From NCBI GenBank assembly GCA_902774155.1, contig CACYHF010000031.1, positions 1-34,658 on the forward strand: 34,658 bases of DNA, written 5' to 3'. This stretch comes from an uncultured Bacteroidia bacterium. GTDB taxonomy: Bacteria; Bacteroidota; Bacteroidia; Bacteroidales; UBA932. Positions within the stretch are counted from its first letter, which is position 1. Each line of letters opens with the position of its first letter. Shown here one piece after another: positions 1-34,658 of this stretch. Both the position numbers and the translations under genes were made by a program. The notes beneath the pieces were generated by a model. It was not told the DNA's origin. It made no database searches and worked only from the letters and a program-made list of their open reading frames with translations.

Positions 1-10
1 CATAAAATGC

Positions 11-44
11 CATCGGGCACGATTCATGAAAATCGTACCCGATG
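11..44 (-). terminator. Hairpin after the DUF2795-like gene, probable terminator
   Basis: CATCGGG (11-17) pairs with CCCGATG (38-44). After one C/A mismatch, ACGATT (19-24) pairs with AATCGT (31-36), closing a 6-nt loop. It lies just downstream of the minus-strand gene ending at 79. On that strand it is followed by a weak T-rich stretch (GCATTTTATG), so termination is likely but not certain. Confidence 0.55.
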
Positions 45-78
45 CGCTTAAAATGCTTATATTCAGGTATTTAAGCCC

Positions 79-303
79 CTAATATTCCTCTTCGTTCCAC
101 ATAAAGTCTTCTTTTGTGGGATAGTCGGGCCAGATGTCTTCGATGGATTCGTAGATTTCGGAGTTGTCATCGTCCAGCTCTTCCAGGTTCTCGAGAACTT
201 CGTCGGGGGCGCAGGTACGGGTGGCGTAATCAATCAGTTCTTCCTTGGTTGCCGGCCACGGAGCATCGTCCAGGCTGCTGGCAAGTTCGAGTGTCCAAAA
301 CAT
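79..303 (-). CDS. DUF2795-like small acidic protein
   Basis: A 74-residue, strongly acidic protein. The N-terminal half (LELASSLDDAPWPATKEELIDYA) resembles the DUF2795 fold, a small domain common as a stand-alone protein in Bacteroidota, whose function is not established. The acidic C-terminal tail, with motif IWPDYPTKEDF followed by an N-E-E-E-Y end, also fits the Bacteroidota form of this family. No signal peptide or membrane segment is visible. The gene stands alone, divergent from folE, with its own TAnnTTTG promoter at 368-375, a leader of about 60 nt, and a hairpin after its stop. The family call rests on memory of related sequences; no biochemical role is proposed. Confidence 0.8.
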   Translation of the reverse strand: MFWTLELASSLDDAPWPATKEELIDYATRTCAPDEVLENLEELDDDNSEIYESIEDIWPDYPTKEDFMWNEEEY

Positions 304-367
304 AGTAATATCTTGTTTTATTGTTAATTAGCTATTATTTAGCGTGTCTTTTCCCTGTTTGGGGCTG

Positions 368-375
368 CAAAGATA
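368..375 (-). promoter_or_regulatory. -7 promoter element for the DUF2795-like gene
   Basis: On the minus strand this reads TATCTTTG, an exact match to the Bacteroidota -7 element TAnnTTTG. It is 64 nt before the ATG at 303 and back to back with the folE promoter. Confidence 0.7.
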
Positions 376-407
376 GACAAAAAAATGATATAATGGATTT
401 TTTTCGC

Positions 408-415
408 TATTTTTG
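408..415 (+). promoter_or_regulatory. -7 promoter element for folE
   Basis: TATTTTTG matches TAnnTTTG, 38 nt before the folE ATG at 454. It is divergent from the element at 368-375. Confidence 0.7.
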
Positions 416-453
416 CAGTCCAATTTTAGCAAGTTGCTACAAAGAACAGACCA

Positions 454-1044
454 ATGGCATACCGGAAAATAGAGGAATACGACGAAACCACCACCCAGGA
501 GATAGCCGGTCACATCCGCGCCATCCTGGACCTGCTGGGAGAAGACCCTTCGCGGGAAGGACTGCAGAAAACGCCGGAGCGCGTGGCCAAGGCTATGCAG
601 TTCCTGACACAAGGTTATTTCCAGAACGGGGAAACCATCGTCAAGAGCGCCCTGTTCCAGGAACCGTACAACCATATGGTCGTCGTCAAGGACATTGAAC
701 TGTTCTCCCTGTGCGAGCACCACATGCTCCCCTTTATCGGCAAGGCTCATGTGGCCTATATTCCCCAAGGGGAAATCACCGGCCTCAGCAAGGTGGCCCG
801 CGTGGTGGAAACCTTTGCCCGCCGCCTGCAGGTGCAGGAACGCCTCACCGAACAGATCCGTGACTGCATCCAGGAATCCCTGCATCCGCTGGGCGTAGCG
901 GTGGTGATTGAAGCCATGCACACCTGCATGTCCATGCGCGGTGTCCAGAAGACCAACGCCATCACCACCACATCGGCCTTCTCCGGCATTTTCCTCAAGA
1001 GCCAGAAGACCCGGAACGAATTCCTGAAGCTCATCGAGAAATAA
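454..1044 (+). CDS. folE: GTP cyclohydrolase I (FolE)
   Basis: Converts GTP to 7,8-dihydroneopterin triphosphate, the first step of folate synthesis, and also feeds the queuosine pathway, whose QueC is encoded at 25.2-25.9 kb. At 196 residues it has the family's usual size. The zinc ligands are visible: Cys87 in SLCEHH with nearby His89/His90, and Cys158 in MHTCMSMRG. The substrate-site segment [26 protein letters not shown] (about residues 107-132) is intact. The start at [11 protein letters not shown] fits family N-termini and lies 38 nt after a -7 element. It is the first plus-strand gene of the window; htpG follows after about 100 nt. Confidence 0.96.
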
Positions 1045-1095
1045 TTCTGCCAATTTGTCAGCCAGACGCCATTGGCGCATATTTTGACTTTCTAT

Positions 1096-1117
1096 AGCCG
1101 GCCCGCAAGGGTCGGCT
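1096..1117 (+). terminator. GCAA-loop hairpin between folE and htpG
   Basis: A 9-bp stem (AGCCGGCCC with GGGTCGGCT, one G.T pair) closes a GCAA tetraloop and is followed by TTATTTGAT. It may terminate folE, but the T-run is poor. It could instead lie in the htpG leader, since it ends only 27 nt before the htpG ATG. Confidence 0.45.
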
Positions 1118-1144
1118 TATTTGATAGATTAAAGACACAATATT

Positions 1145-3130
1145 ATGGCAAACAAAGGACAGATTGGCGTAACTACCGAGAACATCTTCCCGGTAATCAA
1201 GCAATTTTTGTACAGTGACCACGAGATTTTCCTGCGGGAACTGGTGGCCAATGCAGTGGATGCGACCCAGAAAATCAAGGCCCTGGCAGCCTCCGGAGAC
1301 TATAAGGAGGAACTGGGAGACCTTAAAGTATGTCTGGAACTGGACGAGAAAGAGAAAACCCTCAAGGTCATCGATAACGGTATCGGCATGACGGAGGAAG
1401 AGGTGGATAAATATATCAACCAGATTGCCTTCTCCAGCGCAGGTGAGTTCCTGGAGAAGTATAAGGACCAGATTCAGAACATCATCGGCCACTTCGGACT
1501 GGGCTTTTACAGCGCTTTCATGGTGTCCAAGAAGGTGACCATCGAGACGCTGTCCTGGAAGGAAGGCGCCAAGGCTGTGAAATGGAGCTGCGACGGCTCG
1601 CCGGAATACACCCTGGAAGAGATTGAAAAGGCCGACAGAGGCACCGTCATCACCCTCTATCTGGACGACGATTCCAAGGAATACGCCGAAAAAGCCCGTA
1701 TCGAGGGCCTGCTCCAGAAGTACTGCAAGTTCATGCCCGTTCCCATCGTCTTCGGCAAGGAGCAGGAATGGAAGGACGGCAAGTACGTTGATACTGATAA
1801 AGATAAAATTATCAATTCGGTAGAGCCGCTGTGGACCAAGGCGCCCAGCGAGCTTAAGGACGAGGACTACCTCTCCTTCTACCGCACGCTTTACCCTATG
1901 AACGAAGAGCCCCTGTTCTGGATTCACCTGAACGTGGACTATCCGTTCAACCTCACCGGCATCCTGTACTTCCCCAAGCTCAAGGATCGCGTGGCCATCG
2001 AGCGCAACAAGATCTCCCTCTACTGCAACCAGATGTTCGTGACGGACCACGTGGACAACATCGTGCCCGACTTTATGACCCTGCTGCACGGCGTCATCGA
2101 CTCGCCGGACATTCCGCTGAACGTGAGCCGTTCCTACCTGCAGAGCGATGCCTCCGTGAAGAAGATCTCCACCTATATCACCAAGAAAGTGGCCGACAGG
2201 CTGGAAAGCATCTTCAAGGACCAGCGGGACCAGCTGGAAGCCAAGTGGGACAACCTGAAGCTCTTCATCGAGTACGGTATGCTCTCCGACGAAAAATTCT
2301 GCGAGCGGGCCCTGAAATTCGCCCTCCTGAAGAACACCGAAGGCAAGTACTTCAGCTTTGACGAGTACAAGACCGCCGTCTCCGAAGCCCAGACCGACAA
2401 AGACAAGAAGCTGGTGTACCTGTATGCCACCAACGTGGAAGACCAGTTCTCCTATATCCAGGCCGCCAAAGACAAGGGTTACGACGTGCTCCTGATGGAC
2501 TGCGAACTGGATTCCCATTACGTGAACCTGCTGGAACAGAAACTGGCCGACACCCGTTTTGCCCGCGTGGATTCCGACGCCGTGGAGAACCTCATCCCCA
2601 AGGAAGACAAGGTAAAGCTGGAAATGAAGGAAGACGAGCGCTACGACCTGGAAAACCTCTTCAAGGCTGTGCTGCCACAGGGCAACGACTACTTCGTGCA
2701 GGGAGACAACCTGGGCGAAAACGGCGCCCCCATCCTCATCACCCAGAACGAATTTATGCGCCGTTACCGCGAAATGAGCGCCCTGGGCGGCGGCATGAAC
2801 TTCTACGGCTCCATGCCCGAAAGCTACAACATCACCGTAAATATGGAGAACCCGCTGGTTGCTCAGATCTGGGCCGACAAACTCTCCAACGTGGCCCCGC
2901 AGGCCGAGCTTCCCGCCGAAGCCCCGTCCGACGCCTCAGACGAGGAGAAGACCAAGGCCCGCGAAGCGCGCGAGGCCGTACGGAAAGCGCATCGCGCCGA
3001 TGTGGAAGCCTTCGCCGACGGCAATGAGAAACTGCACCAGATCGTAGACCTGGCCCTCCTGGCCAACGGAATGCTCAAGGGCAAAGCCCTGGCCGATTTC
3101 ATCTCCAGAAGTTACAGTCTGCTGAAGTAG
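1145..3130 (+). CDS. htpG: Molecular chaperone HtpG (Hsp90 family)
   Basis: Cytosolic ATP-dependent dimeric chaperone of 661 residues, slightly longer than E. coli HtpG (624). The GHKL ATPase motifs are all present: ELVANAVDA (Asn/Asp of the N-box), DNGIGMT, and GHFGLGFYSAFMV (lid and glycine box). The middle domain (about 220-440) contains the NVSRSYLQ segment of Hsp90 proteins. The C-terminal dimerisation part carries an Ala/Glu/Lys-rich stretch (about 585-625). No TAnnTTTG element is visible in the 100 nt before the ATG, unlike most genes here, which would fit a different sigma factor or an atypical promoter. A strong bidirectional terminator follows. Confidence 0.97.
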   Translation: MANKGQIGVTTENIFPVIKQFLYSDHEIFLRELVANAVDATQKIKALAASGDYKEELGDLKVCLELDEKEKTLKVIDNGIGMTEEEVDKYINQIAFSSAGEFLEKYKDQIQNIIGHFGLGFYSAFMVSKKVTIETLSWKEGAKAVKWSCDGSPEYTLEEIEKADRGTVITLYLDDDSKEYAEKARIEGLLQKYCKFMPVPIVFGKEQEWKDGKYVDTDKDKIINSVEPLWTKAPSELKDEDYLSFYRTLYPMNEEPLFWIHLNVDYPFNLTGILYFPKLKDRVAIERNKISLYCNQMFVTDHVDNIVPDFMTLLHGVIDSPDIPLNVSRSYLQSDASVKKISTYITKKVADRLESIFKDQRDQLEAKWDNLKLFIEYGMLSDEKFCERALKFALLKNTEGKYFSFDEYKTAVSEAQTDKDKKLVYLYATNVEDQFSYIQAAKDKGYDVLLMDCELDSHYVNLLEQKLADTRFARVDSDAVENLIPKEDKVKLEMKEDERYDLENLFKAVLPQGNDYFVQGDNLGENGAPILITQNEFMRRYREMSALGGGMNFYGSMPESYNITVNMENPLVAQIWADKLSNVAPQAELPAEAPSDASDEEKTKAREAREAVRKAHRADVEAFADGNEKLHQIVDLALLANGMLKGKALADFISRSYSLLK

Positions 3131-3171
3131 AAAAAAAATGGCCTGCGAGATTTTCGCAGGCTATTTTTTTA
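3131..3171. terminator. Bidirectional terminator between htpG and the acyl-CoA ligase
   Basis: GCCTGCGA (3141-3148) pairs with TCGCAGGC (3154-3161) around a 5-nt loop. An A8 tract precedes the stem and a T7 tract follows it, so it can end transcription from both convergent genes. Confidence 0.9.
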
Positions 3172-4818
3172 TTTGTAAAGGAAGCGTCGGATGGACATCT
3201 TCGGGGTTTTCTCGAACGGCTTGTCCACCAACTCCACCTTGGCAATCTGGCTGTAGCCGGGAAGCTGGCGATTGGCGCCCAGCTTGATGTTTTCCGGGAT
3301 TTCGGCCTTGGCCTCTGCATCCAGCAGGGACTTGGCAATGGATTGTTCATCCAAGTATACCAGGGCAACCAGCTTACCGCCGCGCTCCACCACTACGGAC
3401 TCCATCACGAAGGGCTGGTTATTCACCACCACCTCAATCTCTTCGGGATAGATGTTCTGACCAGATGAGCTCAGGATCATATTCTTGGAACGGCCGCGGA
3501 TGAAGATATTGCCGTCGGCATCCATCACGCCCAGGTCTCCGGTGCGGAGCCAGCCGTCTTCCGTGAAAGCATTGGCCGTGGCTTCCGGGTTCTTGTAGTA
3601 GCCTATTGTGATGTTGTCTCCCTTGGCCTGGATTTCACCAACAATGTGCTGGGGATCCTCAGAATCGATGCGGATTTCCGTGATGTCCACGGGACGGCCG
3701 CAGGAACCGGGAACGTAGGTGCGCCAGGGGGAATAAGCCATGAGAGGACAGCCCTCTGTCATGCCGTAACCGACGGTGTAAGGGAACTTGATCTTCTTGA
3801 ACAGGCGCTCGCACTCAGGGTTCAGGGCAGCGCCGCCCATGATGTATTCCGTTACCTTTCCGCCGAAGGCCTCGTGAAGACCTTCCTTCACTTTCTTGAA
3901 GATGACGTTGTTGAGACCCGGAATCTTGGACAGTATCTTGATAATTGGCTTGTCCATGGTGGGCTTGAGCTTGCTCTTGTAAATTTTTTCCATCACCAGC
4001 GGAACGGTGACAAGGAGGTATGGTTTGACATCGGCAAATGCCTTGAGGAGGGTTGCCGGAGTGGGGGCCTTTGCCATCCAGTAAATAGAGGTACCGTTGA
4101 CCAGCGGATAGATGAACTCGATCACCAGGCCGTACATGTGGGCCATGGGAAGCATGGATACCATCTTGTCGCCGGCGGGCATATAGCGCTGGTCGAAGTC
4201 TACGTTGGCGCTGAAGTTGCGGTACGTGAGCATCACGCCCTTAGGATCTCCGGTGGAACCGGAAGTATAGTTGATGGTGCTAAGGTCGTCCCAGTTGTCC
4301 GTAGGATACTTTACGTCGTCGGGGCCGAAGCCTTTGGGATACTTGGCAGCAAAAAGATCGTCCAGATGATCTACGGCGTCCTGAATCTTGGGATTGCGGC
4401 AGAACAGGATATTCCAGTTATCCACATCAAAGGCCACCTGGAGAGCCGGCATCTTTTCCGCGTCCATCTTGGCCCAACGGGCTGCGTTGGTGAACAGGGC
4501 GATGCTGTCGGAATGATTGACCAGGCCCATCACACTCTCGGGGGTGAAATCGGCAAGAATGGGGACGATAACGGTTTCATAGGTGTTCACGGCCAGATAG
4601 GCAAAACCCCATTTGGCGCCGTTATTGGCGCAGAGGGCAATTTTATCTCCCTTCTTGAAGCCGGCTTTCTCAAACACGATGTGGAAACGGGCGATGTCCG
4701 TGGCCATTTGGGCATAGGTGAGGGAATCGCCGCCGATGGTATTGAGGGCGGGCTTGTTCCAGTATTTGCGCGTAGCCTCTTGCAGGCTTTGCAGATAGTG
4801 CGGATAATTCTTTACCAT
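3169..4818 (-). CDS. Long-chain fatty acid-CoA ligase (AMP-binding enzyme)
   Basis: A 549-residue ANL-superfamily adenylating enzyme, predicted to activate a fatty acid as acyl-AMP and pass it to CoA. Core motifs are intact: the P-loop NYTSGSTGDPKG (about 189-200), GYGMTEGCP (about 379-387), GWLRTGDLG, and RGRSKNMILSSSGQNIYPEEIE. The C-terminal lysine region is FEKTPKMSIRR. Overall arrangement and length fit long-chain acyl-CoA synthetases of the FadD/AMP-forming type rather than acetyl-CoA synthetase. It stands alone, divergent from nhaC and convergent with htpG, with a TAnnTTTG element 26 nt before its ATG. The precise acyl substrate cannot be read from sequence. Confidence 0.9.
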   Translation of the reverse strand: MVKNYPHYLQSLQEATRKYWNKPALNTIGGDSLTYAQMATDIARFHIVFEKAGFKKGDKIALCANNGAKWGFAYLAVNTYETVIVPILADFTPESVMGLVNHSDSIALFTNAARWAKMDAEKMPALQVAFDVDNWNILFCRNPKIQDAVDHLDDLFAAKYPKGFGPDDVKYPTDNWDDLSTINYTSGSTGDPKGVMLTYRNFSANVDFDQRYMPAGDKMVSMLPMAHMYGLVIEFIYPLVNGTSIYWMAKAPTPATLLKAFADVKPYLLVTVPLVMEKIYKSKLKPTMDKPIIKILSKIPGLNNVIFKKVKEGLHEAFGGKVTEYIMGGAALNPECERLFKKIKFPYTVGYGMTEGCPLMAYSPWRTYVPGSCGRPVDITEIRIDSEDPQHIVGEIQAKGDNITIGYYKNPEATANAFTEDGWLRTGDLGVMDADGNIFIRGRSKNMILSSSGQNIYPEEIEVVVNNQPFVMESVVVERGGKLVALVYLDEQSIAKSLLDAEAKAEIPENIKLGANRQLPGYSQIAKVELVDKPFEKTPKMSIRRFLYK

Positions 4819-4844
4819 ACTTATATGTTTAACAGTAGAACTTA

Positions 4845-4852
4845 CAAATTTA
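4845..4852 (-). promoter_or_regulatory. -7 promoter element for the acyl-CoA ligase
   Basis: Minus-strand TAAATTTG matches TAnnTTTG, 26 nt before the ATG at 4818. Confidence 0.65.
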
Positions 4853-4873
4853 GCAATTTTTCTGGAAATACCT

Positions 4874-4881
4874 TATCTTTG
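4874..4881 (+). promoter_or_regulatory. -7 promoter element for nhaC, five bases before ATG
   Basis: TATCTTTG is followed by TCCTT and then the ATG at 4887. Transcription starting 5-7 nt after this element would begin at or next to the start codon, so a leaderless mRNA is predicted. Confidence 0.7.
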
Positions 4882-4886
4882 TCCTT

Positions 4887-6335
4887 ATGAATACGAACTT
4901 GAAAAGGACACTGCTGGCCCTGGTCCCGCTGGGCGTGCTCATCCTGCTGCTGGCCTTGGATATCTCCATCTTCGGGGCCGATTCCATCCTGGGAGCCTCC
5001 CAGGTGGCCCTGCTCACCAGCGCCGGCGTGTGCATATGCCTGTCCACGTGGCTGTACAAGATTCCCTGGAAACAGTTTGAAGCGGCGATATCGGCCCATA
5101 TCGGCGACGTCACCACCGCCATCCTCATCCTCTTTTTCATCGGCGCCATTTCCGGCACCTGGACCATGAGCGGTGTGGTTCCGGCCTTCATCTATTACGG
5201 CATCCGGATCATCAGTCCCAAGGTGTTCCTGCTCACCGCCTGCGCCCTCTGCGCCGTGGTCTCCCTGATGACAGGTTCTTCCTGGACCACCATCGCCACC
5301 GTAGGGGTTGCACTGCTGGGCATCGGCCGGGCCGAAGGCTTCTCCGACGCCATGACGGCCGGCGCCATCATCTCCGGGGCCTATTTCGGCGACAAGATCT
5401 CTCCCCTGTCCGACACCACCGTGCTGGCCTCGTCCATCAACCGGGTGGGCCTTTTCGAGCACATCCATTATATGTATTACACCACCATCCCTTCCTTTGT
5501 GCTGACGCTCCTGGTTTTTATGGTGCTGGGACTCACGCACGGCGGAATGGAATCCAGTCAGATGGAGGTGTATACGTCCACCCTGGCAGCCCGGTTCCAC
5601 ATCACGCCCTGGCTGCTGCTGGTTCCGCTGATTACGGGAATCCTCATCTGGAAACGCCTGCCCGCCCTGGTGGTCCTGGCCCTTTCTGCGCTTGTAGCCG
5701 CCATTGCCGCCCTGGTTTTCCAGGCCGATATCGTCCGGGAAATCGGCTCGGCCGTCACCACCGGTTCCCCGGCAAGGATCTGCTTCGCGGGCGTGGTGGA
5801 GATGATATACAATTCCGTCTCGCTGGAAACGGGTGTCCCTGACGTTAACAAACTGGTAGCCACCAGAGGGATGCTGGGTATGCTGAACACGGTATACCTG
5901 ATCATCTGCGCGATGTGCTTTGGCGCCGCTATGCAGGCCAGCGGCATGATTGCCGATCTTTCACGCGTACTCCAGCCGCTCACCCGTACGCGGGCCGGCC
6001 TGGTGGGTTCCACCGTGGCCACCGGAACTTTGCTGAACGGCATCGTCTCCGACCAGTACCTGGCCATCATCCTCACCTCCAACATCTACCGCGACAGTTT
6101 CGAGAAAGAAGGCTATGAGGCACGGCTCCTGAGCCGCAGCGTGGAGGATTCCGCCACGGTCACCTCTCCCCTGGTCCCCTGGTCCAGCTGCGGTATGACC
6201 CAGGCCACCATCCTGTCCGTCCCCACATTGGTATACGCACCTTTCTGCTTCTTCTGCATCCTTTCGCCCCTGATGTCCTTCCTGATGGGACTCATCGGCT
6301 GGAAAATCCATCAAAAATCCGTCAAAAATTCGTAG
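4887..6335 (+). CDS. nhaC: NhaC family Na+/H+ antiporter
   Basis: A 482-residue inner-membrane protein made almost entirely of hydrophobic helices (11-12 segments). NhaC-type antiporters exchange Na+ for H+ and help with pH and sodium balance. Family signatures are visible: GSSWTTIATVGVALLGIG (about 130-147), GAYFGDKISPLSDTTVLASSIN (about 164-185), and late in the protein NGIVSDQYLAII and DSATVTSPLVPWSSCGMTQA. Length is normal. The start is fixed by the promoter element five bases upstream. Agmatine deiminase follows 13 nt after the stop; the -7 element of that gene overlaps the nhaC stop codon, so it has its own promoter even though read-through is possible. Confidence 0.93.
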   Translation: MNTNLKRTLLALVPLGVLILLLALDISIFGADSILGASQVALLTSAGVCICLSTWLYKIPWKQFEAAISAHIGDVTTAILILFFIGAISGTWTMSGVVPAFIYYGIRIISPKVFLLTACALCAVVSLMTGSSWTTIATVGVALLGIGRAEGFSDAMTAGAIISGAYFGDKISPLSDTTVLASSINRVGLFEHIHYMYYTTIPSFVLTLLVFMVLGLTHGGMESSQMEVYTSTLAARFHITPWLLLVPLITGILIWKRLPALVVLALSALVAAIAALVFQADIVREIGSAVTTGSPARICFAGVVEMIYNSVSLETGVPDVNKLVATRGMLGMLNTVYLIICAMCFGAAMQASGMIADLSRVLQPLTRTRAGLVGSTVATGTLLNGIVSDQYLAIILTSNIYRDSFEKEGYEARLLSRSVEDSATVTSPLVPWSSCGMTQATILSVPTLVYAPFCFFCILSPLMSFLMGLIGWKIHQKSVKNS

Positions 6336-6340
6336 ATTTG
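6333..6340 (+). promoter_or_regulatory. -7 promoter element for agmatine deiminase, eight bases before ATG
   Basis: TAGATTTG matches TAnnTTTG. Its first three bases are the TAG stop codon of nhaC. Eight bases separate it from the ATG at 6349, again predicting a leaderless or near-leaderless message. Confidence 0.6.
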
Positions 6341-6348
6341 CCTTTGCT

Positions 6349-7368
6349 ATGAGATTACCTGCCGAATGGGAAAAACAGGGTTTTGTGCAGCTCACCTGGC
6401 CGCACAAGGATTCCTTGTGGTACGAAGTGGAAAAAGTACAAGCCTGCTATACGGAAATTGCCCGCACCATCCTGCGGTATGAACCGCTGGTCATCGTAGG
6501 CCGCGATATCGCCGAAATCCAGGCCGATCTGGCCCGCAACGGCCTTACGGACCAGGCCGGGATCCGCTTTTACGAAGCGCCCATCAACGACACCTGGGCC
6601 CGAGACCACGGCGCCATCTCCGTCTACGGAGACCAGGGAGAAAAGTGCATCCTGGATTTCGTCTTCAACGGCTGGGGACTCAAATTCGCGGCCGATCTGG
6701 ATAACCAGATCACCCGGGCTATGGTCCGCGCGGGCGCTTTCGCCCCCGATGTCCGCTATCAGGATATGCGTCCCTTCGTGCTGGAAGGCGGCAGCATTGA
6801 TACGGACGGGGCCGGCACCCTCCTGACCACCAGCGAATGCCTGGGCTCTCTGAACCGCAACGAATACCTTACGCGCCAGGAAATCGAGGAGAAACTGAAG
6901 CATGCATTCGGCCTGCAGCGCATCCTGTGGCTGGACCACGGCGGCATCGCCGGCGACGACACCGACAGTCACGTGGACATCCTGGCCCGCTTCTGCGGCC
7001 CCGACACCATCGCCTATACCAGCTGCGACGATGAAGCCGATGAAAATTATGTGGCGCTGAAAGCTATGGAAGAACAGCTGAGAACCTTCCGCACGCTGGA
7101 CGGCAAGCCTTATCGGCTCATTCCCCTGCCCCTGCCGGACGCCCTGTACCTGGACGATTACCGCCTGCCCGGCTCCTATGCCAATTTCCTGATTGTGAAT
7201 GGCGCCGTGCTGATGCCGGGCGCCTGCAGCCCCAAGGACGAAGTGGCGGCCGCCCAGCTAAAGCTAGCTTTCCCCGACCGGGACGTGGTGGTTATCGACT
7301 GCCGTCCCCTCCTCTCCGGCCACGGCGGGCTGCACTGCATCACTATGCAGTATCCCCTGGGCTGGTAG
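6349..7368 (+). CDS. aguA: Agmatine deiminase (AguA)
   Basis: Hydrolyses agmatine to N-carbamoylputrescine and ammonia. The 339-residue protein has the pentein-fold guanidine-modifying enzyme signatures: NDTWARDHGA (about 80-89), FNGWG, FVLEGGSIDTDG, DDTDSHVDI with the catalytic His, and the C-terminal GHGGLHCITMQYP with the catalytic Cys. The next enzyme of the pathway, N-carbamoylputrescine amidase, is encoded about 0.9 kb away on the opposite strand (8262-9149), which supports a complete agmatine-to-putrescine route. The last 105 nt overlap, in antisense, the end of the minus-strand esterase gene. Confidence 0.95.
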   Translation: MRLPAEWEKQGFVQLTWPHKDSLWYEVEKVQACYTEIARTILRYEPLVIVGRDIAEIQADLARNGLTDQAGIRFYEAPINDTWARDHGAISVYGDQGEKCILDFVFNGWGLKFAADLDNQITRAMVRAGAFAPDVRYQDMRPFVLEGGSIDTDGAGTLLTTSECLGSLNRNEYLTRQEIEEKLKHAFGLQRILWLDHGGIAGDDTDSHVDILARFCGPDTIAYTSCDDEADENYVALKAMEEQLRTFRTLDGKPYRLIPLPLPDALYLDDYRLPGSYANFLIVNGAVLMPGACSPKDEVAAAQLKLAFPDRDVVVIDCRPLLSGHGGLHCITMQYPLGW

Positions 7369-8262
7369 GTCCTCTTCCATACATTCGGCAAAGAAGGAGG
7401 CCATCCGGTCCCTGATTTCATAATAGTGCGGTGTGAGCTGGCCTTGCTTGTCAATTTGCAGCCGGTGCTCCTTCTCCGGATACGTATGGAGCTCACTGCG
7501 GATTCCCAGGGCTGTGGCCCGTTCCGTTACCTTAGCGGTACCGTAGCAATTCCCCACGAAGAACATATTCATAGGATATCCCTTCCGATAAGGTACCACC
7601 GGGTCCTTCTTAGATTGGAAGGACAAGATGGGGACCCGCGCGTTATCCAGGATGTCCAAACTGTGGACATAGCCCCAACAGTTGGCTACAGCCCGGATCC
7701 GGTAGGGAGTATCCTCCTGATTAGGCCGATAAGCCACGCTGAGGGCCGTGGCCGCCCCGGCGCTGGTTCCGGCCAGAAAAACACGCTCCGGGTCTATCCG
7801 GAGATCCTTCCGAGTCAGCAGGTAAGCCAGAGCCTGTTCCAGATCTTCCACCGCCGCCTGTTCGGCCGCAGCATAAGAGTTCTTGTTCGGGTGAAAACCC
7901 ATCCGATAATCCAGGGATACCGCCACATAACCCAGCGAGGCAAAATACTGGCACCAGGCCGCGTGAGCCGTCTCTTCCTTATATCCCATCAGGAAGGCCC
8001 CCCCGTGCAGCATCACCAGCAAAGGACGGCTTTCGGAGGAATCGGCCACCGGCGTATAAATATCGGCCTGCAGTTTCAGCGGCTTGGGCGTTTGCATTTC
8101 CAACAGGAGTCTCTTCACTTCCTGCGGCGCACCCTGCGGAGCACGGGACCAGTACCCGTCGGCCGTGGCATATACCACATCCCGCTCCACCGCCACCTCA
8201 TACGAAGGGCTGGTATAGAGGGCCGATACGCTCAGAAACAGGGCTAAAAGCAGCGCTTTCAT
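7264..8262 (-). CDS. Secreted alpha/beta-hydrolase, probable carboxylesterase
   Basis: A 332-residue protein with an N-terminal signal peptide (MKALLLALFLSVSALYTSPS), so probably periplasmic or exported. The alpha/beta-hydrolase parts are clear: oxyanion motif LHGGAF (85-90), nucleophile elbow GTSAG with Ser167, acid Asp220 in SKKDPVVP, and His266 in EKEHRLQ. It resembles acetylesterase/carboxylesterase proteins of Bacteroidota; the substrate is unknown. ATG at 8262 is preferred over the TTG one codon earlier because it overlaps the TGA of the upstream amidase gene by one base, suggesting coupled translation. The last 34 residues lie antisense to the end of aguA and fall beyond the recognisable fold. 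Confidence 0.88.
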   Translation of the reverse strand: MKALLLALFLSVSALYTSPSYEVAVERDVVYATADGYWSRAPQGAPQEVKRLLLEMQTPKPLKLQADIYTPVADSSESRPLLVMLHGGAFLMGYKEETAHAAWCQYFASLGYVAVSLDYRMGFHPNKNSYAAAEQAAVEDLEQALAYLLTRKDLRIDPERVFLAGTSAGAATALSVAYRPNQEDTPYRIRAVANCWGYVHSLDILDNARVPILSFQSKKDPVVPYRKGYPMNMFFVGNCYGTAKVTERATALGIRSELHTYPEKEHRLQIDKQGQLTPHYYEIRDRMASFFAECMEEDLPAQGILHSDAVQPAVAGEEGTAVDNHHVPVGES

Positions 8263-9149
8263 CAATCGATGCCGTAGCGCTTTAAGAGGACATCGTAAGC
8301 ATCAATGCGGCGGTCGCGCAGGAAGGGCCAGCCGCGACGGACATATTCGCACTGCTCCAGGTCCACTTCTACCACGTGGACGCCTTCCTCGGCCTTTTCA
8401 AATTCCGTAAGCAACTCACCCTGAGCACCCGTGGCAAAGGAATGGCCCCAGAAATCGATGCCGGTGGAGTGTCCGGTAGGATCCGGCTCCACGCCGGTCC
8501 GGTTTACGGTGATAACGGGCAAACCATTGGCTACGCTGTGTCCCCGCTGCACCAGCTGCCAGGCCTGGCGCTGCTGCGCCTGCTCCCAATCCGGATCGGT
8601 GGGAACGCCGCCGATGGCCGTGGGATAGATGAGCAGTTCGGCTCCGTTCAAAGCCATAGCACGCGCAGCCTCCGGATACCACTGGTCCCAACAGACCAGC
8701 ACACCCAGGGTGGCCAGGGAGGTTTTGATGGGCTGGAAGCCCATATCGCCGGGCGTAAAATAGAATTTCTCGTAGAAGAGAGGGTCGTCCGGGATGTGCA
8801 TTTTCCGGTATTTTCCGGCGATGGAGCCGTCGGTATCCAGCACCACAGCGGTGTTGTGATAGATTCCGGGAGTACGACGCTCGAACAGCGAAAGCACAAT
8901 CACGATGCCCAGTTCGCGCGCCAATTCGCCGAACGTCTCAGTGGAGGGGCCGGGAATGGGTTCGGCCAGGTCACACAGCTTGGCATTCTCTTCCTGGCAG
9001 AAATACAGGCTGTTGTGCAATTCCTGCAGCACTACCAGCTGGGCACCCTTCGCGGCTGCCTCCCGGACGTGACCCATCAAACGGACGACATTATCGGCGA
9101 TATCCGCCGTACAGTGCTGCTGCACCATGCCAATTCTAATCTTTCTCAT
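8262..9149 (-). CDS. aguB: N-carbamoylputrescine amidase (AguB)
   Basis: Nitrilase-superfamily amidohydrolase of 295 residues that splits N-carbamoylputrescine to putrescine, CO2 and ammonia. The catalytic triad is visible as Glu43 (LQELHNS), Lys116 (KYRKMHIP) and Cys153 (VCWDQWYPEAAR). The last motif, together with GKYRKMHIPDDP, is characteristic of the plant and bacterial N-carbamoylputrescine amidases. It is the middle gene of a three-gene minus-strand unit: the HAD gene ends 8 nt upstream and the esterase starts at its stop codon. The partner aguA is convergent. Together they give polyamine synthesis from arginine-derived agmatine. Confidence 0.95.
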   Translation of the reverse strand: MRKIRIGMVQQHCTADIADNVVRLMGHVREAAAKGAQLVVLQELHNSLYFCQEENAKLCDLAEPIPGPSTETFGELARELGIVIVLSLFERRTPGIYHNTAVVLDTDGSIAGKYRKMHIPDDPLFYEKFYFTPGDMGFQPIKTSLATLGVLVCWDQWYPEAARAMALNGAELLIYPTAIGGVPTDPDWEQAQQRQAWQLVQRGHSVANGLPVITVNRTGVEPDPTGHSTGIDFWGHSFATGAQGELLTEFEKAEEGVHVVEVDLEQCEYVRRGWPFLRDRRIDAYDVLLKRYGID

Positions 9150-9157
9150 AGGGAAAA

Positions 9158-9997
9158 CTATTTATACCGGCTGAATTGTCTTAGTTCGTTGTCGGCCTTG
9201 ATCTTGTCGATGATGGCACAAACCAGACGGAAGGTGCGGCTGTCCTTGCTGTAATTGGCCGGCGTGATGAAGTTCACGCGCCCCTGCCGCAGCAGTTTCT
9301 GGGCCGTGGCTTTCTTGGACGGACGGGCCGGATCGAAGACGGCGATGGCGTTGCCCCCGAACATATTCACCAGCTTCATGGACGGGACATCGGTGTCTCC
9401 GTCGCCGAAGTAGATCATATTGGTGAAAGGCAGGCGCTTATACTCATCGGCCAGGGATTCGTTCACCTTCTGGGCGTCGCGGGAAGAGAAGATGCCTTTC
9501 TGGATTTTGAACAGGTACTGCGTCTTGGCCGTGAAGTCCACGGCAATGCCGGGCCACTCCGCCTCCCCTTTCTCATCATAGATGAAGCTACCGGCGAAGA
9601 TGTGCTTGAATTCCTTGGCAATGGGAGAGCCCTCGATGATTTCCGTGAGGCCCGAAGAGTTGATGTAATGCTCAATGATGACGCCGTGCTCCTTCCCGTA
9701 TTCATCCACGTTCCGGAACCAGTCCCGGACGCCTTCATACAACTTGATATCGGCCCCGTAGCGGCGGAAATCGGCCCGGGTGAGCTTGATGCCGTTCTTC
9801 CTGGCTTCGTCGTACATCAGCTTCATATAAGCGAGGATATTGGATGCATCCTGGCCGATGGCGATGCCGTCGCTCTTGGACCAGAACTCTTCCGGCGTCT
9901 GGCCGATGGCCTGGATAAAGCCGAATTCCTGCATATTCCCCGGCGACAACGTGCCGTCGAAGTCATAAATCAGTCCTATAATGGGTTTTCTTCTCAT
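9158..9997 (-). CDS. HAD-superfamily phosphatase-like protein
   Basis: A 279-residue haloacid dehalogenase-type protein without signal peptide. Motif I is DFDGTL with nucleophile Asp12 and acid Asp14; the motif IV region is YFGDGDTDVPSM (about 196-207), binding Mg2+. Between them is an alpha-helical cap of roughly 100 residues. Phosphohydrolase activity is likely but the substrate is unknown. I place the start at ATG 9997 rather than the 30-nt longer reading: 6 nt upstream lies TACCTTTG, a match to the -7 element, and the protein then begins just before the first strand, as is usual. It heads the unit HAD - aguB - esterase. Confidence 0.88.
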   Translation of the reverse strand: MRRKPIIGLIYDFDGTLSPGNMQEFGFIQAIGQTPEEFWSKSDGIAIGQDASNILAYMKLMYDEARKNGIKLTRADFRRYGADIKLYEGVRDWFRNVDEYGKEHGVIIEHYINSSGLTEIIEGSPIAKEFKHIFAGSFIYDEKGEAEWPGIAVDFTAKTQYLFKIQKGIFSSRDAQKVNESLADEYKRLPFTNMIYFGDGDTDVPSMKLVNMFGGNAIAVFDPARPSKKATAQKLLRQGRVNFITPANYSKDSRTFRLVCAIIDKIKADNELRQFSRYK

Positions 9998-10003
9998 ACT
10001 CCG

Positions 10004-10011
10004 CAAAGGTA
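10004..10011 (-). promoter_or_regulatory. -7 promoter element for the HAD-aguB-esterase unit, six bases before ATG
   Basis: Minus-strand TACCTTTG matches TAnnTTTG. It directly adjoins the T-tract of the upstream ompA terminator and sits 6 nt before the ATG at 9997, so the mRNA is predicted to be leaderless. Confidence 0.65.
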
Positions 10012-10012
10012 C

Positions 10013-10045
10013 AAAAAAAAGAGACATCCCCGATGGAATGTCTCT
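10013..10045 (-). terminator. Terminator of the OmpA-family gene
   Basis: On the minus strand AGAGACAT pairs with ATGTCTCT (10038-10045 with 10020-10027) around a 10-nt loop. A run of eight T follows. It lies 22 nt after the OmpA-family stop codon. Confidence 0.92.
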
Positions 10046-10067
10046 TTTAATCGGTTGTAAGTCAAAC

Positions 10068-11279
10068 TTACTTGACCTCGATCGTTACAACACGGTTCTT
10101 GGCAGCGCTGTCGAACAGCTGGACCTCGGAACCATGAGCGGCGGTCTCGATGTTGGCCTCGTTGGCACCAGCCTTCTTGAGGAGGTCCACAACGGTCTTG
10201 ACGCGCTTCTCGGACAGAGCCTGGTTGTACTTGGCGGAACCGGTCTGCTTGTCGGCGTAACCATTCACGGACAGCTTGGTGTCACCGTTCACTACGTTCT
10301 GGGTGAAGTACTCCAGGTGAGCCTTTTCACGGGCGCTGAGTTTGTCGGAGCCGATGTTGAAGTAGAGGGTGATAGGAGCATCGGGGGTCACGTCAACAGC
10401 GGTGAAGGTGCCATTCTCGTACAGATAGGTCTGACCGTTGACAAGCTTCTTGAGGGGAGCAAGCTCCTTCTCCAGGGCAGCCACTTTGTCCTTGAGGGCG
10501 GCGTTCTCCTTCTCCAGAGCAGCCACCTTGTCCTTGAGGGCGTTGTACTGCTCGGTGGTGAAGGGCACAGGGATCACGACAGGGGTGATGGAGCTGTGAC
10601 GGTCGAAGTTGGTCTTGCCGAGGTTGAAGGACAGACCCAGGGTGGCATAAGGCATCATAGCCCAGCCCACGAACTTACCAGCGTCGAGGCCAACGTGATG
10701 GGCTTCGTTGATGATACCGGCGAGTTCCAGGGTGAGGTTCACACGGTTGCCCAGACGGAGGACATTCAGGATACCAACGCTCATGTTGAACTCCTTGTTG
10801 CCCATAACAATCTGGCTGGCCTTCTTGTTGTTGTTAGCGCCATAAACGCCAACACCAGCGCCCAGGAAGGGAACGATATTCCAGAAGCGGGTCTCTTTGT
10901 AACCGCCGATGGAATTGGAGATGTTCCACATGAAATCACCGTGGAAATAGTTGAAGTAAGCATTGGAAATGTGCGTGCTCTTACCGTTGGCCATGAGACC
11001 ATGCCAACCCAGACGCATACCAATGGCGGGGGTGAACCACTTACCGATGTTCAGGTCCGTAGCAAGACCGATCTTGCCCATACCCTGACCGGGTTCCCAA
11101 ACGGAATTGACACCACCAGCAATAGCGATGAACATGTTGTCACCAGCCTTGTTGGTTTCATAGGGACCACGTACAATCTCGCCGTTTTCGTCGCGATTGT
11201 TGTTCTCCTGAGCATAAGCGTTGACGGAGAACAGAAGACTTGCAATTACAAGTGCTCCAAAAATTTTGATACCTTTCAT
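10068..11279 (-). CDS. OmpA-family outer-membrane protein with coiled-coil linker
   Basis: A 403-residue protein with a signal peptide (cut probably after NAYA, residue 23). Residues about 40-240 look like an outer-membrane beta-barrel with alternating hydrophobic and aromatic residues. Residues about 255-290 form a coiled coil containing a duplicated 14-residue unit ([11 protein letters not shown]). Residues about 300-403 are an OmpA C-terminal peptidoglycan-binding domain with the conserved Asp and Arg in GYADKQTG and ALSEKR. The role is to anchor the outer membrane to peptidoglycan. It has its own promoter (TAAATTTG at 11340-11347) with a leader of about 55 nt, and its own terminator. This is typical of the abundant major OmpA proteins of Bacteroidales. 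Confidence 0.94.
10464..10547 (-). repeat. Two 42-bp tandem repeats encoding the OmpA coiled coil
   Basis: Two adjacent 42-bp units (10464-10505 and 10506-10547), nearly identical, encode two turns of a 14-residue Lpp-like coiled-coil repeat. Whole-repeat gain or loss would keep the frame and change only the linker length. Confidence 0.85.
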
Positions 11280-11339
11280 AATACTATTTAAGATAATTAA
11301 TTGCCTTAAATCTCTTGCACCAATAGGCGCTTATCGCTG

Positions 11340-11347
11340 CAAATTTA
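11340..11347 (-). promoter_or_regulatory. -7 promoter element for the OmpA-family gene
   Basis: Minus-strand TAAATTTG matches TAnnTTTG, 60 nt before the ATG at 11279. The implied leader is long compared with most other genes here, as expected of a highly expressed, possibly regulated gene. Confidence 0.65.
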
Positions 11348-11406
11348 GTAATTTTTGGGAATTGAACAAAATTTCTAGACAATTTTTAATTATTTACAAA
11401 ACTCCG

Positions 11407-11414
11407 TATCTTTG
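11407..11414 (+). promoter_or_regulatory. -7 promoter element for uvrB
   Basis: TATCTTTG matches TAnnTTTG, 16 nt before ATG 11431. It shows that the true uvrB start is downstream of this point, not at 11221. Confidence 0.7.
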
Positions 11415-11430
11415 TAATCCAAGTATTATT

Positions 11431-13626
11431 ATGCAATTCAGGCTTCACTCAGACTATCACCCCTCCGGCGATCAGCCGGAAGCCATCGGCCAATTATGCC
11501 AAGCCCTGCAGCAAGGCGTACAGGATGTCACCCTGCTGGGCGTCACCGGATCCGGGAAAACTTTTACCATGGCCAACGTGATCCAGAACCTGCAGCGGCC
11601 GGCGCTCATCCTGAGCCATAACAAAACACTGGCCGCCCAGCTCTACGGGGAATTCAAAGCCTTCTTTCCGGAGAATGCGGTGGAGTATTTCGTCTCCTAT
11701 TATGACTATTACCAGCCGGAAGCCTATATTCCCAGCACAGACACCTACATTGAGAAAGACCTGAGCATCAACGAGAAGATCGATGAGTTGCGCGTGAGCG
11801 CGGCATCGGCCCTGATGAGCGGCCGGCGCGACGTCATTGTGATCAGCTCCGTCTCCTGCCTGTACGGAATCGGCAACCCGGACGACTTCCACGACCAGAC
11901 CGTCACGGTGCACCGGGGCGAGCAAATGTCCATGACCCGCCTCCTGTACAAGATTGTGGACGCCCTTTATTACCGCACGGAAACGGATTTCAAACGCGGC
12001 TCCTTCCGCGTGCGCGGCGACACCGTGGACATCTTCCTGGGCGGGGCCGATTACGCCGCCCGCATCGAGTTCTTCGGCGACGAAGTGGACCGCATTGCCC
12101 TCATCGACCCGGTGAGCGGCGCCATTTTCGAGGAAATGGACAAAATCGACCTGTACCCGGCCAAAAACTTCGTTACCTCCAAGGAAAAAGGGGCCAAAGC
12201 CGTAAGCCAGATCCAGGACGACCTGGTCAAACAGGTGGAATACTTCGAATCAATCGGCAAATTCCTGGAAGCCAAACGCCTGAAACAGCGGGTGGAATAC
12301 GATATCGAGATGATCAAGGAAATGGGCTACTGCCCCGGCGTAGAGAATTATTCCCGCTACTTCGACGGGCGCAAACCCGGCCAACGGCCCTTCACCCTCA
12401 TCGACTATTTCCCCGACGATTTCCTGCTGTTCATCGACGAGAGCCACGTGACCCTCCCCCAGATCCACGCCATGTACGGCGGCGACCATTCCCGCAAGGA
12501 AACACTGGTGGAATACGGTTTCCGCCTGCCTGCCGCCGCTGATAACCGTCCCCTTACCTTCGAAGAGTTCGAGGCCGTGACGGGCCAGACGGTCTATGTG
12601 AGTGCCACTCCGGCCGATTACGAGCTTGAGAAATCCGAAGGCCTGGTGGTGGAACAGATTGTCCGCCCTACGGGTCTCCTGGACCCGCCCATCGAAGTAC
12701 GCCCCACCCAGAACCAGGTGGACGACCTGATGGAAGAAATCCGTATCCGGGCCGAAAAGGACGAGCGCGTGCTGGTGACCACCCTCACAAAACGGATGGC
12801 CGAAGAACTGGACGGCTACTTCACCAAAGCCGGCGTCCGCTGCCGTTACATCCATTCCGACGTAGACACGGCCGAACGGGTGGAAATCATCGAAGACTTC
12901 AAAAACGGCCTTTTCGACGTGCTCATCGGCGTGAACCTTCTGCGCGAAGGCCTGGACATTCCCACCGTGTCCCTGGTAGCCATCCTGGATGCCGATAAGG
13001 AAGGGTTCCTGCGCAGCGGCCGGGCCCTCACGCAGACGGCCGGCCGCGCCGCCCGCAACATCAACGGTCTGGTGATTATGTATGCCGACACCATCACGCA
13101 GAGTATGGATGAAACCATCCGGGAAACCGCCCGCCGCCGCGCCAAACAACAGGAATACAATAAACTGCACAATATCACCCCCAAGCAGGTCCAGGTGCGC
13201 GCCAACGTGCTTATGAGCGAACTGGTGCGCTCCGGCGAGGATACCACCCACGTGAGCGGGTTCCTGAATCCGGTGCTGCAGAACAGCGTCACCGGTCACG
13301 TGAGCGCCCGCGACAGCGTCTCGGCGCCGGAATACGTGCCCTCCGCCTCCGAACTGGGCAAGGGCGATGTCTCCGTGGGCCTGGGCCACGACGCCCGCCG
13401 CGAAAGTACATCGGCCTATGTAGACGGCTACATCCAGGCCGACCTGGCCGCCGTGCTGCAGGATCCGGTAATCCGCTCTATGTCCCGCGAACAGGTGGAG
13501 AAGGCCGCCGCCGAAGCCAAACGCAAGATGCAGAAGGCCGCCGCCGACCTGGACTTCACCGCCGCCGCCCGCTACCGCGACGAAATGTGGGCGTTGGAAC
13601 AGTACCTCAAAGTCTGGAAACTTTAA
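11431..13626 (+). CDS. uvrB: Excinuclease ABC subunit B (UvrB)
   Basis: Damage-loading helicase-like subunit of nucleotide excision repair, acting with UvrA and UvrC. At 731 residues it is longer than the usual 660-690. Walker A is [10 protein letters not shown]; the beta-hairpin is [21 protein letters not shown]; the DEAD-type box is DESH in [13 protein letters not shown]; helicase motif VI is QTAGRAARN. The C-terminal UVR domain ([33 protein letters not shown]) binds UvrC. The extra length is a Ser/Gly/Val-rich stretch of about 55-60 residues between the helicase core (after NITPKQ) and the UVR domain. Start chosen at [19 protein letters not shown], 16 nt after the promoter element. The stop overlaps the end of convergent relA by 20 nt. 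Confidence 0.96.
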
Positions 13627-15706
13627 GTACGTGTTTTAAGTTACGGATTTGAGAGAGGACTTTGTCCAGTTCCAGATTGGAGGGGACGGAGAGTTTCAGA
13701 TTCACTTCCCAAGTACCGTTCCGGCGGTTCTCATTTACTACGAAACTACGTACCGAGGCCTTGAAATGGCCCACGGTTTCCAGGATGCTGGCCGAAGCGC
13801 TTTCTTCGTCGGCCACGAGTTTCAACCCCACCTGGAAGCTGCCGCTGGAAGGGCTTTCGGCCCATTTTACCTTCTGAATGCGATAGGGATACAGTTCTAG
13901 CAGACGGGCGGCGTTGGGACAGGTGATGCGGTGAATCTTGATGCCTGCTTCGCGCGTAACAAAACCGAAGACATCGTCGCCGAACACGGGGTTGCAGCAT
14001 TTGGACATCCGGTAGTCGATGCCCTTGACATTCTTGGCATTGAGCACCAGGATATCGTCCTTGGATTCGTAGTGGCGGGACGCCTTGGCCGATGCCTGCA
14101 CCGCCTCTGCGGCTTCCACGGAGACAGCGTGCCTTTCGGCCTCTCCCAGGATGAAATCCTTCACCACGTTCACATCCAGCGTGCCCGCGCCGATGGCGGC
14201 GAAGAAACCGGTGAGCGAAGGGAAATTGAGCTTTTTGCGAAGCTCGGTGTTCATTTCGTCGGAGAATTCCAGTTTCCAGTTCTTCAGACGGCGGTCCAGC
14301 AGTTCCTTGCCGTCCACGGCCCGCGACTGCTCCTGCGCCGCCAAAGCCTGTTTTACTTTGGCCCGGGCCTTGGATGTGACCACCCAGTTGATCCAGTCCT
14401 GGGCGGGATGCTGGTTCTTGCTGGTCTGGATTTCCACGACGTCGCCGGTTTCGAGTTTCTCCCGGATGGAAACTGCCTTGCCGTTCACGCGGGCGCCCAC
14501 ACAGTGCGCGCCAATATTACTATGAATACTGAAGGCAAAATCCAGGACGGTGGCGCCGGCCGACAGGATGCGCAGTTCGCCGGTGGGCGTGAACACGAAG
14601 ATATCCTTGGTGGGCGGCAGCGGAAGGTCTTCCGTGTTCTCGTCCGGATGCTCCAAAGCATAGCGGACCGAGGTGAGCCACTTGTCCAGGGTCTCCTGGC
14701 GCTTGACGCCCTTGTACGACCAGTGGCTGGCGAAACCGTTTTCGGCCACATCGTCCATCCGTTGGGTGCGGATCTGAACCTCTACGTAGGCCCCTTCCCG
14801 GTTCTTCACCGTAATATGCAGGCTTTCATAACCGTTGGGCTTGGGATTGGTCACCCAGTCCCTTAGACGCTTGGTATCGGGCTCATATTCTTCCGTCACG
14901 AAGGAATACACCTGCCAGCACAGGTCCTTTTCCAGTTTGTGGTCTTCTCCGTCGCAGTCGATGATGAAGCGAATGGCAAATACATCATACACACCCTCAA
15001 ACGGCACTTTCTGCTTCTGCATCTTCTGCCAGATGGAGTAGGCCGCCTTGGTGCGAATCTTCAATTTGTACCGGATACCGGCTTCCGAAAGCTTGATCTT
15101 CAAGGGCTCTATGAATTCGGCCATCAGCTTTTCCCGGTCCTTCTCCCCTGCCCTGAGTTTATTGGTAATGAGCCGATATTGCTCCGGTTCTGCGTAGTTC
15201 AGGTAGATGTCCTCCATCTCCCGTTTCATATTGTACAGGCCCAGCTGATGCGCCAGCGGGATATACAACATAAGGGTTTCCAGGATTTTCTGTTCCCGGT
15301 TGGCCTTGGGGAACATTTTCAGGCTGCGCATCACCTCCAGGCGGTCGGCCAGTTTGAGCACCGTCACGCGGGGGTCTCGGGAGTACTGGATAATCAGTTT
15401 CTTATAATTTTCCGCCTCCAGCCGCGTATCCTTGGGCTTGATGGTAGAGATCTTGTTGAGCCCGTCCACCAGGACGCAGGCCGTTTCTCCCCATTCCGCC
15501 GCCTTAATCTCCAGCCCCGTCATCCGGCTGGCCTCGTGCAGATAGACAGCGGCCACGCATTCTTCCGGCAGGCCGATTTCATCGGCCACGATGCGTGCCA
15601 CGGCATCCGGATGGCCGATAAACGGCGATCCGTCGTAGCGGGTCTGGTCTTTCAAGGCCTCGGCCGCCAGAGCGCGAGCCCGGCTGATGATGTTATTTTC
15701 GTCCAC
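13607..15706 (-). CDS. relA: RelA/SpoT-type (p)ppGpp synthetase with degenerate hydrolase site
   Basis: A 699-residue long RSH protein of the stringent response. In order: HD domain (about 10-150), synthetase domain (about 215-345) with [13 protein letters not shown], Asp241 in [21 protein letters not shown] and Glu309 in [10 protein letters not shown], then TGS (about 368-430), a Cys-containing CC region ([12 protein letters not shown]) and a C-terminal ACT domain. The hydrolase site is altered: His32 and Asp121 remain, but the HDxxED motif reads HEASRM, and RLHNM reads RLEVM. It is therefore probably a synthetase without hydrolase activity; a bifunctional Rel would be expected elsewhere. 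The start is GTG at 15706, overlapping the mltG end by 14 nt. It is the last gene of the series from rpsA. Confidence 0.93.
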
Positions 15707-16718
15707 GTTGGCGTTCGTTTAGGGCATTCTGGAAGGAGCGGGCGTTGGCCAGGTGCTCCGAGTACGTTGCGGCAAAACGGTGGGTACCGTTGAAGGCAGG
15801 ATCCGCGCAGAAGAAGATATAATTGTGCGAAACCGGATGCAGCACAGATTCCAGACAGCTCTTGGGCGGGCAGGAAATGGGGCCCGGAGGCAGTCCGGCG
15901 TGCTTATAGGTATTATAAGGAGAGTCCACCAGCAGGTGTGACTTCAGGATACGGTTCAGGCGATAATCGAAGCAGTACGCCACGGTGGGATCGGCCTGGA
16001 GGCGCATACCGGAACGCAGGCGGTTCAGGTACACGCCGGCGATGGTGGGCTGCTCCGGCACATAACGGGTTTCGCCGTCCACGATGGAGGCCAGGGTAGA
16101 AGCCTGCTGCGGGGTGAGCCCCTGGGCACGGGCAGCAGCCTGCCGCTCCGGCGTCCACCAGGCATCCCTTTCCTTGACAAAACGGTCCATAATCTCCCGC
16201 ACGGACGACGTCCAGAGCATTTGGTAGGTATCCGGGATAATCACCGTAAAGAGCTGCGCCCGGTCCACGCCATAGGCCTTCAAAGAGTCATCGCACGTGA
16301 GAAAGGAGGCCACTTCGGCCGAATCCACCAGCATTTGCCGGCCGATTCTGCGGGCTAGATCCGAAGGACGACGGATGGAGCCGGACAGCGTGAGATTCAC
16401 GGGCGTTTGCCAGCCTTTCTGGAACATCCGGGAGACATACATGCTGGAACAGGTGGAGTCGATGCGGTAATGCCCCACTTCCACGTGCTTCATATCTTGA
16501 AAAACCCGCCGCAGGCTGCGTTCGTTGCGCACGGAGCCCGATAAGAGCAGCGAATCCCGTACGTCCTTCAGACTGGTGGTAGGATAGACGTAAATCTCTA
16601 TTTCATCCGTGAAGTTGGACGCCTTCCGGTCGAACCAGACCTGATAGCCCATCATTCCTGCATAGATGAGCACCAGTAGCAGGCCCAACAGGAACAATAT
16701 CCTCGTCTGCTTTTTCAT
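15693..16718 (-). CDS. mltG: Endolytic peptidoglycan transglycosylase MltG (YceG-like)
   Basis: Inner-membrane lytic transglycosylase that cuts nascent glycan strands and limits their length. The 341-residue reading starts at MKKQTRILFLLGLLLVLIYAGM, giving one N-terminal membrane helix and a periplasmic body. The catalytic segment ASIVDGETRYVPEQP, followed by IAGVYLNRLRSGMRLQADPTVAY, is the diagnostic YceG block, with the conserved Glu in DGET. LPPGPISCP near the C-terminus is also typical. ATG 16718 is preferred to the upstream reading because that would add 17 polar residues before the membrane helix. It starts 4 nt after the glucosaminidase gene ends and overlaps relA, so the three are cotranscribed. 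Confidence 0.93.
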   Translation of the reverse strand: MKKQTRILFLLGLLLVLIYAGMMGYQVWFDRKASNFTDEIEIYVYPTTSLKDVRDSLLLSGSVRNERSLRRVFQDMKHVEVGHYRIDSTCSSMYVSRMFQKGWQTPVNLTLSGSIRRPSDLARRIGRQMLVDSAEVASFLTCDDSLKAYGVDRAQLFTVIIPDTYQMLWTSSVREIMDRFVKERDAWWTPERQAAARAQGLTPQQASTLASIVDGETRYVPEQPTIAGVYLNRLRSGMRLQADPTVAYCFDYRLNRILKSHLLVDSPYNTYKHAGLPPGPISCPPKSCLESVLHPVSHNYIFFCADPAFNGTHRFAATYSEHLANARSFQNALNERQRGRK

Positions 16719-16722
16719 AGGC

Positions 16723-17697
16723 CTAGCGGAGTTTGAGTTCGTCCCCTTCCTGCAGCACGACCGGTGCATCCAGGTTGTTCAGTTTCAGGATGGCTCTTTC
16801 CTTCACCCCGAAACGCTGACAGATGGTGTGGAAATCCTCTCCATCTTCCGAAACGATGTATTTTTCCAGCCCTTTCGGGGCCTGGTTTTTCTTGGACTGC
16901 AGGTACACCAGGGTTCCGGAATCCAGACTGGTATCCTTGGAAACATCGTTATAGCGCATAATTTCCCACTTGAACAGGTGGTAGTATTTCGCGATGGATG
17001 CGTAGGTCTCCCCTTCCATGGCAAACACGAAAGGAACCCCATTCAGGGAATACAGCTGGCGGGACAAGGGAAAATTGAACTTTTCACGGGGTCTTGCCTT
17101 TTCCCCCTCCGGAGCAGGAATCTCCTTCAGGGAGGAGACGGCTACCGGCTCCTCTATCTTGTGCGGGGCTTCCGGCAGTTCCGCTTCTTCCTCTACCGTG
17201 ATGACATCGAAGCGGGCCAGGTTATAGTCTTCGATATACTTGATGAGCTTGGAGGGATACTTGGGGTCCGTGGCATAGCCGGCCTGCCGGAGACCATAGG
17301 CCCAGCCTGCATAATCCGTCCTTTCCAGGTCGAAGAGGAATTTGTAGCGGTCCCGGTACCGGAGGAAGTCCGAGTGGTCCCGGAAACTCTCTTCCGCGTC
17401 ATCGTACACACGGAAGCATTCGTTCCGGGCGTCGTCGTCGTGCCGGATGCTGCGGCCGGTCCAGCCCTTGTGACATTTGATGCCGAAGTGATTGTTGCCC
17501 TCCTTGGCCAGGCGGGACTGTCCGGCGCCGGATTCCAGGATACCCTGTGCAAGGGTAATGCTGGCCGGCACGCCGCTGCGCAGCATCTCCTGCACAGCAA
17601 TTTCGGAATATTTTTCTATATATTGTTCCTGCAGACTTTGGGCGCTGGCGAAAAAGGGAATCAGCGCGGCAAAAGCCAATAGAAATACTTTCTTCAT
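16723..17697 (-). CDS. Secreted glucosaminidase with two LysM domains
   Basis: A 324-residue exported peptidoglycan hydrolase. Signal peptide MKKVFLLAFAALIPFFASA. Residues about 25-165 are a glucosaminidase (FlgJ/LytG-like) domain: the catalytic Glu lies in LAQGILESGAGQS, followed by NNHFGIKCHKGW and the aromatic FRDHSDFLRYRDRY. Two LysM peptidoglycan-binding repeats lie at about 220-270 and 277-324 (YIVSEDGEDFHTICQRFG). It probably trims septal or lateral wall peptidoglycan together with MltG, whose gene starts 4 nt after its stop. The 43 nt upstream show only an imperfect -7-like TATCTTAG, so transcription may come from rnz/rpsA. Confidence 0.92.
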   Translation of the reverse strand: MKKVFLLAFAALIPFFASAQSLQEQYIEKYSEIAVQEMLRSGVPASITLAQGILESGAGQSRLAKEGNNHFGIKCHKGWTGRSIRHDDDARNECFRVYDDAEESFRDHSDFLRYRDRYKFLFDLERTDYAGWAYGLRQAGYATDPKYPSKLIKYIEDYNLARFDVITVEEEAELPEAPHKIEEPVAVSSLKEIPAPEGEKARPREKFNFPLSRQLYSLNGVPFVFAMEGETYASIAKYYHLFKWEIMRYNDVSKDTSLDSGTLVYLQSKKNQAPKGLEKYIVSEDGEDFHTICQRFGVKERAILKLNNLDAPVVLQEGDELKLR

Positions 17698-17740
17698 CTT
17701 AAGCAGCTTTTCTACAAGATGCTAAGATAAGAAGAAATTC

Positions 17741-18667
17741 TCAAATTTCGTAAACATCGCCGTCAGAAGTGGCGAAAGTTTCGGGAAACACCGTCCGGCA
17801 TTCGGCCTCATAGGCCTTGCAATTGTTGTCGCGGGAAGAATAATGGCCGATGAGCAGTTTCCCGACGCCGGCCTCGCGGGCCACCTGCGCGGCCTGCAAC
17901 GTGGTGGAATGGTGGCGGACAGCGCCTAAATCGGCATATTCCTCCAGATAGGTGGTCTCATGGTAGATGACCGTGGTTCCCTGCAGCCAGCCGGCCAGTT
18001 CCGGGAACGGGGACGTATCCGAACAATAGGCGTAGCTCCGGGGCACGAAGGGCTTGTAGGCAGCCTCGGAGGCCGGAATCACGCTGCCGTCGGTACGCAG
18101 CACGTCCTCCCCGCGTTTGAGCGTGCCGATTTCCGTGAGGGTGAGGCCGTAACGCGCAATGGCATCCTTGTGCACATTGAAGGGAGGCTCTTTCTCGGCA
18201 ATACGGAAACCAAAGGTTTCGATGCCGTGGTTCAGCGGAAATGCCTGGACCAGAATGCTTTTGCTCTCCAGGATGGTTTCCGGTTCTTTCATCTTCAGCG
18301 GCGTATAACGGATTTCAAAAGCCAGACCATCGCCATAATAGCTGAGGAAGAACTTGAGCAAGGGGCCGAAATTGGGCGGGGCGAAAATGTTCAGCGGCGT
18401 CTGCCGGCCCTTCATCCCCAGCGTACTGAGCAGGCCGAAGATGCCGAAAACGTGGTCCCCGTGGATGTGGGAGAGGAAAATGGAATCCAGCTTCATCATA
18501 GGGATATGCTCCTGGACCATCCAGTACTGGGTTCCCTCTCCGCAGTCGATAAGGAACAAGCGCCCATGCACACTGAGTGCCTGGGCGCTTTGGTTTCTGT
18601 CCCCTGTGGGCATGGCCGAGGCCGTGCCCAGCAGGGTTAAGGTAAAGGTATTCGGGTTATTACTCAC
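17741..18667 (-). CDS. rnz: Ribonuclease Z
   Basis: Zinc-dependent tRNA 3'-endonuclease of the metallo-beta-lactamase fold, 308 residues, the usual short-form length. The metal site is visible: SHIHGDH (HxHxDH), LNHGIE, SDTSPFPEL, and the late ITGHYSSR-type block here reading LIGHYSSRD. The N-terminus TLLGTASAMPTGDRNQSA fits the family. tRNA-Thr in this window has no encoded CCA, so 3'-end trimming is needed. GTG 18667 is taken as start: GTGAGTAA overlaps the rpsA stop by 8 nt, pointing to translational coupling. No better ATG exists before the first strand. Confidence 0.93.
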   Translation of the reverse strand: MSNNPNTFTLTLLGTASAMPTGDRNQSAQALSVHGRLFLIDCGEGTQYWMVQEHIPMMKLDSIFLSHIHGDHVFGIFGLLSTLGMKGRQTPLNIFAPPNFGPLLKFFLSYYGDGLAFEIRYTPLKMKEPETILESKSILVQAFPLNHGIETFGFRIAEKEPPFNVHKDAIARYGLTLTEIGTLKRGEDVLRTDGSVIPASEAAYKPFVPRSYAYCSDTSPFPELAGWLQGTTVIYHETTYLEEYADLGAVRHHSTTLQAAQVAREAGVGKLLIGHYSSRDNNCKAYEAECRTVFPETFATSDGDVYEI

Positions 18668-20021
18668 CCTTTTCCAGCTGCTCCTTCAGGGCGGCCAGGG
18701 CAGAGATGTCACCGAGGGTGGTCTTCTCCACGTTGCTCTGGACCTTCTTGATGGCCTTCTTGGCGCTTTCGGCCTCGGCGGTCTCGCGGGCGGCTTTCAC
18801 CTCCTGATAGGTGCGGACGTGGGATACGCGGACGGTGCGGGTGCTGCGGCGCAGATCCACCACCTTCACGGGCAGGGTCTCGCCCACCAGGGCCTGCTTG
18901 CCGTCTTCCTTCACCATCTCACGGTTGAAGGCGGTCACTTCGGTACCATCGGCCAGGGCCAGGGTGGTGTTCTTGTCGCTGGTGGCGGTTACGGTAGCGT
19001 CTACCGTGGTGCCCACAGGGTACTTGGCCTCGAGTTCGTCCCAAGGGTTGGGAGTGAGCTGCTTGTGGCCCAGGGAGAGCTTGTGGCTATTCTCGTCGAA
19101 GTCCAGGATTACAACGTCGATGACGTCGCCGCTCTGAACCATTTCGGCGGGATGCTTGATCTTGTTCCAGGACAGGTCGGAGATGTGGATCAGACCCTCG
19201 ACACCGTCTTCCAGTTCGGCGAATACACCGAAGTTGGTGATGTTACGGACGGTAGCCTTGTGCTGGGAACCCACGGGATATTTCTCGCGGATGGTCTCCC
19301 AAGGATTGGTGGTGAGCTGCTTGATGCCCAGGGACATCTTGCGGGCCTCGCGGTCCAGGGTGAGGATGACGGCTTCCACTTCGTCGCCCATCTTCAGGAA
19401 TTCCTGAGCGCTGTGCAGACGAGGGCTCCAGCTCATTTCGCTCACGTGTACCAGACCTTCCACGCCAGGTTCCACCTCTACGAAGGCGCCGTAGTCGGCC
19501 ACGGCCACTACCTTGCCCTTCACGGTGTCGCCCACCTTCAGGTCTGCGGAGAGAGCCTCCCACGGGTGCGGGGTAAGCTGCTTGAGGCCCAGGGCGATAC
19601 GCTTCTGCTGCTCGTTGAAATCGAGCACCACCACGTTGATCTTCTGGTCCAGGGCAACCACTTCTTCCGGATGGGAGATGCGGCCCCAGCTGAGGTCGGT
19701 GATGTGGATGAGACCGTCCACACCGCCCAGGTCTACGAACACGCCGTAGTTGGTAATGTTCTTCACCACGCCCTCGAGCACCTGGCCCTTCTCCAGCTTG
19801 GAGATGAGTTCTGCACGCTTGAGTTCCTGCTCGGCCTCCAGGAGAGCCTTGTGGGAAACGACCACGTTGCGGAATTCCTGATTAATCTTCACGATCTTGA
19901 AGTCCATGGTGGTGTCCACGAATACGTCGTAGTCACGGATGGGCTTGATGTCGATCTGGGAGCCGGGGAGGAAGGCCTCGATGCCGAACACGTCCACGAT
20001 CATACCACCCTTGGTGGCTTT
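18660..20021 (-). CDS. rpsA: 30S ribosomal protein S1, 3' part (S1 domains 2-6), out of frame with the 5' part
   Basis: This frame encodes the rest of S1: most of domain 2 (ATKGGMIVDVFGIEAFLPGSQ) and complete domains 3 (VLEGVVKNITNYGVFVDLGG), 4 (VKGKVVAVADYGAFVEVE), 5 (KATVRNITNFGVFAELED) and a diverged domain 6. S1 binds mRNA on the 30S subunit. It continues the 19933-20460 fragment but in another frame. Around 20019-20022 the sequence passes from WDMVNAAYE straight to KATKGGMIV, where related S1 proteins have about ten more residues, the first strand of domain 2. A deletion of length 3n+2 fits. An ATG at 20003 would allow only an incomplete protein. rnz follows with an 8-nt overlap. Confidence 0.88.
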   Translation of the reverse strand, partial: KATKGGMIVDVFGIEAFLPGSQIDIKPIRDYDVFVDTTMDFKIVKINQEFRNVVVSHKALLEAEQELKRAELISKLEKGQVLEGVVKNITNYGVFVDLGGVDGLIHITDLSWGRISHPEEVVALDQKINVVVLDFNEQQKRIALGLKQLTPHPWEALSADLKVGDTVKGKVVAVADYGAFVEVEPGVEGLVHVSEMSWSPRLHSAQEFLKMGDEVEAVILTLDREARKMSLGIKQLTTNPWETIREKYPVGSQHKATVRNITNFGVFAELEDGVEGLIHISDLSWNKIKHPAEMVQSGDVIDVVILDFDENSHKLSLGHKQLTPNPWDELEAKYPVGTTVDATVTATSDKNTTLALADGTEVTAFNREMVKEDGKQALVGETLPVKVVDLRRSTRTVRVSHVRTYQEVKAARETAEAESAKKAIKKVQSNVEKTTLGDISALAALKEQLEKGE

Positions 20022-20460
20022 CGTAGGCGGCGTTTACCATATCCCAAGACTTGAGCTGACGGGCCTTCTTGTGGGAAATCACCAGCTGACCTTTGCGGTC
20101 TTCGGCGTTCTCCACCAGCACTTCCACCTTGTCACCCACTTTCAGATCCGGGTTGTAGCGGAATTCGGGAGCAGAGATGACACCTTCGCTCTTGGCGCCG
20201 ATGTTCACCACCACCTCACGCTTGTTGATAGCGGTAACAACACCTTCCACCACCTCATTTTCGGTGACCTTGGAAAGGGTTTGCTCGTACTTGGCCAGGG
20301 TTTCTTCCTTGGAACCCTTCTCTACGCCCTCGTTCTCAAAAGCATCCCAGTCGAAATCTTCGGGAGCTACAGAGGCGTTGAGCACAGCCTTCTTGGTTTC
20401 TTTCTGGACAGGAGCCTCCACCGGAGTCTCTTCTGCCACGTTCTTAATTTCTTCAGACAT
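19933..20460 (-). CDS. rpsA: 30S ribosomal protein S1, 5' part (S1 domain 1), frame-shifted
   Basis: N-terminal part of S1: an acidic leader (MSEEIKNVAEETPVEAP), the FDWDAFE segment common in Bacteroidota S1, then S1 domain 1 (VVEGVVTAINKREVVVNIGAKSEGVI) through SHKKARQLKSWDMVNAAYE, residue 147. After this residue the frame is wrong; the remaining 28 codons (SHQGWYDRGRVRH and on) do not resemble S1 and are translation of the shifted sequence. Start ATG 20460 follows an 85-90 nt leader with a hairpin and a clear promoter. S1 is essential in most bacteria that have it, so an assembly or sequencing error, or a lineage-specific lesion in an uncultured genome, must both be considered. Confidence 0.88.
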   Translation of the reverse strand: MSEEIKNVAEETPVEAPVQKETKKAVLNASVAPEDFDWDAFENEGVEKGSKEETLAKYEQTLSKVTENEVVEGVVTAINKREVVVNIGAKSEGVISAPEFRYNPDLKVGDKVEVLVENAEDRKGQLVISHKKARQLKSWDMVNAAYESHQGWYDRGRVRHRGLPPRLPDRHQAHP

Positions 20461-20512
20461 AAACAGTTTGGTTGAAAAAACTAGTAGTTAAACATTATTT
20501 CCTGAGCTTTTG

Positions 20513-20537
20513 CCGGAGCGCATATATGCGCGCCCGG
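20513..20537 (-). promoter_or_regulatory. Hairpin in the rpsA mRNA leader
   Basis: CCGG (20513-20516) pairs with CCGG (20534-20537) and encloses the perfect 14-bp palindrome GCGCATATATGCGC (20518-20531). It lies in the predicted rpsA leader, between promoter (20551-20558) and ATG (20460). S1 represses its own mRNA in E. coli, so an autoregulatory role is possible, but this is inference. Confidence 0.4.
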
Positions 20538-20550
20538 GGAAAAAAGCGCG

Positions 20551-20558
20551 CAAATATA
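20551..20558 (-). promoter_or_regulatory. -7 promoter element for rpsA
   Basis: Minus-strand TATATTTG matches TAnnTTTG. TTG lies 20 nt further upstream, a plausible -33 element. The predicted leader is about 85 nt. The 318-nt gap between rpsA and aqpZ also holds the 124-bp repeat (20585-20708) and the aqpZ terminator. Confidence 0.75.
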
Positions 20559-20584
20559 CGGATAAATATTTGATTATACAACAA

Positions 20585-20708
20585 TTTGGCGCAGGTCTGG
20601 GCACTTTTGGCGCAGGTCTGTTTTTCTGCCGCATACCTGCTCCGCATATCGGTCTCCTGTGTATTCTGATGGCGCAGGACCGCACACTTTTTCCCGACCT
20701 GCGCCATC
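20585..20708 (-). repeat. 124-bp structured dispersed repeat, copy A
   Basis: On the minus strand it matches copy B (25108-25231, plus strand) with 15 substitutions and no gap over 123 positions (about 88% identity). It begins with an 11-bp perfect stem, GATGGCGCAGG (20708-20698) with CCTGCGCCATC (20678-20668), and a 19-nt loop. A weaker stem follows: its arm at 20643-20634 has two mismatches to GGCGCAGGTC, the other arm is 20618-20609. A further half-site lies at 20597-20588; the last two are 21 bp apart. It sits between the aqpZ terminator and the rpsA promoter. Substitutions show no codon-position bias (6, 4, 5), so it is not a protein gene. It may be a REP-like element. Confidence 0.85.
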
Positions 20709-20725
20709 TGACCCTGCTATAATGC

Positions 20726-20755
20726 AAAAGGCCAACCTGAACGGGTTGGCCTTTT
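20726..20755. terminator. Strong terminator after aqpZ
   Basis: AAAAGGCCAACC (20726-20737) pairs perfectly with GGTTGGCCTTTT (20744-20755) around a 6-nt loop. It is 23 nt past the aqpZ stop and could act in both directions. Confidence 0.92.
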
Positions 20756-20778
20756 GTGTCAGATGCAGGATTATCCTG

Positions 20779-21450
20779 TTACTTGGCGGGAGCGATGGCT
20801 TTCCAGACTGCGGCACTCAGGGCACCACCCACCAGGGGAGCGCAGATGAATACCCACAGATCCTGCAGGGCAGCACCACCGGCGAACAGAGCCGGGCCGA
20901 TGGAACGGGCCGGGTTCACGGAAGTTCCGGTGAGGTTGATGCAAACCAGGTGGACGAGGATGAGGGTGAGGCCGATGGCCAGACCGGCCAGATTACCGGC
21001 ACCCACTTTGGAATCCGTGGTGCCCAGCACCACCAGGACGAACAGGAAGGTGGCGATCACTTCCACCAGGCAGGCACCCCAGACGCCGCCCGCATTGGCT
21101 ACGCCGTTGGTACCCAGGCCGCCGGTAAGATCCGGAGCAGCCACAACTTTGGTGAGCAGGAGGAGAAGGGCGCCGGCGATGATACCGCCGATCACCTGAC
21201 CTACCCAGTAACCGCAAGCGTCTTTCCAGCTCATGCGGCCGCTGAGCGCAACACCCAGGGTGATGGCCGGGTTGATGTGGCAACCGCTGATGCCGCCGAT
21301 GGTGTAGGCCATGGCCACAACAGTGAGACCGAAAGCGATGGCCGTTCCCACTACGCCGGCAGGCGTGTTGCAGCCCAGAAACATGGCGGTACCGCAACCA
21401 AGGAACGTGAGGACAAATGTGCCGAGGCACTCTGCAATGTACTTTTTCAT
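20779..21450 (-). CDS. aqpZ: Aquaporin Z-type water channel
   Basis: A 223-residue MIP-family inner-membrane channel with six membrane helices. Both pore loops carry NPA: HINPAITLGVAL (about 65-76) and SVNPARSIGPALF (about 180-192). The N-terminus MKKYIAECLGTFVLTFLGCG and the short loop regions fit AqpZ rather than the larger glycerol facilitator GlpF. It allows water to equilibrate during osmotic change. It starts 18 nt after corA and is followed by a strong terminator, so the two form a small transport operon driven from the corA promoter. Confidence 0.94.
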   Translation of the reverse strand: MKKYIAECLGTFVLTFLGCGTAMFLGCNTPAGVVGTAIAFGLTVVAMAYTIGGISGCHINPAITLGVALSGRMSWKDACGYWVGQVIGGIIAGALLLLLTKVVAAPDLTGGLGTNGVANAGGVWGACLVEVIATFLFVLVVLGTTDSKVGAGNLAGLAIGLTLILVHLVCINLTGTSVNPARSIGPALFAGGAALQDLWVFICAPLVGGALSAAVWKAIAPAK

Positions 21451-21468
21451 AGGTTTTAGTGTTTATGA

Positions 21469-22401
21469 TTAAAGAAGTTTCTTGCGACGGAAGAGCACTA
21501 ACACCAGCAGGCAGCTCAGGGCCATCAGGCCCAGGATAATGACCCAGTTCCAGAAATTGGCGTTGGGTTCGTCGGTCTGGAGGATGGGGAGCCTGACGTT
21601 CATGCCGTAAAAACCGGCAATAAGGGTGGGCGGCATCAGGAACACCGACACCACCGCCAGGATTTTCATGATCTTGTTCTGCTCCAGGTTGATGAGACCC
21701 ACCACGGTGTCCTGGAGGTATTCCAGACGCTCGAAGCAGAAGTTGGTGTGGCTGAGCAGGGAACTGATATCCTGCAGTAACACGTTCAGGCGGTTCTCCA
21801 GGCTGCGCGGCACCTTTGTGGAACGCATGAGGTTGGAGATGAGCCGCTGCTTATCCACCACGTTTTCCCGCACCACCATGGTGTTTTCCTGCATCTGGGA
21901 GATGTCTATCAGGAGTTCCTGGTCGATGTCTTCCTGGTCATTGATCTGCCGGGCATACTGGGAGATCTCCTTGGAAAGGAGCTCGATCATATCGGCATCC
22001 AGGTCTACACGTTGATCCAGGATGCTGGCAAACACGCTGAAGCCGGAAGGATATTGCTTGGGATTCACCTGCATACGGCGCTGCAGCTCCGTGAAGGAAC
22101 GCAGCGGTACTTCGCGGAGTGTGGCGAGGGTATCGTCCATAATGGTGAACGACACGGCTTGCTCCCCGTACTCTTCCGGACCCGGCGTCAGGAAGTTGGT
22201 GTTGGCGAAAATGGCGTCGTCGGTCTCGAAATAACGGGACGATGATTCAATTTCCTCTGCCTGTGCCCGGCTTTGGATTTCGGTGCCCATGAAGGCTTCC
22301 ACCGCACGTTTTTCCGCCCCTGTGGGATTCACAAGGTCTATCCATACGGTGTCCTCCAGCTTCAATATTTTTCCGTTTTCTTTGTAGAAGATACTCAGCA
22401 T
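21469..22401 (-). CDS. corA: CorA family magnesium transporter
   Basis: A 310-residue protein with a long cytoplasmic N-terminal domain and two C-terminal membrane helices. The signature GMN is in YGMNVRLP at the end of the first helix, followed by an acidic/polar loop (ILQTDEPNANFW), a second helix and the basic tail FRRKKLL. CorA pentamers carry Mg2+ (also Co2+ or Ni2+) inward. The helical segment at about 165-245 is the long stalk helix. It has its own promoter (TACTTTTG at 22488-22495) with an 86-nt leader and is cotranscribed with aqpZ. Confidence 0.94.
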   Translation of the reverse strand: MLSIFYKENGKILKLEDTVWIDLVNPTGAEKRAVEAFMGTEIQSRAQAEEIESSSRYFETDDAIFANTNFLTPGPEEYGEQAVSFTIMDDTLATLREVPLRSFTELQRRMQVNPKQYPSGFSVFASILDQRVDLDADMIELLSKEISQYARQINDQEDIDQELLIDISQMQENTMVVRENVVDKQRLISNLMRSTKVPRSLENRLNVLLQDISSLLSHTNFCFERLEYLQDTVVGLINLEQNKIMKILAVVSVFLMPPTLIAGFYGMNVRLPILQTDEPNANFWNWVIILGLMALSCLLVLVLFRRKKLL

Positions 22402-22487
22402 ATCTCTCGATCTGTTTTAGCTCCGGGCCAGTCGCTCCGGATGGGATTGTACAATAAACCAGCCGACGTTACGGAAAAGTCAGCACA

Positions 22488-22495
22488 CAAAAGTA
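22488..22495 (-). promoter_or_regulatory. -7 promoter element for corA-aqpZ
   Basis: Minus-strand TACTTTTG matches TAnnTTTG, 86 nt before the corA ATG. The leader contains a short CCGG-type stem (GGAGCGACTGGCCCGGAGC); no known metal riboswitch is recognised. Confidence 0.65.
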
Positions 22496-22528
22496 CGGAA
22501 AAAACTTGAAAAAGCAAGCACTAATCGC

Positions 22529-22536
22529 TATTTTTG
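22529..22536 (+). promoter_or_regulatory. -7 promoter element for the phosphodiester glycosidase gene, five bases before ATG
   Basis: TATTTTTG is followed by CCTCT and ATG 22542, predicting a leaderless mRNA and fixing the start codon. Confidence 0.7.
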
Positions 22537-22541
22537 CCTCT

Positions 22542-23393
22542 ATGAAAAAGTTATGGATTCTTTTGGGCGCCGCCCTGCTCTGCGCCTGCCAGCCGGAGCC
22601 CCATTTTTTAGATGGGGCCGATAACCTGTACAACCTGGAAAACGGCGCAGTGCTCACAGCCCGGAAGGCCCGGAAAGCCCCTGGGGTATATGGCCAGTTA
22701 CATACGGATCTTTTCGGCCAACCGCAAGCCATCAGTTTTGTGCGTGTGCGTCCGGAAGCCTACGGAATCGACATCCTTTGCGGCGAGGGCGAACAGGCCG
22801 ATAGCACCAGCGCCATGTGCCTGCGTTACGGTGCCATAGCCGGCATCAACGGCAGCTATTTCAATATGGGTGCCCTCACGCCCCAAACTTTTATCAAGGA
22901 TGATGGAGCCCAGGTGGGCAGTCCTGCCAATCAGGAATCTTTCCGGACCAACGGTGCCATTTATGTCCAGCAGGATGGTTATTCCATTGATGCCGGCGAA
23001 GATACCACGGCCGTTTGCTGGGAAGCCATGGGCAGCGGTCCCATCCTCATCGACGAAGGGGAAATCCGTTCTTATCCGGAAGACAAACCGAATGATAACT
23101 TTTACGGCGTGCGTCATCCCCGCTCCCTGGTAGGAACCGACAAAGAAGGTTATTTATGGCTGGTGGTAGTGGACGGCCGAAACGACAAAGCTGCCGGTAT
23201 GACCATCGGCGAACTTACGGTACTGGCCTGCCTGATCGGCCTCACGGACGCCCTGAATCTGGACGGCGGCGGATCTTCTACCTTGTGGACCCTGCCGGGC
23301 GGCGTGCTGAACCACCCCTGTGATAACGGCCGCTTCGACGCCTACGGCCAGCGCCGCGTTCCCAACGTACTTGCCCTGAAAAAAGGTAACTGA
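22542..23393 (+). CDS. Phosphodiester glycosidase (NAGPA/DUF2233) lipoprotein
   Basis: A 283-residue exported protein. The N-terminus MKKLWILLGAALLCACQPEP is a signal peptide ending in Cys16, a plausible lipobox (LCAC) though Cys at -2 is unusual. The body has NAGPA-domain (phosphodiester glycosidase) motifs: INGSYFNMG, the Asp-rich middle, RHPRSLVGTD, VVVDGRND and the strongly conserved LDGGGSSTLW. Members cleave N-acetylglucosamine-phosphodiester type bonds; in bacteria the natural substrate is mostly unknown. The start is placed 5 nt after the promoter element, excluding 12 codons of an upstream reading. It stands alone, divergent from corA; the low-GC RAYT insert follows. Confidence 0.88.
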   Translation: MKKLWILLGAALLCACQPEPHFLDGADNLYNLENGAVLTARKARKAPGVYGQLHTDLFGQPQAISFVRVRPEAYGIDILCGEGEQADSTSAMCLRYGAIAGINGSYFNMGALTPQTFIKDDGAQVGSPANQESFRTNGAIYVQQDGYSIDAGEDTTAVCWEAMGSGPILIDEGEIRSYPEDKPNDNFYGVRHPRSLVGTDKEGYLWLVVVDGRNDKAAGMTIGELTVLACLIGLTDALNLDGGGSSTLWTLPGGVLNHPCDNGRFDAYGQRRVPNVLALKKGN

Positions 23394-23400
23394 CAGTACA

Positions 23401-23570
23401 CGGATAATACCTGTATTTCGGCCTCGCAGGCACGTCAAGTGCCACTTTTTCGTTTTCCCGTCATCGCTTTTTCAAAAAAAGCCGTTTGATGTTTCTGACA
23501 AATCGGTCCTGTAAGACCCTCAGAGGCGGATAATACAGTTAAACGTTTCTTTTTCGGATACACGGATAAG
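23401..23570 (+). repeat. CGGATA-rich stretch before the RAYT gene
   Basis: The 10-mer CGGATAATAC occurs at 23401 and 23527, and shorter CGGATA copies at 23555 and 23563 (the last as CGGATAAG). The 209-nt gap also contains a small hairpin GGTC/GACC (23505-23518). No gene is seen here. The repeats may be recognition or scar sequence of the adjacent transposase, but they are too short to be sure. Confidence 0.35.
23429..23450 (+). terminator. Possible weak terminator after the glycosidase gene
   Basis: GGCAC (23429-23433) pairs with GTGCC (23439-23443), followed by ACTTTTT and further T-rich sequence, 35 nt after the stop codon. The stem is short. Confidence 0.45.
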
Positions 23571-23602
23571 ATTTCTTTCCTTTGCGAAAAAGAAACAAGT
23601 CT

Positions 23603-24523
23603 ATGTCTTTTCAAAGAATCGTCACCCGGACCTTACCGGACGGAATTGTCACTAAAGTTTACCCTTTCCATATTAGCCTGGAGGGATTGGAAAAGAATCT
23701 CCTGTGCCGGGATGAAGATGACTATGATGTAGTAGAAAAACTACTATTCGTTTCGGCTTGGGAAACTAATTGCCTTGTCGTCATCCACATTGTCATGTCC
23801 AATCATGGGCATGCCTGCGTCCTTGCACCTGCTTGGGAAAACGCCTACAAGCTGTCCGAAACACTCAAGAAACGTTGCTCAATGCACATAGCCAACAAGT
23901 ACAATGAACACAATGTGTTAACTAGGACCTCTGCGTGCATCCAGTTGCTAGATACGGACTGGTATGTCCGGAACGTACTGGCTTATATTCCCCGGAATGC
24001 AAAAGACACCGGACAACGGATAGAGGATTATCCTTGGAGCGGATACAGAGGGATGTTTATTGGTGGGAAAAGCGACAATGGGATCCGAAGGGTTGCTTCC
24101 CTCACTCGAAGGGAGAAAGAAGCCCTGTTCCATACTCATGCCAATCTGGATAAAACTCCCTGGCTTCTGGACAGGAATGACCGTCTTGTGCCCGTCACTT
24201 GTTGTGATTGGGAATATCTGGAATCGGCCTTTAACCATGATGAGACCTTCTTTTTGAAAACTATCGGGACGGTGAATCCAGCCGAAATGGAACAGAAACT
24301 GATTCACAACCTGCGAGACAGACAACCTGACCCCACCTTCCTCCTGACGGTAAGCGACTTGTCGGAACGATGGTTCCGGAAAACACCGGCCGAGTTGACA
24401 CTGGAACAGAAATCCCGACTAATCCCATATATTTACCGAAGTTACAGAACCACTGTTTCACAACTGGCCCGGTGCATGAAAGAGAACGCCGAAACTATCG
24501 AAAGAATGATCAGAAAAAGATGA
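23603..24523 (+). CDS. REP-associated tyrosine transposase (RAYT, Y1/IS200-like)
   Basis: A 306-residue single-strand DNA transposase of the HUH type. The HUH motif is MSNHGHACVL (His68, His70); the likely nucleophile is Tyr128 in NVLAYIPRNA, matching the YIxxNP block of the family; YPWSGYRG (143-150) corresponds to the conserved W-SS-Y segment. Residues about 262-306 look like a helix-turn-helix (TLEQKSRLIPYIYRSYRTTVSQLARCM), as in RAYTs with DnaA-like C-termini. RAYTs are domesticated, single-copy relatives of IS200/IS605 transposases linked to REP palindromes. ATG 23603 is preferred over a TTG 21 nt upstream. Its stop overlaps the HRDC gene by ATGA. Base composition is lower in GC than neighbouring genes. 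Confidence 0.87.
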   Translation: MSFQRIVTRTLPDGIVTKVYPFHISLEGLEKNLLCRDEDDYDVVEKLLFVSAWETNCLVVIHIVMSNHGHACVLAPAWENAYKLSETLKKRCSMHIANKYNEHNVLTRTSACIQLLDTDWYVRNVLAYIPRNAKDTGQRIEDYPWSGYRGMFIGGKSDNGIRRVASLTRREKEALFHTHANLDKTPWLLDRNDRLVPVTCCDWEYLESAFNHDETFFLKTIGTVNPAEMEQKLIHNLRDRQPDPTFLLTVSDLSERWFRKTPAELTLEQKSRLIPYIYRSYRTTVSQLARCMKENAETIERMIRKR

Positions 24524-25125
24524 AAACGCTATTACAAATATCCGAATGGGAAGATGGAAGTCTCAGCTTCTATAGTGCCCCGTACCCTGGCATTGAGAAT
24601 TATTATGAATTATTTAGCCGATTTATTCCGGAATTGAAAAAAGCGCCCTACGAAGCACAGATGTGGATTGAACTGTTTGGGGGTGTCCTACAAATGATGG
24701 ATCTGGGGATGAGCTCCTATATGACTGAACCGGATTACGATGATTACTATAATGTAGAGGAAGAACCCTGGTCCAATCAGAAAGATAAACCATGCACGAT
24801 GCCAGACTCCCACCGAGAACCTGACCCCCCATATAACCCTGAAATGGATCCGGAATGGCAAAAAAGACGGATAGCCATCTCAAGCGGACTGAAAAACTGG
24901 CGACAGGAAAAAGCGGAGCAGAAAGGCATTCACAACTGGGAGATCATCAAACATACCGTTTTAGCAGAAATAGCCAGGAAGATGCCGATCACACGGGAGG
25001 ACCTGCTGTCCGTACGGGGTATCGGAGACACTACTTGGAACCGCTATGGTGCGGAAATCCTTTCTGTTGTCCGAAAAAGTATGGATTCAGCTTCTGGAGA
25101 TAAGCCCGATGGTGCAGGTCAGTAA
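24520..25125 (+). CDS. HRDC-domain protein coupled to the RAYT
   Basis: A 201-residue protein of unknown role. Residues about 118-186 form an HRDC domain (helicase and RNase D C-terminal nucleic-acid-binding fold): LKNWRQEKAEQKGI, VLAEIARKMPITREDLLSVRGIGD, WNRYGAEIL. The first 110 residues are acidic and aromatic (DYDDYYNVEEEPW) and match nothing I recognise; there is no helicase or nuclease motif. Its ATG overlaps the RAYT stop (ATGA), so the two are made together. Its last codons and TAA lie inside the repeat at 25108-25231. It may help the RAYT bind or process structured single-stranded DNA; that is inference. An upstream reading from 24370 merely overlaps the RAYT gene. Confidence 0.82.
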   Translation: MKTLLQISEWEDGSLSFYSAPYPGIENYYELFSRFIPELKKAPYEAQMWIELFGGVLQMMDLGMSSYMTEPDYDDYYNVEEEPWSNQKDKPCTMPDSHREPDPPYNPEMDPEWQKRRIAISSGLKNWRQEKAEQKGIHNWEIIKHTVLAEIARKMPITREDLLSVRGIGDTTWNRYGAEILSVVRKSMDSASGDKPDGAGQ

Positions 25126-25231
25126 AAAGTACGCAGTCCTGTGCCATCAGAATGCACACGAGGCCGATATGCGGCGCAGGTCTGCGGCAAAAAAACCGAC
25201 CTGCGCCAAAAGAGCCCAGACCTGCGCCAAA
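25108..25231 (+). repeat. 124-bp structured dispersed repeat, copy B
   Basis: Partner of copy A in opposite orientation. Stem 1: GATGGTGCAGG (25108-25118) with CCTGTGCCATC (25138-25148), 19-nt loop, 11 pairs including two G.T wobbles. Stem 2: GGCGCAGGTC (25173-25182) with GACCTGCGCC (25198-25207), perfect, 15-nt loop. A fifth half-site GACCTGCGCC is at 25219-25228, 21 bp after the preceding one. The element lies between the convergent ends of the HRDC gene and queC and contains the HRDC stop codon in the loop of stem 1. Confidence 0.85.
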
Positions 25232-25239
25232 ACAGGGAT

Positions 25240-25881
25240 TTATGCTTCGTAGGAGGTGGGGTCGAAGCCTTCCAGGGCTTCTTTTCTTTCTACGCAGGTG
25301 CCGCACTTGCCGCAGTGCCGTTCCCCACCCTTGTAACAGGAGTAAGTAAGGCTGTAATCCAGGCCGATGGCCTTGCCCCGCAGCGCGATAGCCCGCTTGT
25401 CGATGTTGCAGTAAGGCGAAACCACCCGGATTCCTTCATACGTACCGGCCTGCACCGCCTGGTCCATAGCCTCCACAAAAGCCGGCCGGCAGTCCGGATA
25501 GATGGCGTGGTCGCCGCTGTGGTTGGCCAGCAGGACGGTATCCAGTCCGTAACTCTCGGCCAGTCCCGCCGCCACGGCCAGCATAATGCCGTTCCGGAAA
25601 GGCACCACGGTGCTTTTCATGTTCTCATCGGCATAGGAACCTTCGGGAATGTCGCCGCCGCTCTGGAGCAAATCGCTCTTGAAATACTGGCCGATAAAGC
25701 CCAGCGGAATTACCAGATGCTTGATTCCCAATCGTTTGCAATTCTCCACCGCACAGGCGATTTCCCGCGCGTTGTGCTTGGAACCATAGTCGAAGGTGAC
25801 GGCCAGCCCAATACTCTCCTTGTATTCATACAGCAAGGTGGTACTGTCCAGCCCCCCGGAATAAATCAGAACTGCTTTCAT
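25240..25881 (-). CDS. queC: 7-cyano-7-deazaguanine synthase (QueC)
   Basis: ATP-dependent enzyme that turns 7-carboxy-7-deazaguanine into preQ0 in queuosine synthesis. The 213-residue protein starts at MKAVLIYSGGLDSTTLLYEY, the PP-loop ATP site. The middle VPFRNGIMLAVAAGLAES and the VLLANHSGDHAIYPDCRP segment are typical. The C-terminal zinc site is C-x7-C-x2-C-x2-C in CYKGGERHCGKCGTC. ATG 25881 is preferred to a nine-codon longer reading. It is the last gene of the seven-gene minus-strand operon but is separated from the GltD-like gene by 79 nt containing a 9-bp inverted repeat. No preQ1 riboswitch is recognised. It ends 9 nt from repeat copy B. Confidence 0.95.
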   Translation of the reverse strand: MKAVLIYSGGLDSTTLLYEYKESIGLAVTFDYGSKHNAREIACAVENCKRLGIKHLVIPLGFIGQYFKSDLLQSGGDIPEGSYADENMKSTVVPFRNGIMLAVAAGLAESYGLDTVLLANHSGDHAIYPDCRPAFVEAMDQAVQAGTYEGIRVVSPYCNIDKRAIALRGKAIGLDYSLTYSCYKGGERHCGKCGTCVERKEALEGFDPTSYEA

Positions 25882-25923
25882 CGTGACAACTAACCGTCTA
25901 TCAATCAACCATTTACATACATC

Positions 25924-25948
25924 TCCTCGTTCAAAAATCGAACGAGGA
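25924..25948 (-). repeat. 9-bp perfect inverted repeat before queC
   Basis: TCCTCGTTC (25924-25932) and GAACGAGGA (25940-25948) form a 9-bp stem with a 7-nt loop, in the 79-nt gap between the GltD-like gene and queC. No T-run follows on the minus strand. It may be an attenuator, an operator or an mRNA-processing hairpin. Confidence 0.5.
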
Positions 25949-25960
25949 ACATACTATAAC

Positions 25961-27205
25961 CTACTCAGTTTCAGCTACTTGACTGCCACAGCCCAGTTGC
26001 GCTTGGATGGCCGATACGGCGGTGCGGGCCGATGCTACGGCTTCCACTACGGTCTTGGGCCCCAGCAGGAAGTCGCCGGCCAGCCAGACGTTGGACAGCC
26101 CCTCCACCTTACCCGCTTCGTCCACGGAAGGCCAGCCCCACTGGTTCATCACGGCCGGCGTACCGGCAAAGAGATCGAAGTCCGGCTTCTCGGAGATCGC
26201 AGTCAAAAGGGTGTCGCACGGCACGAAATGATCGGTTCCCTCAATGATACGGGTGACCACGCGGCCCCCGTCTTCCGGCTGCACATTTTCGCAGTCGCGG
26301 AAGACCACTCCGCCCTCGCGGACCTCCACCGGCGCCTGGAATACCTTGAACTGGACGCCATCGGCCTTGGCTTCCTCCACTTCCAGCGGATTGGCCGGCA
26401 TGTTCTCGAAGGTCTTGCGGTAGTACACCCAGGTTTCGCAGCCCTGGCGCACGGCTGTACGGCAGGCATCCATTGCCACGTTGCCGCCGCCGATCACAAT
26501 CACTTTCTTACCCAGATTGAAGGCCGAAGGATCCTTCAGGAACGGCAGTGCCTGCACGGCCTTTTCCTCGCCTGGGATGTGCAGGGTGGCCGGTTTTTCG
26601 GCCCCGGCACCCAGGATTACAGCGTCGTAATCGGCCATCAAGTCAGAGAGAGAACCGTCGCGGCCCAATTCATACCCGCCCTTGAATTCGATGCCGGCGG
26701 AAGTTAACAGCGCTTCATAAGCGTCACAGTATTTCTTGTCCAGCCGGAAAGCCGGAATGCCATAGCGCAGCACGCCGCCCATCCGGGGATTGGCATCGAA
26801 GAGGGTGACGGTGGCACCGGCCTCGTACAGCCACACGGCCGATGCAATACCCACCGGACCGGCGCCCACCAGGGCAATCCGCTTGCCCTGCAGCTCTTCG
26901 CTGCGGCGAACCAGTTTATGCCGGAACAGATAGGCGGTGGAAATCTCCTGCTCAATCTCGTACCAGCGGACCGGGACCTGTTTCACGTTCAGGACGCAAT
27001 GCCCATAGCAGAACTGCTTCCAGTCGCACACCTGCGAGGTGACGGCCGTGAGGGGGTTATTTTCGAAAAGCAGTTCCCCAGCCTGGTCCAATTTTCCTTC
27101 CCGATACAGCAGCATACTTTCCGGAACCGGAGTATGCACGGGACACCCCTGCAGGGCACATTTGGGTTTCTTACATAATAAGCAACGCAGAGCTTCGTTA
27201 TTCAT
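25961..27205 (-). CDS. GltD-like FAD/NAD(P) oxidoreductase
   Basis: A 414-residue flavoprotein like the small subunit of glutamate synthase and related electron-input subunits. An N-terminal Cys-rich segment (CLLCKKPKCALQGCPVHTPVPE, and later CDWKQFCYGHC) resembles the 4Fe-4S-binding Fer4_20 domain. An FAD Rossmann motif (LVGAGPVGIASA, about 112-123) and a second NAD(P) motif (VIGGGNVAMDA) follow, with the C-terminal WLAGDFLLGPKTVVEAVASAR. No large glutamate synthase subunit or other partner is nearby, so the electron acceptor is unknown. It overlaps the recR stop by ATGA and belongs to the seven-gene operon. Confidence 0.88.
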   Translation of the reverse strand: MNNEALRCLLCKKPKCALQGCPVHTPVPESMLLYREGKLDQAGELLFENNPLTAVTSQVCDWKQFCYGHCVLNVKQVPVRWYEIEQEISTAYLFRHKLVRRSEELQGKRIALVGAGPVGIASAVWLYEAGATVTLFDANPRMGGVLRYGIPAFRLDKKYCDAYEALLTSAGIEFKGGYELGRDGSLSDLMADYDAVILGAGAEKPATLHIPGEEKAVQALPFLKDPSAFNLGKKVIVIGGGNVAMDACRTAVRQGCETWVYYRKTFENMPANPLEVEEAKADGVQFKVFQAPVEVREGGVVFRDCENVQPEDGGRVVTRIIEGTDHFVPCDTLLTAISEKPDFDLFAGTPAVMNQWGWPSVDEAGKVEGLSNVWLAGDFLLGPKTVVEAVASARTAVSAIQAQLGCGSQVAETE

Positions 27206-27828
27206 GGTTTGAAGATTAATCGGTTGGTAAGGGCGCGGCCCAGGGTGAGGGAATCGGCGTATTCGAGGTCGTCGCCGAAGCCCAGACCGCGCGCCAGGGT
27301 GGTGATGCGCACCCCACTGGCTTCAATCTGACGATAAATGTAAAAGGCGGTGGTCTCCCCTTCCACGTCGCCGCTCAGGGCCAGGATCACCTCTGCGCCG
27401 GAAGGGTTTTCCAGCGCCTGCACCCGCTCCGTCAGTTCGCGGATGGACAGGTCCGAGGGCCCCACGCCGGCGATGGGCGAAATGATGCCACCCAGCACGT
27501 GATAAACGCCGTGATACTGGCCCGTGGACTCGATGCTCATCACGTCCCGGACGCTTTCCACCACGCAAATGGTGCGGGGGTCGCGGTTGCGGTTGGAGCA
27601 GATGGAGCACAGTTCCTCGTCCGAGATCATCCGGCAGCAACGGCAATAGCGCACATCGTCGCGCAAGTGATTGATGGCCGATGTGAAATGATGCACATTC
27701 TCCGCCGGCTGCTTCAGCAGGTGCAGGGCCAGGCGCAACGCGCTCCGCCGTCCCACGCCGGGCAGCGAACTGATGGCCTCGACGGCCTCCGTAAGCAGAG
27801 CGGATGGATAGGTTTCTTTATAGGCCAT
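27202..27828 (-). CDS. recR: Recombination mediator protein RecR
   Basis: A 208-residue RecF-pathway protein that, with RecO, loads RecA onto gapped DNA. In order: helix-hairpin-helix with SLPGVGRRSALRLALHLL (about 21-38), zinc finger CRCC...CSIC (about 66-83), and Toprim domain (CVVESVRDVMSIESTGQYHGVYHVLGG, then LALSGDVEGETTAFYI). Start ATG 27828 gives MAYKETYPSALL, as in relatives; a 45-codon extension upstream would lie over the preceding gene. It overlaps the kinase end by 11 nt and the GltD-like start by 4 nt, showing tight cotranscription. Confidence 0.95.
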   Translation of the reverse strand: MAYKETYPSALLTEAVEAISSLPGVGRRSALRLALHLLKQPAENVHHFTSAINHLRDDVRYCRCCRMISDEELCSICSNRNRDPRTICVVESVRDVMSIESTGQYHGVYHVLGGIISPIAGVGPSDLSIRELTERVQALENPSGAEVILALSGDVEGETTAFYIYRQIEASGVRITTLARGLGFGDDLEYADSLTLGRALTNRLIFKP

Positions 27829-28624
27829 GGTAGCGGAGCAAGCCCTCCAACGGAGAAGCGGAAATGGTGGAGATGCAAATCCCGTATTCCTGCCCCAGGG
27901 CACGGAGGGTGTCCCGGCAGGCATAGCCGAAACCACCCGTGATGCCAAGAGGCAGTTGGTCATATTGCCGGACAGTCCGTTCGAAGAATGCCCGGAAATT
28001 GTTGTCTATCAGGTTCTTTACGTATTCACAGGTGGCGTAGTGGGCGTGCAGGAAAGGGGCCAGCGACCCCAGGAAACGGGCCGGTGCCACGCTGCCATAC
28101 ACTTCCTTCACAATGGAAGGATAATCGGCCGGAAACTGCGCAGCAAATACATCGGCCAGTTCCTTGGGAACGAAGCCTTTGAGGTAATCCGTGAGGAAAA
28201 GCTTTCCCAACACAGCCGCCGAGCCTTCATCGCCCAGGATAAAGCCGCCGCAGTTCACCTTGCGGGAAATGCCGATGCCATCGTACTGGCAGGTATTGGC
28301 CCCGGTGCCGATAATGGCGGCGATGCCCGGCTCCCGGCCGCAAACGGCCCGTGCCGTCCCCAGCATATCGGAGGCGTATTCAATGCTGGCGCCGGGGAAC
28401 CACTGGCCCAGGTCTACGGGCGGATTCCCCACCAGACCGGCCGCATAAAAATGGATTTCCCCTATATCGGAGCCCAGGCGGAAGGAGACTTCGTCCAGGA
28501 TGCGGTGCAACTGCTCCCGCGGCGTCTGCGCCAGATTGAAACCAGGTGTCCGGATGCTGGTTTTTCCGTCTCCCAGCACCCAGTCGGCCTTGGTGGCCCC
28601 GCAGTCTACGATTAGTTTATTCAT
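27818..28624 (-). CDS. BadF/BadG-type kinase (N-acetylglucosamine kinase-like)
   Basis: A 268-residue ASKHA-fold sugar-kinase-like ATPase. Phosphate-1 motif IVDCGATKADW (about 4-14), phosphate-2 AAIIGTGANTCQYDG (about 100-114), GGFILGDEGSAA and the adenosine motif ITGGFGYACRDTL near the C-terminus are visible. Bacteroidota proteins of this type are often called N-acetylglucosamine kinase, but the substrate here is not shown: there is no MurQ or NagA neighbour. The adjacent PnuC-type vitamin transporter, 4 nt upstream in the operon, makes phosphorylation of an imported compound conceivable. Start MNKLIVDCGATK at 28624 is chosen because 66 upstream codons are low-complexity shadow sequence. Confidence 0.86.
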   Translation of the reverse strand: MNKLIVDCGATKADWVLGDGKTSIRTPGFNLAQTPREQLHRILDEVSFRLGSDIGEIHFYAAGLVGNPPVDLGQWFPGASIEYASDMLGTARAVCGREPGIAAIIGTGANTCQYDGIGISRKVNCGGFILGDEGSAAVLGKLFLTDYLKGFVPKELADVFAAQFPADYPSIVKEVYGSVAPARFLGSLAPFLHAHYATCEYVKNLIDNNFRAFFERTVRQYDQLPLGITGGFGYACRDTLRALGQEYGICISTISASPLEGLLRYHGL

Positions 28625-28628
28625 TCCG

Positions 28629-29204
28629 TTATGGAATATAGACGCCATACTTTTTCCAATGGTAATAGCCATAGACGGCCGATGCGATGTAGGCGGTGTA
28701 CAGCAGCGCCATCCAGTACTGCCCGGTGCAGATGCACAGGGTGGTGGTGAGGATATTGGCCAGAATCCACAGCATCCATTGCTGTAAATAACTCTGTGCC
28801 AGCCACCAGGTGCCGATGACACTGAGTACGGCGGCCGTCCCGTCTAGGAAAGGCTGGGCGTCGCCGGCGGCCCGCAGCAACTGGATCACTACCAGGGAAC
28901 CCACGAAGAAAACCAGAACGCTCCAGACGCCCACCTTTTTGGGCAGCGCCTGCAGATGGATTTCCCCTTCGGCCACTTGTGCGCTGGCTTTGCGCCACTG
29001 GACCAAGCCCACCACGGACATGGCAACGTAATAGAGATTCAATCCCATAGAAGCCCATACGTGCTGCACGCCGAACGAAAAGGCGCAGGCAGCTCCGGTG
29101 AGGATGCCCAGCACCCACATGGCGTTCTTTTGCAGGATTTCCAGCACCACATACGCAATGCCGGTTACCAGAGCAAAAATCTCTATGGCCTGAATCCAGT
29201 TCAA
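28629..29204 (-). CDS. pnuC: PnuC-family vitamin transporter
   Basis: A 191-residue membrane protein with about seven helices. Typical PnuC features are the Trp-rich middle helices with WWLAQSYLQQWMLWILANILTT and the end SAVYGYYHWKKYG. PnuC proteins import unphosphorylated nicotinamide riboside, or in the PnuT branch thiamine, by facilitated diffusion followed by phosphorylation inside. The substrate cannot be told here; there is no TPP riboswitch or thiamine gene beside it, which weakly favours nicotinamide riboside. It begins 3 nt after the FKBP stop and ends 4 nt before the kinase. Confidence 0.9.
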   Translation of the reverse strand: MNWIQAIEIFALVTGIAYVVLEILQKNAMWVLGILTGAACAFSFGVQHVWASMGLNLYYVAMSVVGLVQWRKASAQVAEGEIHLQALPKKVGVWSVLVFFVGSLVVIQLLRAAGDAQPFLDGTAAVLSVIGTWWLAQSYLQQWMLWILANILTTTLCICTGQYWMALLYTAYIASAVYGYYHWKKYGVYIP

Positions 29205-29207
29205 GGC

Positions 29208-29810
29208 CTACCTTACTTCTATCAGTTCCACCACGAATTTCAGAGCGCTGCACGGCGGAATGCCGCGGGTGCCGCTTTCGCCATAGGCCAGGTGGTAAGG
29301 CAGATACAGTTCGTACTTGGCGCCTTCGCTCATGAGCTGCAGGCCTTCCGTCCATCCCTTGATCACCTGATTCAGGCCGAATTCGATGGGCTCTCCCCGC
29401 TTGTAGGAGCTGTCAAAGACCTGACCGTTGGGGAAGGTACCTTCGTAGTGGCAGTACACCTTGTCCGTGGCCTTGGGCTTGCGGCCCGTTCCTTCTTGAA
29501 TCACCTTGTACAACAGGCCGCTGGGCGTGGCTTTCACCTGAGGGTCCCGGGCCATCTGGGCCAGGAATTTCTCCCCTTCTTCCTTGGCGGCAGCGCCGGC
29601 TGCGGCGGCACGCTCGGAGGTTTCCTCCTCCAGTTCCTTGTAGAAAGCTTCCAGGGCCTCTCCGGCCTCTTCCAGACTGATGGCCGGCTGGCTGCCGGTG
29701 AGCATGGCCTTCAGACCGGCCACGAAGTCGTCCACGTTGGGAACGCGAATGCCCTGCTGATAAAAGCTGGAGGCAACGCTCATACCAAATGCGTAAGATT
29801 TTTTATCCAT
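29208..29810 (-). CDS. FKBP-type peptidyl-prolyl cis-trans isomerase
   Basis: A 200-residue protein with an N-terminal helical FKBP_N dimerisation part (about 1-90) and a C-terminal FKBP domain (about 95-200). Active-site residues are visible in YCHYEGTFPNGQVFDSSYKRGEP, FGLNQVIKGWTEGLQLM and YHLAYGESGTRGIPPCSALKFVVELIEV. It resembles Mip/FkpA/FklB but has no signal peptide, so it is likely cytoplasmic, like E. coli FklB. The MDKKSYAFGMSVA start is the usual one. It lies 2 nt from the flavoprotein gene and 3 nt from pnuC. Confidence 0.93.
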   Translation of the reverse strand: MDKKSYAFGMSVASSFYQQGIRVPNVDDFVAGLKAMLTGSQPAISLEEAGEALEAFYKELEEETSERAAAAGAAAKEEGEKFLAQMARDPQVKATPSGLLYKVIQEGTGRKPKATDKVYCHYEGTFPNGQVFDSSYKRGEPIEFGLNQVIKGWTEGLQLMSEGAKYELYLPYHLAYGESGTRGIPPCSALKFVVELIEVR

Positions 29811-29812
29811 AA

Positions 29813-31264
29813 TTATAAAGATTTTGCAGCAGATTCTCCTGCGAGGTAACCAGTACAGAAGGCGAGTTGAAGGTTATAGCCGCCTGTATCGGCATCGATA
29901 TCCAGCACTTCCCCGGCGAAATAGAGGCCGGCCTGTTTCTTGGATTCCAGGGTCTTGGCCACAATTTCCGACGTGCGCACGCCGCCGGCGGTAATGACAC
30001 AGCGCTCGAAACCCACGAAACCGGCAATGTCCATTTTCCAGTCCTTGAGGGTGGCGGCCAGGGTATCCACGCTCACCTTGGGATTGGTCTTGAGGAAGGC
30101 CAGGGTCAGATTCCAGGGAATGAGTTTGCCCAGCATAATGCGGAACAGGCGCTGGAAACTCTGGCCCTTTGAACGCTCATCGTGAATCACTTCCTCCCAT
30201 TTGGCGTGGACATCGGCATCCAGTTTTTCCGCTTCCACGGCGGGTTTCAGGTCCAGGGAAACGCTTACTTTCTGGCCGTCCACCAGGGCTTTCACGGCCC
30301 GGCGGCTCACCATAAAGCCCAGCGGGCCTTCCAGGCCGCCGTCGGTGAACTCGATGTCACCGAACTCCTGCTGGACACAGTCACCATTCACGTACAGGCT
30401 CAGCTGCACATTCTCCAGGTTGTTGCCGTTGAAGAGTTCGCCCAGTTCGCTCAGGGGCGTTACGCGTTCTATGTGTTTCTCGAAGCGGGGATACCATTTG
30501 GGCAGCGGGGCAATCTTGCGTTCCTTGGTCCGGCCATAGACCGTGCGGCCGCGGAAGGCCTGCTTGATCTCCCCCGCCAGGGGGTTGGGATCCTTGTATC
30601 CTACCGGAACCAGTGCCGTGAGCGAAGGAAGGCAGGCGTCCACACCGTGGCCCAGTTCTTCGGCCCACAGATAGCCGTCGCCGGTAGAACCGGTACCGGG
30701 ATACGACAGACCGCCGGTGGCCACGATGAGTTTCTTGCAGTTATATTCCACCGGTTCAATGGTAATCTCCTCCCGCTCCCCTACTTTTTTCCGGCTGGTC
30801 TGGACACAGTCCAGGCTGAAGCCGCCGGAAACCACGTCGATGGTCTTTACCTCGCAGTCCGTGACTACTTTCACGCCGGAAAGGGTGCAGGCCCGCAGAA
30901 GGGTGTCCACCACGTCCCCGGCCATATGTGATTCGGGATAGGCGCGGTCTCCGCGTTCCACTACGCTGCGCATCCCGTTCTTCCGGAACAGTTCCCGCAG
31001 GGCTTCCGGAGTGAGGTTATGCCAGGCCGGACTCAGGAAATTGACATCCGTCCGGATGTGGGCGCTGAAATCGGCCCAGTCCTTGACATTGGTGAAATTG
31101 CAGCGGCCCTTGCCGGTAATCATTACCTTTCGGCCCGCTTTGGGCATCTTTTCCAGCACTGTCACCGTTTCTCCTTTTCCCCTTTCCGCCAAAACGCCAG
31201 CGGCACCGATGGCCGCCACCAATCCGGCGGCTCCACCCCCAATAACAAGAATATCCGAACGCAT
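29813..31264 (-). CDS. HI0933/YhiN-family FAD-dependent oxidoreductase
   Basis: A 483-residue flavoprotein of the HI0933 (YhiN, BaiN-like) family. FAD motif IGGGAAGLVAAIGAAG (about 7-22), KVMITGKGRCNFTN (about 47-60), ATGGLSYPGTGSTGDGY (about 184-200), and C-terminal VITAGGVRTSEI and FAGEVLDIDADTGGYNLQLAFCTGYLAG identify the family. The physiological substrate is unknown; BaiN homologues have been linked to bile-acid reduction, which should not be assumed here. It is the first gene of the seven-gene operon, with a TAnnTTTG element 17 nt upstream, divergent from the tRNA gene. Confidence 0.92.
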   Translation of the reverse strand: MRSDILVIGGGAAGLVAAIGAAGVLAERGKGETVTVLEKMPKAGRKVMITGKGRCNFTNVKDWADFSAHIRTDVNFLSPAWHNLTPEALRELFRKNGMRSVVERGDRAYPESHMAGDVVDTLLRACTLSGVKVVTDCEVKTIDVVSGGFSLDCVQTSRKKVGEREEITIEPVEYNCKKLIVATGGLSYPGTGSTGDGYLWAEELGHGVDACLPSLTALVPVGYKDPNPLAGEIKQAFRGRTVYGRTKERKIAPLPKWYPRFEKHIERVTPLSELGELFNGNNLENVQLSLYVNGDCVQQEFGDIEFTDGGLEGPLGFMVSRRAVKALVDGQKVSVSLDLKPAVEAEKLDADVHAKWEEVIHDERSKGQSFQRLFRIMLGKLIPWNLTLAFLKTNPKVSVDTLAATLKDWKMDIAGFVGFERCVITAGGVRTSEIVAKTLESKKQAGLYFAGEVLDIDADTGGYNLQLAFCTGYLAGESAAKSL

Positions 31265-31281
31265 AGTTTTCTATTAGTTTG

Positions 31282-31289
31282 CAAAAATA
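31282..31289 (-). promoter_or_regulatory. -7 promoter element for the seven-gene operon
   Basis: Minus-strand TATTTTTG matches TAnnTTTG, 17 nt before ATG 31264. It is divergent from the tRNA promoter 12 nt away. Confidence 0.7.
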
Positions 31290-31301
31290 CAAAAAATCCT
31301 T

Positions 31302-31309
31302 TATATTTG
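31302..31309 (+). promoter_or_regulatory. -7 promoter element for tRNA-Thr
   Basis: TATATTTG matches TAnnTTTG, 27 nt before the mature tRNA 5' end at 31337. Confidence 0.7.
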
Positions 31310-31336
31310 CAGTCCCGATTTCCCACAATCGGCCAG

Positions 31337-31409
31337 GCCACTTTAGCTCAGTCGGTAGAGCAGCGCATTCGTAACGCGCAGGTCGTCAGTTCGAGCCTGA
31401 TGAGTGGCT
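31337..31409 (+). tRNA. tRNA-Thr (anticodon CGT)
   Basis: A complete 73-nt cloverleaf: acceptor GCCACTT with GAGTGGC, D-stem GCTC/GAGC, anticodon loop TTCGTAA with CGT at 34-36, 5-nt variable loop, T-stem GTCAG/CTGAT with loop TTCGAGC. It reads ACG. CCA is not encoded. The anticodon stem has an A31/C39 mismatch (GCGCA with CGCGC), where a T39 would pair. It has its own promoter and is followed by a strong terminator. Confidence 0.95.
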
Positions 31410-31416
31410 CTCACCC

Positions 31417-31447
31417 AAAAAACCTCCCCGCAATGGGGAGGTTTTTT
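31417..31447. terminator. Bidirectional terminator between tRNA-Thr and sppA
   Basis: AAAAAACCTCCCC (31417-31429) pairs perfectly with GGGGAGGTTTTTT (31435-31447) around GCAAT. It follows the tRNA by 7 nt and the convergent sppA stop by 46 nt, and can serve both. Confidence 0.95.
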
Positions 31448-31493
31448 ACTTGCAAAAATGCTGAGGGACAGCTACTTAGCTGCCACAAAAACC

Positions 31494-33263
31494 TTAGCGA
31501 ATCTCCAAGGCGTAGGGCAGGCGGGCATAGATGAGCCCGGTATTCTGGGATTTGAGGGCTTCCAGACCTTTTTCCATGCCGGCAAAAGGAGTGTCCGCCA
31601 GGATGGAGGGCTCCTGCGTCTTGCCAAAACTCATCAGCAGTTCCTCCATAAAGGTAAGCGGCTTGGGATAGCCCACCACGCTGTATTCGTCCGAGGAGTG
31701 AAGATCGGCCAGGGCGGCAGCATAGGAGATGGCGTCTTCCAGGGTGCCGATTTCATCTACCAGGCCGATTTCCAGGGCGTCCGCGCCGGTCCAGACGCGG
31801 CCCTGGGCAATCTCGTCCACACGGGCGGGCTCCATGCCGCGGCTTTCCGCCACCAGGTTCACAAACAGTTCATAGATATCCTCCACGGATGCCTGCATAT
31901 AGGCCAGTTCCGCCGTATCGAACGGACGCATCAGGGAGAACATATCGCTGTGTTTGTTGGAGCCGATGGTCTCCACGCCCACACCCACCTTCTTGCTCAC
32001 AGCCGAGAACTCCGGAATCATGGAGAACACGCCGATGGAGCCGGTGAGACAGGTGGCGTCGGAATAAATCTTCTGACAACCGTTGGAAATCCAATAACCG
32101 CCGGAAGCGGCGTAGCTGCCATAAGATGCCACCAGCGGTTTTTCCTTCTGCAGGAGGTCCAGCGCCGTTCGGATCTTCACCGAAGCCGATACACTGCCGC
32201 CAGGGGAATTCACCCGCAGCACAACCGCCTTCACGTTCTTATCCTTCCGCACCTCGTCGATCACCTGCACGAAACGGTCGGCGGCGATATCCTTCACTTC
32301 CCTGCCCTCTACAATTTCCCCATCGGCATAGATTACGGCTACCTGAGTAGAGCCAGGGACGTTCTTGACCTTATTGGAAACATAGTCGGCAAAGGGAATG
32401 AGCTTCAGTTTGGCCGAATTGTCCACCTGCGAGAGGGTGCAGAGTTTGTCCAGCAGGGCCTCGTGATCTACCAGTTCGTCCACCAGGCCTTCCTTCAGAA
32501 AGTCTTCCGGAAAGTTCAGTGCCAGATTGTCCACCAGGGCGTTAAGCTGATCCTCGGTAAGGCCGCGGGCTTCGGCCATTACGCTGCAGAGGGCTTTCCA
32601 GCTGGAATTGATCATCACCTGGTTCTGTTCCCGGTTTTCCGGCGAAGCGGCGGATTTGATGAACATTTCACCGGCACTCTTATACTTGCCATGCCGGATG
32701 AGCTGCACATGTACGCCCACTTTGTCCAGCAGGTCCTTCAGGAAAAGCATGCGCCCCGACAGGCCGATGAGCTGGTAGGTGCCCCCATGCTGGGAACCCA
32801 TATAAATCTTATCGGCCACGGAAGCCAGGTAATAGGAGCCGTTGCCGGGATTTTCCGTATAAGCCACGATGGCCTTGCCTCCCGTGCGGAATTCCGCCAG
32901 TGCCAGGCGCAGTTCCTCTGCACCGGCAATGTCCAGGGAGGCTCCATCGGCACGAAGGAGAATGTACTGGACGCCCGGATCCGTGGAAGCCGTACGGAGG
33001 GCCTGGACAGCATCGTGCAGTCCCACCACCGGGGTCATATCAAAACTGCCGGACATCAGGTCCGGGGCCGTGGAATCCTGGCTTTGCTCTCCCAGCGTAA
33101 AGGCCGACAGATCCAGATCCAGGATGCCGTTACGCGGCAGGGAGGAACCGCCTCCGGATGCCAGGGCCGATCCCAGGAAAATGAGGAACAGGAGGCCGCG
33201 CAGCAGACGAAGGATAATAAAGGCGCAGATAACCGCCAGGATGGTTTTTACGAATTCTTTCAT
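31494..33263 (-). CDS. sppA: Signal peptide peptidase SppA, long form
   Basis: Membrane-anchored serine peptidase of 589 residues that degrades cleaved signal peptides. One N-terminal membrane helix (about 5-35) and two tandem S49 peptidase domains, as in the 67-kDa E. coli type. The catalytic Lys is in IRHGKYKSAGEMF (first domain) and the Ser in ASYGSYAASGGYWIS (second domain). SPGGSVSASVKI and CLTGSIGVFSMIPE flank the latter. It follows the C11 peptidase gene by 19 nt on the same strand and has no separate TAnnTTTG element, so the two are likely cotranscribed. Confidence 0.94.
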   Translation of the reverse strand: MKEFVKTILAVICAFIILRLLRGLLFLIFLGSALASGGGSSLPRNGILDLDLSAFTLGEQSQDSTAPDLMSGSFDMTPVVGLHDAVQALRTASTDPGVQYILLRADGASLDIAGAEELRLALAEFRTGGKAIVAYTENPGNGSYYLASVADKIYMGSQHGGTYQLIGLSGRMLFLKDLLDKVGVHVQLIRHGKYKSAGEMFIKSAASPENREQNQVMINSSWKALCSVMAEARGLTEDQLNALVDNLALNFPEDFLKEGLVDELVDHEALLDKLCTLSQVDNSAKLKLIPFADYVSNKVKNVPGSTQVAVIYADGEIVEGREVKDIAADRFVQVIDEVRKDKNVKAVVLRVNSPGGSVSASVKIRTALDLLQKEKPLVASYGSYAASGGYWISNGCQKIYSDATCLTGSIGVFSMIPEFSAVSKKVGVGVETIGSNKHSDMFSLMRPFDTAELAYMQASVEDIYELFVNLVAESRGMEPARVDEIAQGRVWTGADALEIGLVDEIGTLEDAISYAAALADLHSSDEYSVVGYPKPLTFMEELLMSFGKTQEPSILADTPFAGMEKGLEALKSQNTGLIYARLPYALEIR

Positions 33264-33282
33264 GGGGAGATATGTAATTTAC

Positions 33283-34533
33283 TTATTTGACAAGGAGGGT
33301 AGCATCGTTCCAGGCTATCTGGTCCTTATAGAAATGATTCAGGAAATCCGTTCCCATAGAGGGTAGGTACATACTGAGGCCGCAGACCCTGCTCAGACGG
33401 ATGCTCAGGAAATACGGAGTGGCCGCATGATAAAGGAGACAGGCATCCAGGGCAGCGTTCAGTTGTGCCTGTTCCATCCAGGATATGCCGGCCTGGACCA
33501 GGATGTCCCTGAGATCGTAGAAGTAATGCCTATCATAGCGGAAATACTCCTGGACACTGTTTCCGTCCAGCGCCAGAATGGCCGAACGGTACTTTTCGAA
33601 GAGCGTGCGGCATACCTCCGCGAGCGGTTCCAATTGCCGGGTATCAACCGCTGTAATGGTGGCGCTCCGGCTGCTTCCGCTCTGAGAATCATAGTACTCG
33701 AAGTATTCACGGCACACATCCACCGGATCCGGAACCGAGGCCAGCAGGCGACGGGTAATGTTCAGATAGTCAAAACCGTCGGCCAACACCTCCGTGGGGG
33801 AAAAGCCGATCATATCCGTCTTGTCCTTGAATTGCCACGCCACTTCCACACAGCCGCTCAGGCAGGCATCCAGCAGAAGGTAATCCAGGTGCATAGGAAT
33901 GGCATCGGCAAGTTCCTTCAGCTCCAATTCCACGCCGTCCGTGCCCACTATATCCTGGCCGATGGAACGATAGCCACTGCCCTTACTTTTCTCATATTTG
34001 TCGGGATTGGAGTAATATCCCTCCGGGAGCCAGCCGGAACCGTGAGAGGAAAAGACCATTCCGTAACCCTTGGCCGGGAACTTGCGCTGAATGAAGGACA
34101 GCGCTTCCTGAAGCGTTTCCTTCTTGCACAAAGGGGTGTCATCGGCCCAGATCATCAACGTATCCCGATGAACGGCGTTCTCTCTGTCCTTATACAGCCT
34201 GTACAACACGGGCGGGCATTCCACTGAATAGTCGCCGTAGTCCTTGGGCAGGCGGGACAGGACCAACACCATATCTGTACTATAGGAAGTTCCCTGCGGA
34301 AGATAGCCCTCCTCCAAATCCAGCAAATCCTGGGAAAGATAGTTGGAAAGGGAATTAAAGCCGGCCGATACCATAATCATCACCCTCCGGGAAGGTTCGG
34401 AGTATGCACGATCCGGCAGGGTACGTCCGCCCTTGTCTTCTCCGGGGAAACCAGAATCAAAATTCGGATCCTTGAAACAGGAACAGACTGCAAGCAGAAG
34501 TACCAGCAATGCTGTGATGTGGTTTTTACTCAT
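33283..34533 (-). CDS. Clostripain-like (C11) cysteine peptidase lipoprotein
   Basis: A 416-residue exported protein. The N-terminus MSKNHITALLVLLLAVCSCF is a signal peptide with candidate lipid-anchored Cys at 18 or 20. The caspase-like C11 peptidase core is visible: catalytic His in MVFSSHGSGWLPEGYY and catalytic Cys in YLLLDACLSGCVEVA, the latter being the typical LLLDACLM block. C11 enzymes cut after Arg or Lys and often self-activate. It is probably surface- or periplasm-anchored. The start is 6 nt after a TAnnTTTG element, and sppA follows in the same unit. The target protein is unknown. Confidence 0.9.
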   Translation of the reverse strand: MSKNHITALLVLLLAVCSCFKDPNFDSGFPGEDKGGRTLPDRAYSEPSRRVMIMVSAGFNSLSNYLSQDLLDLEEGYLPQGTSYSTDMVLVLSRLPKDYGDYSVECPPVLYRLYKDRENAVHRDTLMIWADDTPLCKKETLQEALSFIQRKFPAKGYGMVFSSHGSGWLPEGYYSNPDKYEKSKGSGYRSIGQDIVGTDGVELELKELADAIPMHLDYLLLDACLSGCVEVAWQFKDKTDMIGFSPTEVLADGFDYLNITRRLLASVPDPVDVCREYFEYYDSQSGSSRSATITAVDTRQLEPLAEVCRTLFEKYRSAILALDGNSVQEYFRYDRHYFYDLRDILVQAGISWMEQAQLNAALDACLLYHAATPYFLSIRLSRVCGLSMYLPSMGTDFLNHFYKDQIAWNDATLLVK

Positions 34534-34539
34534 AGATTA

Positions 34540-34547
34540 CAAAGTTA
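34540..34547 (-). promoter_or_regulatory. -7 promoter element for the C11 peptidase-sppA unit, six bases before ATG
   Basis: Minus-strand TAACTTTG matches TAnnTTTG, 6 nt before ATG 34533, again a leaderless arrangement. The remaining 111 nt to the window end hold no gene I can support; an ATG reading from 34584 stays open to the edge for 25 codons but matches nothing I recognise. Confidence 0.65.
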
Positions 34548-34658
34548 ATCATTTTTTTGTAACTTTCCTCTATAAATCAAGATATGACCGCTGTCCTTTG
34601 TTGGCGAGTGGGCATCGCTGTGCGTAGGGATCCGCGAAAGTCCTGCATCCGTCTCGGT

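Follow-up and report, generated by a model that had tools for sequence, protein, structure and literature searches.

The closest described systems are the REPIN/RAYT systems (REPtrons), with the TnpA_REP proteins of E. coli and Pseudomonas. The locus that we analyse here shares with them a Y1 HUH protein, cognate palindromes by its gene that form inverted doublets, a single repeat family for each RAYT, and dispersed intergenic copies. Unlike them, it has a protein of 306 aa with a C-terminal helical extension of about 150 aa, motifs (SNHxH and LAYIPRNAxDxG) that depart from the published ones, an AGGT-N17-ACCT unit where the known repeats have GTAG and a compact hairpin, few copies, a small partner gene, and a repeat core that is predicted by four residues of the protein.

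Three further systems bear comparison, each as described in the available text of the sources cited. TnpA_Y1 subclass 2.6 (Bertels group 5; PMC6006769) is likewise found in Bacteroidetes, and its flanking structures are atypical and recur at other places in the genome; its proteins have a median of 179 aa and the motifs NH[LIV]H and YIH[QN]NP. With its 306 aa, and with the motifs SNH[GC]H or STHGH and AYI[PV]RNA in the genome's own five RAYT paralogues, the protein studied here falls outside that subclass. TIRYTs and their TIRtrons (subclass 2.1; PMC3733652, PMC6006769) similarly combine a RAYT-like gene with inverted repeats in dimeric families, and have a C-terminal DNA-binding-like tail of a kind that the protein studied here may share; their repeat consensus is GGGG[AT][CG]A[CG], and the available parts of these two sources describe no residue-base code. 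In the LacI family (PMC2978694) a few residues predict the operator bases, as they do here, but these proteins are transcription factors and not relatives of transposases. Our searches of the open-licence literature brought up nothing about elements of this kind in Bacteroidales, about a RAYT partner with an HRDC domain, or about a residue-base code in a RAYT.

The window, meaning the whole stretch of DNA that was analysed, is 34,658 nt long and contains the following features.

20585..20708, minus strand: copy A, an inverted doublet of two palindromes plus an extra half-site, core GCGC
20609-20643 and 20671-20705: the palindromes of copy A, located in palindrome searches
20588..20597, minus strand: extra half-site of copy A, GACCTGCGCC
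23603..24523, plus strand: RAYT-like HUH/Y1 gene (306 aa), between copies A and B
24107..24139, plus strand: RAYT codons 169-179 (predicted helix 169-176, then residue 179)
24520..25125, plus strand: partner gene with a C-terminal HRDC domain, in a 4-bp overlap (ATGA) with the RAYT stop
25108..25231, plus strand: copy B, an inverted doublet of two palindromes plus an extra half-site, core GCGC/GTGC
25111..25145, plus strand: palindrome 1 of copy B, GGTGCAGGTC-N15-GTCCTGTGCC (AGGT-N17-TCCT)
25162..25168, plus strand: GGCCGAT string of copy B, separating palindromes 1 and 2
25173..25207, plus strand: palindrome 2 of copy B, GGCGCAGGTC-N15-GACCTGCGCC (AGGT-N17-ACCT)
25219..25228, plus strand: extra half-site of copy B, GACCTGCGCC, 21 bp past the preceding half-site
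25111-25120 (minus), 25136-25145 (plus, 2 mismatches), 25173-25182 (minus), 25198-25207 (plus) and 25219-25228 (plus): half-sites of copy B

In a repeat search of window positions 18000-28000, copies A and B form the longest and top-ranked inverted pair, with arms of 124 nt (20585-20708 and 25108-25231) that are 88% complementary. By exact count the two copies are identical at 109/124 positions and their differences fall 5/6/4 on the codon positions; the original prediction, made from the letters of the DNA, had given 108 of 123 and 6, 4 and 5, which is within one position for the first count and the same bar a frame offset for the second. Its layout of stem, stem and extra half-site with a 21-bp period is borne out by the half-site coordinates of copy B. 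By eye, GT[AG]G is absent from the palindrome foot on both strands of the window copies, and the TIRYT (subclass 2.1) consensus is absent from copies A and B. Rfam gives no match at E<=1 to window positions 20000-25700.

The RAYT gene expected between the copies is there, together with its partner gene, whose stop codon (25123-25125) lies within copy B, and three unrelated genes that the copies also enclose. Judged from its sequence and its modelled fold, the gene is a divergent RAYT of the HUH/Y1 kind. The HUH histidine pair (H68, H70) and the single putative catalytic tyrosine (Y128) are invariant in 40/40 aligned members, and the residue between the histidines, which in the inspected members can be G, C, S, A or F, is not always bulky and hydrophobic. 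The match to Pfam Y1_Tnp (E 0.036) falls short of the cut-off, so the HUH/Y1 assignment rests on evidence from family, motifs and fold; this RAYT is not among the matches listed by a genome-wide Pfam search, and only 18/40 members match Y1_Tnp at E<=0.01. The best PDB match in Foldseek of the AlphaFold model (pLDDT 91.9) is 4er8_A, a RAYT with a REP hairpin (E 6.8e-4), followed by the IS608, IS200-type and ISDra2 transposases. A sequence profile gave no convincing relative among solved structures (one match, E 0.28). The model has three predicted C-terminal helices, and an HTH_22 match occurs in 1/40 members.

The palindromic unit can be defined across 85 RAYT loci, of which named MAG records supply 80 and the window's genome 5. 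It consists of two 10-bp half-sites, G-NNNN-AGGT-Y and R-ACCT-N'N'N'N'-C, with an AGGT-ACCT distance of 17 (or 16); the AGGT is constant while the four-base core varies among RAYT families. Palindromes with at most one mismatch lie within 2.5 kb of the gene at 80/85 RAYT loci, compared to 10/112 distant 5-kb windows, and at least two of them at 66/85 compared to 3/112. Both flanks carry them at 51/85 loci and one flank only at 29/85, and in 5/85 of these training loci none was found. A further 19/19 loci have palindromes, which is no independent count, as many are near-copies of training loci. Lone palindromes may be chance matches. Four lone palindromes in coding DNA, with up to two mismatches allowed, (L100 3074, L045 6558, L050 12459, L121 12841) were rejected as elements on account of their gapless alignment in relatives.

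Counted by length of DNA, there are 139 AGGT..ACCT palindromes in 366 kb near RAYTs and 16 in 878 kb far from them, while 12 control 4-mers give 0-4 matches near RAYTs in the same search. When we scan gaps of 10-25 with pairing left free, gap 17 stands out with 153 near sites (79-92% complementary at the five flanking pairs) and gap 16 with 40, and every other gap has at most 11. Pairing of the arms is maintained through changes on both sides. The two units of a doublet have opposite orientation: of 105 distinct doublets whose units differ, 87 match better as reverse complement, against 18. Units within doublets are mostly spaced 61-63 or 72-75 bp apart, sometimes 84 bp, and the extra half-sites are direct repeats with a period of 21-22 bp. 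Divided by 10.5 bp, the doublet distances come to 5.9-6.0, 7.05-7.14, 8.0 and 8.95, near whole helical turns; a free fit, in which two classes dominate, favours 12.2 bp, and helical phasing and double-strand reading therefore have their main support in the half-site arrays with a period of 21-22 bp. The GGCCGAT string, which we had considered as an equivalent of GTAG, is no general feature: the tag-to-AGGT pattern occurs at 21/85 loci and the string, in either orientation, in 34/126 doublet spacers.

What sets the core? Placed on the RAYT tree, the core changes 14 times, against a mean of 41.4 in shuffles (0/200 as low), with uncertain states for L096, L122, L086 and L047 (L096 is GGGC in the tree analysis, yet its commonest site is TCCC). 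At equal pairwise identity the columns that best predict the core are 173 (0.65), 169 (0.51), 179 (0.40) and 172 (0.33), the next best reaching 0.20. Residues 169, 172 and 173 lie within a predicted helix of the C-terminal extension and 179 just past it; in the window RAYT the residues 169/172/173/179 are R, K, E and H, matching GCGC, and in C25, a paralogue from this genome, they are R, C, R and G, with core TGTA. The rules are, for N1, H/R-G, G/A-T, N-A and D/C-C; for N2, E-C, R/K-G and I/L/M-T; and for N3N4, RK-GC, RR-GA and K-CC. Training misfits are L047, L061, L086, L122 and C40, with C14 ambiguous.

These rules were fixed in writing before strictly new RAYTs were fetched. The fetch gave 83, of which 55 were less than 90% identical to the training set, to each other and to RAYTs seen before, and the 40 of these with a clear core were scored. 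The rules give 122/125 bases and 20/20 whole cores correctly (N1 34/34, N2 37/38, N3 25/26, N4 26/27), compared to a mean of 62.7 and a maximum of 81 of 125 bases for shuffles. Since the rules were fixed, the code has missed at L308, L333 and L344. With the core threshold removed, the strictly new set gives 146/165 bases and 21/25 cores. In the 24 cases where the code and the nearest relative conflict, the code is right in 22 and the relative in 2. Two whole cores unseen in training were predicted prospectively, RKRD to CGGC (L325) and KRIG to TTCC (L269). Pooled residue-base counts are 37/37 for H179-G, 60/60 for G179-T, 5/5 for N179-A, 54/54 for E173-C and 46/47 for R173-G. We think it likely that this HUH transposase family uses a modular amino-acid-to-base code, in which residues 169/172/173/179 set the four consecutive base pairs after the constant ACCT; a change of residue would then retarget the protein, and this is how evolution would have turned a single REP/RAYT system into many that do not cross.

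In the 92%-complete draft genome there are 8 sites of the window's core type and 22 zero-mismatch sites of any core, 17 of which are paired or nearly so by eye. The bare spacing pattern with one mismatch is rarer than its reversed control (130 vs 360), so we count only sites with paired cores. These copies are few and dispersed, below the classical REP copy number (>100 per genome), and a DNA search of the whole genome at E<=0.01 finds copies A and B and one diverged copy (C10:266-366). Doublets also occur on contigs with no RAYT match (C12, C16, C32), and those of C12 and C16 are flanked by the stop codons of converging genes. Three relatives (G057, G005, G058) lack the TACA-type doublet C12:47810 at the same convergent junction. 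For the genes flanking the C2 doublet, a search of 60 relatives gave no match at E<=1e-25. One candidate insertion, L080 2307 / C28:25859 with an apparent empty site in L087, was set aside: the site is an inversion breakpoint, where gain and loss are both possible.

All genomes with the pattern (6/6) carry a RAYT of the wider family, and RAYTs are also found in 51/61 genomes of the genus. Two genomes, G011 and G012, had looked element-bearing and RAYT-free in a single-protein search, and were dropped as such when a profile search gave distant-branch RAYTs (7 and 3 matches): in G012 the RAYT L254 2435-3406 lies between two GTGC palindromes, and in G011 elements and RAYTs are on separate contigs. 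In the 20 other-family genomes of the set of relatives, both the 20-base pattern and RAYT matches at E<=1e-20 are absent. The expectation that elements are absent where RAYTs are absent agrees with these 20 genomes, which is a weak test given how common RAYTs are in the genus. Further genome copies exist as predicted, few (8 of the core type) and not many. The proposal of an undescribed REP- or BIME-like family was right as to kind (RAYT-tied, in opposite-orientation doublets, with more copies in the genome) but too narrow, for many such families exist in parallel, this being one of them, and every family has a RAYT and a core of its own. The outcomes named as counting against it, no more copies or copies equally common without a RAYT, did not occur. 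The elements belong to a large family of small palindromes, found in Bacteroidales of the gut and rumen, in which each is paired with a transposase-like protein of its own.

We consider it highly probable that copies A and B are REPIN-like doublets and the DNA partner of the enclosed RAYT, with a helix that reads the core, an HUH/Tyr site that acts on a single strand, and systems insulated from one another; mobilisation by the RAYT and reading of the double strand are what we infer. Helix 169-176 would enter the major groove of each half-site and read its core, and a RAYT dimer or array would assemble on the doublet. The HUH/Tyr active site would nick and rejoin one strand when the DNA is single-stranded, at a replication fork or in an extruded cruciform, and so copy or move doublets to intergenic places. 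Inverted doublet pairs may help to flip segments, and the small partner (here in its HRDC form) may assist where the DNA is single-stranded or branched. Each RAYT would form with its elements a system of its own, insulated from the others, and this would account for a genome keeping several of them.

The most serious competitor is a classical single-stranded REP, recognised as a hairpin (10-bp stem, 15-nt loop) as by TnpA_REP of E. coli, with arrays and spacings as by-products of duplication. Copies A and B do fold well as single-stranded DNA on both strands (z -3.85 to -5.09; 0/200 shuffles as low each time), arm pairing is preserved through two-sided changes, and the closest relative in structure is a protein that binds a REP hairpin. 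A hairpin reader sits poorly, however, with a loop fixed in length at 15 (or 14) nt and variable in sequence, with 232 pairs of same-core half-sites in direct order at 21-22 bp, with a lone extra half-site unable to fold by itself, with a core that tracks a helix outside the HUH core, and with window copies that have no GTAG tag, and we regard it as possible but clearly the less favoured reading. The code itself is silent on single- versus double-stranded reading, as the base pairs are the same in the stem of a hairpin.

It is unlikely that the doublets are terminal inverted repeats of a TIRtron, a single transposon that would carry RAYT and partner together. Known TIRtrons include ones with RAYT-like genes (PMC3733652, available text), many loci here have the element on both flanks, and the RAYT segment between the doublets of L089/L092 is 78% identical against about 95-96% in the adjoining backbone blocks; yet the element is on a single flank at 29/85 loci, doublets occur on contigs with no RAYT match, the window pair holds three unrelated genes, and none of the 21 locus pairs compared showed a whole cassette cleanly inserted.

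Transcription factors typically go with half-site arrays and a code between amino acids and bases, and the half-sites could on that ground be operators by which the RAYT or the partner protein regulates the operon that encodes it. The recognition code known in the LacI family (PMC2978694, available text) speaks for this too. Elements also lie downstream, however, on both flanks at 51/85 loci, and the C12 and C16 doublets stand away from any RAYT between convergent stop codons, which leaves regulation a still more doubtful account than a TIRtron. That the inverted repeats are plain scars made and kept by homologous recombination, and the RAYT link a coincidence, is very improbable, for although synteny between the window and L045 is lost about 10 bp or less from copies A and B, between which segments are inverted, and the C16 and C28:25859 doublets sit at inversion junctions, RAYT residues that predict 122/125 core bases already contradict it, as do fixed spacing and core families at 80/85 loci.

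RAYTs and REPs co-evolve, according to the available text of PMC8266576; the question is how they do so, and how new REP families are born. For REPIN-like doublets probably read by their own RAYTs, the relation can here be written as base-by-base rules that predict unseen cases, and it is therefore directly testable by exchanging a few residues. The findings point to a natural family of HUH nucleases whose DNA specificity is modular and can be read, and they offer a likely explanation for the presence of several RAYTs in one genome.

The features that anchor this part are:

20585-20708, minus strand: copy A of the repeat
23603-24523, plus strand: RAYT gene
24520-25125, plus strand: partner gene, with an HRDC domain
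25108-25231, plus strand: copy B of the repeat

The repeat of the original prediction is real: copies A and B are identical at 109 of 124 positions in inverted orientation, and the half-site layout described for them (two inward pairs in succession, then an extra half-site 21 bp further on) recurs at equal offsets in both. Between the copies lie genes for an aquaporin, CorA, a phosphodiester glycosidase, a RAYT-like protein and an HRDC-domain protein, the last of which ends inside copy B (TAA at 25123-25125). The RAYT has 306 residues, about 150 of them past the catalytic domain, and matches Pfam Y1_Tnp with an E-value of 0.036 only. Its predicted structure (mean pLDDT 91.9) is closest, among solved structures, to 4er8 (a RAYT with REP hairpin) and to IS200/IS605-type transposases, and S66, H68, H70 and Y128 are invariant in an alignment of 40 family members. 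A protein search of its own genome returns four close paralogues (contigs C40, C28, C25 and C14) and two weak matches, and a RAYT profile matches eight times in total.

Scanning named genomes with the genome's five RAYT paralogues gave 109 loci, the best 80 of which, together with those five, form our training set of 85. These best 80 of 109 are labelled nearly all as Bacteroidales or Bacteroidia MAGs (two as Fibrobacter, one as Prevotellaceae), many of them from ruminant stomachs according to their titles. Most over-represented words in their flanks fit (N)ACCT-NNNN-C, and the unit is a palindrome in which the distance from AGGT to ACCT is exactly 17 (or 16). With AGGT fixed, 61 of 80 loci contribute 139 palindromes from the 366 kb that lie no more than 2.5 kb from a RAYT gene, and the 878 kb farther away hold 16, of which 15 likewise have gap 17; twelve control words give 0 to 4 palindromes each near RAYTs. 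When pairing is not required, only gaps 16 (40 sites) and 17 (153) are exceptional near RAYTs, with 78-95% pairing over the next five positions. Far from RAYTs, gap 17 has 43 sites (42-65% pairing) and other gaps 2-21, an excess that hints weakly at dispersed copies. The pair adjoining AGGT in 148 distinct sites is C-G 53 times, A-T 71, G-C 10 and T-A once; changes in the arms are compensatory. Allowing both gaps and one mismatch, 80 of the 85 loci carry at least one palindrome (51 on both flanks, 29 on one; 5 have none) and 66 carry at least two, while among 112 far windows of 5 kb, 10 hold one and 3 hold two or more.

Consecutive palindromes less than 200 bp apart (gap 17 only) are spaced by 62-63 (36 cases), 72-75 (57), 84 (5) or 94 bp (1). 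The partner loop is matched better by the reverse complement in 87 distinct doublets and by the direct sequence in 18, with mean loop identities of 0.50 versus 0.34; loops from different loci have the same bias, more weakly (0.42 versus 0.24). The paired palindromes are inverted doublets, as in REPINs. Half-sites with the same core also repeat in direct order (43 pairs at 21 bp, 189 at 22 bp, plus near multiples). At 10.5 bp per turn both the doublet and the half-site distances lie near whole turns, but we regard helical phasing as only suggestive, because a free fit to the doublet distances favours 12.2 bp.

The core, the four bases N1-N4 beside each AGGT or ACCT word, follows the RAYT. Taking the commonest core per locus, we could assign one in 74 of the 85 loci; on the RAYT tree, the ten cores that occur more than once (65 loci) require 14 changes, with a shuffled mean of 41.4 and none of 200 shuffles as low. 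We then searched for RAYT columns shared by same-core pairs more than by different-core pairs of equal overall identity. The top columns are 173 (0.65), 169 (0.51), 179 (0.40) and 172 (0.33), the runner-up reaching 0.20; residues 169-173 lie within a predicted helix, 169-176, of the C-terminal extension.

Rules linking these residues to bases were derived by tabulation and recorded before further RAYTs were obtained. The 83 new loci were reduced to 55 that share less than 90% identity among themselves, with all training RAYTs and with 24 RAYTs already seen before the rules were final, which the strict test omits; 40 of the 55 reached a core score of 6 or more and were scored (nearest training identity 0.28-0.88, median 0.57). 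The rules gave the right base in 34/34 cases at N1, 37/38 at N2, 25/26 at N3 and 26/27 at N4, and the right whole core in all 20 RAYTs with four predicted bases. Cores shuffled among loci 10,000 times give a mean of 62.7 and a maximum of 81 right of 125. In the 24 cases where the nearest training relative gives a different answer from the code, the code is right 22 times and the relative 2 times. The result varies with the core score as follows: 146/165 bases and 21/25 cores for all 55 loci, 133/138 and 21/23 at a score of at least 4, and 97/99 and 17/17 at a score of at least 10. Combined rules also predicted whole cores that were never the commonest in training, RKRD (residues 169, 172, 173 and 179) with CGGC at locus L325 and KRIG with TTCC at L269. 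Outside the rules, N179 goes with A at N1 in 5/5 cases (four KREN loci with ACCC, one TTKN). The code fails at L308, L333 and L344 in the test, and L047, L061, L086, L122 and C40 are misfits in-sample. The overall scheme (G for Arg, Lys or His; C for Glu; A for Asn; T for small or aliphatic residues) is the one known from direct contacts in the major groove.

Elements with the same cores also occur away from RAYTs. The bare pattern with one mismatch is found 130 times in the window's genome, below its reversed control (360), and core pairing, not count, was therefore used as the criterion. By this measure the genome holds TACA-type elements as a doublet on C12 and as lone sites on C1 and on C5, GGCC-type doublets on C16, C32 and C28 (at 25859), a single site on C34, and further elements on C10, C2 and C18 (GCGC/GTGC type). 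The C12 doublet occupies a convergent junction, with one stop codon about 12 bp before it and the second 30 bp away; it is absent from the same junction in three relatives (G057, G005, G058), where we read terminator-like hairpins by eye. The C16 doublet also occupies a convergent junction, and its counterpart in G019 has no doublet and an adjoining gene reversed between conserved flanks. A 20-base pattern of the window's type is present in 6 of the 51 genomes of the relatives set, its control in 0. In one relative (L255, 1836-3612, G028:C12), a secretory-lipase-like gene (Pfam LIP), with no RAYT, lies between two GCGC/GTGC-type doublets.

At several loci, doublets are associated with rearrangement junctions. 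Collinearity between the window and L045, whose RAYT is 75% identical, extends to window positions 20575 and 25241, no more than about 10 bp from copies A and B. Inside the A-B pair, CorA and the RAYT with its partner have the opposite orientation with respect to the flanks; inversion junctions also fall at C28:25859 and on C16. Among other loci, L089 (8988-9442) and L092 (9415-8961) differ by an inversion of 455 bp adjoining the RAYT doublet, with the RAYT cassette (78%) more diverged than the adjoining blocks (~95-96%). One doublet unit of L106 (9012-9079) is missing from the near-identical L110, the expected outcome of recombination between a doublet's two palindromes.

In 55 of the 85 loci the RAYT has a neighbour from one family of small ORFs (one BLASTP cluster, E 1e-4), usually a few bases upstream but downstream in the window and L045; the window's own partner lay outside the distance rule of the survey and was added separately. 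One form has an HRDC domain (window: Pfam E 4.3e-14) and the other lacks it, with an N-terminal stretch common to both. A putative DprA-like gene adjoins the RAYT in 11/85 loci (C28, L080, L084, L087, L093, L096, L100, L107, L113, L119, L122), and a TatD-resembling gene lies downstream in L084, L086, L113 and L122. Just 3' of the C14 RAYT, at L006 2478-2683, Rfam RF00028 (54.3 bits) marks a group I intron whose host reads like a tRNA gene, though ARAGORN calls no tRNA there.

Some other RAYT-like genes have palindromes of other kinds. Two in the same genome (L004 1399-2319 on C21 and L005 928-1866 on C41; DHTH or DHIH and NNNP motifs) each have their own compact hairpin on both sides (AGTCCTCGTTC.. 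and AAATCGATTAC..), with no relation to AGGT palindromes. A distant branch of ~300 aa (L043 at C40:11969, L044 at C29:52078, L245-L253), with up to several members per genome in the genus, has some members beside other palindromes, such as CATGTGGTG in L251; AGGT-N17-ACCT palindromes lie beside its L249 (G011) and L254 (G012).

Published REPtrons combine a RAYT with a repeat family of its own and with doublets; the Bacteroidetes subclass with atypical structures that PMC6006769 briefly describes differs from our RAYTs in protein size and motifs. TIRtrons, as outlined in PMC3733652, also have inverted repeats, but with a consensus different from the AGGT/ACCT elements. From these comparisons we therefore file the window's system among RAYT/REPIN systems, as a variant. 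Its novelty lies in a palindrome of fixed spacing, in the partner gene and, most of all, in the predictive code from residues to bases.
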